A stretch of DNA of 64,000 nt from the NCBI GenBank assembly GCA_947488755.1, contig CANLAD010000001.1:2799501-2863500 (forward strand). Reading direction: 5' to 3'. A program made the translations under genes and the position numbers. This document shows positions 1 to 64,000 of the stretch, piece after piece. The DNA is from an uncultured Erythrobacter sp. GTDB taxonomy: Bacteria > Pseudomonadota > Alphaproteobacteria > Sphingomonadales > Sphingomonadaceae. Numbering within the stretch: position 1 is the stretch's first letter; every line of letters begins with the position of its first letter. The notes beneath the pieces are model-generated. The model was given only the letters and a program-made list of their open reading frames with translations. It had not been told where the DNA came from and did no database searches.

Positions 1-677
1 TTCCGGCCGATCAGCACGCCGCCCATCGCATCGTCATGACCGCCCAGATATTTCGTCGCCGAATGCACAACCAGATCGGCGCCGAATTCGATCGGACGCT
101 GATTGATCGGCGTGGCAAAGGTGTTGTCGACAACCGCTATGGCGTCGTTGGCGTGGGCGGCTGAAATGGCGCGGGCAAGATCGATGATCTTGAGCATTGG
201 GTTGGTCGGCGTTTCGAGGTAGACGAGCTTGCACCCCTTGGCGATTGCTGCATCGATGGCATCGGCATCGCTGGTTTCCACCAAATCCACCTCGATCCCC
301 ATGCGCGGCAGCACATCCATGAAAATACGGCTTGTTCCGCCATAGCTGTCCTTGATCGACACCACCCGGTCGCCAGGCGACAGCAGGGACAGCAATGTGT
401 TAGAAATCGCTGCCATACCGCTGGCGAAGGCGATTGCTTTTTCGCCGCCTTCTAGAATGCGGCATTTCTCCTCGAACACGCCGACCGTAGGGTTGGTGTT
501 GCGCGAATAGATGTAGCCTTCCGCTTTGCCGAACGCGACATTCGCCCATTCATCGATATCGTCATAGGCAAACGGCGCGCTTTGCACGATCGGCACCTGC
601 GCGGCACCGAAGGCAAGCGGTTTTTCCTCGCCCGCCCATACCGCTTGGGTGGAAATATTCTGGCTGACAATGCTCAT
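1..677 (-). CDS. Cys/Met metabolism PLP-dependent enzyme (cystathionine gamma-synthase/lyase family), 3' end outside window
   Basis: This is a fold-type I PLP enzyme that acts on sulfur amino acids (cystathionine, O-acylhomoserine or methionine). About 225 N-terminal residues lie in the window and the C-terminus is beyond base 1. ATG at 677 begins MSIVSQNISTQAVWAG. Family motifs seen are YSRNTNPTV, ASGMAAIS, YLETPTNP, VDNTFATP and SATKYLGGH, whose lysine (codon 51-53, about residue 209) should form the PLP Schiff base. It lies 54 bp downstream of the cyanophycinase fusion on the same strand, so the two may be co-transcribed. Family assignment is secure; the exact reaction (gamma-synthase, gamma-lyase or methionine gamma-lyase) cannot be decided from this part. 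Confidence 0.88.
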   Translation of the reverse strand, partial: MSIVSQNISTQAVWAGEEKPLAFGAAQVPIVQSAPFAYDDIDEWANVAFGKAEGYIYSRNTNPTVGVFEEKCRILEGGEKAIAFASGMAAISNTLLSLLSPGDRVVSIKDSYGGTSRIFMDVLPRMGIEVDLVETSDADAIDAAIAKGCKLVYLETPTNPMLKIIDLARAISAAHANDAIAVVDNTFATPINQRPIEFGADLVVHSATKYLGGHDDAMGGVLIGR

Positions 678-731
678 TGCGGGGTCCTTTGGAGTTGTCG
701 ATAGTCGTTCTCGGTGCGGATGCGACGTGAA

Positions 732-2678
732 TCATTCGTCGCCGGGGATCGTCTCGTCGGCATAGATCGCGACCTGCGGGTCGTGATCGCTGGAGGCGGA
801 ACCGCGATACATTCCCTCGGTGTTCATGGCGAAAGCTGGCCGGCCATTGCCGTCGATAGCGATCAATCCGCCATCCCCGCCCAGCGCGCCGATTTGACCG
901 ATCGTGTTCACGGCAGCTTCGCCGATCGCCTCGCCATTCCATGCCACGCGGTCGCACACCTGGCGGGCAGCGTTCTCGCGGATGAAATACTCGCCAGTTC
1001 CGGTGCCCGAGACCGCGCAGCGGCCATTTGCCGCATAGGTGCCGGCACCGATAATCGGAGAATCGCCGATGCGGCCCCATCGCTTGCCGGTCAGCCCGCC
1101 GGTCGAGGTGGCTGCAGCTAGGTTTCCGTCACGGTCTAGCGCAACAGCACCTACCGTGCCGAACCGATGCGCGGGATCGATGGCTGCAACATTGCCGGCT
1201 TTCCATTCCAGATGCTGTTGCCAGCGATGTTCGGTTCGGAAATAGAAGGGATCGACCTGTTCGATATCCTGCTCGCGTGCGAACCGGTCCGCACCTTTGC
1301 CGGAGAACATGACGTGCCGGGAATTCTCCATCACTGCGCGAGCGAGGGTGACCGGATGCCGCGTCGTGCCAAGTCCCGCAACCGCGCCGGCCTTCAGGCT
1401 GTCGCCATCCATGATGGAAGCATCGAGCTGATTGCGGCCTTCGGCATCGAATACCGCCCCGCGCCCGGCATTGAACAAGGGATCATCTTCCATCACGCGC
1501 AAGGTCGCTTCGACAGCATCGAGGCTTGTACCCCCAACTCCAAGGACATGTGATCCTGCCTTCAATGCCTGTTGCAGGCTTGAACGATAGGCCTCGTCCA
1601 TTTCAGGCGTCAGGTTCCCGCGCTCGATCACGCCCGATCCGCCATGGATCGCTATCGACCATTGCGGCCCGTCTGAGGGCACGTCGAAAAGTGCGCCTCG
1701 TGTTGTCGTAGCGATGCCCTCGAAAGCGGGATCGGTCACGCTCATATCCTTGAGTTCCAACATGCTGCGCGGACCGATTCCGGTCACCCGTACCGCTTCC
1801 CATTCTAGCGAGCCGTCGGCGGCGAAGCCGGGCATGCCTTCGGGCTGAACCAACCAGGCATGGCCGTCGCTGGTGCTGAACAGCCGCGCGCTGCCATCGG
1901 CATCGATACAAAGAGCGGTATCCTCATCCACCCCAAGCCCGATCGCTTCCTCCATCCCGGAATGGCGTGCCTGGGCTACGAATGCTACCAACCGGCCGAG
2001 GCGATTGCGTTCGGTTAAGTGCGTGTCGGTGATGACCTGCCGCAGGAACGGCATGGCAAGAAAATCGCTCACCAGCGTAACCTTTTCTCCCATCGGATCT
2101 GCCAGCGCTTCCGCCGTGTCCACCGCCTCATGCGCCATCGCGCCGTAACCGGCACCTCCAAGGATCGCGAGGCCGGCGCTGGTGCCTCCAACCGGGCGAC
2201 CCATTTCAACGTGGGTGTTGATCGCTTCGGCAACTGGCGTGTCTTTCCAGAACCGCACATAGTTGGATTGGTCGCCGCCCGCGATGAAGATCCCATCGGC
2301 ATCGCCAAGGATGCCCTGCACCCAAGGATCGAACGCGGCATCGCGCGATGAAAAGACCAGAGTTTGCACGGATTGGATGCCGCCAATATTGTTCAGCAGC
2401 CATTCACCGTCGCTGCCATCCTGCGATGCGCGCAGAATCACTATGTGGCCGTTGCCCGCCTTGCGCGCGAACCAGCGCCAGGCCTCGGGACTCCAGTCCG
2501 ATCCACCGATCAGCATCAGGCCAAGCGAGGTATGGCTCGGCGTATCGGCATCCGGGTTGCCGGCGACATAGTAGGCATAGCCCGCATCCGCCTGAGCGTT
2601 GACGGCCTCGGTAAAGCTTCCTGCGAGACCAGTCAGCAAAAAGGTGAAAACCGAAAGAATGGAAGACTTCCAACGCAT
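732..2678 (-). CDS. Secreted cyanophycinase / isoaspartyl peptidase (asparaginase type 2) fusion protein
   Basis: This 648-residue protein has two catalytic modules. Residues 1 to about 30 are a signal peptide. Residues about 35-330 are a cyanophycinase (S51-type serine hydrolase) domain with GGTSAG (nucleophile Ser167), IAGGDQSN and DTHLTERNRLGRL. Residues about 340-648 are an Ntn-hydrolase isoaspartyl peptidase domain with IHGGSG, LFNAGRGAVF and GTVGAV, in which Thr508 is the expected autoprocessing nucleophile. By family knowledge, cyanophycinase cuts cyanophycin to beta-Asp-Arg dipeptides and isoaspartyl peptidase splits these to Asp and Arg, so one exported polypeptide could do both steps (inference). 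Start chosen at ATG 2678, preceded by AAGGAA and followed by the signal peptide; the frame is open further upstream. It is divergent from the Lrp gene. Confidence 0.85.
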   Translation of the reverse strand: MRWKSSILSVFTFLLTGLAGSFTEAVNAQADAGYAYYVAGNPDADTPSHTSLGLMLIGGSDWSPEAWRWFARKAGNGHIVILRASQDGSDGEWLLNNIGGIQSVQTLVFSSRDAAFDPWVQGILGDADGIFIAGGDQSNYVRFWKDTPVAEAINTHVEMGRPVGGTSAGLAILGGAGYGAMAHEAVDTAEALADPMGEKVTLVSDFLAMPFLRQVITDTHLTERNRLGRLVAFVAQARHSGMEEAIGLGVDEDTALCIDADGSARLFSTSDGHAWLVQPEGMPGFAADGSLEWEAVRVTGIGPRSMLELKDMSVTDPAFEGIATTTRGALFDVPSDGPQWSIAIHGGSGVIERGNLTPEMDEAYRSSLQQALKAGSHVLGVGGTSLDAVEATLRVMEDDPLFNAGRGAVFDAEGRNQLDASIMDGDSLKAGAVAGLGTTRHPVTLARAVMENSRHVMFSGKGADRFAREQDIEQVDPFYFRTEHRWQQHLEWKAGNVAAIDPAHRFGTVGAVALDRDGNLAAATSTGGLTGKRWGRIGDSPIIGAGTYAANGRCAVSGTGTGEYFIRENAARQVCDRVAWNGEAIGEAAVNTIGQIGALGGDGGLIAIDGNGRPAFAMNTEGMYRGSASSDHDPQVAIYADETIPGDE

Positions 2679-2824
2679 ACGGGATTCCTTGTTTTGCAAG
2701 CCCACGGTGGGCGTTCCTCTTCTTTGTTCTGCTGGACAACAGCGTAGGCGACCGTGGCGGTGCATGGCCGCGGATCGGGATCGTTCGATGCGATTAGGCT
2801 TTCTGTAATTTTGCAGATATGTAG

Positions 2825-2838
2825 GACAAATTATCGTC
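2825..2838. promoter_or_regulatory. Degenerate operator-like motif in the cyanophycinase/lrp divergent region
   Basis: The 214-bp gap between the fusion gene and lrp is AT-rich and contains GACAAATTATCGTC, an imperfect palindrome resembling the two stronger palindromes upstream of the TonB receptor (3451-3496). It may be a weaker site for the adjacent Lrp/AsnC protein, controlling both divergent genes. This is motif similarity by eye only. Confidence 0.3.
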
Positions 2839-2892
2839 TTTTTTGAAGCGAAAGCGACAAACTTCTTCGTAAGAATGCGGGAGTGGAGCAGA

Positions 2893-3360
2893 ATGAAGCC
2901 CATAGATGCAACTGACCGGCGGCTGCTGGAGGCAGTGCAGGTGGATGCCCGTCTGACAGCGGATCAACTGGCAGATGCCTGCGGGCTTTCGCCCACCGCT
3001 GCGCTCAAGCGATTGAAACGGCTGCGAGCCGACGGCGTCATAGAACGCGAAGCGGCGATCGTTTCCCCGCGCGCACTCGGCTTCAACATAATGGCGCTCG
3101 TCATGGTCACGCTGGACCGGGAGGACCGCACGGTGATCGACCGGTTCAAGCAGGATATCCGCAGAACCCCTCAGATCACGCAAGGCTTCTACATCACCGG
3201 AGATGCCGACTTCATCATCACGGTCGTGGCCCGAGACATGGACGACTACGAGGAGTTCACGCGTGACTTCTTCTATGACCGACACCCGATCAAGACTTTC
3301 AAGACCTGTGTGGTCATGAGTGTTGTGAAGACTGGCGGAGCGCTTCCGCTGTTCGAATGA
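2893..3360 (+). CDS. Lrp/AsnC family transcriptional regulator
   Basis: This is a 155-residue regulator of the feast/famine family. It has an N-terminal helix-turn-helix (DATDRRLLEAVQVDARLT, then LADACGLSPTAALKRLKRL, residues about 4-50) and a C-terminal RAM/AsnC ligand-binding domain with ITGDADFIITVVARDMDDY. Start ATG 2893 begins MKPIDATDRR; an in-frame ATG at 2875 adds six residues but has no better ribosome site. It sits between a secreted cyanophycinase/isoaspartyl peptidase gene (divergent) and a TonB receptor plus peptidase (same direction), so it probably senses an amino acid released by these enzymes and controls the island (inference). Candidate operators are at 3451-3496. Confidence 0.9.
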   Translation: MKPIDATDRRLLEAVQVDARLTADQLADACGLSPTAALKRLKRLRADGVIEREAAIVSPRALGFNIMALVMVTLDREDRTVIDRFKQDIRRTPQITQGFYITGDADFIITVVARDMDDYEEFTRDFFYDRHPIKTFKTCVVMSVVKTGGALPLFE

Positions 3361-3450
3361 GGCTGCCTCCTTGACCCATGCGCGTACCATTCCGTTCTGT
3401 GCGATGCTGATCCCGTGACGCAGTTTTTTCGTCGTATAGTTCGTTAATAT

Positions 3451-3496
3451 CGACAATATCTGTCGTTTACACGCAGAAATTCGACAAAATATCGAA
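3451..3496. promoter_or_regulatory. Two palindromes upstream of the TonB receptor, candidate Lrp operators
   Basis: CGACA-ATATC-TGTCG (3451-3465) is a perfect 5-bp inverted repeat and TTCGA-CAAAATA-TCGAA (3480-3496) is another. Their centres are 30 bp apart, about three helical turns, in an AT-rich 330-bp gap between lrp and the TonB receptor. Lrp/AsnC proteins usually bind several phased palindromes. The TTCGA...TCGAA arms recur upstream of the second Lrp gene (61415-61435). The rest of 3361-3689 shows no convincing gene. Confidence 0.5.
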
Positions 3497-3689
3497 GCCT
3501 GCGCGCCTATAGTCGGTTGATGGCGGTAGCGAGGCTTGTGGAACACAGCCTTATCGCTCGCCTGGCCGAGGTGACCAGCATTGCAACGGAAGCCCGGAGA
3601 GGGCCGCCGACAGGATCACAGCCGTTGTCCCACGTGGGCTTCCGGCATCATTCGCATGGACGCCGAGCGTGTCCGAAGGGGGGGAATTG

Positions 3690-6551
3690 ATGCGCCATTT
3701 GATCGCCGCCGCCGCATTAACCGGAACGAGCATGCTGGCGGCCACCAGCGCCGCCCAATCGCAGGACCGGCAGGAACCGGATGAACCGGAGGAAACCGTC
3801 ACACCGCGACAGACGGAAGAAGAGGACCGCATTCTCGTGCTGGGCTCTCGCATTCCTCGTTCGCAGATCGAGGGTCCAGCCCCGATCACGGTAATCGATT
3901 CCGAAGATATTCTGCGCCAGGGTTATCAAGACGTTGGCGAGTTGATGGCTTCGGTCACGCAAAACAACGGCGAAACGCAGTCGACACAAAGTTTCGGCGC
4001 CAACACGTTTACGCCCGGTGCCCAGCAGGTCGATCTGCGCGGGCTCGGGCCGAACCATACACTGGTTCTGCTCAATGGCCGCCGCATCGCCGATTTCCCG
4101 ATGCCTTATGGTGGCAACACCAATGTCGCGGATATTTCGTCCATTCCGATCGGGTTGATCGAACGGGTGGAGATTCTGAGCGGCGCCGCCTCGGCTATCT
4201 ATGGATCGGACGCGATTTCGGGTGTCGTGAACTTCCAGCTCAAACAGAAGCCCGACGGAACGCGCATAGATGTGCAGGGCGGGCTGACCGAAGGCGGCGG
4301 TGGGGAGCGCTTCCGCATCACCGGCACGACCGGCTTTGAATCAGGCGGCTTTCGCCTCCTGGTCGGCGCGCAATATGAAAAGCAGATGCCGCTCTGGGGC
4401 TTCGAGCGGGAGTTACAAGATTCGACTGAAGACAATCCGACAACGAATGTGCCGCTCGCCACCCGCAATATCCTGCGATACGATTCGGGCGCCTACTACA
4501 TTGATCCGGGAGAGAATGCCTGCGCCAATGCCAGCTTCACCAATGAAGGCACAACGTTCTATGCACCACGTGCCGGCTTCGGCTTCGATGTCGACAATGG
4601 CTACGCTGCGACCGACGGATATTTCTGCGGTTCGAACAGGGCGATTTCCTACGGTCACATCATATCTGAGCGCGACCAGGCCACTATCTACGCAAGCGCA
4701 AATTACGAGATTTCGAACAATGCCGAACTGTTCCTCGATGCGCAGTACGGCTATTCCGAGCTGGAGCTCTTTAATGGGTTCAAGACTTGGTACTACGTCG
4801 CCCCGGACGGGAACGAAGAGGGACTGTTCTACAACCCAGACAACCTCGATCCGATCGACACCTACTGGCTCGACCAGCTTGACGGTTGGCAGCGCATCTT
4901 CACGCCTGAGGAAGTCGGCGGATTCGACAATGGGATGATCCGCAACCGATCGCACACATACAACATCACGCCCGGCATTCGCGGCAGTTTCGGTGATGAG
5001 CGCGTCTGGGATTACGAGGTCTTTTACAACCACGCGGGTTACCGCTCGCGCATGGCGTGGCCAGAAATAGTGATCGAGGCGGGCAACGATTTCTTCCTCG
5101 GCCAGCCGGTCGACAATCCGGACAATGATAGCGGCTACCAGCAATTCGATGCCGATCCGCAGCGGCTGTTCACGCCGCTGACGCCGGAAGAATATGCAAC
5201 TATTCAGGAATACACCGTCTACCATCCGGCGAGCTGGGTGAATAATGTCCAAGCCAGTATCAGCACGGCCGACCTGTTCGATCTTCCCGCAGGACCGGTT
5301 GGCTTTGCTGCGGTAATCGAAGGCGGCAATGCGGGCTACGACGTAAATCCGGATCCCAAAGCGTTGACGCAATATTATGTCGGCATCCGCGATTCCGATG
5401 GTAGCGGTACTCGCGACCATTGGGGTGCAGGCGCCGAGGTGCGCATACCGGTCTTCGACATCCTCAATGTCACAGCGGCGGGCCGGTACGACCATTTCAA
5501 TTATGCCGGGAACGGCTTTGGCGAATTCACTTATAATCTCGGGGTCGAATTCCGGCCCATTCGCGAATTGCTTTTTCGCGGCGCAATCGGCACGGGCTTT
5601 CGCGCGCCAGACCTGCATTATGTCTATCGCGGTCCAGGCACGGTCAATTCAGGTGGTGCGGACTACTACAATTGCCGCCTAGAACAGACCGATCCCTCGC
5701 TCGCCGATTGTGTGAACACCAGATTCGAAAGTTTTATCGGGGAACGCAGCGGCAACCGGAATCTGCTACCCGAAACCGCCGAGTCCATCACTGCTGGTTT
5801 TGTCTTCGCGCCCAGCTCCAATTTCGATCTCTCGGTCGACTATTTCCGCGTGACGATGGAAGACCAGGTGCTTAATCTCAACATTAACAGCCTGCTGATC
5901 GACGAGGCGAATTGTCGCTTGGGCACCGATTTCGCAGGCAACGCAGTCGATGCCTCCACGCCGACCTGCGTCGATGCGCTAGAACGCGTGCAACGGTTTG
6001 AAAGCGGTGCCTCCGCGGGGGAGTTGCGACTGGTGAACGTGGTGCCGATCAACGTGGCGGAGGAGATGACCGATGGTATCGACGTCGCCCTCAATGGGCG
6101 ACTCTCTCTTGGCCAATCGGGCGACCTTGCCGTGGGTGCCAGCTACACCTATGTCTTCAATCACGATATTCAGCAATATCCGGGCGATCCTGTGCTGAAT
6201 AAGTTCGTGCCGATCAATGGCTATGAAATTCCGCGCGACAAAGGCAAAGCATACGTCACTTACAGCTACGATGCCTTCACCACCACGCTGACCGGAATTC
6301 GCTTCGGCCCGATGACCAATTGGAACTGGGACGACAAGATCGACGAAAGCTATTGGTTCAACCTGTCGGCTCAGTACGACGCGACGGACCGCATCCGTTT
6401 GTCTGTTACGATCAACAATCTGTTCGACCGTGATCCGGTGGAAGACCCGACCCACGCCAGCTATCCCTATTACAACAGTTCGTGGTTCGATTCCGTTGGC
6501 CGGCGTTTCTTCTTGCAAGTGTCGTACAAGATCGGCGGAAGCAGCTTGTAA
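3690..6551 (+). CDS. TonB-dependent outer-membrane receptor
   Basis: This 953-residue protein has a signal peptide (MRHLIAAAALTGTSMLAA, cleavage near AQS-QD), an N-terminal plug domain (ILVLGSRIPRSQIEG, then VDLRGLGPNHTLVLLNGRR and ERVEILSGAASAIYGSDAI, residues about 40-190) and a long beta-barrel ending in an outer-membrane sorting segment (RFFLQVSYKIGG). Start ATG 3690 follows the purine run AAGGGGGGG with 5-nt spacing and is better than the in-frame GTG at 3669. Such receptors use TonB-ExbBD energy to import large substrates. Its position between a peptide-degradation regulator and a C69 peptidase suggests a peptide or polypeptide ligand (inference). A translated short gap separates it from the peptidase, likely one operon. 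Confidence 0.93.
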   Translation: MRHLIAAAALTGTSMLAATSAAQSQDRQEPDEPEETVTPRQTEEEDRILVLGSRIPRSQIEGPAPITVIDSEDILRQGYQDVGELMASVTQNNGETQSTQSFGANTFTPGAQQVDLRGLGPNHTLVLLNGRRIADFPMPYGGNTNVADISSIPIGLIERVEILSGAASAIYGSDAISGVVNFQLKQKPDGTRIDVQGGLTEGGGGERFRITGTTGFESGGFRLLVGAQYEKQMPLWGFERELQDSTEDNPTTNVPLATRNILRYDSGAYYIDPGENACANASFTNEGTTFYAPRAGFGFDVDNGYAATDGYFCGSNRAISYGHIISERDQATIYASANYEISNNAELFLDAQYGYSELELFNGFKTWYYVAPDGNEEGLFYNPDNLDPIDTYWLDQLDGWQRIFTPEEVGGFDNGMIRNRSHTYNITPGIRGSFGDERVWDYEVFYNHAGYRSRMAWPEIVIEAGNDFFLGQPVDNPDNDSGYQQFDADPQRLFTPLTPEEYATIQEYTVYHPASWVNNVQASISTADLFDLPAGPVGFAAVIEGGNAGYDVNPDPKALTQYYVGIRDSDGSGTRDHWGAGAEVRIPVFDILNVTAAGRYDHFNYAGNGFGEFTYNLGVEFRPIRELLFRGAIGTGFRAPDLHYVYRGPGTVNSGGADYYNCRLEQTDPSLADCVNTRFESFIGERSGNRNLLPETAESITAGFVFAPSSNFDLSVDYFRVTMEDQVLNLNINSLLIDEANCRLGTDFAGNAVDASTPTCVDALERVQRFESGASAGELRLVNVVPINVAEEMTDGIDVALNGRLSLGQSGDLAVGASYTYVFNHDIQQYPGDPVLNKFVPINGYEIPRDKGKAYVTYSYDAFTTTLTGIRFGPMTNWNWDDKIDESYWFNLSAQYDATDRIRLSVTINNLFDRDPVEDPTHASYPYYNSSWFDSVGRRFFLQVSYKIGGSSL

Positions 6552-6623
6552 GGAGCCGCACGCCGCGTCACAGCAACCTGATCTGGCGCACGGCAACAGG
6601 AGGAAACGATTTCGAGCCATGGA

Positions 6624-8168
6624 GTGATAGCCCGACACCTTCAGATCGCCCGCACGGCGTTTGCAGCGCTGGTTATCGGCGTCCTGCTTGCTACCGGGAC
6701 GGCACAAGCAAGCTATGCCTTTTACGTTGGCAGAGAGCTTACCGAAGATGGGAGCGTCATGGTGGCCGGAGCTGGCGAAGAGGTGTCGAGCCACTGGTTG
6801 GAAATCGTGCCCGCCCGCGATCATCCGGACGGCGCGACGGTAATCGTAGGAGTAACGCAGGATGCTGGCATTCCCGGGGAACTGATCGAAATCCCGCAAG
6901 TGGCGCGCACTTTCCGCTACGTGCACATGGCGTATACCAATTTCGAAGGCTTCCCCCCTCCGCTGACCAATGGCGGCGTGAACGAACATCAAGTCGCGGT
7001 GCGCGATGTGTGGGCGCCGAGCCGCCAAGAGCTGGTCGACATGACGCCCGTACCGCAACACGGTCTGCACTACTCGGACCTTGCCCGCCTAGTGATGGAA
7101 CGCGCTCGCACTGCGCGCGAAGGGGTAGAACTGATCGGCGAGCTTATCGGTCGGCACGGCTTTGCTACCTACGGGGGCAACTCACATCTGATCGCCGATC
7201 CGCACGAGGGCTGGATTGTGTGGGAATTCGCGGGCGGCCAAGGCCTTTGGATTGCGGAACGGCTCGGCGCGGACGAAGTTCGCGTGCTCTATCCCGGCGG
7301 CATTGGCGACATTCCGATAGATATTGAAGGCAGTCCGGATTTTGTTGCCTCGGATAACTTCATCTCGTTCGCTGTCGAGCAAGGCTGGTACGATCCTGCC
7401 TCTTTAGAGCCGTTCAATGTACAGCATGTCTACGGTGACCAGTCCATTCGGGATTACCGCGACCCGGCCATAAAGTTGATGAGTCCTGCAGCGCTCGAGG
7501 CTGCGACACTGGCGATGGTGCCGGTTAGCGAAGCGGAACTGATGGCGCGCGTGCGCGATCCCCGCGTCGTTGATGACGATGCCGGCTACGGACAGGTAGT
7601 AAGCCTCAAGGCCGGGCTTCCCGATCCGAATCTCATTCGCATATGGAACGCGCCGACCGGATCTGTCACTGCCCCATTCAATGTGTGGTGGCTTGGTGCG
7701 ACAAAAGTGCCCATGGAATACGCGCAGCATCGCTATCTCACCAAGGATTCGGCTTCCACTTTTCTCCACCCTGACTTCCAAATGCAGGAAGCCACTTTGT
7801 TTGCCGGGCGCGTGTTCAAACGCGTGATGTACTACGCCTGCTCGGACCCGGATCGTCTCTTGCCGATGGTCACCGATGCCTTGGAGGGTTTCGAAGCTGG
7901 CACACGCGTTGACATTGGCTGGGTGGAAAGCAGCGCCGAAACTTTGCTTCGCGAGGGCAAAGTAGAGGAAGCGCGTGCTTTGCTGACCTATTATTCAAGC
8001 AGCCGCGCAATGGATGCGCTGAGCCTCGGCAACGATATGGCCAACTGGCTGAATGCCTACACAAGTCTGACGCGGCCCGAGCACTTTCCTGAGGGGCGAA
8101 CCATCAATACGATGGACCCCACGATCAACTGCCTCGCAATCGGTGATCCTGACCATTCCCCCATGTAA
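6624..8168 (+). CDS. C69-family dipeptidase-like secreted Ntn hydrolase with N-terminal Ser
   Basis: This 514-residue exported protein resembles the C69 dipeptidase/secernin family. Residues 1-29 are a signal peptide ending AQA. The mature protein would start SYAFYVGRELTEDGS; the family normally has Cys here as the N-terminal nucleophile (CTT..VGK..T.DGS), so Ser30 would be the nucleophile after signal cleavage. Other family features are GGNSHLIADPHEGWIVWE and a C-terminal half with helix-rich segments. The start is GTG 6624 preceded by GGAGGAAA. An out-of-frame ATGGAGTGA at 6619 overlaps the start. It is 72 bp behind the TonB receptor and is probably co-transcribed, cleaving imported peptides in the periplasm (inference). 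Confidence 0.82.
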   Translation: MIARHLQIARTAFAALVIGVLLATGTAQASYAFYVGRELTEDGSVMVAGAGEEVSSHWLEIVPARDHPDGATVIVGVTQDAGIPGELIEIPQVARTFRYVHMAYTNFEGFPPPLTNGGVNEHQVAVRDVWAPSRQELVDMTPVPQHGLHYSDLARLVMERARTAREGVELIGELIGRHGFATYGGNSHLIADPHEGWIVWEFAGGQGLWIAERLGADEVRVLYPGGIGDIPIDIEGSPDFVASDNFISFAVEQGWYDPASLEPFNVQHVYGDQSIRDYRDPAIKLMSPAALEAATLAMVPVSEAELMARVRDPRVVDDDAGYGQVVSLKAGLPDPNLIRIWNAPTGSVTAPFNVWWLGATKVPMEYAQHRYLTKDSASTFLHPDFQMQEATLFAGRVFKRVMYYACSDPDRLLPMVTDALEGFEAGTRVDIGWVESSAETLLREGKVEEARALLTYYSSSRAMDALSLGNDMANWLNAYTSLTRPEHFPEGRTINTMDPTINCLAIGDPDHSPM

Positions 8169-8232
8169 TGGACTCTATGTGAAGGACTGCATCGAACCAT
8201 GATCCGTCGTTCGCGGACTATCTGTTATCAGC

Positions 8233-9049
8233 CTAGGTTTCGCGGACAAAGGAAATCCAGAGTTTGACTGAGGCGAGGGCGACGAAGCCGAGATAGGATT
8301 CCTTGGTTTTATCGTAGCGGGTTGCAACGCGCCGCCAGTTCTTCATTTGTTGAACAGGCGTTCGATCAGATTGCGCCATCTGTATTTCGTTCGGTCGTGC
8401 GGGTCGGGATTGCGCCGCTAAGCCTTGGCCGGGATCGCCGCCTCGACGCCTGCCGCTTCGATCTGTTCGCGGATCGCATTGGCATCGTATCCCCGATCAG
8501 GCAGGAAGGTCTCAATCCGACCGGTTATCAAGCGGAACAGCGGAGCGAAGCCCTGCACATCGTGCGTCTGTCCCGGTATCACCACGAAGCCGAGCGGAAG
8601 ACCTCTGACATCGCATCGGGCATAGAGCTTGGTGGGGAAGCTGCCGCGCGACCTGCCGAGCGCCTCAGTTTGCTCAGTCCTCTTTTTATGCCGAGGGTGC
8701 AATGATGTGCCCGGACCACCACCGTGCTGTCGATCATGTCGGCAGCAGTGTCCAGTCTTGCCAGTTCTGCCAGCCTCTCGAGCATGGCGTCAAACACGCC
8801 GGTCGTGACCCATCGTCGATAGCGCCGGAAGACGCTGTTTCACTTACCATACTCATCCGGCAGGTGTTGCCACTGCGCGCTGGTCCGCGCGATCCACACC
8901 ATACCCTCGAAATACGGGCGGTTATCCTGTGCGGGACGGCATCCACGACCCTGCTCAGGCGGCAGCAATGGCCCGATCACTTCCCATTCTTCGTCTGATG
9001 CACCAATTCGCTCGCCCAAGGTTGCTTCCAAAGGACAGCCTTGAATCAA
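8233..9049 (-). pseudogene. IS5-family transposase, multiply disrupted
   Basis: Reading the minus strand from 9049, fragments with IS5 similarity are ASDEEWEVIGPLLPPEQGRG and FEGMVWIARTSAQWQHLPDE. Then comes an in-frame TGA at 8842-8840 where TGG (Trp) is expected, followed by VFRRYRRWVTTGVFDAMLE, DMIDSTVVVRAHH, a one-base deletion near 8690, PLGFVVIPGQTHDVQG and FLPDRGYDANAIREQ, a TAG at 8420-8418, RWRNLIERLFNK, a second one-base deletion near 8347, and finally KNWRRVATRYDKTKESYLGF to FVRET and stop at 8233. Four lesions make it certain that it encodes no transposase. Confidence 0.85.
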
Positions 9050-9088
9050 GGTCCGAGTCCCCGGTCAAGCTTTGTCCACGAAGCCTGG
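8233..9088 (-). mobile_element. IS5-family insertion sequence remnant
   Basis: The element is about 856 bp. Its ends are inverted repeats: CTAGGTTTCGCGGACAAAG at 8233-8251 and CTTTGTCCACGAAGCCTGG at 9070-9088, 16 of 19 positions matching when one is reversed. The left repeat contains the transposase stop codon. The interior encodes an IS5-type DDE transposase on the minus strand that is broken at four places. No target duplication was identified. It separates the peptide-catabolic island from the PQQ dehydrogenase. Confidence 0.75.
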
Positions 9089-9395
9089 TTCCTACCTTTC
9101 TGCTCCGCGCAGAAGGCTGGTATTTAGGCCCACTTCCGAATAATTTTTAAGCTTTGATGACAGAGGTGCGGCGGGAGTGTCGGATCTAGTCGGCCCATGC
9201 CACCTTGTGTCCTTTCTACCTCCGTAACCGATGTCGGCCAAGAAGAATGCCGCTAATCTACTCACGGCGCTCTCCGAGTTCTCAATACCAATTCCTAAGT
9301 TGGCGTTGCGCCCATCACGCTATCCGGAGGTCGCACAGGTCCAGCGGCATTCTCACAAACCGCAAACCAATTTTGAATTCGTCGCGCCAAACTCG
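9089..9395. other. Intergenic region, no gene seen
   Basis: About 300 bp between the IS5 remnant and the 3' end of the PQQ dehydrogenase. Short ORFs here have no family signature or convincing ribosome site. I see no RNA gene or clear terminator. Confidence 0.5.
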
Positions 9396-11348
9396 TCATT
9401 GGTCGCGATCTAAATTGAGACGGTATGCGACGACGTAATCTCCCATTTCACCGTCCGCCTTCTGGCCGCCTAGGGTGAGCGCCACATAAGCCTCACCCTC
9501 CCATTTGTAGATCATCGGTGTGGCTTGCGGCCCGGCAGGGAGCTGCGTGCTCCATACCACTTTCCCATCGCGCTGATCATAGGCGCGCAGCATCCGGTCA
9601 TATTGCGTCGCCATGAACGCGAGACCACCTGAAGTCAGAACCGGCCCGCCATTTGCGACGTATCCCCAATCTGCAGCTTGATGATCATCGCCGATCCCCG
9701 GGCGGCGTCCGGCGGGGACCTCCCAGAGTTTCTCACCGGTGGCAAGGTTGACCGCGACAAGCGTCGACCACGGCCCTTCGAGGCAATGGAAGCCGCTTTC
9801 ATTGTTGAACAGTTCGAACCGGGCCATCCCGTAAGGTGTCCCGCTCTGCGACGTGAATTGCGCCTCGACTCCGTTCAGGATTTCGTCCCGCCGAAGTTTT
9901 CGAAACTCATTGCGGGGGATCAGCTTCACGACCGTCGGCAGACGGTTTACTGCGACAACGGCAATCGCTTCTGCTTCATCTGCAGCCATGGATCCCCAGT
10001 TCACGCCTCCAGGATTGCCCGGGAACAAGACAGTCCCTTCGAGGCTGGGCGGAGTGAAGATACCTTCATAGCGGGCGCCTGCGATCATCTCCTCGCATCG
10101 TGCGACGTGGTCATCGTTAACGGCAAAGATCGGCGGCAGATCGTCTGCCACTTCGTGCAGCTGAATCGCGGGAAAGCGCTGGGTCTGCGCGGCCGTCTCG
10201 CCTGGCACGTCGGAACGTGGAACTTGCCTTTCCTCGACAGGATGGACCGGCTCGCCCGTTTCCCGATTCAGGACGAAAACAAATCCCATCTTGGTTGCCT
10301 GGGCGACAATTGGAGTCGACACTCCTTCGATCTTGATGTCAGCAACAAGCGGCTGCGAGGCCAGATCATAGTCCCACAGGTCATGGCGAACGATCTGATA
10401 GGCCCAGACAAGCTCACCGGTTGTAGCTTTTAGCGCAACGAGGGAATTTGCATGAAGATTGTCGCCGGGGCGGCTTCCTCCAAAGAAGTCGGGGGAAGGA
10501 GAAGTGGTCGGCAGGAAGATGAGATCACGCTGTGGATCAGCAGCCATGACACTCCAGACATTGGCGGCGCCCGTCTGCCGGTAGCTCTTCTCAGGCCATG
10601 TCTCTGCGCCGTCATCCTCCGGGCCTTGCGGGATTGGATTGAAAGACCAGAGTAGCTCTCCCGTGAGCGCGTCAAAACCTCGGACCGTGCCATCCTCAAG
10701 CCGCGCAGAGCCGTTGTCACCAATCGATGACCCCACCACCACGACGCCGTTGACCACGGTTGGCGGCGAGGTGACGGAATACTCTCCCCGGCGCACCCGG
10801 CGGATCCGCGATGTTAGATCCACTTCGCCGCTCTCGCCAAATTCGGCGCAGCGCGATCCGTCCTCTGCATCTATGGCAATAAGCCTTGCATCAAGCGTGC
10901 CAAGCAAAATGCGTAAACGGCAGGGTGTTCCCGCAGCTACGTTCGCATCTACAAAGGCCGCAACGCCGCGCGACGTGAACATCTCGGAATACTCAATGTC
11001 GAAGTCTACTTCGGGATCAAAGCGCCAGACCTGTGCGCCCGTGCCCGGATCAAGCGCAATCACGCCGTTGAATGGAGTGGACACGATAAGGCTGCCGCCC
11101 ACAAGGATCGGGGTGCTCTTGAATGAAGATGTTCGTCCAAAATAGCCTTCGCCACTGGCAGTGTCGCCGGTTTCAAACCGCCAGGCTTCTTCAAGACGAT
11201 CGGCCGCTTCGGCATTGAGAGCCGGAACCTTAGCGAACCGTTGGCCTCCGACATCGCCGCCCCAGTGCGACCAGTCTTGAGCTGCCACACAGACCGGAAG
11301 CGCGGCGAGCAACGCGCAGATTAAAATCGGTTTGCCGGGCACATTCAT
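9396..11348 (-). CDS. Periplasmic PQQ-dependent (quinoprotein) dehydrogenase
   Basis: This 650-residue beta-propeller enzyme oxidises an alcohol or sugar using pyrroloquinoline quinone. A signal peptide (MNVPGKPILICALLAALPVCVAA) precedes repeated PQQ-propeller blades with tryptophan-docking motifs such as VIALDPGTGAQVWRFDP, VRGFDALTGELLWSFNP, LVALKATTGELVWAYQ and LVAVNLATGEKLWEVPA. HDLWDYDLASQPLV resembles soluble and membrane glucose dehydrogenases (GCD-type). There is no CxxCH haem motif and no N-terminal membrane bundle, so electrons must go to a separate acceptor. The start is ATG 11348, for which GGAG lies 6 nt upstream; an in-frame ATG at 11360 is the alternative. No PQQ biosynthesis genes are in the window. 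The substrate cannot be inferred. Confidence 0.88.
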   Translation of the reverse strand: MNVPGKPILICALLAALPVCVAAQDWSHWGGDVGGQRFAKVPALNAEAADRLEEAWRFETGDTASGEGYFGRTSSFKSTPILVGGSLIVSTPFNGVIALDPGTGAQVWRFDPEVDFDIEYSEMFTSRGVAAFVDANVAAGTPCRLRILLGTLDARLIAIDAEDGSRCAEFGESGEVDLTSRIRRVRRGEYSVTSPPTVVNGVVVVGSSIGDNGSARLEDGTVRGFDALTGELLWSFNPIPQGPEDDGAETWPEKSYRQTGAANVWSVMAADPQRDLIFLPTTSPSPDFFGGSRPGDNLHANSLVALKATTGELVWAYQIVRHDLWDYDLASQPLVADIKIEGVSTPIVAQATKMGFVFVLNRETGEPVHPVEERQVPRSDVPGETAAQTQRFPAIQLHEVADDLPPIFAVNDDHVARCEEMIAGARYEGIFTPPSLEGTVLFPGNPGGVNWGSMAADEAEAIAVVAVNRLPTVVKLIPRNEFRKLRRDEILNGVEAQFTSQSGTPYGMARFELFNNESGFHCLEGPWSTLVAVNLATGEKLWEVPAGRRPGIGDDHQAADWGYVANGGPVLTSGGLAFMATQYDRMLRAYDQRDGKVVWSTQLPAGPQATPMIYKWEGEAYVALTLGGQKADGEMGDYVVAYRLNLDRDQ

Positions 11349-11408
11349 AATGGACTCCATTCGACAACTTGTAGCAAAATGAGGGACTGTGGGTTGCATT
11401 TCCTGAAA

Positions 11409-12899
11409 TCAAACATCGTTGCTTTGCTCCGCACCTCGCGCTTTGCGTCTGCGAAACGCGAGAATCCCAAAACCAATCAGCGCGGCCAGACAAAGCCATG
11501 CGAACAGGTCGCCGACATATCGCTGCAATGTTGGCCGAGCGGACAGGTCAAACGAAGCCAGCAGGGCGCTTTCCTTGCTGGCAAAGCTGTCCAGGCTGGC
11601 CTCAATTTCGCCTTGCGGCGAGATCACGGCCGACAGGCCATTTGCGGCGGGGCGAAGCACGGGAACACCGGTTTCAATGGCCCTGAAAGCCGTCATTTCA
11701 GCATGCATGGGGGTTATTTCCGCCCAATCATTGGATGGGACGACAAGTAAATCTGCACCTGCATTTGCCGCTTTGCGGGCTGGCGCTGTAAAGTCGGCAT
11801 CGAAGCAGATGATCGCAGCGATCGTTCCATAGGTCGTATCGAAGAGTAAAGGTCGACCATCGCCCGCGATTATAGGCTCGCCCGGCACCGGTCGGGCCTT
11901 GAGGTAGGCCTCGCTCCGCCGCCCATCAGGCGCGAACATGATGACCTTGTTCTGAAGCAAGCCTTCTTCGGCTCCGTCAGGAAGCGCGAGAAGCCCGGCA
12001 ACGAGATAGATGCCGCGATCGGCGGCAAATTGCGAAGCCCGGTCCAGCAACACGTTTTCGAACCCGGCTTGATAAACGGCAGCCCCTTCGTGCCATGCTA
12101 TGATCTTCGCTCCTTCTGTCGCTAGCGCATCGGAGCGCGCAAACAGTGGGTCGTTGTATTGTTCATCGAGGACTGCTTGTCGGCATACAACGTCGTTCGC
12201 CGGGCATTGGCCGTAATCAGGCCTGTCAATGCGGCCTCCAATCAGGCCTGCGATTACAGTTTGATTTGTTTTCGACCAGTTTGTCCCGCTGACAGCGCCG
12301 TGGCCGATCACAGCGGCGAGGACAGCCGCAAATGCGATAGCTGACTTCTGCTTTAGCGGGGGACGGAAACCGCGTTCGGCCCACTGATTGACGACAGCAG
12401 CGAACCAGGGAGGCAGGAAAGCGATGCCCCAGATGCCTGCGATCGATGCAAACCGGGAAAGCCATGGGAGGTCATATTGGACGTACGCATCACTGGCCCA
12501 GGTGCCGAATGGCGCGCCTAGGGAGCCGATGAGCAGAGCGGTTACGGTTGCGGCGGGGAAAATGAGTGTCGCAGCGATCCCCGACAGCCTGGGTGATATC
12601 AGCCGGTCGGCGAGATAGACGATTGACGTCATGACGCCGGCTGCGATCGCGACTGCGAACAGTTCATTTCGATCACCTGGAATGACGCCCTGGAATGCAA
12701 ACCAGGTCGCGCAGCCAGCGACCAGACCAATGAGCGGGATGCCAAGCCAGGGACGCGTGCTGCGCGAAAAGCGCAAGAGAAAGACCGGCGCCAGCCAGGC
12801 GGCAAAAACATTGGCTGCGATACCGTTGGAAAAATAGAAATTAACCCCGCCAATTGCTAGGCAAAGGATCGCCAGCAACGGCGAGGTGATTTTGGTCAT
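11409..12899 (-). CDS. Apolipoprotein N-acyltransferase-like membrane protein (nitrilase superfamily)
   Basis: This 496-residue protein has about six N-terminal hydrophobic segments (to about residue 200), a periplasmic carbon-nitrogen hydrolase domain and one C-terminal membrane segment followed by RRRKARG, the Lnt layout. The nitrilase triad is visible: Glu in IIAWHEGA, Lys in YLKARPVPGE, and Cys in IICFDADF. Lnt transfers an acyl chain to the N-terminal Cys of lipoproteins. This copy is next to a PadR regulator, not in the usual corC/lnt context, so it is probably a paralogue with a specialised role (inference). The start ATG 12899 lies only 12 nt from the 44-bp palindrome, with GGAAGAG as ribosome site. 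Confidence 0.82.
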   Translation of the reverse strand: MTKITSPLLAILCLAIGGVNFYFSNGIAANVFAAWLAPVFLLRFSRSTRPWLGIPLIGLVAGCATWFAFQGVIPGDRNELFAVAIAAGVMTSIVYLADRLISPRLSGIAATLIFPAATVTALLIGSLGAPFGTWASDAYVQYDLPWLSRFASIAGIWGIAFLPPWFAAVVNQWAERGFRPPLKQKSAIAFAAVLAAVIGHGAVSGTNWSKTNQTVIAGLIGGRIDRPDYGQCPANDVVCRQAVLDEQYNDPLFARSDALATEGAKIIAWHEGAAVYQAGFENVLLDRASQFAADRGIYLVAGLLALPDGAEEGLLQNKVIMFAPDGRRSEAYLKARPVPGEPIIAGDGRPLLFDTTYGTIAAIICFDADFTAPARKAANAGADLLVVPSNDWAEITPMHAEMTAFRAIETGVPVLRPAANGLSAVISPQGEIEASLDSFASKESALLASFDLSARPTLQRYVGDLFAWLCLAALIGFGILAFRRRKARGAEQSNDV

Positions 12900-12910
12900 T
12901 GTGCTCTTCC

Positions 12911-12954
12911 CACAGACTAGCCATATGCAACAGTGTGCATATGGCTAGTCTGTG
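12911..12954. promoter_or_regulatory. Perfect 19-bp inverted repeat, probable PadR operator
   Basis: CACAGACTAGCCATATGCA (12911-12929), the spacer ACAGTG, then its exact reverse complement (12936-12954). It fills most of the 97-bp gap between the lnt-like gene and padR. Such a repeat in the divergent promoter fits binding of the dimeric PadR protein encoded next to it, repressing both genes (inference). It could also fold as a cruciform or RNA hairpin. Confidence 0.7.
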
Positions 12955-12996
12955 CCGCGCTTCGATGCAATGGCTGTGTTTGGGAAAAGGGGCGCA

Positions 12997-13590
12997 ATGT
13001 CGCTGAGATATGTCATACTCACCGCGCTCTCGGAGCAGGATCTGACGGGCTATCAGATCACCAAGGAGTTCGATCTGGTGCTCGGCAATCTGTGGTCTGC
13101 CAGTCACCAGCAAGTCTATCGCGAACTCGCGAAACTGGCTGATGAAGGTCTCGCAAGCTTTGAGATGGAAGCTCAGACCGGAAAGCCCGACCGGAAAATT
13201 TACTCTCTCACGACCGCCGGAAAAGATGATCTTTCGCGCTGGATCGAGGAGCCAGTACTCTTTGCGCCGACCAGGAACGCTCTGCTGGTCAAGCTATACG
13301 CCGGAGGCAATCGCGATACGCTTCTGGAGCATGTTACCTGCTTCAAAGCGAACTGCCGCGCGGCTCTTGCCGAATATCAAGCGATTGCAAAACGATACTA
13401 TCCGGAACGTTTGGAAGACATGGAGGAATGGAAGAAGCGGGCCTATCTGACCTTGCGCTATGGGGTTACGCAACGCGAAGCGCAGGTCGCCTGGGCCGAA
13501 GAGGCAGAACAGGTAATTGGCGATCTCGGGCAATCGGACGACACGGCGCTCGATGGCGATTGCGGGCCTGATCAAGCAGAAGCCAACTAA
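12997..13590 (+). CDS. PadR family transcriptional regulator
   Basis: This 197-residue regulator has an N-terminal winged helix (MSLRYVILTALSEQDLTGYQ, then SASHQQVYRELAKLADEGL and KPDRKIYSLTTAGKDDLSRW) and a C-terminal PadR_C helical dimerisation domain (LLEHVTCFKANCRAALAEY, MEEWKKRAYLTLRYGV). Start ATG 12997 follows AAAAGGGG; earlier in-frame starts (ATG 12970, GTG 12952) would overlap the operator. PadR proteins are ligand-responsive repressors. The divergent lnt-like gene and the perfect palindrome between them suggest autoregulation and control of that gene. Confidence 0.9.
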   Translation: MSLRYVILTALSEQDLTGYQITKEFDLVLGNLWSASHQQVYRELAKLADEGLASFEMEAQTGKPDRKIYSLTTAGKDDLSRWIEEPVLFAPTRNALLVKLYAGGNRDTLLEHVTCFKANCRAALAEYQAIAKRYYPERLEDMEEWKKRAYLTLRYGVTQREAQVAWAEEAEQVIGDLGQSDDTALDGDCGPDQAEAN

Positions 13591-13640
13591 GCTGATTACC
13601 GGTGAGCAGGGTGCGTCAGAACTTCCAAGCCGAGTCATAA

Positions 13641-13684
13641 TTGACAATATGGCCACCGACACATATGTCACGAAATAGTGACAT
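13641..13684 (+). promoter_or_regulatory. arsR-type promoter with overlapping operator
   Basis: TTGACA (13641-13646) and TATGTC (13664-13669) are spaced by 17 bp. ATGTCAC-GAAATA-GTGACAT (13665-13684) is a perfect 7-bp inverted repeat overlapping the -10 box and the GTG start codon at 13678. The predicted transcript would start within a few bases of the GTG, so the mRNA may be leaderless. The repeat is a natural site for the encoded ArsR repressor. Confidence 0.55.
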
Positions 13685-14016
13685 GTCAATTTCCCCATGA
13701 TGACTTGTTCTGGAAGGCTCTCGCCGACAGGAAGCGGCGCTTGATCGTGGAGGCGCTTGCGACCGGACCAAAGCAGACAAGCGAACTTGTCGATCTGTTT
13801 CGCAATATAGGGCGCACCGGTGTCCTCAGGCATATCGAAATCCTGACCCAAGGGGATATCATCCATGTCCGGCGCGACGGTCGCACTCGCTGGAATTATC
13901 TCAACCCTGAACCCATCAGGTCTGTCTGCAATGGCTGGGTGGCTCTGCATTTTGACGGGCTGAAATGCTCCGCCGCCAAACTCAAGCAAATCGCCGAACA
14001 GGGGCCTGAAACATGA
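13678..14016 (+). CDS. ArsR/SmtB family helix-turn-helix regulator
   Basis: This is a 112-residue winged-helix protein: DDLFWKALADRKRRLIVEAL, then LVDLFRNIGRTGVLRHIEIL (recognition helix) and GDIIHVRRDGRTRWNYLNP (wing). No metal-binding Cys motif is seen, so it probably senses something other than metal. Start GTG 13678 is the only good one and no Shine-Dalgarno precedes it. Its stop overlaps the next start (ATGA at 14013), so it is co-translated with a SRPBCC/AHSA1 protein, a common ArsR partner. Confidence 0.85.
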   Translation: MTCQFPHDDLFWKALADRKRRLIVEALATGPKQTSELVDLFRNIGRTGVLRHIEILTQGDIIHVRRDGRTRWNYLNPEPIRSVCNGWVALHFDGLKCSAAKLKQIAEQGPET

Positions 14017-14468
14017 GCGAGATTACCGACGCAAAGATCATCGAGTATCAATTTGAAGTGCTGATCCATCGTAGCGCTGCGGACATCTGGCTTTTGATGA
14101 TTGATCAAATCGACCATTGGTGGATGGATGACTTTCGGGCCTTGGGAGAAGGCTCAAAGGTCACCTTGAACGCAGAAACCGGCGGTCAATTGATCGAAAG
14201 TGCAGCTGATGGCAGTGCTCTTGAATGGTACCGGGTGCAGATGGTTGTGCCCGGAAAGTCGCTCTATCTGGTCGGCTATATGGCACCCGACTGGGGAGGG
14301 CCGACGACTTCCATGCTGAAACTGGCGATCGAAGAACGCGGTGAAAGTTGCGCACTGATTGTCTCGGATGCCCTGCTGGGCAATGTTACTGAAGCCTCAG
14401 CGAGCAGTGCAGAAGGTGGCTGGAGAACACTGGTTGGAGACGCATTCAAGGCCTTCGTCGAAAAGTAG
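14013..14468 (+). CDS. SRPBCC/AHSA1-domain protein
   Basis: This 151-residue protein has the START-like helix-grip fold expected of AHSA1 proteins: EYQFEVLIHRSAADIWLLMI at the N-terminus, HWWMDDFRAL, LEWYRVQMVVPGKSLYLVG, and a C-terminal helix GGWRTLVGDAFKAFVEK. The fold binds hydrophobic ligands; the physiological ligand is unknown. It overlaps arsR by 4 bp, so both are made from one message and are probably repressed together by the ArsR protein. Confidence 0.82.
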   Translation: MSEITDAKIIEYQFEVLIHRSAADIWLLMIDQIDHWWMDDFRALGEGSKVTLNAETGGQLIESAADGSALEWYRVQMVVPGKSLYLVGYMAPDWGGPTTSMLKLAIEERGESCALIVSDALLGNVTEASASSAEGGWRTLVGDAFKAFVEK

Positions 14469-15021
14469 TTTCAGCCTCGGCCCCAGGGTCCGAAGGAGTG
14501 AGTACAGCCACAAAGCAGCTGTGTAATTCTCCTGAAATGGACATTGAAACCAGTAGCGCAAGTGCCGTTTCCCACACCCACTCTCCGTGGGTAGTCGAGA
14601 CCATGCCACCACTCGATAGCGGATCGGCAGCTTTCACGGAGGCGGGGCCGAAAGCAGATATTCTCCAATCGGCCCCAACTTTGGCATTGGACTAGGTCGC
14701 ATAGGCGATGAGTGGAGCGCGATGCTGAAGCCCATCGCAGAGCCATGGGTCTGGATGCCAGACCGACAAAATGCGCTCAGGCAGGTCCAGCGCCGCGCTC
14801 TATTGGAAGGCTCCATGCTGGACCTGCTTAATTGTTGGAATCTTGCATGCTGCTTGGAGTCGACTCAACGCGCCTTAGTGAGTCATTCGTGGTGTCATCG
14901 CCCGCCTTACCTGAGGGCTCATGTGCCGATCTCGACGGTCGTCTTAAGAACCTTCGGTCTGAGCCCCTAGATTTCCACCAGCGATAAGTAGAGTTCGGCC
15001 CTTGCGAAGGAGACGAACGAG
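14469..15021. other. Intergenic region, no intact gene seen
   Basis: About 550 bp between the SRPBCC gene and the IS3 fragment. Short ORFs on both strands lack recognisable motifs. The end, from about 14968 (the stretch beginning ATTTCCACCAGCGATAAG), looks like the left end of the IS3 element whose orfA fragment begins at 15022. Confidence 0.45.
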
Positions 15022-15105
15022 ATGAAGCGAAGCAGGTTCAGCGAGGAGCAGATCATCGCTGTGTTGAAGAAGCAGGAAGCGGGGATGCCAACGGCGGACG
15101 TTTTA
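15022..15105 (+). pseudogene. IS3-family orfA, N-terminal fragment
   Basis: The first 27 codons, MKRSRFSEEQIIAVLKKQEA then GMPTADV, are the helix-turn-helix start of an IS3-family OrfA, preceded by GAAGGAGACGAACGAG with a good ribosome site. The similarity stops after ADV, and the frame runs out antisense to the gyrB end at 15153. The element was therefore truncated within about 10 bp of the gyrB stop codon. Confidence 0.75.
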
Positions 15106-15113
15106 GATGAGCC

Positions 15114-17777
<2,664 letters not shown>

Positions 17778-17879
17778 TCACGCCATTGCATGAAGCGCGG
17801 TTCGCCAATGTCGTACGCTTGCGGCGCATAACGCCGCTTGCGCTTGAAGTGATCCGCCCACTGCGCCACCAATGCAAGC

Positions 17880-19454
17880 ATGACCTTGCAGGATCCCACT
17901 CACCCGGCGCTGCGCGATGCAATCAGCGCGACGCTGGCGCAGCCATTCGGCTCCTTCACCGATATCCTGCGCGACTGGTCGCGTGCGCAGCCTGATGCGA
18001 TCGCGTTGGTCGATGATACGCGTGACGTTGCTTGGGCGGAGTTGATCGGAGAAGTCGAACGGCTGGCGGCCCGGCTGGTCGAAACGGGGCTGGAGCGCGG
18101 ACAGTCGGTCGCGATCCTCGGCACGAGCTCGATCAACTATGCGCTGGTGTTCCTCGCCGCGATCCGCGCAGGGGGCGTGGCGGCCCCCCTGACGACCAGC
18201 GCATCGCCGGCTCAGCTTGCCGGAATGGCCGCTGATTCCGGCGCGCGGCACTTCTTTATCGATGGGGGCAAGGCGGCGGAGCTGGGACCGGACTTAATGG
18301 CCGACATGATCCGCGTGCCGATGGAAGATATAGAAAGCTGGATGGCCCCGCCGGGATCCCGCGCGCCCGATTTCACGCCAGAGCCCAGTGATCCGTTCAA
18401 CATTATCTACTCAAGCGGGACAACCGGAACGCCTAAAGGCATCCTCCATTCGCACCAAATGCGCTGGCGGCAATTCGGCGCGACCGCACTGTCCTATCTC
18501 GAAGGCGGTCTGGAGGTGCGGTCGCTTGCTTCAACGCCGCTTTATTCCAACACCACTATGGTCGCGTTTCTGGCACCGCTGCTCGCCGGAGGAACGGTTC
18601 GGATCATGGGCAAGTTCGATTGCGCGCGCTGGCTCGAGCACGCCGAGGCCGACGCCGCGACCGTTACCATGCTGGTGCCGGTGCAATATCAGCGGCTGAT
18701 GGATCACCCCGGCTTCGACGATCACGACCTGTCCGCACTTGCGCTCAAATACTGCACCTCCGCGCCTTTCCCGCCGAAACTCAAGCGCAAGGTGCTGGAG
18801 CGGATGCCGGGCGCGTTGATCGAAATCTACTCGATGACCGAGGGCGGGGTGGTGTGCCTGCTGGCGTGCCACGAATTTCCCGACAAGCTTCATACCGTTG
18901 GGCGACCCGCGCCCGGCAGCGAGCTAAAAGTGCTCGACGACGAGGACCGCGAAGTGCCGCCGGGAACGGCCGGAAATCTCGTCGGGCGCTCGCAGACCAT
19001 GATGCTTGGTTACAAGAACCGCCCCGACCAGACGCGCGAGGGCTATTGGACCGATCCGGAAAACGGCGAGGTGTGGCAGCGCATGGGCGATATCGGGCGC
19101 GTCGATGAGAACGGTTTCGTCGAACTGGTCGGCCGGGCCAAGGACATGATCATCTCAGGCGGGTTCAACATCTATCCCAGCGATCTGGAGGCGGAACTCG
19201 AGCGCGAGGCAGACGTGCGCGAAGCTGCGGTGGTCGGCATCGCATCGCAGCGCTGGGGCGAGACACCGGTTGGCTTCGTGGTGCTGGCTGAAGGGGCGCG
19301 CGAGGCGGAGGCGATCATGGCAGCTGTTAACCGACGTCTGGGAAAGACGCAGCGGCTCTCCGCACTCCATGCAATCGCCGATATGCCGCGCAGCCATATC
19401 GGCAAGCTGCTGAAAAACGAATTGCGCGAACGAGCCACGAAAATGGCATCCTGA
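17880..19454 (+). CDS. AMP-dependent synthetase/ligase (acyl-CoA synthetase-like, ANL family)
   Basis: This 524-residue adenylating enzyme activates a carboxylate as acyl-AMP and probably forms a CoA thioester. Motifs in order are the P-loop YSSGTTGTPKGI (residue about 178), IYSMTEGG, the hinge GRAKDMIISGGFNIYPSDLE (about 425) and a C-terminal catalytic Lys in HIGKLLKNELR. Length and motif order match medium or long-chain acyl-CoA synthetases. The substrate is not evident. It stands alone between gyrB (divergent) and a terminator shared with the convergent urcA-like gene. Confidence 0.88.
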   Translation: MTLQDPTHPALRDAISATLAQPFGSFTDILRDWSRAQPDAIALVDDTRDVAWAELIGEVERLAARLVETGLERGQSVAILGTSSINYALVFLAAIRAGGVAAPLTTSASPAQLAGMAADSGARHFFIDGGKAAELGPDLMADMIRVPMEDIESWMAPPGSRAPDFTPEPSDPFNIIYSSGTTGTPKGILHSHQMRWRQFGATALSYLEGGLEVRSLASTPLYSNTTMVAFLAPLLAGGTVRIMGKFDCARWLEHAEADAATVTMLVPVQYQRLMDHPGFDDHDLSALALKYCTSAPFPPKLKRKVLERMPGALIEIYSMTEGGVVCLLACHEFPDKLHTVGRPAPGSELKVLDDEDREVPPGTAGNLVGRSQTMMLGYKNRPDQTREGYWTDPENGEVWQRMGDIGRVDENGFVELVGRAKDMIISGGFNIYPSDLEAELEREADVREAAVVGIASQRWGETPVGFVVLAEGAREAEAIMAAVNRRLGKTQRLSALHAIADMPRSHIGKLLKNELRERATKMAS

Positions 19455-19483
19455 GCCAGGTTCGCGATCCTTCGAGCCAATGC

Positions 19484-19519
19484 AAAAGGGCCGCCCGATA
19501 TGTCCGGACGGCCCCTTGG
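19484..19519. terminator. Bidirectional hairpin terminator
   Basis: AAGGGCCGCCCG then a short loop then CGGACGGCCCCTT forms a GC-rich stem flanked by A- and T-rich ends. It lies between the convergent acyl-CoA synthetase and UrcA genes and can serve both. Coordinates are approximate to a few bases. Confidence 0.7.
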
Positions 19520-19538
19520 CATACAGTGGGAAAGCGGA

Positions 19539-19853
19539 TCAGTTGGCGGCGACTTCACGACCCGAGCGCGCCCGTGCCATCACGGCGCGTTCGACTTCGG
19601 CGAAAGCGGCTTGGCGCGCCTCGGCAACACACTGCTCATCAACGATTGTGCGGCCATAGGCGTAGCGCGAGCGGATATCGACGGTGCAGGCATCGCGCAG
19701 CTGCGCTTCGATCCGCTCCTCGAGCGCGACGCGAGCTTGGTCTTGTGAGAGGTCGAGATCAGCGAAATCGACACGCACAATAACGGTTTCTTCGTTAGCA
19801 GCGGCGGGTGCTGCGAGCGCTGCAAGCGCGAGGATGGGCAGGGCAAAACGCAT
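19539..19853 (-). CDS. UrcA family secreted protein
   Basis: This small protein of 104 residues has a signal peptide (MRFALPILALAALAAPAAANEE). The mature part, VIVRVDFADLDLSQDQARVA with a following LEERIEAQLRDAC, CTVDIRSR and EQCVAEARQAAFAEVERAV, is the UrcA pattern common in sphingomonads and caulobacters. The two conserved cysteines could form a disulfide. UrcA proteins have no established function. Start ATG 19853 follows GGAGATT. Confidence 0.8.
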   Translation of the reverse strand: MRFALPILALAALAAPAAANEETVIVRVDFADLDLSQDQARVALEERIEAQLRDACTVDIRSRYAYGRTIVDEQCVAEARQAAFAEVERAVMARARSGREVAAN

Positions 19854-20069
19854 TGATAATCTCCAGTATCGACTAAAACATGTCCATTGTGCGGCGCACA
19901 AGTCGATTGTGCAAATGCGAAAGATGCGAGAACGGTTCCCGCTTTTGCAATTAAATCCTAGCGTTTCTCGGTAGCCAGCTGCGCTGCAGTGCAGCAGCTG
20001 TAGATATGCGGCGCCTGCTCGTCCCGCCAAGCTGGACAGGGCGGGGCGCGCTGCCATAACGCCTCGGCC

Positions 20070-21632
20070 ATGGAGCCAGAGCATCTTCCGGATTCGATCC
20101 TCATCGTGGATTTCGGCAGTCAGGTCACGCAGCTGATCGCGCGCCGCGTGCGCGAGGCCGGCGTCTACTCCGAAATCGTCCCATTCAACGCGGCGAGCGA
20201 GGCATTCGAGCGTCTGTCGCCCAAGGGGATTATCCTGTCAGGCGGCCCGGCCAGCGTGAACGACGAAGATTCGCCGCTTGCCCCCGATCACTTCTATGAT
20301 GCGGGCGTCCCCATTCTGGGCATTTGCTACGGCCAGCAGGTCATGGCCAAGCAGCTTGGCGGCAGCGTGCGCAGCCACGACATGGGTGAATTTGGTCGGG
20401 CTTTCGTAGAGATCGGCACCGATTGCATGCTCTTCGACGGCATGTGGCAACCGGGCGAGCGCCATCAGGTATGGATGAGCCACGGCGACAAGGTTGAAAC
20501 TCTCGCGCCCGGTTTTTCGACCGTGGCGACATCTGAAGGCGCGCCATTCGCAATCAACGCGGACGAGGACCGCCGCTTTTATGGCATCCAGTTTCATCCC
20601 GAAGTGGTTCACACGCCCGACGGAGGCAGGCTGCTTGCCAATTTCGTACGTCATGTCTGCGGGCTGGCCGGCGACTGGACGATGGCGGAGTTTCGCAGGA
20701 CCAAGATCGAGGAAATTCGCGAACAGGTCGGTTCGGGCCGGGTCATTTGCGGGCTATCGGGCGGAGTGGACAGCGCAGTCGCTGCAGTGCTGATCCACGA
20801 GGCGATCGGCGACCAGCTCACCTGCGTCTTCGTCGACCACGGCCTGATGCGCATGAACGAGGCGGAGCAGGTCGTCGCCCTGTTTCGCGACAGTTACAAT
20901 ATCCCGCTGGTTCACGTGAATGCCGAGGAGCAGTTTCTTGGCGGGCTGGCTGGCGTGACCGACCCGGAAAAGAAGCGCAAATTCATCGGCGGGGCCTTCA
21001 TCGATCTGTTCGAGAAGGAAGCCAAAGCGGTCGGCGGCGCGGATTTCCTCGCTCAAGGCACGCTCTATCCCGACGTGATCGAAAGCGTGAGCTTCACTGG
21101 AGGGCCGAGCGTCACCATCAAGAGCCACCACAATGTCGGAGGCCTGCCCGAACGCATGAACATGCAATTGGTCGAGCCCTTGCGCGAACTGTTCAAGGAC
21201 GAAGTGCGTGAACTGGGCCGCGAACTCGGTCTGCCCGAGGCGTTTGTCGGCCGCCATCCCTTCCCGGGCCCCGGCCTCGCGATCCGCATCCCGGGCGAAG
21301 TGACGAAGGAACGCTGCGATATCCTGCGCAAGGCCGACGCGATCTACCTTGAGGAAATCCGCAATGCTGGGCTCTACGATGCGATCTGGCAGGCGTTCGC
21401 CGTGCTGCTGCCGGTCAAGACGGTTGGCGTGATGGGGGACGGGCGGACATATGACAGCGTGTGCGGTTTGCGCGCCGTCACCAGCACCGATGGGATGACG
21501 GCGGATGTCTATCCGTTCGATGCAGGTTTCCTGACACAGGTCGCAACCCGCATCGTAAACGAGGTCAAGGGCATCAACCGGGTGGTCTATGATTACACCA
21601 GCAAGCCGCCCGGTACGATCGAGTGGGAATAG
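20070..21632 (+). CDS. guaA: GMP synthase (glutamine-hydrolysing)
   Basis: This 520-residue enzyme converts XMP, glutamine and ATP to GMP in purine synthesis. It has a class I glutamine amidotransferase domain ([20 protein letters not shown], Cys in [23 protein letters not shown]), an ATP pyrophosphatase domain with P-loop [13 protein letters not shown], and a C-terminal dimerisation domain ([16 protein letters not shown] to [14 protein letters not shown]). It is full length. The 216-bp upstream gap shows no riboswitch that I recognise. Confidence 0.98.
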
Positions 21633-21701
21633 GGGGCGTCGCCTCTGTTTTCGCTCGCGCGGACTTTTGATAGCTTTCACAAGCCATGACGGAGTGACCT
21701 G

Positions 21702-22313
21702 ATGATTGCGAGTTTTCGACCGTTGATTGCCGGGGCGCTTGTTTTGGCCGCAGGATGTTCGGAAACGCCAGCTGACCCGCCCGCGCTGACTGACGGCGCC
21801 TGGCAGGTCGACAGTGAAGCGTCGCGGCTCTCTTACGTTTCGGTCAAGGCGGGAGAAATCGCGGAAACCAATCGCTTCGAACGGCTGACCGGTTCGGTTT
21901 CGCCGAGCGGCGATGCGGTTATCGAAATCGACCTTTCGTCAGTTGATACCGGCGTGGAGATCCGAGATGAACGCATGCGCGACATCTTCTTCGAAGTGGC
22001 GAGCAATCCTTCAGCAACCGTGACTGCCGATATCGACCCTTCAGCTTTCGAAGTGCTGGGTATCGGTGAAAGCGTCACCCAGCCGCTTGAGGGAACGCTG
22101 TCGGTACGCGGGATCGACGCGCCTTTTGCGACCGATGTTACGGTCACGCGCGTAGGGCCGGATCGCGTCCTCGCCGTGTCTGACGAACCCATCATCGTCG
22201 AAGCCGGTCGTTACGACCTGATCGACCGACTGGGGCAATTGCAGGAACTCGCGGGACTGCCCTCGATCACGCCTGCCGTACCTGTGACCTTCTTACTCGC
22301 GCTCGAGCGCTGA
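21702..22313 (+). CDS. YceI-like family lipoprotein
   Basis: This 203-residue exported protein has lipobox LAAGC (Cys about 19). The mature part follows the YceI/lipocalin-like pattern: AWQVDSEASRLSYVSVKAG, SVSPSGDAVIEIDLSSVDTG and EIRDERMRDIFFEVASNPSA. YceI proteins bind isoprenoid quinone or other amphipathic lipids; a role in the periplasm is inferred. It stands 69 bp behind guaA in the same direction. Confidence 0.75.
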   Translation: MIASFRPLIAGALVLAAGCSETPADPPALTDGAWQVDSEASRLSYVSVKAGEIAETNRFERLTGSVSPSGDAVIEIDLSSVDTGVEIRDERMRDIFFEVASNPSATVTADIDPSAFEVLGIGESVTQPLEGTLSVRGIDAPFATDVTVTRVGPDRVLAVSDEPIIVEAGRYDLIDRLGQLQELAGLPSITPAVPVTFLLALER

Positions 22314-22398
22314 CGAGCGGGACGGGCCAGCGCGGAACCGCCGCTTCGCCCCGCGCGTATCCTTGGCACGAAAGAAATCCGAGAGGGAGACGGTGATC

Positions 22399-22842
22399 AT
22401 GCGGCTATCTACATTTGCTATCGGCGCGGCGGCGCTCGCGTTGTCCGGTTGCGAGACCGTGCAACAGACCTATACCGAAGCGATCTCCGCGACCTATACC
22501 GCTGAATTGTCGGGCGCGAACGAAGTCCACCAGGGCGATCCCGACGGATCAGGCTCGGCTGAGATCAGCTTTGCCGACGAACTGAAGCGGGTGTGCTGGG
22601 ATCTAAACGACCTGCAGGGACTCGCACCGATCACAGGCGCGCACATCCATAAAGGTCGCGCCGGCGAAGACGGAGCCGTGGTGCTTGCACTGTCGCAGGC
22701 GACCGAAGGCGGCTGGCGCGGGTGCAGCAGCGACACTGCCTGGGTACAGAACGCCTTTCAGGAAGGACTCGCGAACTACTACGTCAATGTCCACACGGCC
22801 GAATATCCCAATGGCGCGATCCGGGGTCAGCTTCGGCCGTGA
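22399..22842 (+). CDS. CHRD domain lipoprotein
   Basis: This 147-residue exported protein has a lipobox (LALSGC) and then a CHRD domain: ATYTAELSGANEVHQGDPDG, GSAEISF, GAHIHKGRAGEDGAVVLAL and NYYVNVHTAEYPNGAIRGQL. The CHRD domain is found in chordin and many bacterial secreted proteins; its molecular role is unknown. Start ATG 22399 with GAGAGGGAGA upstream; a GTG at 22393 is also possible. Confidence 0.85.
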   Translation: MRLSTFAIGAAALALSGCETVQQTYTEAISATYTAELSGANEVHQGDPDGSGSAEISFADELKRVCWDLNDLQGLAPITGAHIHKGRAGEDGAVVLALSQATEGGWRGCSSDTAWVQNAFQEGLANYYVNVHTAEYPNGAIRGQLRP

Positions 22843-22860
22843 CGTGCTGCGCTGGTTCGA

Positions 22861-23586
22861 ATGGCTCCCGGCGATAGACAGCTTCCCCTCGGACCCGATC
22901 TCCGGACCGATATCCTTCGTAAAACTCAGGTCGCGTTGATCGAGCGGTTCGGTCGGATCGTGCGCCCGCCGGAAAAGCGCCGCGATCCGGCGTGGGTTTT
23001 GGTCCATGGGGTGATCGGAGCGCAGACCAGAACTGCCGCATCGAACGCCTCTACCGATGCCCTTTTGGCAGAATACGGCACATGGGAAGCGCTGGCGGCG
23101 GTTGCGGCATCGGACATCGAAGCGCGATTGCAGCGCCAGACCTTTCCCAACGTCGCCGCTCGCCGGCTCAAGGATTGTCTCAACGCAATTATCGACGCGC
23201 GCGGGAGTGTCGATCTGCGCCACCTGTCCAATCTTCCGACCGCCGAAGCGATGGCGTGGCTTGAGAAGCTACCCGGTGTTGCTCGCAAAATCAGCGCGGG
23301 CGTAATGAACGCAAGCACGTTCGAACGCCGCGCGATGGTGATCGATGGGCATCATCGCCGGATCATGCAGCGCATGGGAATTGTCCCGCCCAAAGCCGAC
23401 ACAACGCGGGCGTATGACGCACTGATGCCGGTGGTGCCATCCGAATGGTCCGCCGCCGATATGGACGAACATCACCTGCTACTGAAATCGCTGGGTCAGA
23501 CATATTGCCGACCGCGCACGCCCCGGTGCGATGCCTGTCCGGTGCGTGAGCTGTGCCCGACCGGCATCGCGAAGGCTTCCGGATAA
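22861..23586 (+). CDS. Endonuclease III-like HhH-GPD DNA glycosylase with iron-sulfur cluster
   Basis: This 241-residue DNA repair protein belongs to the endonuclease III superfamily. It has a helix-hairpin-helix (LEKLPGVARKISAGVM, with the likely catalytic Lys), an Asp in MVIDGHHRRIMQRMG, and the [4Fe-4S] loop CRPRTPRCDACPVRELC. It is more divergent than the second copy 350 bp downstream and has a long N-terminus, so it is probably a paralogue with a different lesion preference (inference). It begins 18 bp after the CHRD gene. Confidence 0.83.
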   Translation: MAPGDRQLPLGPDLRTDILRKTQVALIERFGRIVRPPEKRRDPAWVLVHGVIGAQTRTAASNASTDALLAEYGTWEALAAVAASDIEARLQRQTFPNVAARRLKDCLNAIIDARGSVDLRHLSNLPTAEAMAWLEKLPGVARKISAGVMNASTFERRAMVIDGHHRRIMQRMGIVPPKADTTRAYDALMPVVPSEWSAADMDEHHLLLKSLGQTYCRPRTPRCDACPVRELCPTGIAKASG

Positions 23587-23629
23587 TTCCGCACGCCCAT
23601 GCGTATGTTGCCCGAGGAGCACGCGCGTG

Positions 23630-23938
23630 ATGGATATCGATGTCGATAGAATGAAGATCGATGGCACGGTCAATTCGATCAGCGAGGCGATCGTGGCAGA
23701 CCTTGCCGACAAGAACCTCGATTTCGAGCGCGCCGACAGCCTGACCAACATGCCGCGCGCCTTCGAGGACCATGCCGAACATCAACTCGCGCCAATCGTG
23801 AAGCTGAAATCGCTGGTCGTGAAGCGCGACCTGCCCAAATCCGCATGGCTCGACGGGAGCGTGGTCGAGCGGGTCGCGGATCATGCGCGCGATTGCGGCG
23901 ACCTGTTGGCTTTCGGCCAGACCGCGCTGGAGGGCTGA
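23630..23938 (+). CDS. Hypothetical protein of 102 residues
   Basis: I do not recognise a family. The sequence is MDIDVDRMKIDGTVNSISEA, followed by helical charged segments (ADLADKNLDFERADSLTNMP, FEDHAEHQLAPIVKLKSLV) with no signal peptide or membrane segment. Start ATG 23630 follows GAGGAGC. Its stop codon is 3 bp before the proposed nth start and in the same frame, and the nth Shine-Dalgarno lies inside its last codons, so the two are translationally linked. Confidence 0.6.
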   Translation: MDIDVDRMKIDGTVNSISEAIVADLADKNLDFERADSLTNMPRAFEDHAEHQLAPIVKLKSLVVKRDLPKSAWLDGSVVERVADHARDCGDLLAFGQTALEG

Positions 23939-23941
23939 GCG

Positions 23942-24592
23942 ATCCTTACACAAGCGCAGGTCGAAGAGGTTTATCGCGAGCTCGCCGAAGCGATGCCGGG
24001 TCGCACGAAGGGGGCAAAGGGACCGAAGGGTCAGCCCGACGCGTTCCGTTCATGCATCTCTTGCATGCTCTCGGCCCAGTCGCTCGATCGCAACACCGCC
24101 GCTGCGACCAAGGCCCTGTTCAAGCTTGCCAAAACGCCTGAGGCGATGCTTGCGCTGGACGATGAGGCGATTGCCGCCGCGATCAAACCGTGCGGGCTTT
24201 ACAACAACAAGACGCGCAACATCCGCAAGTTCTGCACCGCGCTGCTCGAAGAGCACGACGGCGTCGTTCCGAACACGCGCGAGGGGCTGCTCAGCCTGCC
24301 GGGCATCGGGCGCAAATGCGCGGATATCGTGATGAGCTTCACCTTTGGTGAGGACGTGATCGCGGTCGACACCCATGTCCATCGCGTGTGCAACCGCATC
24401 GGCCTGACCGAGGCAAAGACCGCCGAAAAGACCGCACAGCAACTCGAGGAGCGCAGCCCGGACTGGGCGATGCGCGACGGACATTTCTGGCTGATCCAGT
24501 TCGGCAAGCGCGTGTGCCGCGCTCGCGTGCCGAAATGCGAAATCTGCGTGGTGAGCGATCTGTGCGAGACTGGTCCGATCGAGCGGGACTAG
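23942..24592 (+). CDS. nth: Endonuclease III (DNA glycosylase/AP lyase), apparent AUC start
   Basis: This 216-residue base-excision repair enzyme removes oxidised pyrimidines. Motifs are LSAQSLDRNTAAATKALF, GLYNNKTRNIRKF, helix-hairpin-helix LLSLPGIGRKCADIVM (catalytic Lys), AVDTHVHRVCNRIG (catalytic Asp) and the [4Fe-4S] loop CRARVPKCEICVVSDLC. The first ATG (23993) would drop the N-terminal helix. The same frame upstream encodes ILTQAQVEEVYRELAEAMPG, which aligns with the start of E. coli Nth, and contains no ATG, GTG or TTG after the preceding stop. ATC at 23942 lies 7 nt after GGAGGG. I therefore place the start there; ATG 23993 is the conservative alternative. Confidence 0.85.
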   Translation: MLTQAQVEEVYRELAEAMPGRTKGAKGPKGQPDAFRSCISCMLSAQSLDRNTAAATKALFKLAKTPEAMLALDDEAIAAAIKPCGLYNNKTRNIRKFCTALLEEHDGVVPNTREGLLSLPGIGRKCADIVMSFTFGEDVIAVDTHVHRVCNRIGLTEAKTAEKTAQQLEERSPDWAMRDGHFWLIQFGKRVCRARVPKCEICVVSDLCETGPIERD

Positions 24593-24698
24593 CGCTGACG
24601 CTACGGCGGACGCGCCCTTGGAAAAACCGCGCTTGCATGGTCAGCGATTCTCCGCTTGTCTTCGCACCAAATCGCAATTGCCCTCAGGAGACACGCCC

Positions 24699-25685
24699 AT
24701 GAAAACCGCCATCACGCAAATGTTCGGCATCGAGCACCCCATCATCCAGGGCGGCATGCACTATGTCGGCTTCGCGGAAATGGCCGCTGCGGTCTCGAAC
24801 GCAGGCGGGCTCGGCATCATCACCGGGCTGACGCAGGGCACGCCCGAGAAGCTCGCCAATGAAATCGCGCGCTGCAAAGACATGACCGACAAGCCGTTCG
24901 GCGTGAACCTCACGATCCTGCCCACGCTCACTCCGCCCGATTATCCAGGACTGTTGAAGGCGGTGATCGAAGGCGGTGTGCCGGTGGTTGAAACCGCGGG
25001 GCGCAACCCGATCGAACTGCTCGGGCCGCTAAAGGATGCCGGGATCAAGGTGATCCACAAATGCACCAGCGTGCGCCACAGTCTCAAGGCGCAGGAGATC
25101 GGTTGCGACGCGGTCAGCGTCGACGGGTTTGAATGCGGCGGCCATCCGGGCGAGGACGATGTCCCGAACTTCATCCTGCTCCCGCGCGCTGCGGACGAAC
25201 TCGATATTCCCTTCGTCTCCAGCGGGGGCATGGCCGATGGCCGCAGCCTGGTGGCCAGCCTGGCCATGGGCGCTGAAGGCATGAACATGGGCACCCGCTT
25301 CATCGCCACCAAGGAAGCGCCGGTGCACGACAACGTGAAGCGCGCCATCGTCGAGGCGAGCGAACTCGATACACGCCTGGTGATGCGGCCTCTGCGCAAC
25401 ACCGAGCGCGTGCTGGCCAACGATGCGGTCGATCGCCTGCTTGAAAAGGAGAAGGAGCTCGGCGATGCGCTGACCATCCAGGACATCCTGCCCGAGGTTG
25501 CCGGTGTTTATCCGGCGATCATGATGGAAGGCGAGATGGACAAGGGCGCATGGAGCTGCGGCATGGTCGCCGGACTGATCTCCGATATTCCGACCTGCAA
25601 AGAGCTTATCGACGGCATCATGCAGCAGGCCGACGAGATCCTCGCGCGGATGAATGCGATGTCGAAACAGCCGGTCGCCGCCTGA
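24699..25685 (+). CDS. Nitronate monooxygenase-like FMN-dependent oxidoreductase
   Basis: This 328-residue TIM-barrel flavoenzyme of the NMO/2-nitropropane dioxygenase family shows GIEHPIIQGGMHYVGFAEMA, AGGLGIITG, CTSVRHSLKAQEIGCDAVSV, GFECGGHPGEDDV, PFVSSGGMADGRSL and MGTRFIATKEAPVHDNVK. The family also includes enoyl-ACP reductase FabK and other FMN reductases, so the substrate is uncertain. Start ATG 24699 follows CAGGAGA; upstream starts lack a ribosome site. Confidence 0.88.
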   Translation: MKTAITQMFGIEHPIIQGGMHYVGFAEMAAAVSNAGGLGIITGLTQGTPEKLANEIARCKDMTDKPFGVNLTILPTLTPPDYPGLLKAVIEGGVPVVETAGRNPIELLGPLKDAGIKVIHKCTSVRHSLKAQEIGCDAVSVDGFECGGHPGEDDVPNFILLPRAADELDIPFVSSGGMADGRSLVASLAMGAEGMNMGTRFIATKEAPVHDNVKRAIVEASELDTRLVMRPLRNTERVLANDAVDRLLEKEKELGDALTIQDILPEVAGVYPAIMMEGEMDKGAWSCGMVAGLISDIPTCKELIDGIMQQADEILARMNAMSKQPVAA

Positions 25686-25914
25686 CGCATCTGTCGCGCT
25701 ACGCTGTCCAATTTGTGCTGCGAGCGGTGCCCGCAGCAATCGCTAACGAGCAGCTACGTATCCCCACGAATACCGCTTCGTGGTTCCGTCCGTAATTTGA
25801 TCGATGACCTTCGGGATCGCCCTACCGTCGCGGTGGGATCACCGGGGGACCGGGTCGAAAACTTGGACATGCGCGGTCGCTGTGGGAGTGGCGCCGTGCC
25901 ATCGGGAGCGGGAT

Positions 25915-26640
25915 ATGCATCAGCTATCGTCGCTTGAGGTATGGGTCGTGCTGTTCGCAGCCGGCTGTGCCTTGGGCTGGATTGTAGGCACAACAAACGG
26001 AGCCGCACGGCGTCATCGGGCGCTTGCAGGCGATCCTGAGCTGGATGGAGCATTCGGGTTCGAAACGATGTTTTCGGGCAGCCCTGCGTCAGAAAGCCAA
26101 TCCGATAAGGCGATCGAAGCTGCGCGGGTCGGACGGGTTACGGGCTTGGGCGCGCACCAACCGCCGCGGCATGCAGATGCAGCTGCGCACACACCGGTCG
26201 AAACGCGGGCCATGCTGCGTCGGCAGACCTTCGCCGAAATGCCTCCGCTGCCCCAACTGCGCGCGCAAACCATGTCTGCGCGAGAAAGCGAGAGGGTCTG
26301 GGAAGCGGCGGATATTCCCGAAATGCTGCCGTGCACTGTCGATACTGCTTCGCACGATGTCTTGCGTCATTATCGCCGATCGCTCGTGGAGCTTGAGAGG
26401 GTCACAAAGCGACCAAGCGGAGCAGAGGAGGGTCTGACGGGACCACAGCCCCTCGAACAGGCAAGCGTTATGCTTTCACCCGCTTTCGACCCGTGCATGG
26501 CTGGCGCGGCGGATCGGTTTCGCCGTGTGATCGCGCAATCGACACCGCGTCCACGCTACCACTCGGACGGTTTTCAGGACAGGAGCCTGAGCGGGGAAAC
26601 GCGCTCTTGCCCTCAGCCGTCCTTGTCGGCCCGCGTGTAG
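25915..26640 (+). CDS. Hypothetical single-pass membrane protein
   Basis: This 241-residue protein has one N-terminal membrane segment (VWVVLFAAGCALGWIVG, residues about 9-25) followed by a long, charged, probably disordered cytoplasmic region. I recognise no family. Start ATG 25915 follows GGGAGCGGG. Its 3' end overlaps the convergent gene at 26613 by 28 bp. Database support would be needed to be sure the full length is coding. Confidence 0.45.
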   Translation: MHQLSSLEVWVVLFAAGCALGWIVGTTNGAARRHRALAGDPELDGAFGFETMFSGSPASESQSDKAIEAARVGRVTGLGAHQPPRHADAAAHTPVETRAMLRRQTFAEMPPLPQLRAQTMSARESERVWEAADIPEMLPCTVDTASHDVLRHYRRSLVELERVTKRPSGAEEGLTGPQPLEQASVMLSPAFDPCMAGAADRFRRVIAQSTPRPRYHSDGFQDRSLSGETRSCPQPSLSARV

Positions 26641-27062
26641 GGGATGAACTCATCGAAGAAGACCGCACCGGTGAAGAAGCCGAGCACCGGGTCGATCTTT
26701 GTCACTACGTCCTGCCGGCACAATTGCGTCGCGTTGAACCGGCGTGAGACGAGCGCATCGCGGCGATCGATGTCTTCCGGGTTCTGAGTACGCTGGACAT
26801 AGATCGTGTTGCCCGAACCGTAGACATAGGCAGTGCCCTCGATCACGGTCATGCGGTCTGTGCCCAGTTGGCGAATGCAGTTCTGCGGTTCGCCCGCCAC
26901 GCGCCCTTCGAGCAAGCGCGCCAGTCGCTCTTCGCCTTCGGTCAACTGCTCGGTTTCGGGATCATCGCCGTCCTGCGCCGCCGCCGGATGCATCGCGACA
27001 AGGCCCAGCGCCATCGTCGGCAAAGCCGCAAAGCGCAGCAGTCTCGAGGTTGAACTCGTCAT
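26613..27062 (-). CDS. Hypothetical secreted protein
   Basis: This 149-residue protein has a signal peptide (MTSSTSRLLRFAALPTMALGL, cleavage near AAA-QD). The mature part has EGEERLARLLEGRVAGEPQNC, GTDRMTVIEGTAYVYGSGNT and two cysteines (NCIRQL, LCRQDVV) that could pair. It resembles uncharacterised exported proteins of sphingomonads; the function is unknown. Start ATG 27062 follows GGAGA. Confidence 0.65.
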   Translation of the reverse strand: MTSSTSRLLRFAALPTMALGLVAMHPAAAQDGDDPETEQLTEGEERLARLLEGRVAGEPQNCIRQLGTDRMTVIEGTAYVYGSGNTIYVQRTQNPEDIDRRDALVSRRFNATQLCRQDVVTKIDPVLGFFTGAVFFDEFIPYTRADKDG

Positions 27063-27162
27063 AGCAAGTCTCCGTTTCAGCAAGATCGATTGACTACGAT
27101 AGCGCGATCTCTCTGAACGGTCGATGAGTGCCGGGCTGAGCGTGCGACCCGGCAGGGTTGGA

Positions 27163-27708
27163 TCATTCGTATTCGAGCGTCACGTCGAACTCGCCGCGAT
27201 AAATGCCGGGCGTCTGACGCGCGGCGACCTGCAAACGGCCTGCGATCGTGAACGAGAAATAGCCGTCGGGATTGATGATCCGGAACCGGCGAGGATTGGT
27301 GGTGATGCGGATTGGCGGGCGGCTGCCGATCAGCACCTGGTCCATGATCATGGTTTCGGTGCCGCCTTCGCGCGTCAGCGTATAGGTCTCGGCATCGACA
27401 TTGATGAGAACCCGCTGGTTGAACACGCCATAGCCCCAGAACCGCGCAGGTTGCTGCGTGCCGTTGATCTGCGTCGTGCCGCCGGTCGTCGTCACCGCGC
27501 CTTCGGAATCCATCACCACGCTGCCTGCCGATCCGCCCGGCACGATCTGCCCGAAATCGAGATCGAGTTCCTTCACGAAGCTGAGCGGTGTGACGAGAAA
27601 GGCGCGCGATTCCGCCGTATCATTGTTCTGCGCAGCCACAGCCGTTGACGCCGCGCCCGCCAGGAACGCTGCCACAACCAACAAAATTCGCCTGAAATGC
27701 GCAGTCAT
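27163..27708 (-). CDS. DUF4402 domain secreted protein
   Basis: This 181-residue exported protein has a signal peptide (cleavage near AVAA-QN). The DUF4402 pattern is clear: FVKELDLDFGQIVPGGSAGS, VVMDSEGAVTTTGG, ARFWGYGVFNQRVLIN and a final PGIYRGEFDVTLEYE. DUF4402 proteins are thought to have a pilin or Spy-like beta-sandwich and are abundant in sphingomonads; the function is unestablished. A second member is encoded 415 bp upstream on the same strand. Confidence 0.85.
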   Translation of the reverse strand: MTAHFRRILLVVAAFLAGAASTAVAAQNNDTAESRAFLVTPLSFVKELDLDFGQIVPGGSAGSVVMDSEGAVTTTGGTTQINGTQQPARFWGYGVFNQRVLINVDAETYTLTREGGTETMIMDQVLIGSRPPIRITTNPRRFRIINPDGYFSFTIAGRLQVAARQTPGIYRGEFDVTLEYE

Positions 27709-27807
27709 TACGCGCCCTATGCCCACGTTAACCCGAGGCGCGCTTCTAACCGTAAGACGTTAACAAATTCCGGCAGTCGCGGCTTGCCAGCGAGCGCTTG
27801 TCTCGCC

Positions 27808-28068
27808 CTATCTGTGGCCCGGATCGCCGCCTTCGGAAATATCTCGCAGCTTGGAATGATCTGCCCCGTCGGCTGGCCCGTCCTTCAGCACGAAGCGCCG
27901 GTCACAATAGCCGCAATCGACATAGCCGTGCTCGTCGATTTGCAGATAGATGCGCGGGTGACCCAGGGCCGCAGGGCGATAGCCTGCTCCCCCACGGATA
28001 TTGCTGGCGCCGTCGCACGAGACCCGGCGTGTTTCGACCGTTATCACTTCTGGAGGAGGGACATGCAT
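27808..28068 (-). CDS. Zinc-finger (zf-CHCC) domain protein
   Basis: This 86-residue protein carries Cys19, His37 (GHPRIYLQID) and a CGYC pair (DCGYCDRRFVLKDG), the zf-CHCC pattern shared with the NDUFS6-type zinc subunit of respiratory complex I. Alphaproteobacteria usually encode one such small protein. It sits between two DUF4402 genes on the same strand, with no obvious functional link. Confidence 0.8.
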   Translation of the reverse strand: MHVPPPEVITVETRRVSCDGASNIRGGAGYRPAALGHPRIYLQIDEHGYVDCGYCDRRFVLKDGPADGADHSKLRDISEGGDPGHR

Positions 28069-28122
28069 CGCCGCGCTCGATAATCGCGCACCCGCGCAAA
28101 TTCAATCGCCGAATGATCCAGT

Positions 28123-28716
28123 CTATCGGTAATCGAGCCGAATTTCGAATGTGCCGGTGTATATTCCAGGTGCCTGATTGGCGTTGACCCCAAGCGTCCC
28201 GCCGACCCTGAAGGTGAACGAGCCGTCGGGCGAACCGATCGTGTAGCGCTCCCAGTTCGGGTTCGAGCGCACTGGAACGAGCGAGGGGTTGCCGTCGATC
28301 GTGATGTCGGTGACGATCATGTCCTCGCCCGGACCCGTCAGCGTGATTGTCCGACCAATGGGCCTGCGAACGCGCACGCGCTGACCGGTCGGTCCCGATC
28401 CCCCGAAGACGGCGGGCTGACACGTGCCGGAATGAACGATGCCCCCGGTGGTCGTGCAATTCGCGGTTGGCGTCGGCGTGAGCACGATGGTTCCGCCCGA
28501 GGGGCCGAAGATGTTGCCGAAATCTAGGTCAGCCAGCTTGGTTATGCTGAGCGGCTCGATCACGCCGACGCGCGCATCGCCCGAGGCAGTCTGCGATTGC
28601 GCCATCGCATTGCTGGACAACGCGGCGAGCAGGCACGCGACGGCCAGGCGTGCATATTGTCGCAGCACGGGTGCACAGGGGGAGAGGGGCGCAGTCAGCT
28701 TCACGCCATGCGCCAT
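28123..28716 (-). CDS. DUF4402 domain secreted protein (second copy)
   Basis: This protein of about 197 residues has an N-terminal signal region (LRQYARLAVACLLAALSSN, cleavage near AMA-QS). DUF4402 hallmarks are ITKLADLDFGNIFGPSGGTI, VLTPTPTANC, PAVFGGSGPTGQRVRV and PGIYTGTFEIRLDYR. It is a diverged paralogue of the 27163-27708 gene. An upstream ATG at 28743 would lengthen the N-terminus before the signal peptide. Confidence 0.85.
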   Translation of the reverse strand: MAHGVKLTAPLSPCAPVLRQYARLAVACLLAALSSNAMAQSQTASGDARVGVIEPLSITKLADLDFGNIFGPSGGTIVLTPTPTANCTTTGGIVHSGTCQPAVFGGSGPTGQRVRVRRPIGRTITLTGPGEDMIVTDITIDGNPSLVPVRSNPNWERYTIGSPDGSFTFRVGGTLGVNANQAPGIYTGTFEIRLDYR

Positions 28717-28865
28717 AAGGATGGGCCATGATACGATCCCCAACGAATATGGTTAATTTCACGTGTCGCGATCGGCATCAAAAGGCGCGAGAGCCTGCGC
28801 CGATCTGGTATCGGCGGAGTGGGCGGGACTTGCGCCCTTCCCATGCGGCCTTAAGGCCATGCGCC

Positions 28866-29819
28866 ATGCCCACACAGCCCGCGATCCGGATCGATAACAT
28901 CGTCAAGCGCTATGCCCCGCCGCCAGCGGCGAAAGGAGTTGATGCGCAGGGCAAACTGGCGCTCAAGGGAGTGAGCTTCGATGTGCCCGAAGGTTCGATC
29001 TTCGGCCTGCTCGGCCCCAACGGTGCGGGGAAGTCGACACTGATCAATATCCTCGCCGGACTGGTCAACAAGACCAGCGGCTCGGCGGAAATCTGGGGTT
29101 TCGACATCGACACCCAGCGCCGCAATGCCAGCCGCGCGATCGGGATCGTGCCGCAGGAAATCGTTTTCGATCCGTTCTTTACGCCTTACGAAGTGCTTGA
29201 AAACCAGGGCGGCTTTTATGGCATCCCCGCGCGCGATCGGCGCAGCGAGGAATTGCTTGCGGCCGTGCGCCTGGCTGACAAGCGCGATGCCTACGCGCGC
29301 ACCTTGTCCGGCGGGATGAAGCGGCGGCTGCTGGTGGCCAAGGCGATGGTCCATTCGCCGCCGATCCTCGTCCTCGATGAGCCGACCGCGGGCGTCGATG
29401 TCGAACTGCGCCGGCAGCTGTGGGAGCTGGTGCAGGAGTTGAATCGCGACGGCGTGACCGTGGTGCTCACCACCCACTATCTCGAGGAGGCGGAAAATCT
29501 GTGCGATGAGATCGCGATCATCAATCATGGCGAGCTGATTGCGCACAAGCCGACCCGCGAACTCGTCGACATGGCGCGCGAAAAGATCGTCGCCGTGACC
29601 CTGGCAGAGGATCTGGACGCCGCGCCCGCCCATGAAGCCTTTGCCAAGGTCGAGCTCACGGCCCCGCGCGGGGTCGAGGTCACCTATGACAAGGATCAGC
29701 TAAGCGCAGGTCAGGTGCTGGCGATTCTGCAACAGCAGGGCCTCACGATCGAAGACGTCACTACGCGCGAAGCCGATCTGGAAGAGGTGTTCGTGCAGCT
29801 GACCGGAACGAGCGCCTGA
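28866..29819 (+). CDS. ABC transporter ATP-binding protein (ABC-2 exporter type)
   Basis: This 317-residue ATPase has Walker A LLGPNGAGKSTLINIL, the Q-loop GIVPQEIVFDPFFTPYEVLE, the signature TLSGGMKRRLLVAKAM, Walker B ILVLDEPTAGVDVELR and the switch His in LTTHYLEEAENLCDEIA. It resembles the ATPases of drug, polysaccharide or Nod-factor exporters. The family usually has an ABC-2 permease gene directly downstream, but here the next gene is a small zinc protein on the other strand, so its membrane partner is elsewhere or missing. ATG 28866 is preceded by GCCATGCGCC, without a strong ribosome site. Confidence 0.9.
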   Translation: MPTQPAIRIDNIVKRYAPPPAAKGVDAQGKLALKGVSFDVPEGSIFGLLGPNGAGKSTLINILAGLVNKTSGSAEIWGFDIDTQRRNASRAIGIVPQEIVFDPFFTPYEVLENQGGFYGIPARDRRSEELLAAVRLADKRDAYARTLSGGMKRRLLVAKAMVHSPPILVLDEPTAGVDVELRRQLWELVQELNRDGVTVVLTTHYLEEAENLCDEIAIINHGELIAHKPTRELVDMAREKIVAVTLAEDLDAAPAHEAFAKVELTAPRGVEVTYDKDQLSAGQVLAILQQQGLTIEDVTTREADLEEVFVQLTGTSA

Positions 29820-29838
29820 CACGCCCCAGCGATCGCGT

Positions 29839-29997
29839 TCACTGCGAAGCCATGCGCCATTTGCGGTGGGCGATGCGTTCGATGGTCTTGCCGCAATGGC
29901 GGCATTGTCCGGTGTAGTTGCGCCCATCCCATTCGACCTCCCGGCGCACCGGATCGTGGTGGTTTATCCGGCAAAGGACAGCTGAAACTAGTGACAT
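29839..29997 (-). CDS. Small zinc-ribbon-like protein, 52 residues
   Basis: This short gene begins MSLVSAVLCRINHHDPVRRE, followed by VEWDGRNYTGQCRHCGKTIE and RIAHRKWRMASQ. CRHC is a zinc-knuckle pair, with a further Cys9 and His13/His14 as possible ligands. The reading frame is complete (ATG 29997, TGA 29841-29839) and the codon use matches neighbours. I infer a conserved small zinc-binding protein. It fills the gap between the ABC ATPase gene and nadB. Confidence 0.6.
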   Translation of the reverse strand: MSLVSAVLCRINHHDPVRREVEWDGRNYTGQCRHCGKTIERIAHRKWRMASQ

Positions 29998-30273
29998 AGA
30001 TGCGACCCTCGCCTCGAATTAGATACTCAACCCGGTCCTCACCCTTTTCGCTTACGTGCCGCCCGTCACCGGACGGCCTGTCAAGCGCATCACGGCTTTC
30101 ACAGCCGTTTTTCTTGACCGAGAATGGCCGCGCCTGCTCGTGCGTGCAAATGGTTTGCGATGAACGAGATGGAGGCGTCGGCTGCACGGGGCTGAGCGTA
30201 GCCGAACCGCTTGCCACACAGGGAAGTCGCGGTGGTCTTGCCTTGGCCTGCGCACCGCTGCAAGGCACTGATT

Positions 30274-31875
30274 ATGAATGATGCGGACATGAACAACCCG
30301 GCTTACGACGTCATCGTGGTCGGATCGGGTGCGGCGGGACTGACAGCCGCGCTGGAGCTGGCGACGCGGCTGAAGGTGCTGGTGCTGGCCAAGGGATCGC
30401 TGACGGGCGGCTCGACCGCGTGGGCGCAGGGTGGGATCGCCGCCGTGCTCGATGCGGGCGACACGTTCGAGAACCATGTGCGCGATACGATGGTTGCAGG
30501 CGCAGGGCTGAACGATCGCGAGGCGGTGGAATTCGTGATCGAGCGCGCGCCTGCCAGCATCGACCGGTTGTGCGAGCTCGGCGTGCCGTTCAACCGCGAT
30601 GACAAGGATCTTCACCTGACGCGCGAGGGCGGGCATTCGCACCGGCGGATCGTCCACGTCGACGATGCGACCGGCTGGGCGGTGCAGTCGGCCCTGCTCA
30701 GAGCCGCGCAGGACAACCCCAACATCACGCTGCTCGGCGGGCGCAGCTGCATCGACTTCATCACCGATCGCCACCGCGAGAATTTCTCCGCCGCTGGCAG
30801 GGTCTGGGGCGTCTACGCACTGAACGAGGAGAACGGTGCGGTCGAGCGGCACGTGGCACGCGCCACGGTTCTGGCGGCAGGCGGTGCCGGGCGCTGCTAC
30901 CTATTCTCCACTGCCCCGCGCGGCGCGACGGGAGACGGCATCGCGATGGCATGGCGAGCGGGCGCGCGCGTTTCCAACATGGAGATGATGCAGTTCCACC
31001 CGACCTGCCTCTACAATTTCGAGGTCAAGAATTTCCTGATTACCGAGGCGGTGCGGGGCGAGGGGGGGCGGCTTTACAATCCGCAGACCGGCAAGCGGTT
31101 CATGGCCTATTACGACCCGGACCGCATGGAGCTGGCCCCGCGCGATGTGGTGGCCCGCGCGATCGATGCCGAGATCAAGCGGTTCGGCCTGGACTTCGTG
31201 CATCTCGATATCAGCCATGCGGGCGCCGACTTCGTGCGCAGCCACTTTCCCACGATCGACGAGAAATTGACCGGGCTTGGCATCGACATGACGAGCGAGC
31301 CGATCCCGGTCGTCCCTGCTCAGCATTACACCTGCGGCGGCGTGGTGGTGGACCTCGCGGCGCGCACCGACCTCCCCGGTCTATGGGCGGCAGGCGAATG
31401 CACCGAAAGCGGGCTGCACGGCGCGAACCGGCTGGCGTCGAACTCACTGCTCGAATGCTTCGTCTTCGGCGAGGCTGCGGCGTCCGACATTCTTGAGCGC
31501 TGGGACACGCTGGGCGAACCGCCCGCGATCAAGGCGTGGGACGCGACCCGCGTGACCGACAGCGACGAAATGGTCGTCATCAAGCAGAACTGGACCGAGA
31601 TCCGCCGCTTCATGTGGAATTATGTCGGCATCGTGCGCACCACCAAGCGCCTGGAACGCGCCGCCAACCGCATCGCACTGCTGAAGCAGGAGGTGGAGGA
31701 CTATTACGGCAGCTTCGTCGTCACCACCGATCTGATCGAATTGCGCAACCTGCTGCAGGCCGCAGAACTGATCGTGCGCTCGGCGCTGGAGCGCAAGGAG
31801 AGCCGGGGGCTGCACTACACGCTGGATTATCCGGAAACGGATGAGGAAGCGCGCGATACGGTGCTGGTGCCTTGA
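30274..31875 (+). CDS. nadB: L-aspartate oxidase
   Basis: This 533-residue FAD enzyme oxidises aspartate to iminoaspartate, the first step of de novo NAD synthesis. It has the dinucleotide-binding motif DVIVVGSGAAGLTAALELA, GGSTAWAQGGIAAV, HSHRRIVHVDDATG, MEMMQFHPTCLYN, TEAVRGEGGRLYN, APRDVVARAIDAEI, HYTCGGVVVD and LHGANRLASNSLLE. It is full length. Start ATG 30274 (MNDADMNNPAYD) or ATG 30289; the longer frame to 30211 is unlikely. nadA and nadC are not in the window. Confidence 0.96.
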   Translation: MNDADMNNPAYDVIVVGSGAAGLTAALELATRLKVLVLAKGSLTGGSTAWAQGGIAAVLDAGDTFENHVRDTMVAGAGLNDREAVEFVIERAPASIDRLCELGVPFNRDDKDLHLTREGGHSHRRIVHVDDATGWAVQSALLRAAQDNPNITLLGGRSCIDFITDRHRENFSAAGRVWGVYALNEENGAVERHVARATVLAAGGAGRCYLFSTAPRGATGDGIAMAWRAGARVSNMEMMQFHPTCLYNFEVKNFLITEAVRGEGGRLYNPQTGKRFMAYYDPDRMELAPRDVVARAIDAEIKRFGLDFVHLDISHAGADFVRSHFPTIDEKLTGLGIDMTSEPIPVVPAQHYTCGGVVVDLAARTDLPGLWAAGECTESGLHGANRLASNSLLECFVFGEAAASDILERWDTLGEPPAIKAWDATRVTDSDEMVVIKQNWTEIRRFMWNYVGIVRTTKRLERAANRIALLKQEVEDYYGSFVVTTDLIELRNLLQAAELIVRSALERKESRGLHYTLDYPETDEEARDTVLVP

Positions 31876-31879
31876 GTTA

Positions 31880-31925
31880 CCCCAAATACCGTCATTCCCG
31901 CGAACGCTGGAACCCAGAGCTACGC
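31880..31925. repeat. Dispersed intergenic repeat (REP-like)
   Basis: Just after nadB is CCGTCATTCCCGCGAACGCT followed by GGAACCCAGAGCTACGC, a sequence of the kind repeated many times in intergenic regions of sphingomonad genomes, with the imperfect palindrome TTCCCGCGAACGCTGGAA. Copy number cannot be judged from one window. Confidence 0.5.
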
Positions 31926-31987
31926 GGCACAACATCCCGGCGTCCGTTCACCAGCGGTGCAGCGAGCCCCTTGCACAGGCGACAGCC

Positions 31988-32929
31988 ATGATGCGGACCT
32001 CGAATTTCATCACTGCGTGCCTTGCCGCCGCGCTAGCGAGTTCGGCCGCGGTAGCCCAAGAAACCTCGCCCACCCCCAACCAGATCGTCGTCACCGCCCA
32101 GCGTTCCGGGGCGCCGATGTGGACGATCGATACGGACGCCGGCACCATCATCCTGGTCGGCGAGATCCGTGCGGTGCCTGAGGCGACGCCCTGGCGGCCG
32201 GATCGGCTGGAGGAAGCGACCGCGGAGTCCGGTCGGGTGATCCTGCGCGCGCGGCCAAAGATTTCGCCGGGGGATATCCTGCGGCTGATCTTTCGCGGCG
32301 GGCGCTTCACGAAACTGCCCGATGACACGGTCGCCTCCGATTATCTCGACGAAGCGCAGCGGGCGCGCCTTGCCGCGCTCGAGGAACAATACGACAAGGA
32401 TTACGATCGCGGCAGCTTCCTGATGACGGCGTTCGATCTGCTCGCCCGGCGGCTCGATTTCGACGACGACACCACCGACGATGCGACCGAAGTGGTCGAG
32501 GAGGCCGCCGAGGACGCGGATGTCCCCATCACCCGGCCCGCGCGCTTTCGCGGTGAAGACCTGCTCGACAATCTCGCCGAGGCCGATCCCGCCAGCCACA
32601 TTCCCTGCCTCGAGGCGGCGATGACCGCGACCGAAACCGGGCCTTCGATCATCGAGCAGCGCGGCGCGGACTGGCGGCGCTATGATGTGCCCGCCGTCAT
32701 GGCCAATCCGCTTGAAATCGCGCTCGGCCAATGCTGGCCCTGGGCGGACCCGGAACTGGGCGAGGAGATTCGCGATATCTGGACCGGAGCGATCGCCGAT
32801 GCCGCGGCGAGCGAGGGCGTGACGCTGGCTGTCGTGCCGCTACGGGTGCTGGCTGAGGAACAGGGCGTGCTCGACCAGCTTGAGGGCCGCGGCTTCGACA
32901 TTTTCGGTCCCGACTGGCGCGGGAACTGA
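31988..32929 (+). CDS. TraB/GumN family protein, metal-site motif missing
   Basis: This 313-residue exported protein has a signal peptide (MMRTSNFITACLAAALASSA, cleavage near AVA-QE). The layout is that of TraB/GumN proteins: APMWTIDTDAGTIILVG, VPEATPW, a central helical domain and HIPCLEAAM, then a C-terminal VPLRVLAEEQGVLDQLEGRG. The family motif is normally GTIH after the second strand; here it reads GEIR, so the histidine is absent. There is also an acidic insertion (DDDTTDDATEVVEEAAEDAD). It may be a non-catalytic relative. Confidence 0.7.
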   Translation: MMRTSNFITACLAAALASSAAVAQETSPTPNQIVVTAQRSGAPMWTIDTDAGTIILVGEIRAVPEATPWRPDRLEEATAESGRVILRARPKISPGDILRLIFRGGRFTKLPDDTVASDYLDEAQRARLAALEEQYDKDYDRGSFLMTAFDLLARRLDFDDDTTDDATEVVEEAAEDADVPITRPARFRGEDLLDNLAEADPASHIPCLEAAMTATETGPSIIEQRGADWRRYDVPAVMANPLEIALGQCWPWADPELGEEIRDIWTGAIADAAASEGVTLAVVPLRVLAEEQGVLDQLEGRGFDIFGPDWRGN

Positions 32930-33176
32930 CCGCTAAGACAGGCGCGGATGCCGTTCGTCGAGACATATGGCACGCATATCGTCTTCGCGCGCGCTTCCGC
33001 AGAAGCGTAATTGATCGAACCGCGCGTTTTTGCACAGTGGCTATCGACGCGAAGGGCTTCCAACAACCCGAGCGTCCGATCGACCACTAATGCCGACGCT
33101 TGCGGGTATGGGCTGATGCCCTGCTGCTCGACGTTTTACGGCCGATCATCCCGAACGAACACGAGAGGATGATCAC

Positions 33177-33707
33177 ATGAAAACCTTTGCAAAATACGCC
33201 ATCACTCCCGCTGCCGCGCTTGCCGGGGCGGTGCTGCTCTCGGCCCCGGCCTATGCCGGCGAGCGCAGCAATACCGCGACCGCTGCAAAAGCCGACGACA
33301 TCGTGGTGCTTTCGAAAGCCAAGATGAAAGCATGGCAGGCGCGCACGACGCGCGCATTGGATCGCGCGCTTGAGCGCAGCCCGATCGAACGCACTGCTGT
33401 CCCCGGATCAGGCATCGTCCAGGTGGGCTTCACCCTGGGTGCGGATGGGCGCGCCGAGGATGTCGAAATCTATGGCAGCAGCGCCGACAGGATCGCGGAA
33501 AAGTCAGCGATGCACGCCGTGCGGCGGCTTCGGACACTCCAGGACGTGCCCGTATCCAACAAGATGAACGCACGCTTCCTTGCGAACATTATCTTCGCTG
33601 ATGATCACACGCAGTATCGCAAGCTGGCGAAGACACTCGAAGTTTCGGAGCGCGCGCGGCTCGCTTCGGGAGCGGCGGAAAGCGGTTACATCGCTGTCGG
33701 GGGTTAG
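33177..33707 (+). CDS. Secreted TonB C-terminal domain-like protein
   Basis: This 176-residue protein has a signal peptide (MKTFAKYAITPAAALAGAVL, cleavage near AYA-GE). The mature C-terminal half, GSGIVQVGFTLGADGRAEDV, then EIYGSSADRIAEKSAMHAVR and LRTLQDVP, follows the TonB_C pattern in which an added strand meets a partner. There is no membrane anchor or proline-rich linker, so it is not a classical TonB. Start ATG 33177 follows GAGAGGATGATCAC. Confidence 0.65.
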   Translation: MKTFAKYAITPAAALAGAVLLSAPAYAGERSNTATAAKADDIVVLSKAKMKAWQARTTRALDRALERSPIERTAVPGSGIVQVGFTLGADGRAEDVEIYGSSADRIAEKSAMHAVRRLRTLQDVPVSNKMNARFLANIIFADDHTQYRKLAKTLEVSERARLASGAAESGYIAVGG

Positions 33708-33900
33708 CAGCCCCTTACCCCCGTTCCGCCCGCGACCGGGCGGGTCGACCGTCCCGTCTCGAAGGCTTCGTGCCCAAGGGGCGGGGCGGTCCCATCGTTT
33801 GAGGGGGTCTGCAGGGCGCGCTTGATCTGGTCCGCCAATTCGGCAACGGGTTCCGGCTCGGATGCGCGCCAAGATGGCGTGCAAAGAAGGAGCCGCGCCC

Positions 33901-34794
33901 TTGCCTCATATCGCTGCGAACGGTCTTAACCTGTTTTACGAAGAGCATGGAAACCGCGACCACCCGCCGATGCTTCTGGTCATGGGGCTCGGCGCGCAGA
34001 TGACGCTGTGGCCCGACGAACTGGTCGAGGCGCTGGCCGATCGAGGCTTTCGCGTCATCCGCTACGACAATCGCGATATCGGCCTGTCGGACAAGCTGGA
34101 GGGTGCGCGCGCTCCGGGGCTCAAGTGGCAGGTCATCCGGCAAAAGCTCGGCGTTCCGGCCAGGGTACCTTACACCTTGCGAAACATGGCCGATGACGGA
34201 ATGGCGCTGCTCGATGCGCTGGAGATCGAGCGCGCGCATGTGGTTGGCGCATCGATGGGCGGGATGATCGCGCAATTGATGGCGGTGCATCATGCTGAGC
34301 GGTTGCTCTCGCTCACCTCGATCATGTCGACCACCGGCAATCCCAAGCTGCCACAGGCGGAAAAGCACGCGATGGATGCGCTGGTCGCGCCGGTAACATC
34401 GCTCAAAGAAGAGGATCTGGTCGAACACGGGATCAACATTCAGCGCAATATCGGCAGCCCCGGCTACCCGCCCGATCCTGATCGCCAGCGTGAGCGGGTC
34501 CGGGCGAGCGTGCGGCGCAGCGTGTATCCCGCCGGGCTGCCGCGCCAACTCGCCGCGATCATCGACGATGGCGATCGGCGCGGGCGGCTGGCAAGCATAA
34601 CCACGCCGACGCTGGTGCTGCATGGCGAGGCCGACCCGCTGGTCAAGCTGGAAGCTGGCCACGACACCGCAGCGCATATTCCCGGCGCGAAGCTGGTCAC
34701 GATCCCGGGTTGGGGGCACGATCTCCCGCTCGAACTGACCGACCGCATCGCGGACGAGATTGCGGGCCATGCCAAGGGGGCCGCGGAAGCCTGA
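33901..34794 (+). CDS. Alpha/beta hydrolase
   Basis: This 297-residue alpha/beta-fold hydrolase shows oxyanion region VMGLGAQMTLWPDE, RYDNRDIGLSDK, the nucleophile elbow GASMGGMIAQ (Ser), the acid LHGEADPLVKLEAG (Asp) and a C-terminal His in GWGHDLPLEL. The substrate is unknown; the RYDNRDIGLS type is common among esterases and haloperoxidase-like enzymes. AAGGAG at 33887-33892 lies 8 nt before TTG 33901, and the homologous region starts there, so TTG is preferred over the in-frame ATG at 33874. Confidence 0.85.
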   Translation: MPHIAANGLNLFYEEHGNRDHPPMLLVMGLGAQMTLWPDELVEALADRGFRVIRYDNRDIGLSDKLEGARAPGLKWQVIRQKLGVPARVPYTLRNMADDGMALLDALEIERAHVVGASMGGMIAQLMAVHHAERLLSLTSIMSTTGNPKLPQAEKHAMDALVAPVTSLKEEDLVEHGINIQRNIGSPGYPPDPDRQRERVRASVRRSVYPAGLPRQLAAIIDDGDRRGRLASITTPTLVLHGEADPLVKLEAGHDTAAHIPGAKLVTIPGWGHDLPLELTDRIADEIAGHAKGAAEA

Positions 34795-35286
34795 AAAGCT
34801 GCGCGTAGAGCGTCCCGCCAAAGTGCACACGCAACATCCTTGCGCGCAGCTTGGCGAAAGATTCACGCGTTGATTCCAATGATTCAATCACCATCTTTTT
34901 CTTCACAGATGCATTTTGACTCTTGCGCTTGCGTCGACTCAAGCTTGGTCCACGCGTCGCGGCGTGCCAGCCTGGCAACACACCTGCCTTTCCGATCGAA
35001 TCAGGGTTAATCACCCGTTGACCGGATTCGGCGTCTCGCCCATCATCTAGTCGTTCGGTTCAATGCGGACCCCCAACCCTTGTGGCTCCTCAAAAGCGTC
35101 TGGTGGACGTGAAGGGGGAAGGATTCGCAGAGGTCGAGGCATTCGATGAGGATCGAAACGGGCATTTCGTGAAGCGCGCTTTGGTCTTCCGGTCGAAGTG
35201 CGAAGGTGTGGAACAAAATTGGAACGAATGTGCTATTGCGGGCATGGGCCGCAGGTGTGATTCGATTTGAAACAAGCGGGGCTGTT
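34795..35286 (+). promoter_or_regulatory. nrdA upstream region, candidate CtrA-type half site
   Basis: The nearly 500-bp region between the hydrolase and nrdA has no convincing gene. TTAA-N7-TTGA at 35007-35021 is one mismatch from the CtrA consensus TTAA-N7-TTAA used in alphaproteobacterial cell-cycle control. I find no NrdR box or cobalamin riboswitch here. The functional reading is tentative. Confidence 0.3.
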
Positions 35287-37344
35287 ATGGATTTCAAGGC
35301 GAGCGATGACGTGCAGAACGAAGTTGCCGATACCAACGAGGCGGGTGGCAGCGACGCGGGCGAAATGGTGAGCGCGGACGCAGCGCAAAAGAAGGCGATG
35401 ACGATGGACAAGTCCGACACCGGCACCGATGCCCTGGTGGCAGCGAAAGGCGCAGAAGCGCTCGCTGGCGCGATGAGCGCGGCGGCTGAGGAGGCCAAGG
35501 CGCAAGCGGCCACGCCCGACAGTAAGAAGGTCAATCCGCGCCGGTTCACTATCACGACCGACGGTGCGCGTGATGCGAACCTCACCGAATTCGGCAAGGA
35601 AACGCTGACCGATCGCTACCTCCTGCCCGGCGAAAGCTATCAGGATCTGTTCGCGCGCGTCGCCGATGCCTATGCCGACGATGAGAGCCACGCCCAGCGC
35701 CTTTACGATTACATCTCCAACTTGTGGTTCATGCCGGCCACCCCGGTGCTGTCGAACGGCGGCACCAATCGCGGCCTGCCGATCAGCTGCTATCTCAATT
35801 CCGTGTCCGACAGCCTCAACGGCATCGTCGACACCTGGAACGAGAATGTCTGGCTCGCGTCGAAGGGCGGCGGGATCGGCACCTATTGGGGCAATGTGCG
35901 CGGGATTGGCGAGCCGGTCGGCCTCAACGGCAAGACCAGCGGCATCATTCCGTTCGTGCGCGTTATGGACTCGCTCACGCTGGCGATCAGCCAGGGCTCG
36001 CTGCGGCGCGGATCGGCGGCGTGCTATCTCGACGTGTCGCACCCCGAGATCGAAGAATTCCTCGAAATCCGTAAGCCGTCGGGCGACTTCAATCGCAAGG
36101 CGCTGAACCTTCACCACGGTGTCTTGCTGACCGACGAGTTCATGGAGGCCGTGCGCGACGGGGCCGAATTCGAGCTCAAATCGCCCAAGACCGGCGAAGT
36201 TCGTTCCACCGTCAATGCGCGTTCGCTATTCCAGAAACTGGTCGAAACACGGCTGGCGACCGGCGAGCCCTATATCGTGTTCAATGACACGGTGAACCGC
36301 ATGATGCCCAAGCATCACCGCGAGCTGGGTCTGAAAGTGTCGACCTCGAACCTTTGCAGCGAAATCACCCTGCCGACCGGGATCGACCATCTCGGCAATG
36401 ATCGCACGGCGGTGTGCTGCCTGTCCTCGCTCAACCTGGAAAAGTGGGAAGAGTGGAACGGCGACAAGCAGTTCATCGAGGACGTGATGCGCTTCCTCGA
36501 CAACGTGCTGCAGGACTATATCGATCGCGCACCGGACGAGATGGCGCGCGCCAAGTATTCCGCCGAGCGCGAGCGTTCGGTCGGGCTGGGTGTCATGGGC
36601 TTCCACTCCTTCCTGCAGGCGAAGGGGCTGGGCTTTGAAAGCGCGATGGCCAAGGCACTGAACCTCAAAATGTTCAAGCATATTCAGGCCAAGGCGTCCG
36701 AAGCCTCGATGTTGCTTGCGCAGGAGCGTGGCCCGTGCCCCGATGCTGCTGAAATGGGCGCGATGGAGCGTTTTTCGTGCAAGATGGCGATCGCGCCGAC
36801 CGCCTCGATCAGCATCATCTGTGGCGGCACGAGCGCGTGCATCGAGCCGATCCCGGCGAACATCTACACGCACAAGACGCTGTCGGGCAGCTTCATCGTC
36901 AAGAACCCGTATCTGGAAAAGGTGCTGGACAAGAAGAGCAAGAACTCGACCAATATCTGGAATTCGATCCTCGAAAAGGGCGGCAGCGTGCAGCACCTCG
37001 ATTTCCTGACCGCCGAGGAAAAGGCGAGCTTCAAGACCAGCTTCGAGATCGACCAGCGCTGGCTGCTCGAATTCGCCGCCGACCGCGCGCCCTATATCGA
37101 TCAGGCGCAGTCGCTGAACCTCTTCATCCCGGCCGATGTCGACAAGTGGGATCTGATGATGCTGCACTTCCAAGCGTGGGAGAAGGGCATCAAGTCGCTC
37201 TACTACCTGCGCTCGAAGTCGGTGCAGCGCGCAGGCTTTGCGGGCGGCGTCGAAGCGGACAACACGGGCGAGGCCGCAAAGATCGAACTCAGCGCCGCGG
37301 CAGGCGAGCAGACCGATTACGAGGAATGCCTGAGCTGTCAGTGA
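35287..37344 (+). CDS. nrdA: Ribonucleoside-diphosphate reductase alpha subunit (class Ia type)
   Basis: This 685-residue catalytic subunit reduces ribonucleotides to deoxyribonucleotides. Motifs are MPATPVLSNGGTNRGLPISC (first active-site Cys), GGIGTYWGNVR, STSNLCSEITLP (NxCxE radical site), CCLSSLNLEKW, APTASISIICGG and the C-terminal redox pair CLSCQ. The first about 80 residues are Ala/Asp/Glu/Lys-rich and low-complexity; the fold begins near VNPRRFTITTDGARD. I see no N-terminal ATP-cone (overall activity site). Start ATG 35287. It is followed by a strong terminator and is not in an operon with nrdB, which is 1.65 kb downstream. Confidence 0.96.
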   Translation: MDFKASDDVQNEVADTNEAGGSDAGEMVSADAAQKKAMTMDKSDTGTDALVAAKGAEALAGAMSAAAEEAKAQAATPDSKKVNPRRFTITTDGARDANLTEFGKETLTDRYLLPGESYQDLFARVADAYADDESHAQRLYDYISNLWFMPATPVLSNGGTNRGLPISCYLNSVSDSLNGIVDTWNENVWLASKGGGIGTYWGNVRGIGEPVGLNGKTSGIIPFVRVMDSLTLAISQGSLRRGSAACYLDVSHPEIEEFLEIRKPSGDFNRKALNLHHGVLLTDEFMEAVRDGAEFELKSPKTGEVRSTVNARSLFQKLVETRLATGEPYIVFNDTVNRMMPKHHRELGLKVSTSNLCSEITLPTGIDHLGNDRTAVCCLSSLNLEKWEEWNGDKQFIEDVMRFLDNVLQDYIDRAPDEMARAKYSAERERSVGLGVMGFHSFLQAKGLGFESAMAKALNLKMFKHIQAKASEASMLLAQERGPCPDAAEMGAMERFSCKMAIAPTASISIICGGTSACIEPIPANIYTHKTLSGSFIVKNPYLEKVLDKKSKNSTNIWNSILEKGGSVQHLDFLTAEEKASFKTSFEIDQRWLLEFAADRAPYIDQAQSLNLFIPADVDKWDLMMLHFQAWEKGIKSLYYLRSKSVQRAGFAGGVEADNTGEAAKIELSAAAGEQTDYEECLSCQ

Positions 37345-37378
37345 GACTGGGTCGCCACGGACACGTCACGCAGCAAAA

Positions 37379-37417
37379 GACCCCGCGAGCAAAAGCGCTT
37401 CGCGGGGTCACTTTTTT
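37379..37417 (+). terminator. Rho-independent terminator of nrdA
   Basis: GACCCCGCGA, an 11-nt loop region, TCGCGGGGTC and then ACTTTTTT: a perfect 10-bp stem with a T-run, 35 bp after the nrdA stop codon. Confidence 0.92.
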
Positions 37418-37445
37418 AACCCTTCTGCGGCATTGACTGGACACC

Positions 37446-37796
37446 ATGATCCAGGCCCGCCGCTCCAATCGCGTTCGTATTCGTGCTCCAGGTTCGGTTA
37501 CCACCGGGCTGGGAGCGAAATGGGACGTCGAGCTCGACGATCTTTCGCCCAGCGGATGCCGTGTCGAGGATCCGCGCCACGGACTCAAGCTGGGTGAGCA
37601 TGTGCGGTTGCTCATCGCGGGCACCGGGCCGCATCGCGCCGAAGTGGCCTGGCGCCAGAACGACCGCGTCGGGCTCGAATTCTTTCAGCCCATCGCCGAA
37701 AAGACCTTCGAGCTTTTGGCTAAAGAAGACTGGGGCGGGGCGCGCGCCGCCGACAAGGGCAATTCCGGCGGCTCGACGGTGCGGCGGGTGGTATAA
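37446..37796 (+). CDS. PilZ domain protein
   Basis: This 116-residue cytosolic protein is a single PilZ domain, a receptor for cyclic di-GMP. The RxxxR part (RRSNRVRIR) is at residues 5-13, and the second motif LDDLSPSGCRVED matches (D/N)xSxxG. A C-terminal hydrophobic strand VGLEFF follows. It has no attached output domain, so it would act through a partner protein. It lies alone behind the nrdA terminator. Confidence 0.85.
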   Translation: MIQARRSNRVRIRAPGSVTTGLGAKWDVELDDLSPSGCRVEDPRHGLKLGEHVRLLIAGTGPHRAEVAWRQNDRVGLEFFQPIAEKTFELLAKEDWGGARAADKGNSGGSTVRRVV

Positions 37797-37915
37797 GCCG
37801 AGCACCTGCCAAAAGCTGCGATTGCGCGACACGCAATCTAGCCTGACACCGTTAACTGTGCCATCATCCTTACACACGCCTGCTATGGCGCGGCGTGCTG
37901 TGAAGGATTGATATC

Positions 37916-38098
37916 ATGTCGCCATTTTTGTGGATCGCCGTTTTGGGCACCGTTTTCGGGCTCGCATTTCTGGGCAACGGTCTGCGGCTCTCCGCCGGAC
38001 CTGAGGGTCACGCCGCCAATGCCGGACGATTGCACATCGCGATGGCGGGGATATTCGTGCCGGTCCTGTGGGTGATCGTGCTCCTGTCGTTCCTGTGA
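37916..38098 (+). CDS. Small membrane protein, 60 residues
   Basis: Two hydrophobic segments (FLWIAVLGTVFGLAFLGNGL and AMAGIFVPVLWVIVLLSFL) are linked by a short polar loop. No family is recognised. Its TGA overlaps the GTG start of the next gene (GTGA at 38095), so the two are translated together. Confidence 0.6.
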   Translation: MSPFLWIAVLGTVFGLAFLGNGLRLSAGPEGHAANAGRLHIAMAGIFVPVLWVIVLLSFL

Positions 38099-38391
38099 GA
38101 ATCGCCGCACGGGCTCTGGCGGCGGGCGCGCTTGCGCTGCTGCTGTCGGCCTGCGCGAACCAGATCGATGCGGGCACCAGCGCTGCGGCGGGGACGCCGG
38201 GGTTCTGGTGGGGTCTGTGGCACGGCTTCATCTTCCCGTGGGCGTGGATCGGCTCGCTGTTCAGCCCCGATATCGCCGTCTACGCGGTGCCGAATACCGG
38301 CGGGTGGTACGATTTCGGCTTCTTCGTCGGCATCACGGTGCTGGGCGGCGGGAGTTTCTTCGGCTCGAAGTCACGCAAGCCACGCGGCTGA
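38095..38391 (+). CDS. Small lipoprotein/membrane protein
   Basis: GTG 38095 overlaps the previous stop codon. The 98-residue product has a lipobox-like signal (LALLLSAC, Cys about 18) and then aromatic, hydrophobic segments (FWWGLWHGFIFPWAWIGSLF, WYDFGFFVGITVLGGGSFF) and a basic tail. No family is recognised. With the preceding 60-residue protein it forms a two-gene envelope unit. Confidence 0.6.
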   Translation: MRIAARALAAGALALLLSACANQIDAGTSAAAGTPGFWWGLWHGFIFPWAWIGSLFSPDIAVYAVPNTGGWYDFGFFVGITVLGGGSFFGSKSRKPRG

Positions 38392-38401
38392 GAGTGGACA
38401 T

Positions 38402-38430
38402 GAAAAAGCCGCCCGGTGAAGGGCGGCCTC
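38402..38430 (-). terminator. Rho-independent terminator of the minus-strand gene
   Basis: On the minus strand GCCGCCC-TTCACC-GGGCGGC is followed by TTTTTC, a good intrinsic terminator 26 bp after the stop codon of the gene at 38456-38719. Confidence 0.8.
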
Positions 38431-38455
38431 TTCATGCCATTTCGGTCCAGCTAAC

Positions 38456-38719
38456 TTAGCTTCCGAGCGGGCGGTTCGCATCGGCGCGGGCGCGCGCTGC
38501 GGGGTCGGGGCTGGTTTCGCCGACCGGCTTCTTGGCGCTGGCGGGATCGACAGTTTCACTCGCCGTCTTGCTGTCGGATGCGGGCGCGTCGTCATCGCGA
38601 TAGTTGTGCTCGGCCGGGCCGGAGCGCGGCGGCTCGATCGGGTTGTCGGACTTCGCCAGTGTGATGTTGCGGCTGTCGCCATCGGGATAGGGGCCGGTGA
38701 TCGGGTTGCTTTTCGCCAT
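38456..38719 (-). CDS. Hypothetical disordered small protein
   Basis: This 87-residue protein (MAKSNPITGPYPDGDSRNIT start) is rich in Pro, Asp, Ser and Ala, with no hydrophobic segment, so probably disordered and cytosolic. The strong downstream terminator and AGGAGAG upstream of ATG support it as a real gene. The function is unknown. Confidence 0.55.
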   Translation of the reverse strand: MAKSNPITGPYPDGDSRNITLAKSDNPIEPPRSGPAEHNYRDDDAPASDSKTASETVDPASAKKPVGETSPDPAARARADANRPLGS

Positions 38720-38888
38720 GAGGGCTCTCCTGCTTTCGTGCCTGTCTTCACCCGGTCAACGGCAATCGCCCCCGCCGCGTTCCGAAATACCGCCGGCCCC
38801 GCGCGCCCGCTTGCTCCATTCGACTCACGTCAAGCACGTTCTGTCCCCGGTTAATCATCCCTCCTTGCCTTCGTTTTCGTAGTCTGAT

Positions 38889-38937
38889 TCCCTATATGAG
38901 TCGCACGGCCCGCAACCGGGGGCACAATATCTGGTTG
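38889..38937. promoter_or_regulatory. Candidate pair of NrdR boxes upstream of nrdB
   Basis: GCACAATATCTGGTTG (38922-38937) matches the NrdR consensus ACACWATATATWGTGT at the core (CAATAT, T, G). A weaker site with CTATAT lies at 38889-38904. Their spacing of 33 bp (about three turns) is typical of paired NrdR boxes. They are 63 bp before the nrdB start, where the repressor would block transcription when dATP is high. Confidence 0.45.
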
Positions 38938-39000
38938 CACCGCGCGCACTCGACCTACTAGCCATACGTCACGCGACCCATCGAACGGAGTTCTCAAGCC

Positions 39001-40047
39001 ATGTCCCTTCTCGAAGCCCGCAACACCTACAAGCCGTTCGAATACCCCTGGGCCTATGAATTCTGGAAGCGCCAGCAGCAGATCCACTGGATGCCGGAGG
39101 AAGTGCCGCTGGGCGAGGATTGCCGCGACTGGGCGCAGAAGATCACCGAGCACGAGCGCAACCTGCTCACCCAAATCTTCCGCTTCTTCACCCAGGCCGA
39201 TGTCGAGGTGCAGGATTGCTACCACGACAAGTATGGCCGCGTGTTCAAGCCGACCGAGATCAAGATGATGCTCACCGCCTTTTCCAACATGGAGACGGTG
39301 CACATCGCGGCCTACAGCCACCTGCTCGACACGATCGGCATGCCCGAAAGCGAATATTCCGCCTTCATGGAATACGAGGAGATGGCGGACAAGCACAATT
39401 ACATGCAGCAATTCGGCGTCGACAATGACGAGGATATCGCCCGCACGCTCGCCATGTTCGGCGGCTTTACCGAAGGGCTGCAGCTGTTCGCCAGCTTCGC
39501 CATGCTGATGAACTTCCCGCGCTTCAACAAGATGAAGGGCATGGGCCAGATCGTCAGCTGGTCGGTGCGCGATGAAAGCCTGCACTGCGAAGGCATCGTC
39601 AAGATGTTCCACACCTTCTGCGAGGAGCGCGACTGCCTGACCAAGGCGGTGAAGGAGGACATCATCGACATCTGCCAGAAGACCGTGCGGCTGGAGGACG
39701 CCTTCATCGATCTCGCGTTCGAACAGGGCCCGGTGAACGGGATGACGGCGAAGGAGATCAAGAAGTATATCCGCTACATCGCCGACTGGCGCCTCAACCA
39801 GCTCGGCCTCACGCCGATCTACATGGTCGAGGAACACCCCCTCCCCTGGCTCGCCCCGCTGCTGAACGGCGTGGAGCACGCCAACTTCTTCGAAACCCGC
39901 GCAACGGAATATTCGAAGGGCGCGACGACCGGCAACTGGAACGACGTGTGGTCCAGCTTCGACAAGCGCCAGAAGGCCAAGCTGCCGGGCGAGGAAGTCG
40001 CGGTGAACGACGGGCCGGATATGTTCGGGGTTGAGGCGGCGGAGTAA
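39001..40047 (+). CDS. nrdB: Ribonucleoside-diphosphate reductase beta subunit (class Ia)
   Basis: This 348-residue ferritin-like subunit houses the di-iron/tyrosyl radical cofactor. Metal and radical residues are seen in FFTQADVEVQDCY (Asp/Glu), METVHIAAYSHLL (Glu, His and the radical Tyr in ExxHxxxY), FGGFTEGLQLF and SVRDESLHCEG (Glu and His). Length is normal and there is no N-terminal ATP-cone. The start is ATG 39001. NrdR-like boxes lie upstream, and a foreign-looking gene starts 3 bp after the stop codon. Confidence 0.97.
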   Translation: MSLLEARNTYKPFEYPWAYEFWKRQQQIHWMPEEVPLGEDCRDWAQKITEHERNLLTQIFRFFTQADVEVQDCYHDKYGRVFKPTEIKMMLTAFSNMETVHIAAYSHLLDTIGMPESEYSAFMEYEEMADKHNYMQQFGVDNDEDIARTLAMFGGFTEGLQLFASFAMLMNFPRFNKMKGMGQIVSWSVRDESLHCEGIVKMFHTFCEERDCLTKAVKEDIIDICQKTVRLEDAFIDLAFEQGPVNGMTAKEIKKYIRYIADWRLNQLGLTPIYMVEEHPLPWLAPLLNGVEHANFFETRATEYSKGATTGNWNDVWSSFDKRQKAKLPGEEVAVNDGPDMFGVEAAE

Positions 40048-40050
40048 AAC

Positions 40051-41325
40051 TTGGCTGAACCGTATAATCCGCTCAAAGATCATCCAATTCATGAAACACT
40101 GAAGGGGCTGCTAGGACTTGAGGGGCGAAAAGAGCTTGATCAGGGCCACTATGGCTTAAAGCCGGTCCATGTACACGCGCTTGGGCGAATCTTTTCAGTC
40201 GCGCATAACGCAAAGCTCGTCCTGAAAAAGGTCGATGTCTCTGATATCGACATAAATGCTGCGAATGATCTCAACACAGGACTAAGCAAAGCACACAACG
40301 AGCTTAATGCATTTGTTTCGAATGGAAACGCGACACATGTCGATACCGCTCGAAACCACGTTAACGGAACCGCTGCGCCGCAACTTCAACGACTGCTTCC
40401 TATTGGATTTGAGGTACATCCGAAAACTGAGACTGCATTAGAGTCCTACAAAGCTAAGGCGAGGAAAGCTAATCAAGACTTCCAACGATCGGCAAAGGCA
40501 AACCGGGAGCAGATTTCTAAGCTTGAGGGAAAGGTTGAATCCGAAGCGCAAAGGCTTTCCGAGCTATCTTCGCTAATTGATGCTCGGAAGGCTGACATCG
40601 ACAAGACCGTCTCGGAACTTCGAGAAGCCGATATCGAACGCGTCGAGCGGCAGTCTAAGGAGATGCGTGAGTCCATCGAGCAAAATGAAAAATCGTTAAC
40701 GGAGTTTCTCGACAAAAACCGATCCAAAGTCATCAACGCGATCGAACAGTTTGAGCGGGACTCTCAAGCGCTTACGCAAGAGTTGAAGAGCCGGAGAGAT
40801 GAGGCCCGACGAATAGTACAGTCTGTCGGAGACTTGTTAACCACCGGGACATACGCCGATCGCGCAACGAAAGAGACTGAAAAAGCAGATTTTTTTCGAT
40901 ATCTTACTGTCGGACTATTTTCATTTGGTCTTTTAATTATTGTTTCGAATTACCTTATTTACGCTTTCGGTGCTGCTTTCGGTAGTCCAGTCGAGTTGGC
41001 AGAATCATGGCAGGCTTTGAGCGCGCGAGTAATTACAGGCGCGGCGGTGACTTTGCCTGCGTTCTACACGGCTAGAGAATCCGCGCGTCACCGGACCAAT
41101 GCAGACATAGCAAAGCAAAGGGAACTTGAACTTACTACGCTCGGGCCGTTCATTGAATTGCTTCCCGATGAGCAGAAATCAGCGATCCGAGATCGATTGA
41201 CCGATAGGTATTTCGGAAGTGAGGTCGACCCTCACGATGTCAAAGCGCCAATTGATGCGGACCTGTTAGCCAAAGCTTTGCTCGATATTTCCCGCAAATC
41301 TAACGGTGATATTGCTCAAACATAA
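40051..41325 (+). CDS. Coiled-coil membrane protein of unknown function, probably acquired
   Basis: This 424-residue protein starts at TTG 40051 with GGAG (inside the nrdB end) 6 nt upstream. Residues about 140-265 form long heptad-rich coiled coils (KLEGKVESEAQRLSELSSLI, SIEQNEKSLTEFLDKNRSKV). Two hydrophobic segments follow (YLTVGLFSFGLLIIVSNYLI and WQALSARVITGAAVTLPAFY). The C-terminal cytosolic part has ARESARHRTNADIAKQRELE, PFIELLPDEQKSAIRDRLTD and RYFG. The DNA is clearly more AT-rich than its neighbours, with poly-T runs near 40890. I infer horizontal acquisition; a sensor, envelope or conflict role is possible but not shown. Confidence 0.75.
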   Translation: MAEPYNPLKDHPIHETLKGLLGLEGRKELDQGHYGLKPVHVHALGRIFSVAHNAKLVLKKVDVSDIDINAANDLNTGLSKAHNELNAFVSNGNATHVDTARNHVNGTAAPQLQRLLPIGFEVHPKTETALESYKAKARKANQDFQRSAKANREQISKLEGKVESEAQRLSELSSLIDARKADIDKTVSELREADIERVERQSKEMRESIEQNEKSLTEFLDKNRSKVINAIEQFERDSQALTQELKSRRDEARRIVQSVGDLLTTGTYADRATKETEKADFFRYLTVGLFSFGLLIIVSNYLIYAFGAAFGSPVELAESWQALSARVITGAAVTLPAFYTARESARHRTNADIAKQRELELTTLGPFIELLPDEQKSAIRDRLTDRYFGSEVDPHDVKAPIDADLLAKALLDISRKSNGDIAQT

Positions 41326-41371
41326 TTCTACTATTTCAGCTCAAGCTCATTGTTCGCCGACTAAGCCAAGC

Positions 41372-41405
41372 GAAGCGGGATCCCGGATCAGGTCCGGGAT
41401 GACGA
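41372..41405. repeat. REP-like palindromic repeat
   Basis: ATCCCGGA-TCAGG-TCCGGGAT (within GCGGGATCCCGGATCAGGTC and continuing CGGGATGACGATG) is an 8-bp palindrome of a type dispersed between genes in sphingomonads. It lies behind the coiled-coil gene and may mark the right end of the acquired segment or simply form a terminator. Confidence 0.6.
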
Positions 41406-41602
41406 TGGGTGCTTTCGGATGGAGCGGTGCATCACCTTCCCGCGCCATCCACTTGTCGCCCACCGCATCCCGCTCCGGCGCACCGACCGCCTCCCGCCGA
41501 ATGGCAGACACGAAAACCGACTCAATGGTTTGAACCATAACCCTTTCTTCACCCAAATCATCGAATCTCTCGCTCGGGATTTTCGGGAAGGGGTTCGCGT
41601 TC

Positions 41603-42103
41603 ATGTTCTTCGCAAAGGCGCTCGGCGCATGTTTGCTGGCGGTGTTTGGCGGGTTCTGGTTTGCGGGAGCCTTCGATTCGCCAGCGGAGCGCGAGGCGAG
41701 CGCTCTCAATCTCGTTCGCCAGGCCGAGCTGGCCGACAATGCCCGCGCCGATTCGCAATGGGGTCCGGAATGCAATGCCTTGCGCGACAAGCTTTTGGGG
41801 ATGGAAGGCGGCTTGCCCATCGGCATCGCATCAGACAACCCGTTCGAGGGGATCGCAAAGCTGCAGAAGGCCGAACGCAAGCTGCGGGCGGCAGGCTGCG
41901 ATATCGACAAGGCACCGGGAGCCTTCAGCCCGTTCGAACCTGGCAAGGGCAACTTCAAGACCGTCACGACCGAAATGGACGGCGGCCCAAAGGGCGCAGG
42001 CGGCTGGGGCGATAGCGGCAGCGTGAACACCGGCGGAGGCTGGGGCGGCGATTCCAACGTCGCCAACGAAGGCGGATCGGACGACTGGGGCACCGGGGAA
42101 TAG
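41603..42103 (+). CDS. Hypothetical membrane-anchored Gly-rich protein
   Basis: This 166-residue protein has an N-terminal hydrophobic segment (MFFAKALGACLLAVFGGFWF), a helical region with two cysteines (GPECNALRDK, AAGCDIDKAPGAF), and a Gly/Asp/Trp-rich tail (GGWGDSGSVNTGGGWGGD). No family is recognised. It may be exported. The preceding 270 bp contains the REP-like repeat and no clear gene. Confidence 0.55.
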   Translation: MFFAKALGACLLAVFGGFWFAGAFDSPAEREASALNLVRQAELADNARADSQWGPECNALRDKLLGMEGGLPIGIASDNPFEGIAKLQKAERKLRAAGCDIDKAPGAFSPFEPGKGNFKTVTTEMDGGPKGAGGWGDSGSVNTGGGWGGDSNVANEGGSDDWGTGE

Positions 42104-42150
42104 GCCTGCCGTCCGGCGACCTGCTACGCCGACGCTTCCGACATCCCCTT

Positions 42151-42176
42151 TTCCTACACGCCGCGCTGCGTGTAGG
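42151..42176. terminator. Hairpin after the Gly-rich protein gene
   Basis: CCTACACGC-CGCGCT-GCGTGTAGG is a perfect 9-bp stem, 50 bp behind the stop codon. There is no T-run, so it may be a Rho-assisted terminator or an RNA-stabilising hairpin. Confidence 0.45.
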
Positions 42177-42258
42177 GCCGCAAACGATGATTTCGTCCGA
42201 TTTCCAACCCCTTGCGTGCGATATTCCTCCCAGAAGAGGGTGGAAGCGTGTTGGAACA

Positions 42259-42350
42259 GTGTCAGGTAAGGTTTTTGCTGGAACGTGCTGAAGCATAAAG
42301 AGAAAATGCCGAAAAACTCGCCTGACACCGTGTCCAATGTGTCAGGTAAG
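42259..42350. repeat. Clustered GTGTCAGG motifs
   Basis: GTGTCAGGTAAG occurs at 42259-42270 and again at 42339-42350, and the inverse CCTGACAC is at 42321-42328, which forms a perfect 8-bp inverted repeat with the second copy. The motifs lie in the 350-bp gap before the YdcH-like gene and may be a regulator binding site. Confidence 0.45.
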
Positions 42351-42455
42351 TCCAACACGGTCCGGCGGCTGGAAAGCGGCCCATTTGACCTGCATCAAAG
42401 ACGCCCGGGATGTGCGCCCATAATCTCCTCACCGTCCACAAGAGGAGCCACGCCG

Positions 42456-42746
42456 ATGTCCGCCCACACGCCGCACCAATTGCATGATGAATTCCCCCGC
42501 GATGCGCAGGTTCTGCACCTGCTCAAGCTCGCTGACGCCCACTTCTGTAACCTTGCCGAGCGCTATCACGTGCTCAACCGCTCGATCCACCGCATCGAAT
42601 GCGAGGTTGAAAGCGCTTCGGACATGTATCTCGCGAGGTTGAAGAAACAGCGGCTTGCGCTGCTCGACGAGATTACCGCGATCATCGAGGATGCCGAAGG
42701 GCGGCTGGGACAGGAGACCATGACGCTCCAGCCCGCCCCGGCCTGA
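42456..42746 (+). CDS. YdcH/DUF465 family protein
   Basis: This 96-residue all-helical protein has DEFPRDAQVLHLLKLADAHF, LAERYHVLNRSIHRIE and a C-terminal LARLKKQRLALLDEITAII, the DUF465 pattern with a helical hairpin. Its role is unknown. Start ATG 42456 follows AGAGGAG. Confidence 0.75.
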   Translation: MSAHTPHQLHDEFPRDAQVLHLLKLADAHFCNLAERYHVLNRSIHRIECEVESASDMYLARLKKQRLALLDEITAIIEDAEGRLGQETMTLQPAPA

Positions 42747-42893
42747 AGCGCGATCACCAGCTTGTGAGGGCGGCGTCTGAGGCGAGGCGTCGCCCTCTCC
42801 CGCACCTTTTTCGGCAAAGCGCCAGGCGCCCCCGCCGGAACACGGGCCGCCGGTCGTGGGTTGGAACAGAGAAGCCCCAAGAGGAGACGACCG

Positions 42894-43157
42894 ATGCGTA
42901 TCGCTACCACCTTCGCCCTGACCGCCGCGAGCGCGCTCGCCCTGGCCGCATGCGGGGGCGAGATGACCGACGACGAAGTGCCCTACAACGAAGGCAACAG
43001 CGAAGTCGCGGATACCGACGAGGCGGTCAGCACCGAAGAGGCTATTCCCGCGCCCGATAGCGTGGAGGACGAAGTCGACGTGCCGCCCGCCGATGCGCCC
43101 GGCGTAACGCCCAACACCGTCGAGGGCGTGGGAAGCGATGCGGAAATCAATGACTAG
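42894..43157 (+). CDS. Small acidic lipoprotein
   Basis: This 87-residue protein has a signal ending in the lipobox LALAAC (Cys about 20) and a very acidic mature part (GGEMTDDEVPYNEGNSEVAD, then EAVSTEEAIPAPDSVEDEVD). The mature region is probably disordered. Start ATG 42894 follows GAGGAGACG. A related lipoprotein is encoded 100 bp downstream; both begin the mature part with C-x-GEM. Confidence 0.65.
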   Translation: MRIATTFALTAASALALAACGGEMTDDEVPYNEGNSEVADTDEAVSTEEAIPAPDSVEDEVDVPPADAPGVTPNTVEGVGSDAEIND

Positions 43158-43256
43158 AGGCGGGCATGAAGCGGGGCGGCGGCGCACACGATCTCGGAAC
43201 ACGCGTCCGTCCTTCGCATTGATCAGGTAAACCATCTCTTTGCCAAGGATTAGTCA

Positions 43257-43571
43257 ATGCGACCCCCTTTCAAGCTCCCCATAACCCTGATGAGCGTCGC
43301 GACCGCCGCGTGCTTCGCTCTCGCTGCCTGCACGGGCGAGATGGAGGCCGATAGCGAGCTGGCCCCTGAAGAGACCGAGACGGTCGGGGTCGAAGCGCCG
43401 GGTATGCAAACGGTGCCGGAGGGCAATGGCGCAAAGAGTGCAGAGACCGATCAGCCGACGCTCGGAGCGGGAGCTGTCGATGCGGAACTCGGCTCACCGG
43501 TGGCCGAGCCGGGCCTCGACCAGCCGGGCAACAACACCGTGCGCGCCAATCAGGGCGCAGCGAACGAGTGA
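43257..43571 (+). CDS. Small acidic lipoprotein (paralogue)
   Basis: This 104-residue protein has the lipobox ALAAC (Cys about 24), then TGEMEADSELAPEETETVGV and a low-complexity tail (VAEPGLDQPGNNTVRANQGA). It shares the C-x-GEM start and acidic composition with the preceding lipoprotein, suggesting tandem duplication. The function is unknown. Confidence 0.6.
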   Translation: MRPPFKLPITLMSVATAACFALAACTGEMEADSELAPEETETVGVEAPGMQTVPEGNGAKSAETDQPTLGAGAVDAELGSPVAEPGLDQPGNNTVRANQGAANE

Positions 43572-43586
43572 TCGCTACGGCAGCCG

Positions 43587-44225
43587 TCAGGGCTGACCCC
43601 ATGCCGGGGGAGGCGCTGCCACTTCGCGGGTGAGATCGAACTCGACCCGAAACAGCCGGTCCTCAGGCGCGCCGTCTGCCTGCGTGCGGCGAAGCTGATA
43701 GGCGAATTGGGCGCCGTTGGTTCCAGCTGGATCGACCTCGAGCCGCCAGACGTTTGTGATCGACGCGTCGAGCCCCTCGCGCCGAAACAGCGCGACACTC
43801 TCGGCATCGACGGGAAAGTCCTGCGCCCGCGCCGACCCGGCCCGATCCGTATCCCCGCCATACATCGTGACCGCGTCAGCGCTGCCATCGCGGTGCCGGT
43901 GATCGTGTTTCAGTCGCAGTCCGCCCGCGGTCCGGGTTATGAGCCAGGTGCGCGAGCGATCCCACTCCTCGCCGGTTCGGACATGAAACGGGATGGCGAT
44001 CTGCGTCGCGCTGCAATCGCGGACATGCATCACCATCGGTGCGCCCACGAAGTCTTCATCTACCGCGTCGGCGCTCACCAATTCGCCCGCATAAGCCTTG
44101 CCACAATGGCTCGAGAGCGCGGCGAAAAATGCATCGGGCAGGGCAACTTGCTCGGACGTGGCAGGAGTGGCGCATGCGACAAGCAGCGCGGGGGCAAGGA
44201 TCGCGGCGGTGGATCTGCAATTCAT
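43587..44225 (-). CDS. Hypothetical lipoprotein
   Basis: This 212-residue protein has a lipobox-like signal (LAPALLVAC, Cys about 18). The mature part has DAFFAALSSHCGKAYAGELV, MVMHVRDCSATQIAIPFHV, RTWLITRTAGGLRLKHDHRH and WRLEVDPAGT, a pattern seen in uncharacterised exported proteins of sphingomonads. There are two cysteines (SHCGK, RDCSA). The function is unknown. Confidence 0.65.
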   Translation of the reverse strand: MNCRSTAAILAPALLVACATPATSEQVALPDAFFAALSSHCGKAYAGELVSADAVDEDFVGAPMVMHVRDCSATQIAIPFHVRTGEEWDRSRTWLITRTAGGLRLKHDHRHRDGSADAVTMYGGDTDRAGSARAQDFPVDAESVALFRREGLDASITNVWRLEVDPAGTNGAQFAYQLRRTQADGAPEDRLFRVEFDLTREVAAPPPAWGQP

Positions 44226-44383
44226 GCCGCGTGCCCTAGCCGCTACAGGCCCTGCTGTCGCCCACCGATCGGCGAGAACACGCCGGGGTCCATCGCAGCG
44301 GCTTTCCTACGGATTCTCCAGCCGCTAAGCGTTCACAACACTCCTCGCCCCGAGCGCTCCGGTTTTCGAAAGCCTTCTCCACC

Positions 44384-45292
44384 ATGACCGCCACCACTCC
44401 CGCATCCAAAGACGCACTCGATCTGTCGAAGGCCGAAGTTCTGATCGAGGCTTTGCCCTATTTCCAGCGCTATGCCGGTCGCACCTTCGTCGTGAAATAT
44501 GGTGGGCACGCGATGGGCAATGCACGCGCGGCACGTGATTTTGCAGAGGATATCGTGCTGCTCAAAGCGGTCGGCATCAATCCGGTCGTGGTCCATGGCG
44601 GAGGACCGCAAATCGGGGAAATGCTCGCCCGCCTCGGGGTCGAAAGCACATTCGTCGATGGCTTGCGCGTGACCGACGAGGCGACGGCCAAGATTGCGGA
44701 AATGGTGTTGTCGGGCGGGATCAACAAAGAGCTGGTTGGATGGCTCGCGAGCGCGGGCGGCAAGGCGCTGGGGCTGTCGGGCAAGGATGGCGGGCTTGTC
44801 ACCGCGCGCAAGATCGCGCGCACCACGCGCGATCCGGAAAGCCTGATCGAGAGCGTCGTGGACCTGGGCTTTGTCGGAGAGCCGCAGCATGTCGATACGG
44901 GCGTCATCGACACGGCGGTGGCGGCGGGAATGATCCCCGTGATCGCTCCTATCGCGGCGGGAGAGGACGGTGCGACCTACAACATCAACGCCGATACGAT
45001 GGCGGGCGCGATCGCGGCGGCGCTTGGCGCGGCGCGGCTGTTCCTGCTGACCGACGTTGCCGGCGTGCTCGATGCAAACGGCGAATTGCTGGCCGAACTG
45101 ACGCCTGCGGATATCGCGAAGCTGCGCGAGGAAGGCACGATCAGCGGCGGCATGGTGCCAAAACTCGAGACGTGCATTTCGGCGGTGGAGGCAGGGTGCG
45201 AGGCTGCTGTCGTGCTCGATGGCCGGGTGCCGCACGCCATGTTGCTGGAATTCTTCACGGCGCGCGGCGCGGGAACGCTGGTTCGCGCGTGA
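44384..45292 (+). CDS. argB: Acetylglutamate kinase
   Basis: This 302-residue amino-acid kinase phosphorylates N-acetylglutamate in arginine synthesis. It has [24 protein letters not shown], the substrate region [21 protein letters not shown] and [20 protein letters not shown]. There is a short N-terminal helix ([20 protein letters not shown]) as in arginine-sensitive enzymes, so feedback inhibition is likely (family inference). The other arg genes are not nearby. Confidence 0.97.
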
Positions 45293-45429
45293 AGCGGCAC
45301 TATATCGCGACACGACGTCACAATCCGAGGCTGGCGCAAGGCGTATTAGTCGTCTAACACGCCGGTATCGGCAGTCAAACCCAAGGGGCGCGCGATTTCA
45401 GCGCCCAGTAAAGGTAGAGCGCACCACCC

Positions 45430-45726
45430 ATGCAAGGACTTTTCGCACTTTACGAGATCATCGAGCTTCTGGTGTCGGTGTTCGTCATGTTGATCATAAT
45501 CCAGTTCGTGATCGGGCTGTTGTTCGCTTTCAACGTGATCAATCCGACCAACGCCTTTCTTCGGCAGGTGTATGAATCGATCAACAGCCTGCTTGATCCG
45601 GTGCTGCGTCCGATCCGCAACCTGCTGCCGCAAACCGGCGCTCTGGACTTGTCGCCGCTCGTTCTGATCGTCGTTCTGCAGATCGTCCTGATCGTCCTGC
45701 GCAACATCATCTCCGCCGCGGCATGA
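45430..45726 (+). CDS. YggT family membrane protein
   Basis: This 98-residue protein has two membrane segments ([20 protein letters not shown] and [17 protein letters not shown]) around the conserved loop [20 protein letters not shown] with [10 protein letters not shown]. YggT proteins are linked to cell division or osmotic shock, without a defined activity. Its stop overlaps the folD start (ATGA at 45723). Confidence 0.88.
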
Positions 45727-46616
45727 CGGCGACCCGGATCGACGGGAAGGCGTTTGCCGCGCGGCTGCGAGAGCGGGTCGGCGCGCGCGCGCTCGAATTT
45801 GCCGAAGCGACCGGTCGCAAGCCGGGGCTGGCCGTGGTGCTCGTCGGCGAGAATGCGGCGAGCGAGGTTTACGTCCGCGCCAAGGGCAAGGCTTGCGTCG
45901 CGGCAAATATGGAAAGCTTCGAACATCGCCTGCCTGCCGACACCAGCGCGCAGGATCTGCTGGCGTTGGTCGAGCGGCTCAACGCGGACCCCGCTGTCGA
46001 TGGCATTCTGGTTCAGCTGCCACTGCCCGAACATCTCGACGAACAGGCCATCATCGCCGCGATCAGCCCGGACAAGGACGTCGACGGCTTTCACGTCATC
46101 AATGCGGGGCGGCTGAGTGTCGGGCAGGAGGGCTTTGTGCCATGCACGCCGATGGGCTGTATGATGCTGCTGACCGATCGGCTGGGCGACCTGTCGGGTC
46201 TCGATGCGGTGGTCATCGGTCGCTCCAACATCGTCGGCAAGCCGATGGCTCAGCTTCTGCTCGACGCCAACGCGACCGTCACCATCGCACACAGCCGGAC
46301 CAAGGATCTGGCTGCGGTAGTCAGGCGCGCGGATATCGTCGTCGCGGCGGTCGGTCGTCCGCAGATGATAGGCAAGGACTGGCTGAAGGAGGGCGCGACG
46401 GTGATCGATGTCGGTATCAATCGCCTGCCGCCTGAACCCGGGGCGGATAAGGGCCGATTGGTCGGCGATGTCGCATTCGACGAAGCGAGCGAGGTTGCGG
46501 GCGCGATTACGCCGGTGCCGGGCGGCGTTGGGCCGATGACGATCGCGGTTCTGCTGCGAAACACGCTGGTCGCCGCCTATCGCAATGCCGGGCTGGATAT
46601 GCCGGAGGGGTTGTGA
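45723..46616 (+). CDS. folD: Methylenetetrahydrofolate dehydrogenase/cyclohydrolase
   Basis: This 297-residue bifunctional enzyme interconverts 5,10-methylene-, methenyl- and 10-formyl-THF with NADP. Signatures are [14 protein letters not shown] (catalytic Lys region), [53 protein letters not shown] and [18 protein letters not shown]. It overlaps the YggT gene by 4 bp at the start and the next gene by 4 bp (GTGA) at the end. Confidence 0.97.
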
Positions 46617-47374
46617 GCATGCGCCGAACCTTGCGCCCGTTAACGGGGCTGGCCTTGCTGGCTGTGGTGAGTGCCTGTGCCTCGGGCCAACCGCGCGGTC
46701 CGTCTGACAGGGTCATCAGCCGCGCGCTCCAGACTGCACCGGGCGCCGCGCAGCCAAGCACGATCGTCGCCACAGAATTGGCGTTGGCGCGCGAGGCGAG
46801 GGAGAAGGGACAGCTGGCCGCCAGCCGGGATTTCGCCGCAGCAAACGCCGTGCTGCATGGTCGCGACGGTCCGGTCCCCTTCGCCGCGCTCGCGGATCTT
46901 CCCGATGGACCGGCCAGCGCAAGCGAATGGGGTCCGCGCCAGGTGGTCAAGAGCTGCGACGGTTCGCTCGCGCTAAGCCGCGGACGGTTCCGCGATGCGG
47001 ACGGGTTCGTCGGCAATTATGTTACCGTTTGGGAGCGGCAGGGTAATGGTGAATATCGCTGGACCTACGATGTCGCCGGGCGCGACGATCCGCAGCCGCC
47101 CCCACGCGCCGCGCCGGAAGATGGCGATATCGTCGTTACCGCCATGAACGCGGTCGAGGGATTGGTGGCGACTTGCGCGCGTGAAATGATGGTCGAGCCC
47201 GCGCCGCCCCTTTCCATCGGGTCGCAAAACGCTCAGGTCTCGCGCGATGGCACTCTGCGCTGGGCTTGGGAGCATCGCGCTGACGGCATCAAGCGGGTGG
47301 TTGCCGACTATTTCTTCGAAGGGGAATGGGTGCGCGCGATCGAGGAAGAGCTTGCATCACCGGACGAAGGGTGA
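46613..47374 (+). CDS. Hypothetical lipoprotein
   Basis: GTG 46613 overlaps the folD stop codon. The 253-residue product has a lipobox-like signal (LLAVVSAC, Cys about 22), then [53 protein letters not shown], and a final [18 protein letters not shown]. It resembles uncharacterised exported proteins of the same order. It probably belongs to the yggT-folD operon. Confidence 0.68.
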
Positions 47375-47428
47375 TGAGGGGCGCGGCTTCGCTATCCCAT
47401 CCCGCTTTCGGAACTGCCAGAGCAGCCC

Positions 47429-48088
47429 ATGCTTCCTGAACTTTTCATCTCCGCATTCATCACGCTGTTCGTCGTGATCGACCCGCCCGGTTGCGCGCCA
47501 ATCTATGCCGGGCTGACGAAACAGGCGAGCCCGGCACTGGCCCGCAGCATGGCTCTACGTGCCGTGGCGATTGCGGCCGTTATCCTGCTGTTGTTCGCAT
47601 TTTTCGGCGAGGCGCTGCTGGGCGCGCTGCATATCGAACTCGACAGCTTTCGGATTGCCGGTGGATTGATGCTGTTCTTCATCGCGTTCGAAATGGTGTT
47701 CGAAAAGCGCACTCAGCGCCGCACCGAACGCGCCGACAAGATCAGCGCCGACCCTGAGATAGAGGACGTGTCGGTCTTTCCCATGGCGATGCCGATGCTG
47801 GCTGGACCGGGCGCAATTGCCGCCATCATGCTGCTGATGAACGAAGCCGAGACGCCCACCGAAACACTCGAAGTGTTCGCCGCGCTTGTCTCGGTATTGC
47901 TCATCACCGCCGCCGCCCTGATGTCCGCCGGGCCGCTCATCCGGTTGCTGGGCGACAAGGTGGAAGCGGTGATCACTCGGCTCCTGGGCGTTCTGCTGGC
48001 GGCGCTTGCAGCGCAATACGTAATCGATGGTCTGCGCGGTGCCTTCGCCGTCGCCGTGCCGTCCAGTTCGGTTATTGCAGCGTTGTAA
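47429..48088 (+). CDS. MarC family inner-membrane protein
   Basis: This 219-residue protein has six hydrophobic segments. Family motifs are FVVIDPPGCAPIYAGLT, the RIAGGLMLFFIAFEMVF segment, VFPMAMPMLAGPGAIAAIM and LLGVLLAALAAQYVIDGL. MarC/UPF0056 proteins have no established transport substrate. The 3' end overlaps the convergent LON-domain gene by 17 bp. Confidence 0.9.
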   Translation: MLPELFISAFITLFVVIDPPGCAPIYAGLTKQASPALARSMALRAVAIAAVILLLFAFFGEALLGALHIELDSFRIAGGLMLFFIAFEMVFEKRTQRRTERADKISADPEIEDVSVFPMAMPMLAGPGAIAAIMLLMNEAETPTETLEVFAALVSVLLITAAALMSAGPLIRLLGDKVEAVITRLLGVLLAALAAQYVIDGLRGAFAVAVPSSSVIAAL

Positions 48089-48683
48089 TTTCCTCGCCCC
48101 CGTCGCGACGAGAATGGAACTGCATCAGCTGGACAAGCAATTCGCAGCGCGCCGAGAGGTTTGGTGCCTCCAGCAGCGCCTGTTTCGAGGCCGGATCGAA
48201 CGGGGCGATCTGCGAAACACCGTTGATCAAGGACTGGTCGTCCAGCCGCTCGACCGAATCCCAGTCGACGCTGTAGCCCTGGGCGTCGGCAAACTCGCGC
48301 GCCTCGCGCTCGAACCCGCCGCGCTGGGCATGGCTCAGCGTTTCGTCATCATCGTCCTCGATCAGCTCACCTTCGACCTGCCGGAACGCGGTTGCCACGT
48401 CGAGCTCGCGCAAGAGGCGAAAGCGCGATTCGCCTTCGAGAATGAGATTGTAGCGGCCATCGTCCATCGCCTCGATCTCGCCGATGCGACCGACGCAGCC
48501 GACCTGATAGAGCGGCGAGCCGTCGACCGGGCGCTGGGGCTGGATCATCGCGATCTGGCGGCTGCGGATCAGCGTATCGCCGATCAAAGCGCGATAACGC
48601 GGCTCGAAGATGTGCAGCGGCAATTGCAGTCCGGGAAACAGGATCGCGCCGGGCAGCGGAAAGATGGAAAGACGAATGCTCAT
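48072..48683 (-). CDS. LON substrate-binding domain protein
   Basis: This 203-residue protein matches the N-terminal domain of Lon protease without the ATPase or peptidase: LSIFPLPGAILFPGLQLPLH, IFEPRYRALIGDTL, VGCVGRIGEIEAMDDGRYNL and ILEGESRFRL. Stand-alone LON domains are common in alphaproteobacteria. Its ATG directly follows the TAA of the thioredoxin gene (TAAATG), so the two are translationally coupled. Confidence 0.92.
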   Translation of the reverse strand: MSIRLSIFPLPGAILFPGLQLPLHIFEPRYRALIGDTLIRSRQIAMIQPQRPVDGSPLYQVGCVGRIGEIEAMDDGRYNLILEGESRFRLLRELDVATAFRQVEGELIEDDDDETLSHAQRGGFEREAREFADAQGYSVDWDSVERLDDQSLINGVSQIAPFDPASKQALLEAPNLSARCELLVQLMQFHSRRDGGEEITTLQ

Positions 48684-49625
48684 TTATCCGAACAGCAACC
48701 GTGAAAGACGCCGACGGGTGGCGACCACCCATTCATCCTCGAGACCGACTGCCTCGAAGATTTGCAGAAGCTTGGCTTTTGCGGCGCCCTCATTCCACTC
48801 TCGATCCTTCTCGATCATGGTGAGCAGCGTGTCGGCCGCTTCGTCGCGTTGCCCGGCGGCGAAGGCGGCTTCGGCATAGGCAAGCTGTGCGTCCATATCG
48901 TCAGGCCCGGCCTGCGCCGCATCTCGCAACTGCGCCAGTTCGCCTTCATCGACCTGCGTACCGGCCAGTTCGATCGCGCTTTTTGCGGCCGCGATCGATG
49001 GATCGTTCGCCAGTTGCGGATCGGCTTCGACAGCCTGCATGACCTGCTTGGCTTCATCGACATTATCGAGCGCGACCAGCGCGCGCACAAGACCTGCATG
49101 AGCGGGCGCATTGTCAGGAGCGAATTCGGTGACCTGCGCGAAAATGCCCGCAGCTCGCTGCGCATCCCCTTCACCAAGGGCGGCTTCGCCCATGGCGACG
49201 AATTGCGTGATTTCCTCTGGCTTGGGCTTTTGCGCACCGCCCTCAGCGCCAGTCTCGCCGGCTTCGATCGGGAGCTGCGTGAGCAACTGATCGATTGCCT
49301 GCTTGAGCTGCGTCTCGCTGCGCGCGCTCGTCAGATCGGCAACGGGCTGACCCTGGAACATCGCGTACACGGTCGGGATCGAGCGAACCTGGAACTGGCT
49401 GGCGATGAATTGCTCCTCATCGACATTCACCTTTGCCAGCACCACGCCCTTGTCGGCATAGTCCGCCGCGATCTTCTCCAGCGTCGGCGTCAGCGCCTTG
49501 CATGGCCCGCACCATTCGGCCCAGAAATCGAGGATGACGAGCTTGGTCTGCGAGGGATCGACGACGTCCTTGCGAAACCGATCGACGGCTTTTTGTTCTT
49601 CAATGTTGAGACCCATGCTGGCCAC
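48684..49625 (-). CDS. Thioredoxin-TPR protein (CnoX/YbbN type)
   Basis: This 313-residue protein has an N-terminal thioredoxin fold with active site FWAEWCGPCKAL and the cis-Pro SIPTVYA, followed by TPR-like helical repeats (MGEAALGEGDAQRAAGIFAQ, APAHAGLVRALVALDNVDEA). CnoX is a chaperedoxin that protects clients from oxidation and hands them to GroEL; here the CGPC pair is retained, unlike the E. coli protein. Start GTG 49625 has AGGAG 6 nt upstream; ATG 49616 is the alternative. Confidence 0.92.
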   Translation of the reverse strand: MASMGLNIEEQKAVDRFRKDVVDPSQTKLVILDFWAEWCGPCKALTPTLEKIAADYADKGVVLAKVNVDEEQFIASQFQVRSIPTVYAMFQGQPVADLTSARSETQLKQAIDQLLTQLPIEAGETGAEGGAQKPKPEEITQFVAMGEAALGEGDAQRAAGIFAQVTEFAPDNAPAHAGLVRALVALDNVDEAKQVMQAVEADPQLANDPSIAAAKSAIELAGTQVDEGELAQLRDAAQAGPDDMDAQLAYAEAAFAAGQRDEAADTLLTMIEKDREWNEGAAKAKLLQIFEAVGLEDEWVVATRRRLSRLLFG

Positions 49626-49876
49626 GGCGTGCTCCTGTCGACTTTGGTTGCGAATGGTTCGTTCGCGAGAATTCGTGTATCGTCCATGTGGTGCGCCAAG
49701 CGCCCTTGTGAAGGGAGCGTGCGACGGACCCGGCACGTTTCATCGTATGAACGGGCGGGCGGCGCAAACGGACCCCAACTTTGCGCTTGCAGCCCTTTGC
49801 GAGCGCTGCTAATCGCGCCGCCTCCCCGGCAGAGACCGCAGCTTTGATGCTCGGCCAATCTGCGAGGCGTCAGTGA

Positions 49877-49951
49877 GCGGGCGTAGCTCAGGGGTAGAGC
49901 ACAACCTTGCCAAGGTTGGGGTCGGGCGTTCGAATCGCCTCGCCCGCTCCA
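49877..49951 (+). tRNA. tRNA-Gly (anticodon GCC)
   Basis: A 75-nt cloverleaf. The acceptor stem GCGGGCG pairs with CGCCCGC, the D arm is GCTCAGGGGTAGAGC, the anticodon loop CTTGCCAAG carries GCC, the T loop is GTTCGAATC, and CCA is encoded after the discriminator T. It borders the remnant-rich region at 50-52 kb, so it may be an integration site. Confidence 0.97.
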
Positions 49952-50213
49952 AGTTTCGTGAAGAATTAAAGATTTATCGAAGGCTCCGTCTTGGATGCGC
50001 GCCATTTCGGCTCCTCAGAGGTCGGAATAAGCGCATTGTAAGCAATCGGGCGCATGGGCCGGACGTGCAAATCGATCTTCAGAAAAATTGTGAGACGTCC
50101 GAAGCATTTCATCCTTTCGGGGTTTCTGATGGATGGCGGTGGATGAGCGATTGAACCGGCCCCGATCTAACGGTGGTCGAGCGTGAAGGCAGGATACGTT
50201 CTACGGCGCGTCC

Positions 50214-50800
50214 TTAGTTAGTCTGAAGTGGTGGTATATGCTCCTCACATCGCCGGTGATAGTGCTGCAACGTCTCACACCGCTCGCTCCTGGTGCCTTG
50301 CAGACTGGCCTCGATCTGTTCGAGCATTTCTCGGTCTTGGGGAAGCACGTGGGGTTTATGGTTCCGGATACGGGAAAGCCTATCGCTCATGCGATCGACC
50401 GTATCGACAATAAGCCGATTGCGAGAGTCGGTCGCGAGGCCTGAAAATGCTGTCGTCAGACGATCGGCATATTCATCCCGACTATCCTCGGGTTGGAGCT
50501 TGTTCGCCAAGCGCCATCCAAGATCTACGGCCGTGTTCATCAAGACCGCATTGACCTCAAGTATATCGCGCAATGTCTATTCGGTGATGACCGGCACCCG
50601 GAACCACTCGCCGGGGGTAAGATCCACGAACCGTTCCCCAACCAACTGGTTCAAGCTGTCTCGCACCGGGGCCATACTGACACCAAAGCAGTCAGCAGGT
50701 CGTAGCGTCTCGGGCTTGCTGCCGTTGGGCCAGGTGCCGCTCATCGGCGTATGCTTGAGGCTCGATAGGTGGGCTTGAGGACGTGAGCAGGGTTTATCGC
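50214..50800 (-). pseudogene. GntR (FCD) family regulator, interrupted by stop codon
   Basis: The N-terminal winged helix is LRPADCFGVSMAPVRDSLNQ with LVGERFVDLTPGEWFRVPVITE, then TAG at 50579-50577 where CAG (Gln) is expected, followed in the same frame by TLRDILEVNAVLMNTAVDLG and a helical FCD-like C-terminal domain to 50214. No frameshift is needed, only this one stop codon. The 5' end overlaps the next fragment by a few bases, so the N-terminus is also uncertain. Confidence 0.7.
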
Positions 50801-51139
50801 CTGCCGCGCTGCGCTTGGGCGAACTCGTGAACCGCTGCTTTCTGGTCAGGCCGAAGCGCATCGGTGGCCTGCGGGTATTCAGGCACTTCATTGCACAGAA
50901 GGATCGAGGAACACTGATCTTTGTAGTTGCCGAGATCGGGCCGATACTGGCAATCGCCTGCTAGTTCAGCAAGCTCTGAGGGAAATTCCCGCGCCACTTC
51001 TCGCGGATAGGCAACCCAGAGGTTCTCGTATGGCTTGAGCCAGCCGAGGCTGTAGCCGATAACAGCAGTACGGCGGGCATCCTCGGTCAGGTTTGGTTCT
51101 GCGTCGTCGTAGAACATCTCGATGTAGTCGAATACAGAC
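50794..51139 (-). pseudogene. Chimeric ORF: IS3 OrfB tail joined to unknown sequence
   Basis: The frame begins SVFDYIEMFY, the usual near-C-terminal segment of IS3 OrfB transposases, then continues as DDAEPNLTEDARRTAVIGYS and LGWLKPYENLWVAYPREVAR with REFPSELAELAGDCQYRPDL to 50794. The rest has acidic and aromatic residues and good codon use, but I recognise no family. It may be the remnant of a host or mobile-element gene fused by deletion or insertion. Confidence 0.45.
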
Positions 51140-51239
51140 GTAACGCGAGTAATTGTCGAGCACGCTCGAGAGATAGACCCAACTCCACCCGATGATCTTG
51201 AAGTAGGTGAAGTCCGGCTGCCACATCTCGTTCGGCCGC

Positions 51240-51643
51240 TAGATCTGGGTATGGAAGGCCTCTGTCGTCTTGATCACCTGATAGGCCGGGCTGATTACCG
51301 GATCGTGGGCCTTCAGTAGCCGGCAGACGGTCGCTTCCGACACGAAGTAGCGCCTCTCGTCGGTGAAGCGCACTGCCAGCTCGCGCGGGGACAGCTCGCT
51401 GTGCTCCAGCGCCATCTCGACGATGTGTTGCTGGATATCCTCGGTCGATGCGGTTCCATACGCGGCTTGGCGCAGATGGGCGGTCTTCCAGTGCCTCCGG
51501 CCCGCCTTCGAGTTATAACGTTCATGCCAGCGGTAAAAGGTCCGCCGTGCCACGCCCAGCTGGTCGAACGTGTGTCTGGCGGGCAGGCGCGATTGCTCGA
51601 CGATCGTGATCGTCTCCAGCTGCTCGGATGCGGGATACCTCAT
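51240..51643 (-). pseudogene. IS3-family OrfB, N-terminal part with stop codon
   Basis: MRYPASEQLETITIVEQSRL is followed by PARHTFDQLGVARRTFYRWH, SELSPRELAVRFTDERRYFV and SEATVCRLLKAHDPVISPAY, the N-terminal HTH region of IS3 transposases. A TAG stops the frame after HTQI, whereas the transposase continues as MWQPDFTYFKIIGW. The catalytic domain is therefore not expressed. Confidence 0.75.
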
Positions 51644-51665
51644 GCATCGTCTTCCCCAAGCCCGG

Positions 51666-52013
51666 TCATGCTTTTTTGAGCAGACGGTTCTTTAGGGTTA
51701 TGCCGGCCCCACGCTCCTTCAGATCGCGCGTCTCGCGGCGCAGGTCCTTCATCTCGTCAGTGGTCGCGGCCCGCGCGGTATCGCCAGCCAGGTGGCGCTT
51801 GCCGGTCTCCATGAACTCTTTGGGCCAGGTGCAATACAGGCTCTGGGCGATCTCTTCGCGGCGGCACAACTCGGCAATGCTGTCGTTGCAGCGCAAACCA
51901 TCGAGAACGATACAGATCTTGTCTTCAGCCGGAACGTGTCGACGGGTCTTGCGGCGGACGTCCTTGACCACCCGCCCGGCAGGCGATTTTGCAGTGGAGG
52001 ATCTGGGCTTCAT
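51666..52013 (-). pseudogene. IS3-family OrfA
   Basis: This 115-residue frame has KDVRRKTRRHVPAEDKICIV, LDGLRCNDSIAELCRREEIA, QSLYCTWPKEFMETGKRHLA and RETRDLKERGAGITLKNRLL with a terminal KKA. It is nearly intact but belongs to an element whose orfB is dead. The slippery A-run at its end would allow OrfAB fusion in an intact copy. Confidence 0.7.
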
Positions 52014-52219
52014 CTTCGCTCCTTCGTCACTTCGACGAAACCCAAACCCTCCTTAAATCACAACCTCAAATCTGTGCCATGCGCGCTGAAGGGGAACAGT
52101 CGCCGCATGTGTCCGATGAGTTGGGAAAAAACCACGCGTTTCGCCGCGATCGCGCAAGGGTCATGGCCGGCATGTCCGATGCCATGCCGGAGACGCGCGC
52201 ACCGGTTTCAACCTCTAAT

Positions 52220-52648
52220 CTACTCGGGCACCAATTGGCGAAGAAAGCCCGATTGCGATCCTGTAATCTGCGCGAGATCGAACCGATCGAGATGGGCGAG
52301 AAACGCTTCAAGAGCGCCTGACAATGCGGGCTTCAGGCCGCACGCGCCGTCGATCGCACAAATCTCCTTGCCACCCATGCAGGCGACGAAGCCTGTGAGA
52401 TTTTCCAGTTGGCGCACCACCTCACCGACATTGATTTGTGCTGGAGGCCGCGCAAGCCGCAAACCGCCGCCTCTCCCTCGCTGCGTTTCGACGAAGCCGG
52501 CGGCAGCCAATTCCTGCGCGACCTTGGCCAGATGGTTGCGCGAGATTCCGTATTGATCGGCGATCCAGTCGATCGAAACGACCTCATCCTTCGCCGCCAG
52601 CGCCATGAGCATTCGCAAGGCATAATCGGTTCGAAGGTTCAGCTGCAT
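52220..52648 (-). CDS. Rrf2 family regulator, NsrR-like
   Basis: This 142-residue winged-helix protein begins MQLNLRTDYALRMLMALAAK and has GISRNHLAKVAQELAAAGFV and the wing RGRGGGLRLARPPAQINVGE. Three cysteines (ACMGGKEICAIDGACGL) match the iron-sulfur ligands of NsrR, the nitric oxide sensor. The divergent gene is a truncated haemoglobin, a usual NsrR target. Operator-like repeats lie between them. Start ATG 52648. Confidence 0.85.
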   Translation of the reverse strand: MQLNLRTDYALRMLMALAAKDEVVSIDWIADQYGISRNHLAKVAQELAAAGFVETQRGRGGGLRLARPPAQINVGEVVRQLENLTGFVACMGGKEICAIDGACGLKPALSGALEAFLAHLDRFDLAQITGSQSGFLRQLVPE

Positions 52649-52650
52649 AA

Positions 52651-52711
52651 AACAGGTATATCAGGTATTGCTTTTTTCTCCAAGGCGCCATAACAGGTAA
52701 ATCAAATACCT
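52651..52711. promoter_or_regulatory. Two NsrR-like operator repeats
   Basis: AACAGGTAAATCAAATACCT (52692-52711) contains the inverted repeat AGGTA-N7-TACCT. A second, less symmetric copy AACAGGTATATCAGGTATT is at 52651-52669. One is immediately upstream of the Rrf2 start and the other is 18 bp before the haemoglobin start, so both divergent genes can be repressed. Confidence 0.55.
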
Positions 52712-52729
52712 TTTTGGAGAAAGCCTCAT

Positions 52730-53209
52730 ATGCCCACCGCAGCCGAGAGATCGCGAGAGCAAGTTCACGCTGCAAGGGCAGCAAAGCGCGCGCATGCCGA
52801 AGCGCTGGGCGTCGATGAACGGTTCGTGTCGCTGCTGGTGGAGCGCTTTTACGGCAATGTTCGCAAGGATGAGATGCTCGCACCAATCTTTGCAGAGCGT
52901 ATTTCGGACTGGCCCCATCATCTGGAGCGGATGAATACCTTCTGGCGCTCCATTCTGTTCAACAGTGGCGAATTCTCCGGAAATCCGATGGTCAAGCACA
53001 TGGCCATTCCTGGCCTCGAAGAACCGCACTTCGTTCGTTGGCTCGAGCTTTTCTACACCACCTTACACGACCTCGGGCCGCAGCCCGACGGCACCAAACT
53101 GGTCGCCGAACGGGCGCGCGCCATCGCCGACAGCCTCCTCACCGGGATCACAATCCGGCGAGACGGCATCTCCGGATCGAAAGCAGGAAGGACTCTGCCC
53201 CATCTTTGA
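52730..53209 (+). CDS. Group III truncated haemoglobin
   Basis: This 159-residue haem protein of the two-over-two globin fold shows VSLLVERFYGNVRKDEMLAP, IFAERISDWPHHLERMNTFW, RSILFNSGEFSGNPMVKHM and EPHFVRWLELFYTTLHDLG, the pattern of group III (trHbP) globins with proximal His in EPHFVRW. Group III globins often act in nitric oxide or oxygen chemistry. The start is ATG 52730 in the probable NsrR regulon. Confidence 0.88.
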   Translation: MPTAAERSREQVHAARAAKRAHAEALGVDERFVSLLVERFYGNVRKDEMLAPIFAERISDWPHHLERMNTFWRSILFNSGEFSGNPMVKHMAIPGLEEPHFVRWLELFYTTLHDLGPQPDGTKLVAERARAIADSLLTGITIRRDGISGSKAGRTLPHL

Positions 53210-53363
53210 GCAACGAGAGACGATTACGATCGATGAAGAGACCGATTTCGCATCTGAACTTCACGGTCTCGACAGCCTCCTTCAGCCTCTTTCGATTGCT
53301 CCGGTCGCACCAGACACTCCGGAGAACGCCGGCTTCCAATTGCCGCGTAATCTGTGGGTTTCC

Positions 53364-53678
53364 ATGCTCACCTGCTACGCGGTGTTCTTTGCAGCGATTG
53401 CCTTTGCGATCGGTGGTAGCGGCGCAGCGCGTTTCGCGATTGTCGTGTCGGTGTTGTACACCGTCACGTATTTCGGAGTGGCGAGGATTGGTGCTCGCCA
53501 GGCCGGTCCGGAAAGCAAATCTCCGCTCGAACAGGGCAAGATGCTCGATACCTGGACCGGGCCGATGGACAAAACGACCGTCTATGGTCAGATCCTCATC
53601 GTGCCCTTAGCGGTCGCGATATTCGGTGTCGCGATTTTGGCCATCATGTTCGCGATCGGAAGCGGAGGTCAGGGATGA
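53364..53678 (+). CDS. Small three-span membrane protein, start uncertain
   Basis: The sequence MLTCYAVFFAAIAFAIGGSG, FAIVVSVLYTVTYFGVARIG and ILIVPLAVAIFGVAILAIMF gives three membrane segments with a polar loop (TWTGPMDKTT). The same frame is open upstream to 53205 and looks coding (DEETDFASELHGLDSLLQPL), but has no ATG or GTG there; TTG 53340 is the only conventional earlier start. Position between the globin and DUF1971 genes (ATGA overlap at 53675) suggests a role in the same response. No family is recognised. Confidence 0.6.
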   Translation: MLTCYAVFFAAIAFAIGGSGAARFAIVVSVLYTVTYFGVARIGARQAGPESKSPLEQGKMLDTWTGPMDKTTVYGQILIVPLAVAIFGVAILAIMFAIGSGGQG

Positions 53679-53953
53679 CCGGAAACCTCCCTGAAACCGT
53701 CGAAAAATATTCGCAGTCGCCTGTTTTCGATGAAACAACAATACCCGCGAAACTGCTGTCGAACCACGATCTGAAAGCCGGAATATGGGGCAAGATCTGC
53801 GTGAAGAAAGGCACGCTGGAATATGTCGTTCCCGGCCAGAAAGATCAGGTTTTTATCATCGAGGGAGGCGAAAGCATGGTAGTTGAACCCGAGCAGGTAC
53901 ATTTCATCAGGCCGATTGGCGAAGTTCGGTTTCAGATCGAATTCTTTCGCTGA
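53675..53953 (+). CDS. DUF1971 (TehB-like cupin) protein
   Basis: This 92-residue protein is a single cupin-like domain: ETTIPAKLLSNHDLKAGIWG, KICVKKGTLEYVVPGQ and SMVVEPEQVHFIRPIGEVRF. DUF1971 also occurs fused to tellurite-resistance TehB. It overlaps the previous gene by 4 bp and ends the globin operon. Genes with this domain often accompany truncated or flavohaemoglobins (inference). Confidence 0.82.
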   Translation: MTGNLPETVEKYSQSPVFDETTIPAKLLSNHDLKAGIWGKICVKKGTLEYVVPGQKDQVFIIEGGESMVVEPEQVHFIRPIGEVRFQIEFFR

Positions 53954-54053
53954 ATGACTTTTATTCAACTGATTTCTCTACAGATTGCGCAACGGGAGCT
54001 ACGTCTCGCGGCACGCGTCGTTCTAGCACCGGAGCATCTTAAAGATCATGGTC

Positions 54054-54785
54054 TTAGCAATCCGATGTTTCCGATCGCGACGAAAGCCAGCGAAGCAGAA
54101 GCCAGAACAAGAGCGCCCATGACGCCCCGACCGCCCATCCGGCAAGAACATCGGACGGCCAGTGCACGCCGAGATACACTCGGCTGAGACCGACGCTCAA
54201 GGTCAAAAGAACCGCAATACCGATAAAGTAGCTTTTCAGCGCCCGCCGGGTCTGAATTTCGGCCAGCAAGGCAGCCAGCGTCAGATATGTGATCGCTGCA
54301 AGCATCGAATGACCGCTGGGAAAGCTGGCTGAGTAAACCACCGAGTCATGCGGCACCAAATCAGGTCTCGCCCGGTCGAAAGCATGTTTGAGGATGGTGC
54401 TGAAACCAAGGCCGCCCCCGATGGCTCCGAACATGAGCCACATCAACCAAGTTTTTCTGATGAGCCAAAGATATCCGGCGACCGCCAAGGTGAGCAGCGT
54501 GAGGACGGCAACGCCGCCTAACGCCGTGAGATCGCGTCCAAGCTCTTCGACCCAGCCCGGTCCTATAGGATCGCTGATGTCTCTCGCATTGCGAAATGCG
54601 AGGAGAATGGCCCTATCGATGGCTTGGCTTTCACCTTCCATCACTTCGTCGGCGAGTTCGACGAATACCCAGACGCCGCCGGTCACAAACACTATGGTTG
54701 CCAGAGTCCATAGTTCCAACCGATCGCGCCAGGCGACAAGATACGCTCCAAACTGCATATTATAAGCCAGCATCGCTGTGCTCAC
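54054..54785 (-). CDS. PAP2 superfamily membrane phosphatase
   Basis: This 243-residue protein has about six membrane segments and the three PAP2 motifs: KHAFDRARP, FPSGHSM and SRVYLGVHWPSDVLAG. Such enzymes remove phosphate from phosphatidic acid, undecaprenyl pyrophosphate or related lipids at the outer face of the membrane. The exact substrate is unknown. Confidence 0.92.
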   Translation of the reverse strand: MSTAMLAYNMQFGAYLVAWRDRLELWTLATIVFVTGGVWVFVELADEVMEGESQAIDRAILLAFRNARDISDPIGPGWVEELGRDLTALGGVAVLTLLTLAVAGYLWLIRKTWLMWLMFGAIGGGLGFSTILKHAFDRARPDLVPHDSVVYSASFPSGHSMLAAITYLTLAALLAEIQTRRALKSYFIGIAVLLTLSVGLSRVYLGVHWPSDVLAGWAVGASWALLFWLLLRWLSSRSETSDC

Positions 54786-54873
54786 GCGTCATGCAACGCC
54801 GGTGCGTCCCCGCCGCGCACACGATCAATATACAAAGGCGCACACACGTCCGGTTGAGCGCAGCGGTCAAACC

Positions 54874-55302
54874 TTATCGCGCTTCGATCGATGCATCGGG
54901 CATGCCCGCCAGATCCTGTGCAGTCAGATCCGTCTGAAGATCCGTATCGTTGAGGAACGATCCCTCTATCACCGACAGACCATCGATTGGCACGGTAACA
55001 AAGCGATCCGGATCGCTGTCTTCGATCTCGATGAGAAGCTCGCTGACTTCTCCGGCTGCATCGCGCCTGACCTGCTCGACATCGCCGAGTTCGGTCCCGT
55101 CCCCGGCGACCAGATCGGCATCGAGCAATTGTCGCTCGGTGAGGCCAAGCGCCGCTTCGGCATCTCCGGCAGCGTCGGCGCTTTGTTCCGCCTCACGCTC
55201 GATCCGATCTTCGGTTGCATCGGCCTGGCGTTCAGCTTCGGACTCGCACGCAGCAAGCGACGCCAGAGCGACAGGAAGGATGGCAAGTTTTGTGAAACGC
55301 AT
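54874..55302 (-). CDS. Lipoprotein with PRC-barrel-like region
   Basis: This 142-residue protein has a lipobox (LASLAAC, Cys about 19), a charged helical region (EAERQADATEDRIEREAEQS) and a C-terminal part, DGTELGDVEQVRRDAAGEVS, ELLIEIEDSDPDRFVTVPID, that resembles a PRC barrel. The function is unknown. Confidence 0.65.
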   Translation of the reverse strand: MRFTKLAILPVALASLAACESEAERQADATEDRIEREAEQSADAAGDAEAALGLTERQLLDADLVAGDGTELGDVEQVRRDAAGEVSELLIEIEDSDPDRFVTVPIDGLSVIEGSFLNDTDLQTDLTAQDLAGMPDASIEAR

Positions 55303-55379
55303 GTCTGATCTCCCCTGCTATACATTATCATATTTACCCATCGTCGCTCTACTCGTTCCGGATCGGTCTCCAGCGGTAA

Positions 55380-55451
55380 CCGCGAACGTTTCAGCAATGC
55401 CGCCCCAATTCCTGCGCTAGCACCGGTGACGGCGACCACTTCTTCCGCCAT
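55380..55451 (-). pseudogene. Short-chain dehydrogenase N-terminal remnant
   Basis: MAEEVVAVTGASAGIGAALL on the minus strand from 55451 is the classical Rossmann start of SDR enzymes (TGASAGIG). The similarity ends after about 22 residues, and the frame continues as unrelated sequence antisense to the preceding region. This is the leftover of a lost oxidoreductase gene. Confidence 0.6.
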
Positions 55452-55521
55452 CGTAAAGTCTTCAGCGTCGTACATGAAAGTTCGCCTGGGAAAGGTCTGG
55501 TGAGGCGGCAAGGCACCACGC

Positions 55522-56835
55522 TCACAGGTTGGAGGATGTTCTTTCTACGGCCTTGTGATCCGCGTCATCGTCCCCTCGGTCGCCGCCAGACTTCTGCTGT
55601 GAACTGAATGGCGAAGGGGTTGGGGAATGTTCGGGAAGCGACGACAGGCGCTGCATCGCGCGTCCGTACAGACTGCCAAGCGGCGCAGCGCTTGCCCCAT
55701 GCAACAATGCGCTGATCCACACGGCGTTGATCGCGATCGCCAGTATGCCCTCGGCATAGGCACCGCCGATCTGCGGCAAGATGAGGACGGCGAACAGAGC
55801 GGTTGCCAGACCGCGCGGGCCGAACCAACCAAAAAACAGCCGCGTCCTCCAGGAGGCATCGGTGCCGATGAGCGACAGCCAGATGGCGACCGGCCTGACG
55901 ATGAAGAGACTGGCAAAAATCAGGCCCAGCATAGGCATCGTGAGTGCTGAGATCGCGTCCGGCAGCAATCCCAGCCCAAGAACGGCGAAGGCGGCCCACA
56001 TTAGCAGTTGGCCTTCGCTATCGGTGAACTCGAAAACGAACGAAAAACGCCCCTTGGCGGTGTTGCCGAACGCCAGTCCGGCGACAAACACCGCAATGAA
56101 GCCGTTGCCGCCGATCTGGGTCGCCAGCAAATACGCGATGGCGGCAACCGCGAGTGCAGAAATTCCCTCGAATACCTCATCCGTCCATCGTTTTACGTCG
56201 GCCAAGATCATCAGCTTCGCGCCGGCGAACCCGATAATAACGCCGATAACCGGCCCCAGAACGAGCTGCATTGCGCCGAAGACGAGCCAGTTTCGCTCAC
56301 CGCCTTCGACGACCCCGCCGGTCAGACTGGTAAAGAACAGGATTGCGGGAAGAGCCAGGCCGTCGTTCAGCCCGCTCTCGATCGTGACCGAACGGCGGAC
56401 CCTGCCGGGCACCGATGAATTGTTCACGATGGCTTGCCCTAAGGCCGCATCGGTCGGCGCGAGAAGCGCGGCAACCAGGGCCAAAGCGGCGAGCGGCCAG
56501 GCCGGAAGGAAGATCGCCGCCACGAGCGTCCCGATCACAACCGCAAGCGGGAGGCCCAGAAGCAGCATCCGCTGCGGCCATTGATGGTGCTTTAGCAGCG
56601 CTTTCAGATCGGTCTTCGACGCGTCGAAGAACAGCAATACGACCAGCGCGATTTCGGCGATCACGTGCAGGGCTTCACCAGTTACGCTGCGATCAAACCA
56701 GCCAGTCATGCCCAGACCGCCGCCTAAAGCCAGAAATATGATCGGCGCGGTCAGTATGGTTCGCGACAATCGCCGCGCAAAAATCGCGAAACCAAAGGCG
56801 GCGAGTGCTACCAGTAACAGACCAGTTTCAGCCAT
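55522..56835 (-). CDS. CPA1-type cation/proton antiporter (NhaP-like)
   Basis: This 437-residue membrane protein has about 12 hydrophobic segments. Antiporter motifs are LLAPTDAALGQAIV (TDxxLG), TIESGLNDGLALPAILFF (the ND ion-binding pair), and GWFGPRGLATALFAVLIL. It exchanges Na+ or K+ for H+ across the inner membrane. The C-terminal 45 residues are hydrophilic (HSPTPSPFSSQQKSGGDRGD). Confidence 0.92.
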   Translation of the reverse strand: MAETGLLLVALAAFGFAIFARRLSRTILTAPIIFLALGGGLGMTGWFDRSVTGEALHVIAEIALVVLLFFDASKTDLKALLKHHQWPQRMLLLGLPLAVVIGTLVAAIFLPAWPLAALALVAALLAPTDAALGQAIVNNSSVPGRVRRSVTIESGLNDGLALPAILFFTSLTGGVVEGGERNWLVFGAMQLVLGPVIGVIIGFAGAKLMILADVKRWTDEVFEGISALAVAAIAYLLATQIGGNGFIAVFVAGLAFGNTAKGRFSFVFEFTDSEGQLLMWAAFAVLGLGLLPDAISALTMPMLGLIFASLFIVRPVAIWLSLIGTDASWRTRLFFGWFGPRGLATALFAVLILPQIGGAYAEGILAIAINAVWISALLHGASAAPLGSLYGRAMQRLSSLPEHSPTPSPFSSQQKSGGDRGDDDADHKAVERTSSNL

Positions 56836-56838
56836 AGG

Positions 56839-57694
56839 CTAGTCGCGTGTTTCGACGAAATCAGCGATGTCGCCCGCTGTCGTCCACCAGATCCGTGGAT
56901 CGTCCTCTTCCCTCAGCTTCGTAAGCACCCGGTCGAGATGACGGGTCCGGTGCGATTGCCCCATGACATAAGGATGCAAAGCAATGCCCAGAACCAGTGG
57001 GCGCCGATCGCACTCGCTCAACAATTGCCGAACCGCATCCTCGATCATCATGGCGAAACGATCGGCCTCCTGGTTTCGACCGATGATTGCAGGAATGTCG
57101 TTGATCTCCTGAGAATACGGGATCGACAGGAGGTGCCCAGGGTTGGTCATCATGTGCCCAGTCGAGCAGATAGCGAAATCCGGCTTCTTTCAGCAGATCG
57201 GGCGTGCGATGACTTTCGGAAATCCATGGTCCGAGCCAACCGGTTGGCCGGACGTCCAATGCCTCCAAGAGGTCAAGAGTTCGCCTAATCATCGCGCGTT
57301 CTTCGCTGGCGGACATATGCCCTTGGGCCTCGGCATTGGTCATGCCGTGCGCGGCGATCTCGTCGCCTCTATCCCGGCAGGCCTTCGCAAGCTCGGGACA
57401 TTTGTCGATCAGCGCGCCATTCATCAATGCTGTCGTTCTGAGCGAGAGTTTATCGAACAATTCGAGAAACCGCCATGCGCCGACCCGGTTGCCATAATCG
57501 CGCCACGCATAATTCATCACATCAGGCGAGGTTTGCGAAGGGGCGAGTTGCGCTCCTAACCCTTTACCGAAGGAGAAGACCTCGTGGTTGATGCCGAAAT
57601 AGATTGCAAGCCGCTTGTCATTGGGCCAATTGAAATCCTCGCGCCCGATGATCGGATTGTAATCGTAGCGGTCATGATGCGTAAGTTGCGACAT
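56839..57694 (-). pseudogene. Polysaccharide deacetylase-family allantoinase (PuuE-like), frameshifted
   Basis: The first frame (57694 to about 57140) runs YNPIIGREDFNWPNDKRLAI, GKGLGAQLAPSQTSPDVMNY, AHGMTNAEAQGHMSASEER and YLLDWAHDDQPW, all typical of PuuE. The rest (HLLSIPYSQEINDIPAII, SECDRRPLVLGIALHPYVMG, HLDRVLTKLREEDD) is in another frame ending at 56839. About 20 bp seems missing between QPW and LLSIPY, which shifts the frame. PuuE hydrolyses allantoin in urate catabolism. It may be a pseudogene or an assembly error. Confidence 0.75.
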
Positions 57695-57699
57695 GGAGG

Positions 57700-58101
57700 T
57701 CAGTTACCGCGATATGTCGAATAGCCGTACGGACTGACCAGAACCGGCACGTGATATGTGCCGTCATCTTCGGTGACGACGAAAGCGATCGTGATTACGG
57801 GAAAGAATGGCGCCGACGGGCTCTCATCATAGGCCGTCATGTCAAAGCTGAGCAGATAGGTGCCGGCGTTAAGCGCGTCGTGATCGCCAAAATCTTCCGC
57901 ACGGCCATTGGCGCCCGTCCGTGTCTGCGCGATTGATTCCCAGGACCCGTCTGAGCTCTGCCTTGAAAGCGTTACAGGAATGCCCGATCCGCCTTCGCCG
58001 CGCGAGATATCGAGCACGTGGGTTGTGATATCCGCCGCCTGAGCGGGCGCACAAGTCACGGCCAGTGCGAGCGCGAGTGAAGATGGAAACAGGGGTTTCA
58101 T
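57700..58101 (-). CDS. Periplasmic 5-hydroxyisourate hydrolase (transthyretin-like)
   Basis: This 133-residue protein has a signal peptide (MKPLFPSSLALALAVTCAPA, cleavage near QAA-DI). The mature part has THVLDISRGEGGSGIPVTLS, RAEDF and the C-terminal HVPVLVSPYGYSTYRGN, near the family signature YSTYRGS. It hydrolyses the unstable urate oxidation product 5-hydroxyisourate. It lies 5 bp upstream of the PuuE-like gene, so they were one urate-degradation operon. Start ATG 58101. Confidence 0.9.
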   Translation of the reverse strand: MKPLFPSSLALALAVTCAPAQAADITTHVLDISRGEGGSGIPVTLSRQSSDGSWESIAQTRTGANGRAEDFGDHDALNAGTYLLSFDMTAYDESPSAPFFPVITIAFVVTEDDGTYHVPVLVSPYGYSTYRGN

Positions 58102-58254
58102 TGTGAATTGCCTTTCAGTGTCGTGTCGGATTTCAGGTTTGAGCGCGCTGATTGCGCAAGATGCGTCGGGCTCGAGCACGCAAGCGCATGATCGAGGACG
58201 CTTGAGTCGTTGGCGCGCCGCCTTCGCTGTCGGCACGCAACCCTTTGGCCTTGC

Positions 58255-59058
58255 TTATGAATTGCGCTCGGCTACCATGTTCAAATCTTCAGATGCTTCG
58301 AGGATCAAACGCCCGTCCGCATCCAGTGAAACCCGGTTCAATCCGTTCAGGACTTCGAAGAACCTGCGCTCCTGCTCCATCATCGGTGTTTCGCATGCCA
58401 TCATGGTTACAGCGAGCTGAGAAACGTCGATCGCATTGCCATTCAGACTGTACTCGGCATTGAAGTTATTGCAGCCGCTATTGCCGAATAATCTGCCGTC
58501 GGAGCCGAAAGTGATGGTCGGTGCCGTAGGCGCGGGCGCGACATCGGAATTGAACTGGGTGATGCGCCACTCGCTGTCTTGCAAGCCAGCGATTTCCTGC
58601 AGGCCGCGGTCTTCCGGATCGGTCATCGACAGCGTGAGCGTGCCGATATCGACATTGCTGTTCTGCAGGTTCAGCAGGAACGGACTGGTCGTGCGGAAAA
58701 GCACGACGCCGTCGCTGTCCTTGATAAAGGCGCGCAATCCGTAAAGCGGCCCGTCGGTCAGATTGCGCTTCGAGACGTCGATCACGAATGGGGCCGGGAC
58801 GCCGCTTCCTGGTATTGCCATCTGCTCGCGCGAAACAACCCGCTCCTTGTCTGCGCCATCGGTAATGTCGGAAACCACGATCTCCATCTGCGAACCGGGC
58901 GGGAGGGCAATTCGCTCGCGGTAAGTGAGTTGTCCGCTGACGCGCTCAACCATGCTTTGCGATGCCTCCGTATCCGGTGTCTGCGGGTCCATCGTTGCGC
59001 AGCCCCCAACCAGAAGGGCCAGCGTAGCGATTCCAGCGCAAAGTTCTGTTCTCGTCAT
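58255..59058 (-). CDS. YbaY-META two-domain lipoprotein
   Basis: This 267-residue protein has a lipobox (LALLVGGC, Cys about 20). Residues about 40-150 match the YbaY domain: SGQLTYRERIALPPGSQMEI, VVSDITDGADKERVVS, PFVIDVSKRNLTDGPLYGLR. Residues about 165-267 are a META/HslJ domain: DSEWRITQFNSD, PTITFGSDGRLFGNSGCNNF and SQLAVTMMACETPMMEQERR. META proteins are linked to stress and heat resistance. A separate META lipoprotein is encoded at 60892-61332. Confidence 0.85.
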   Translation of the reverse strand: MTRTELCAGIATLALLVGGCATMDPQTPDTEASQSMVERVSGQLTYRERIALPPGSQMEIVVSDITDGADKERVVSREQMAIPGSGVPAPFVIDVSKRNLTDGPLYGLRAFIKDSDGVVLFRTTSPFLLNLQNSNVDIGTLTLSMTDPEDRGLQEIAGLQDSEWRITQFNSDVAPAPTAPTITFGSDGRLFGNSGCNNFNAEYSLNGNAIDVSQLAVTMMACETPMMEQERRFFEVLNGLNRVSLDADGRLILEASEDLNMVAERNS

Positions 59059-59128
59059 GATCTTATCCTTTCTTGCAGAGCGTATTCACGCGCTGTTGTG
59101 TGGTGAATGATGGCGATGGGCACCGCGT

Positions 59129-60895
59129 TTAAGGTTCGTCTCGCAGGGGTTCGGGCGTATCTTTTCCCTGCATAATCACCGTTCTGGTGGGGAACGCGAT
59201 TTCGACGTTCATGTGCTCCAGCTTTGCCATGAGCTTGAGCAACAGGTCTTCCTGCATCTCGAGAGACTCCGCGAACGCTCGCGTCCGGAAATAGAGGAAT
59301 ACTTCGATGTTGATCGTGCTGTCGCCAAATCCGATGAACCGGGCGCGTGCATCGTCCTGTATAATGTGATCATGGCTCGCGATGATGTCGCGGAACTCTT
59401 CGAGCACATCCTGAATACGTGATGCACTGGTGTCGTATGTGACCCCGATCGTGTGCCGGAATAGAAACTGATCGCGTGAAGCGTAATTTTCTATCCGTTC
59501 GGCTGCGAGATCGCCGTTCGGAATGCTGACCAAAGTGCGATCCAGGGTGCGCACCGAGGTCGAGCGTATCCCGACATCCTCGACGGTGCCGAACACCGTG
59601 CCGATCTGCGCGGAATCGCCGACCTGAACCGGTTTGTCCATGATGACCGACAGAGAACCGACGAAGTTCTCGATTGTTTTTTGCGCGCCCAGAGCAAGCG
59701 CGAGGCCGCCAATGCCCAGCGCTGCGATACCGGTCGTCACATCGATCCCGAACGTATCGAACAGCGCGATACCGACGATGATAATCAGCACAAGTTTCGC
59801 CGCGCGGCGAAGCAAAGCGATCATCGAGGCGGCTTGCCTGCGATCGCTTAGCCGCATGCGTTCGGTGACGATACGCGAAACCGCATCGACCAGGCGGAAA
59901 AGGAACCATGCGAGCGATGCCCAGGCGGCGAAGCCTGCGCCACGGAGCAGCAATTGCCGCGCGACGATCGCGACTTCCATCCGGCCGGCAAAGATAAAAT
60001 AGGCCACGACCGCCCCGAAGAAGATCAGAGGCGGTAGGGCGGCATGGGCAATGCGATAACCGACGTTCTTGTCATGCTCGTCGATGAATTTGCGCAATAC
60101 CAACAGTGCCGCGAAAGCGACGACACGAGCTGCTATGAAGAGTGCGACCGCCAGACCCACCAGTTTCAGCCAGTCCACGGCCCCGGCACCGCCGACCTTG
60201 AAACTGTCGTCCTGATCGGCTTCGACCAGCGCAGCAGGCGGCTCCCAGCGATCAAGCTGCGCTTCGGTCTCGGGCGCGATCCTCCATTGCATTGCGCCTG
60301 TATCGGCGAGTTCAATGTGCTGCATCAGGATCGGCTCTTCGGTTCCATCGACACGAATTACGCCAACGCGCTCCAGCGTCGGAGCCAGTCCATCGGCAAA
60401 GTCGCCGCTCGGTACATTAGAGAGCGCCGAGAACGGCACCAAGCGGCCGCCTGCATCGAGCGCGAGCTTCAGCTTGCGAGCGAGTTTAACGGCTTGTCCT
60501 GTTCGGTCTGCTTGCGGTTGCTCAAGCGCAGCGTCGTCAGTATTGGCCTCGGCGTCTTCTGTGGCCTCGTTTTCACCGCTCTCCTCCTCGGCCAACATAT
60601 CGTCGACAGTCATCGTCACCGCGGCCGGATCGGGAACCCCGGTAAAATAGTGCGCTGCCTTTTCATAATCCCCTGCCGCGAGCGCATTCAGCAGAGCCGT
60701 CACGCTGCTGCGCGGCGTTTGACGCTCAAAGGCATCAGTGACAACCGGTGCTGCTTCTTGCGTTTCTTCATCTGCTGTCGGAAGGAACTGCGCATGCGCC
60801 ATGTCTGGAAACCAGATCGTCGCGGCAAAGATGAGAGCACAGATGCCGCAGAGGGTGCGGAAGATCGAGATATCGGAATTGCGGCAGGCCATCAT
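59129..60895 (-). CDS. MscS family mechanosensitive channel
   Basis: This 588-residue protein has a signal or first membrane segment, a large periplasmic N-terminal domain with an acidic insertion (EEESGENEATEDAEANTDDA), membrane segments and the pore/beta domain: TGIAALGIGGLALALGAQKT, IENFVGSLSVIMDKPVQVGD, GTVFGTVEDVGIRSTSVRTL and VSIPNGDLAAERIENY. It gates on membrane tension and releases solutes on hypo-osmotic shock. Its start overlaps the stop of the META lipoprotein gene (ATGA at 60892). Confidence 0.93.
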   Translation of the reverse strand: MMACRNSDISIFRTLCGICALIFAATIWFPDMAHAQFLPTADEETQEAAPVVTDAFERQTPRSSVTALLNALAAGDYEKAAHYFTGVPDPAAVTMTVDDMLAEEESGENEATEDAEANTDDAALEQPQADRTGQAVKLARKLKLALDAGGRLVPFSALSNVPSGDFADGLAPTLERVGVIRVDGTEEPILMQHIELADTGAMQWRIAPETEAQLDRWEPPAALVEADQDDSFKVGGAGAVDWLKLVGLAVALFIAARVVAFAALLVLRKFIDEHDKNVGYRIAHAALPPLIFFGAVVAYFIFAGRMEVAIVARQLLLRGAGFAAWASLAWFLFRLVDAVSRIVTERMRLSDRRQAASMIALLRRAAKLVLIIIVGIALFDTFGIDVTTGIAALGIGGLALALGAQKTIENFVGSLSVIMDKPVQVGDSAQIGTVFGTVEDVGIRSTSVRTLDRTLVSIPNGDLAAERIENYASRDQFLFRHTIGVTYDTSASRIQDVLEEFRDIIASHDHIIQDDARARFIGFGDSTINIEVFLYFRTRAFAESLEMQEDLLLKLMAKLEHMNVEIAFPTRTVIMQGKDTPEPLRDEP

Positions 60896-61332
60896 GGTTT
60901 TCTGGCCAGAACGAGAGCGACGCTTTCGCCCTCAAGTATGAGCGCCTTTGTCGCATCGAACCTGTAGGAGCGCACCAGGGACAATTGCTCTACCAGCAAT
61001 GCTTCCTGGTTCAGAATGGCAAGGGGACACATCGCACGCGTGAGGGACACGGGCTGAATGGTGAGCATATCCTCGGCAGCGCGATAGGCCGATGCCATCA
61101 TATTGCAGCTCGCAAGGCCAGAAAATGCGCCATCCGCGCCGAAGACCAGAGTCGCGCGCGAGTTATCAATCATGCCGCGACCCGCAATATCTTCGACCAC
61201 CCATTCGCCGGTAAGCGAAGACGAATTTTCTCCTGCTGTGCTCATGCAGCCAGCGGCAAACAGCCCCGCTAGAATACCGCTCAAGAGGCGGGCTTGTTTG
61301 GCTAAATCAAGAAGGGTGGAGGACATGCGCAA
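60892..61332 (-). CDS. META domain lipoprotein
   Basis: This 146-residue protein has a signal with a lipobox-like LFAAGC (Cys about 29) and a META/HslJ domain: TGEWVVEDIAGRGMIDNSRA, TLVFGADGAFSGLASCNMMA and PVSLTRAMCPLAILNQEALL. Two cysteines (SCNMM, AMCPL) fit a conserved disulfide. It is co-translated with MscS, suggesting a joint envelope-stress role (inference). Confidence 0.85.
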   Translation of the reverse strand: MRMSSTLLDLAKQARLLSGILAGLFAAGCMSTAGENSSSLTGEWVVEDIAGRGMIDNSRATLVFGADGAFSGLASCNMMASAYRAAEDMLTIQPVSLTRAMCPLAILNQEALLVEQLSLVRSYRFDATKALILEGESVALVLARKP

Positions 61333-61414
61333 TATGGACTCAAAATGAATAATGTGTCAGTCGGATAACGGGCCGACGATTATGCGGTTCCGCATTGGCT
61401 GACATAATAGCCAT

Positions 61415-61468
61415 TTCGACGAATTTTTCGTCGAAGATTGATCTTAACACCGCAGATTATGCGGTGTT
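61415..61468. promoter_or_regulatory. Two perfect palindromes upstream of the second lrp gene
   Basis: TTCGACGAA-TTT-TTCGTCGAA (61415-61435) is a perfect 9-bp inverted repeat, and AACACCGCA-GATTA-TGCGGTGTT (61446-61468) is another. Both lie just before the lrp start at 61495. The first shares TTCGA...TCGAA arms with the site at 3480-3496. The first is the likely Lrp operator; the second could be an operator or an RNA hairpin. Confidence 0.55.
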
Positions 61469-61494
61469 CGTTGTTGTTGAGAGGAGCATCGTAC

Positions 61495-61995
61495 TTGCCT
61501 GACGCGCGGCCCCTGGACCAAATCGATCGCCGGATATTGGAAATACTTCAGGAAGACGGTCGCATCTCGAATCACAGATTGTCTGAACTGGTTAATCTGT
61601 CCCCGAGCGCTTGCCTCGCGCGGGTAAGGCGGCTCGAAAGCGATCAGGTCATCACAGGCTACAGGGCGCAAGTCGATGCAGCAAAAATCGGGCCTAGTCT
61701 TACGGTCTTCGCAGAACTCACCGTGTCGCAGAACAATATCGAAAGCACTGAAGAGATAGAGGCAGCTTTGGTCGAATTGCCCGAATTGACCGAGGCTTGG
61801 GAAGTAAGCGGAAGATACGATATCCTTGCCCGTTTTCTCGTTCCAGACATGGAGCGCTGGACTCGATTGGCCGCTGAACTGGCGGGCCGCGATATGGCGG
61901 TGGAAACGGTGCGCACGGTCCTCGCGGTCAAACGGATCAAGCTGTTCAGCGGCGTGCATGCCAGTTTCGGTCGTACGTCGGAAACTCGACCATGA
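61495..61995 (+). CDS. Lrp/AsnC family transcriptional regulator
   Basis: This 166-residue regulator has PLDQIDRRILEILQEDGRIS, the helix-turn-helix RLSELVNLSPSACLARVRRL, and a RAM domain (TEAWEVSGRYDILARFLVPD). The start is TTG 61495 with AGGAG 8 nt upstream; the in-frame TTG at 61438 lies in the palindromes and is less likely. Its stop overlaps the start of the phospholipase D-family gene (ATGA at 61992). Confidence 0.9.
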   Translation: MPDARPLDQIDRRILEILQEDGRISNHRLSELVNLSPSACLARVRRLESDQVITGYRAQVDAAKIGPSLTVFAELTVSQNNIESTEEIEAALVELPELTEAWEVSGRYDILARFLVPDMERWTRLAAELAGRDMAVETVRTVLAVKRIKLFSGVHASFGRTSETRP

Positions 61996-63545
61996 CCGTC
62001 ATCAAATTCGTTCTTGGTGCTACAGTTTTGGTGGCGGCTGCGATCATCGCGGCCCGATATCTCTATCCACTACCCTCCTTGAGCGGCGTGCGCGATGCGC
62101 CGCCTGTCCGAGCGGCCAATAATGGCGAACTGTATGAAGCGGTAGGTCCGTTGATAGCTGCCCATCCCGGCCAATCCGGCCTACATGCTTTGCCCAACGC
62201 AGCAGCAGCTTTTGCCGCGCGCGTGATCCTCGCAAGAGCGGCCACGCAATCGATCGACGTGCAATATTACATCTGGCACCGCGATTTGACCGGCGTCCTG
62301 TTGCTCGACGAATTGCGCAAATCAGCCGAGCGCGGTGTCCACGTCCGGCTGCTGCTGGACGACAATGGGATATCCGACCTCGATCCCATCTTGAGCGATC
62401 TCGACGCGCATCCGGATTTCGAAATACGCTTGTACAATCCGTTCACCACGCGCGATTTCAAGCTGGCGGGATATGCGTTCGACTTTTTCCGCCTCAATCG
62501 CCGAATGCACAACAAGTCCTTTACGGTGGACGGGCTGGTGACGATCGGCGGGGGACGCAATGTCGGCGATGAGTATTTCGGGACAGGTTTGCAGCCCAAT
62601 TACGTCGATCTGGATTTGCTGGCAGCCGGCTCGGTCGTCCAGGACGTCTCCGATGACTTCGCGCGTTACTGGAACAGTGCCTCAGCCTATCCCCTCGATC
62701 TCCTTGTGGATGACGATGATGAGGCGGATGGAGCGTTGCAGGCGGCGCTCGACGACGTCACGCAAGGATCGCAGCGGGCGACCTACGAAAATGAGATCAG
62801 GCGCAGCGATGTCGTTCGCAAGTTGATCTCAGGGACACTCCCGCTTGAATGGACATCGGCGATACTCGTCAGCGATCCTCCGACAAAAACCCTCGGTCAG
62901 GCGGCTGAGGAAGACCTACTCGTCGGACAGCTCGATGATCTTATGGGTGATATCGACGAGCGGCTGGACGTGATCTCTCCTTACTTCGTGCCGGGAGAGA
63001 AGGGCACCGACCATTTCGTAGAACTGGCCGAGCGGGGTGTTCGCGTTCGTATATTGACCAACTCGATGGAGGCCACAGATGTGCTGCCTGTCCATGCTGG
63101 CTACGCCAAATATCGCCACAGGCTCGTTGAGGCCGGGGTAGAACTATATGAACTGAAGGCATCTGCCGCACCGCAAGACCGGAAATCGGACACGGGGTTC
63201 GCAGGGTCCAGCGCGGCCAGCCTCCATGCCAAGAGCTTCGCAGTCGATGGGGAGCGGATCTATATCGGTTCGTTCAACTTCGATCCGCGAAGCGTATATC
63301 TGAACACCGAAATGGGCCTGCTCGTCGATAGTGAGCAGATGGCTCAGGACATGCACACCGGTTTCGAGGCGCAGATCGCGGACATGGCTTACGCTGTGTC
63401 GCTAGACGATGACGGCCAGTTACAGTGGACTGAACAGCAACGCGATGGGTCCGTCCGGCATTTCCAACACGATCCCAATTCCAGTGCTGGCTCGCGCGCA
63501 GCGATCACGGTGATTGGCTGGCTGCCGATCCAATGGCTGCTTTGA
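61992..63545 (+). CDS. Phospholipase D-family protein (cardiolipin synthase-like)
   Basis: This 517-residue protein has an N-terminal membrane anchor (FVLGATVLVAAAIIAARYLY) and two HKD motifs: RMHNKSFTVDG (residue about 172) and SLHAKSFAVDGERIYIGSFN (about 411). The family transfers phosphatidyl groups, for example in cardiolipin synthesis, or hydrolyses phospholipids. SIDVQYYIWHRDLTGVLLL is typical of the ClsC-like branch. It is translationally coupled to lrp. Confidence 0.9.
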   Translation: MTVIKFVLGATVLVAAAIIAARYLYPLPSLSGVRDAPPVRAANNGELYEAVGPLIAAHPGQSGLHALPNAAAAFAARVILARAATQSIDVQYYIWHRDLTGVLLLDELRKSAERGVHVRLLLDDNGISDLDPILSDLDAHPDFEIRLYNPFTTRDFKLAGYAFDFFRLNRRMHNKSFTVDGLVTIGGGRNVGDEYFGTGLQPNYVDLDLLAAGSVVQDVSDDFARYWNSASAYPLDLLVDDDDEADGALQAALDDVTQGSQRATYENEIRRSDVVRKLISGTLPLEWTSAILVSDPPTKTLGQAAEEDLLVGQLDDLMGDIDERLDVISPYFVPGEKGTDHFVELAERGVRVRILTNSMEATDVLPVHAGYAKYRHRLVEAGVELYELKASAAPQDRKSDTGFAGSSAASLHAKSFAVDGERIYIGSFNFDPRSVYLNTEMGLLVDSEQMAQDMHTGFEAQIADMAYAVSLDDDGQLQWTEQQRDGSVRHFQHDPNSSAGSRAAITVIGWLPIQWLL

Positions 63546-63591
63546 CTTGTGAAAACTCCTGAACAATCGATAGAGATCAAAGGTTTGATAA

Positions 63592-64000
63592 ATGCGAAAG
63601 TTAGCGTCCATTGCAGCGATCATCGTCCTGCTCGCGTCTTGTGGATCCGAACCGGAGCAGCAAGCGGGACAGGCCGTCCCCGCCAAAACGCTGACGATCT
63701 CCGCGCAGGAAATACCCAATATCATCGAATTGCCGGGTCGGGTTGAACCGATTCGAACGGCCGAAGTGCGCGCTCGGGTAACCGGCATCGTCCAGCGAAG
63801 ATTGTTCGAGGAGGGAACCGACGTTGGCGAGGGCCAGCCATTGTTCAGGATCGACCCGGCCGAACTGCGCGCAAGCCTTGCGCAGACGCAGGCATCCCTG
63901 CGCCGTGCCGAAGCAACAGCCGCCAACGCGGCTGCGGTCGTCGAACGCTATCGTCCACTGGTGGCCGAAAATGCGATTAGCCAGCAGGAATTCGAGGCAG
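63592..64000 (+). CDS. RND efflux periplasmic adaptor, 3' end outside window
   Basis: About 136 residues are visible. The signal ends in a lipobox-like LLASC (Cys about 17). RVEPIRTAEVRARVTGIVQR, LFEEGTDVGEGQPLFRIDPA and the hairpin LRASLAQTQASLRRAEATAA with NAISQQEFEA are the biotinyl-lipoyl and coiled-coil parts of AcrA/MexA adaptors. A pump gene probably follows beyond the window. Start ATG 63592 follows AAAGGTTTGATAA. Confidence 0.88.
   Translation, partial: MRKLASIAAIIVLLASCGSEPEQQAGQAVPAKTLTISAQEIPNIIELPGRVEPIRTAEVRARVTGIVQRRLFEEGTDVGEGQPLFRIDPAELRASLAQTQASLRRAEATAANAAAVVERYRPLVAENAISQQEFEA

Follow-up and report, generated by a model that had tools for sequence, protein, structure and literature searches.

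Which peptides are degraded by a predicted secreted protein that joins a cyanophycinase-like (S51) domain to an isoaspartyl peptidase of the IaaA type, and do the genes beside it belong with it? The question is raised by the first 8,168 positions of a 64,000-nucleotide stretch of DNA (the window) from an uncultured Erythrobacter sp. A preliminary description of this DNA had proposed that they form an island for the use of cyanophycin or of other isoaspartyl peptides.

Gene content and layout of the island

A profile search with Pfam and NCBIfam models of positions 1-8168 found all of the genes named in the preliminary description, and the presence of fusion, TonB receptor, C69-type, Lrp and PLP genes side by side was confirmed by Pfam profiles for each. 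The fusion gene, followed by the PLP enzyme gene, lies on the minus strand, and the Lrp, receptor and C69-like genes run divergently on the plus strand:

1..677, minus strand: PLP enzyme of the Cys/Met metabolism family (PF01053, 3e-74); the N-terminal 225 of 406 aa lie in the window
732..2678, minus strand: predicted secreted fusion of signal peptide, S51 (cyanophycinase-like) domain, beta-rich linker and IaaA-type isoaspartyl peptidase (PF03575, PF01112)
732..1661, minus strand: IaaA (Asparaginase_2) half of the fusion (PF01112, 344.9 bits); presumed catalytic Thr at residue 583 of the 723-aa ORF translation
1896..2321, minus strand: S51 core of the fusion, with equivalents of Gln101, Ser132, Asp172, His174, Arg178, Arg180 and Arg183, and Thr for Gln173 (PF03575 and alignments)
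2855..2869, no strand: weaker half-matching site directly before the Lrp gene (3 mismatches)
2875..3360, plus strand: Lrp/AsnC-type regulator (PF01037, PF13412), with an orthologue at the same place in 5 of 11 other S51 loci
3451..3465, no strand: operator-like palindrome CGACAATATCTGTCG between the Lrp and receptor genes, with counterparts of 0-1 mismatch in other type-A islands (defined below)
3669..6551, plus strand: TonB-dependent outer-membrane receptor (PF07715, PF00593); the start may be the ATG at 3690
6624..8168, plus strand: predicted secreted C69-like hydrolase (PF03577, 8.5e-20), with Ser behind the likely signal-peptide site (AQA-SYA)

The ORF listing starts the fusion at 2903; a signal peptide and an upstream AAGGAA favour the ATG at 2678, which gives a protein of 648 aa. 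The PLP gene runs past the window edge, and the full protein in the genome has 406 aa (L113:13958-15178).

Conservation and distribution

A GTDB scan was run with the fusion as query, from which the best 80 of 203 relatives were taken. The best nine matches were full-length fusions (L033-L041), one further gene was truncated at the end of its contig (L044), and one locus carried S51 alone (L079); L042 and L043, which have IaaA but no S51 match, stand outside the S51 loci. In the window's taxonomic order, presumably Sphingomonadales to judge by its named relatives, a search with the S51 domain matched 13 of 396 genomes (E 1e-20); a second search, across the phylum, matched 11 of 398 (E 1e-15), the window's own genome included in both. 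From the phylum search all ten other genomes were taken, one of them with two places, and L161 and L162 (S51 matches of 37% and 32%) were then excluded as weaker matches, since both depart from the rest at the end of the Arg motif and in their flanks, and L161 also at position 173. The resulting 33 loci comprise the window, 11 loci from the GTDB scan, 12 from the order search (L129-L140) and nine from the phylum search (L152-L160).

The five-gene order of the window is repeated in five of the 11 other S51 loci of the GTDB scan, in Euryhalocaulis, Pacificimonas, two Citromicrobium and an Erythrobacter MAG, which suggests that the clustering is more than chance. The two Citromicrobium S51 sequences are near-identical (branches of 0.015 and 0.022) and thus come close to one observation. 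The window and these five loci, hereafter type A, group together in a single S51 clade of six rows (100/100) and span the Maricaulaceae, Sphingosinicellaceae, Erythrobacteraceae and Sphingomonadaceae, a spread that fits horizontal transfer. Across all loci a receptor homologue adjoins S51 in 29 of 33; it was not found in L040, L131 or L140, and L152 begins 1 kb from a contig end. The preliminary description had made its proposal depend on neighbours that stay with the fusion gene in other genomes, and both the repeated gene order and the adjoining receptor bear this out.

S51 and IaaA are fused in 20 of the 33 loci, a count inflated by the use of the fusion as query for L033-L041, L044 and L079 (the order and phylum loci were found by the S51 domain alone) and including L044, scored as fused from a cut gene. 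They are adjacent genes in seven loci, and in six IaaA is not nearby. On an S51 tree with 11 of 31 inner branches well supported, the fused state changes six times with the outgroup omitted, suggesting repeated gain or loss of the fusion. In 18 of the 33 loci an Lrp-family gene is the neighbour, six of the window's type and 12 of a different, LysM-like subfamily (two profiled), which stands directly behind S51 or the fusion, or behind a separate IaaA gene in L159. An ECF sigma factor and FecR separate receptor and S51 in L153, a locus that comes from a different class within the phylum. The recurring themes of the loci are therefore the receptor, S51, IaaA and a regulator. No inner-membrane transporter recurred across the loci in a crude clustering of ORFs, and none was seen in the island of the window. 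In L131 the S51 gene lies directly behind amidohydrolase and alanine racemase genes, a faint hint at peptides with D- or iso-amino acids.

Within the genus, the fusion found some match in 107 of 114 genomes, almost always through its IaaA half, and no other full-length fusion occurred among the matches listed for these 114 genomes. The left neighbour of the island was found in two of the 114 (E 1e-30) and the PQQ enzyme flanking it in six (E 1e-100), the window's genome included in each case. An insertion site could not be read from the flanks, as these genes are themselves sporadic in the genus. The island is accessory DNA, real and conserved, with a sporadic distribution.

Candidate operator sites

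Operator-like palindromes were also part of the preliminary description. In a scan of the window and four other type-A islands (L035 was left out as close to L036), the palindrome at 3451-3465 recurred at the same place in all four (L033, L034, L036 and L037), with 0-1 mismatch to CGACANAATNTGTCG (15 bp). Within the window alone the evidence is weak, with seven pattern matches against 3.45 expected and as many in 4 of 100 shuffles. Each island holds 3-7 sites with at most 3 mismatches against shuffled means of 0.9-1.4 (30 mononucleotide shuffles each), and in L036 and L037 the total is not above the highest shuffle. The site at 2855-2869 has weak counterparts in L034, L036 and L037 and none in L033. 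The pattern was drawn from an alignment of the same regions, so that the counts support a regulatory role of the palindrome rather than prove it.

The S51 domain departs from cyanophycinases at three fixed positions

The S51 domain was matched by PF03575 (2.1e-9; best stretch residues 195-336 of the fusion), and it missed the cut-off of the curated cyanophycinase family TIGR02069 (92.4-94.6 bits against 126.6). In a structure model of the fusion (mean pLDDT 61.9; good in the S51 part, poor in IaaA), the S51 part resembled the cyanophycinase folds 3EN0, 7UQV and 7UQW with a target TM of 0.73-0.79, or 0.75-0.79 for 3EN0 and 7UQV alone, at 20-21% identity to 3EN0. Ser132, His174 and Glu201 (3EN0 numbering), which we take to be the catalytic residues of cyanophycinase, are present in the alignment in all 33 island sequences. 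Work on CphB from 2009 is said to have placed Gln101, Asp172, Gln173, Arg178, Arg180 and Arg183 in the pocket, with Gln173 reportedly critical for function. All of these except Gln173 are conserved in 33 of 33 sequences aligned to 3EN0; position 173 is Thr in 28 and Ser in five. Position 104, which is Ile or Leu in the comparison enzymes, is Tyr in all 33, and position 135, which is Ala, is Leu in all 33. The island S51 is thus like Synechocystis CphB (3EN0) in fold, catalytic residues and five of the six pocket residues, and unlike it in Thr 173, Leu 135 and Tyr 104.

The comparison set consisted of 11 rows: eight genes of the genus over the curated cut-off, a broken gene (L180) and the PDB chains 3EN0 and 7UQV. 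Gln173 and Ala135 each occur in 10 of the 11, the exception in both cases being L179, which has Gly at 135; at position 104, 10 of the rows have Ile or Leu and the broken row L180 has Arg. L179 scores over the cyanophycinase cut-off, yet has lost Gln173, Asp172, Arg180 and Arg183 together. The 7UQV chain, titled pseudo-CphB, retains Gln173, which suggests that this residue marks a clade better than an activity, and the two cases together indicate that neither residue nor cut-off proves activity. We know of no activity for any member of the island S51 clade.

The IaaA half and the remaining proteins

The IaaA half is clearly recognised by PF01112 (5.1e-103, 344.9 bits, residues 415-714 of the 723-aa ORF translation). 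E. coli IaaA (EcAIII, 2ZAK) aligns with residues 417-716 in this C-terminal half; the island's version differs in being predicted to be secreted and in being fused to S51. When solved IaaA enzymes are aligned to the fusion, their beta chains start at residue 583, a Thr. Thr508, Thr526, Arg536, Asp539, Thr559 and Gly560 (648-aa numbering), presumably the catalytic Thr and pocket of IaaA, are invariant in 15 aligned fusions. The PRK10226 equivalog cut-off was missed (287.5 bits against 567). IaaA enzymes are described as promiscuous even within cyanophycin clusters (PMC10206079), so this half says little about the residue X of an isoAsp-X substrate.

The C69-like protein is over its Pfam cut-off (71.5 against 23) and below that of NF033678 (69.2 bits against 250). 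C69 dipeptidases use an N-terminal Cys nucleophile. In six of six orthologues a Ser stands directly behind the likely signal-peptide site, at the place of that Cys, and the protein may therefore be a Ser-type Ntn hydrolase. A search for a canonical C69 protein to set beside it gave matches in two of 21 genomes, one of them the window's own copy and the other weak, so the Cys position is taken from motif spacing and the general pattern of the family; the structure model was unusable (mean pLDDT 36.6).

The full PLP protein passed the cut-off of NF006097 (616.8 bits against 600), a family with no stated reaction and the sole one over its own cut-off among the best 25 of 45 matching families. Assignment as methionine gamma-lyase was rejected (TIGR01328, 406 against 549.7). 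Canavanine gamma-lyase was considered as another PLP-dependent gamma-lyase, and no molecule of that name appeared among the best 60 of 81 PDB matches; PMC10018355, in the part available, gives no sequence for it. An orthologue of the PLP enzyme occurs in five of the 11 other S51 loci, and the PLP-family hit in L160 (39%) was not counted, being a member of the O-acetylhomoserine family. Among the 33 loci, both the C69-like gene and the window's PLP family are restricted to the type-A clade, and neither defines the core of the island.

Comparison with cyanophycin loci

The nearest alternative is that the island is a cyanophycin utilisation locus, its receptor taking up soluble fragments from dead cyanobacteria and its fusion degrading them fully to Asp and Arg. 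S51 is nearest to cyanophycinases and keeps five of the six pocket residues, and the fused pair is exactly the two-step pathway outlined in PMC10206079. There, Sharon and Schmeing (2023) report gene clusters that hold cyanophycinase and isoaspartyl dipeptidases, and they refer to a cyanophycin utilisation locus. In Citromicrobium sp. JLT1363, Tang et al. (2012) noted a receptor encoded in the vicinity of a cyanophycinase gene, for which cyanophycin was proposed (PMC3400609). One of our type-A islands, L036, comes from this same strain, and we infer that the receptor is the one in L036. The opinion of the preliminary description that the arrangement was not a described system holds for the fusion, of which our literature search found no description; it does not hold for the proximity of receptor and cyanophycinase gene, reported in 2012 for JLT1363 (PMC3400609) and the nearest precedent that the search returned. 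The words "fusion", "fused" and "TonB" are absent from the main text of PMC10206079.

Cyanophycin utilisation loci (Ben Hania et al., cited in PMC10206079; PMC3400609) resemble the island in that genes for an S51 enzyme, an isoaspartyl dipeptidase and a transporter adjoin one another and a cyanophycin synthetase is lacking; in the island, the transporter is the outer-membrane receptor, and the S51 domain scores below the cyanophycinase cut-off. Our search for the synthetase (cphA1) reached the cut-off in none of 14 genomes tested. The island differs in its fused enzyme, in the three fixed changes in the active-site region and in its Lrp-type regulator, and further in the C69-like and PLP enzymes of type A and in having no YfcC-type antiporter.

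Loci of another build are present in the same genus. The cyanophycinase cut-off, which the window's domain does not reach, was passed in eight of 114 genus genomes, and these eight together with the broken L180 made nine comparison loci. In six of the nine (L115, L174, L175, L177, L178 and L180) a receptor, a YfcC-type antiporter, cyanophycinase and IaaA follow in order; L173 has only IaaA beside the cyanophycinase, and L176 and L179 have none of the three by these queries. The antiporter is named by NCBIfam as the basic-amino-acid antiporter YfcC (540.7 over 500) and by Pfam as DcuC, a C4-dicarboxylate carrier, and could therefore serve Arg or Asp. No homologue was found in any of the 33 island stretches (E 1e-8), which differ in length, the window being covered over its first 16 kb. 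Like the island, the six loci keep receptor, S51 and IaaA together; unlike it, they have separate genes, the DQH motif and the antiporter, and their IaaA is 39-41% identical to that of the window. The window's receptor shares 25% identity with that of L115.

This cyanophycin-type locus of other build in the same genus is the main reason to move the substrate away from cyanophycin, and the consistently changed active site likewise suggests that the food is probably something else. The cyanophycin part of the original proposal has thus lost ground on the sub-cut-off S51 score, the replacement of Gln173, Ala135 and Ile/Leu104 in every island sequence, and the mostly separate system of the genus cyanophycinase loci, and we regard a cyanophycin utilisation locus as unlikely.

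Proposed function

A signal peptide followed by two fused beta-aspartyl-type enzymes, all encoded beside a TonB receptor, makes the utilisation of isoaspartyl peptides the best reading, and the corresponding suggestion of the preliminary description gains support from these sequence features. That the island is transferable, regulated by an amino acid and devoted to scavenging peptides with beta-aspartyl (isoaspartyl) links is, in our estimate, evenly balanced between right and wrong.

Isoaspartate arises spontaneously in ageing protein and blocks ordinary peptidases, so such peptides should accumulate in dissolved organic matter. Cyanophycinase removes a C-terminal unit in which the side chain of Asp is linked to Arg, chemically an isoAsp-Arg end. 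In the proposed mechanism, the TonB receptor would bring peptides spared by ordinary peptidases into the periplasm, where the S51 half would cut a C-terminal isoAsp-X unit as cyanophycinase cuts beta-Asp-Arg, and the IaaA half would convert isoAsp-X to Asp and X. The C69-like enzyme may trim the peptides further, the PLP enzyme may handle one released amino acid in the cytoplasm, and the Lrp-type protein would switch the divergent operons on a released amino acid.

More specifically, the S51 marked by Tyr104, Leu135 and Thr/Ser173 may be a separate clade that evolved away from cyanophycin and towards removing the isoaspartyl-X ends of peptides altered by ageing or deamidation. Joined to an isoaspartyl dipeptidase, and with a TonB receptor and an Lrp switch of its own, it would form a bacterial system dedicated to the uptake and breakdown of isoaspartate-damaged peptides in dissolved organic matter. 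We put this forward tentatively, as a possibility somewhat short of probable; our literature search found no such dedicated system.

Six of the 33 loci have no IaaA nearby and four have no receptor, which was counted against the utilisation of isoaspartyl peptides.

A general periplasmic cleaner of aspartyl dipeptides for amino-acid recycling, with S51 cleaving alpha-Asp-X in the manner of peptidase E while IaaA takes beta-Asp-X, would agree with the fold that peptidase E shares with S51 and with the promiscuity of IaaA (PMC10206079). Peptidase E matches far more weakly than 3EN0 (E 0.004 against 6.5e-13), however, and the cyanophycinase pocket residues are mostly intact, so this appears quite improbable. 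Least probable of all is the degradation of side-chain-linked (omega-amide) peptide natural products, such as the microviridin-like peptides of cyanobacteria, which carry Asp-Lys links: a TonB receptor paired with a beta-aspartyl-cleaving enzyme might suit the uptake of a compact peptide, but besides the type-A C69-like protein no further peptidase recurs (crude ORF clustering) and nothing points to such a product.

Implications

Genes of heterotrophs annotated as cyanophycinase may come from a sister clade that acts on a different substrate, and the same caution possibly extends to the gene on which the 2012 assignment of cyanophycin to a receptor was based (PMC3400609). If a dedicated uptake system for isoaspartyl peptides exists, it would provide a fate for those in dissolved organic matter.

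The C69-like protein and composition of the window

Window 6624-8168: C69-like protein with Ser in place of the expected Cys nucleophile
Window 9396-11399: PQQ-type dehydrogenase gene adjoining the island (right flank)

In the C69-like protein, the Ser occupies a position at which we presume a Cys nucleophile, and it is present in all six orthologues (6/6). This protein is possibly a Ser-type variant of the C69 family. The PQQ-type dehydrogenase gene has matches in just 6 of the 114 genomes of the window's genus, which indicates that the island's right flank is likewise sporadic. The drop in G+C at window 40001-42000 (0.53, versus 0.63-0.64 in adjoining 2-kb blocks) suggests a further foreign segment.

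IaaA and cyanophycinase genes outside the island

L042:9911-10951 (and similarly L043): stand-alone IaaA that appears to carry a signal peptide
L114 (G000:C1:1937869-1938603): second IaaA-like gene of the window's own genome
L115:3327-9491 (also L174, L175, L177, L178 and L180): receptor, YfcC-type antiporter, cyanophycinase and IaaA locus

Both stand-alone proteins share 70-71% identity with the IaaA half of the window fusion, and their adjoining genes resemble an efflux pump, not S51; they are possibly products of fusion break-up. The IaaA-like gene at L114 has 56% identity over residues 412-656. The window's genus also has a cyanophycinase locus, ordered as listed.

Variant island loci

L132:10588-11469: IS4/5-family transposase gene directly adjoining the S51 gene, close to a contig end
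L131:6492-10323: island-clade S51 gene, 3' of Amidohydro_3 and alanine racemase genes
L153:10149-11866: receptor and S51 separated by an ECF sigma factor and FecR

At L131, neither receptor nor IaaA was detected near the S51 gene, and the gene context hints at D- or iso-amino-acid peptides. At the matching place, L158 has ORFs comparable in size to the L153 ECF/FecR pair. Given the placement of that pair at L153, receptor-driven signalling may replace Lrp there.
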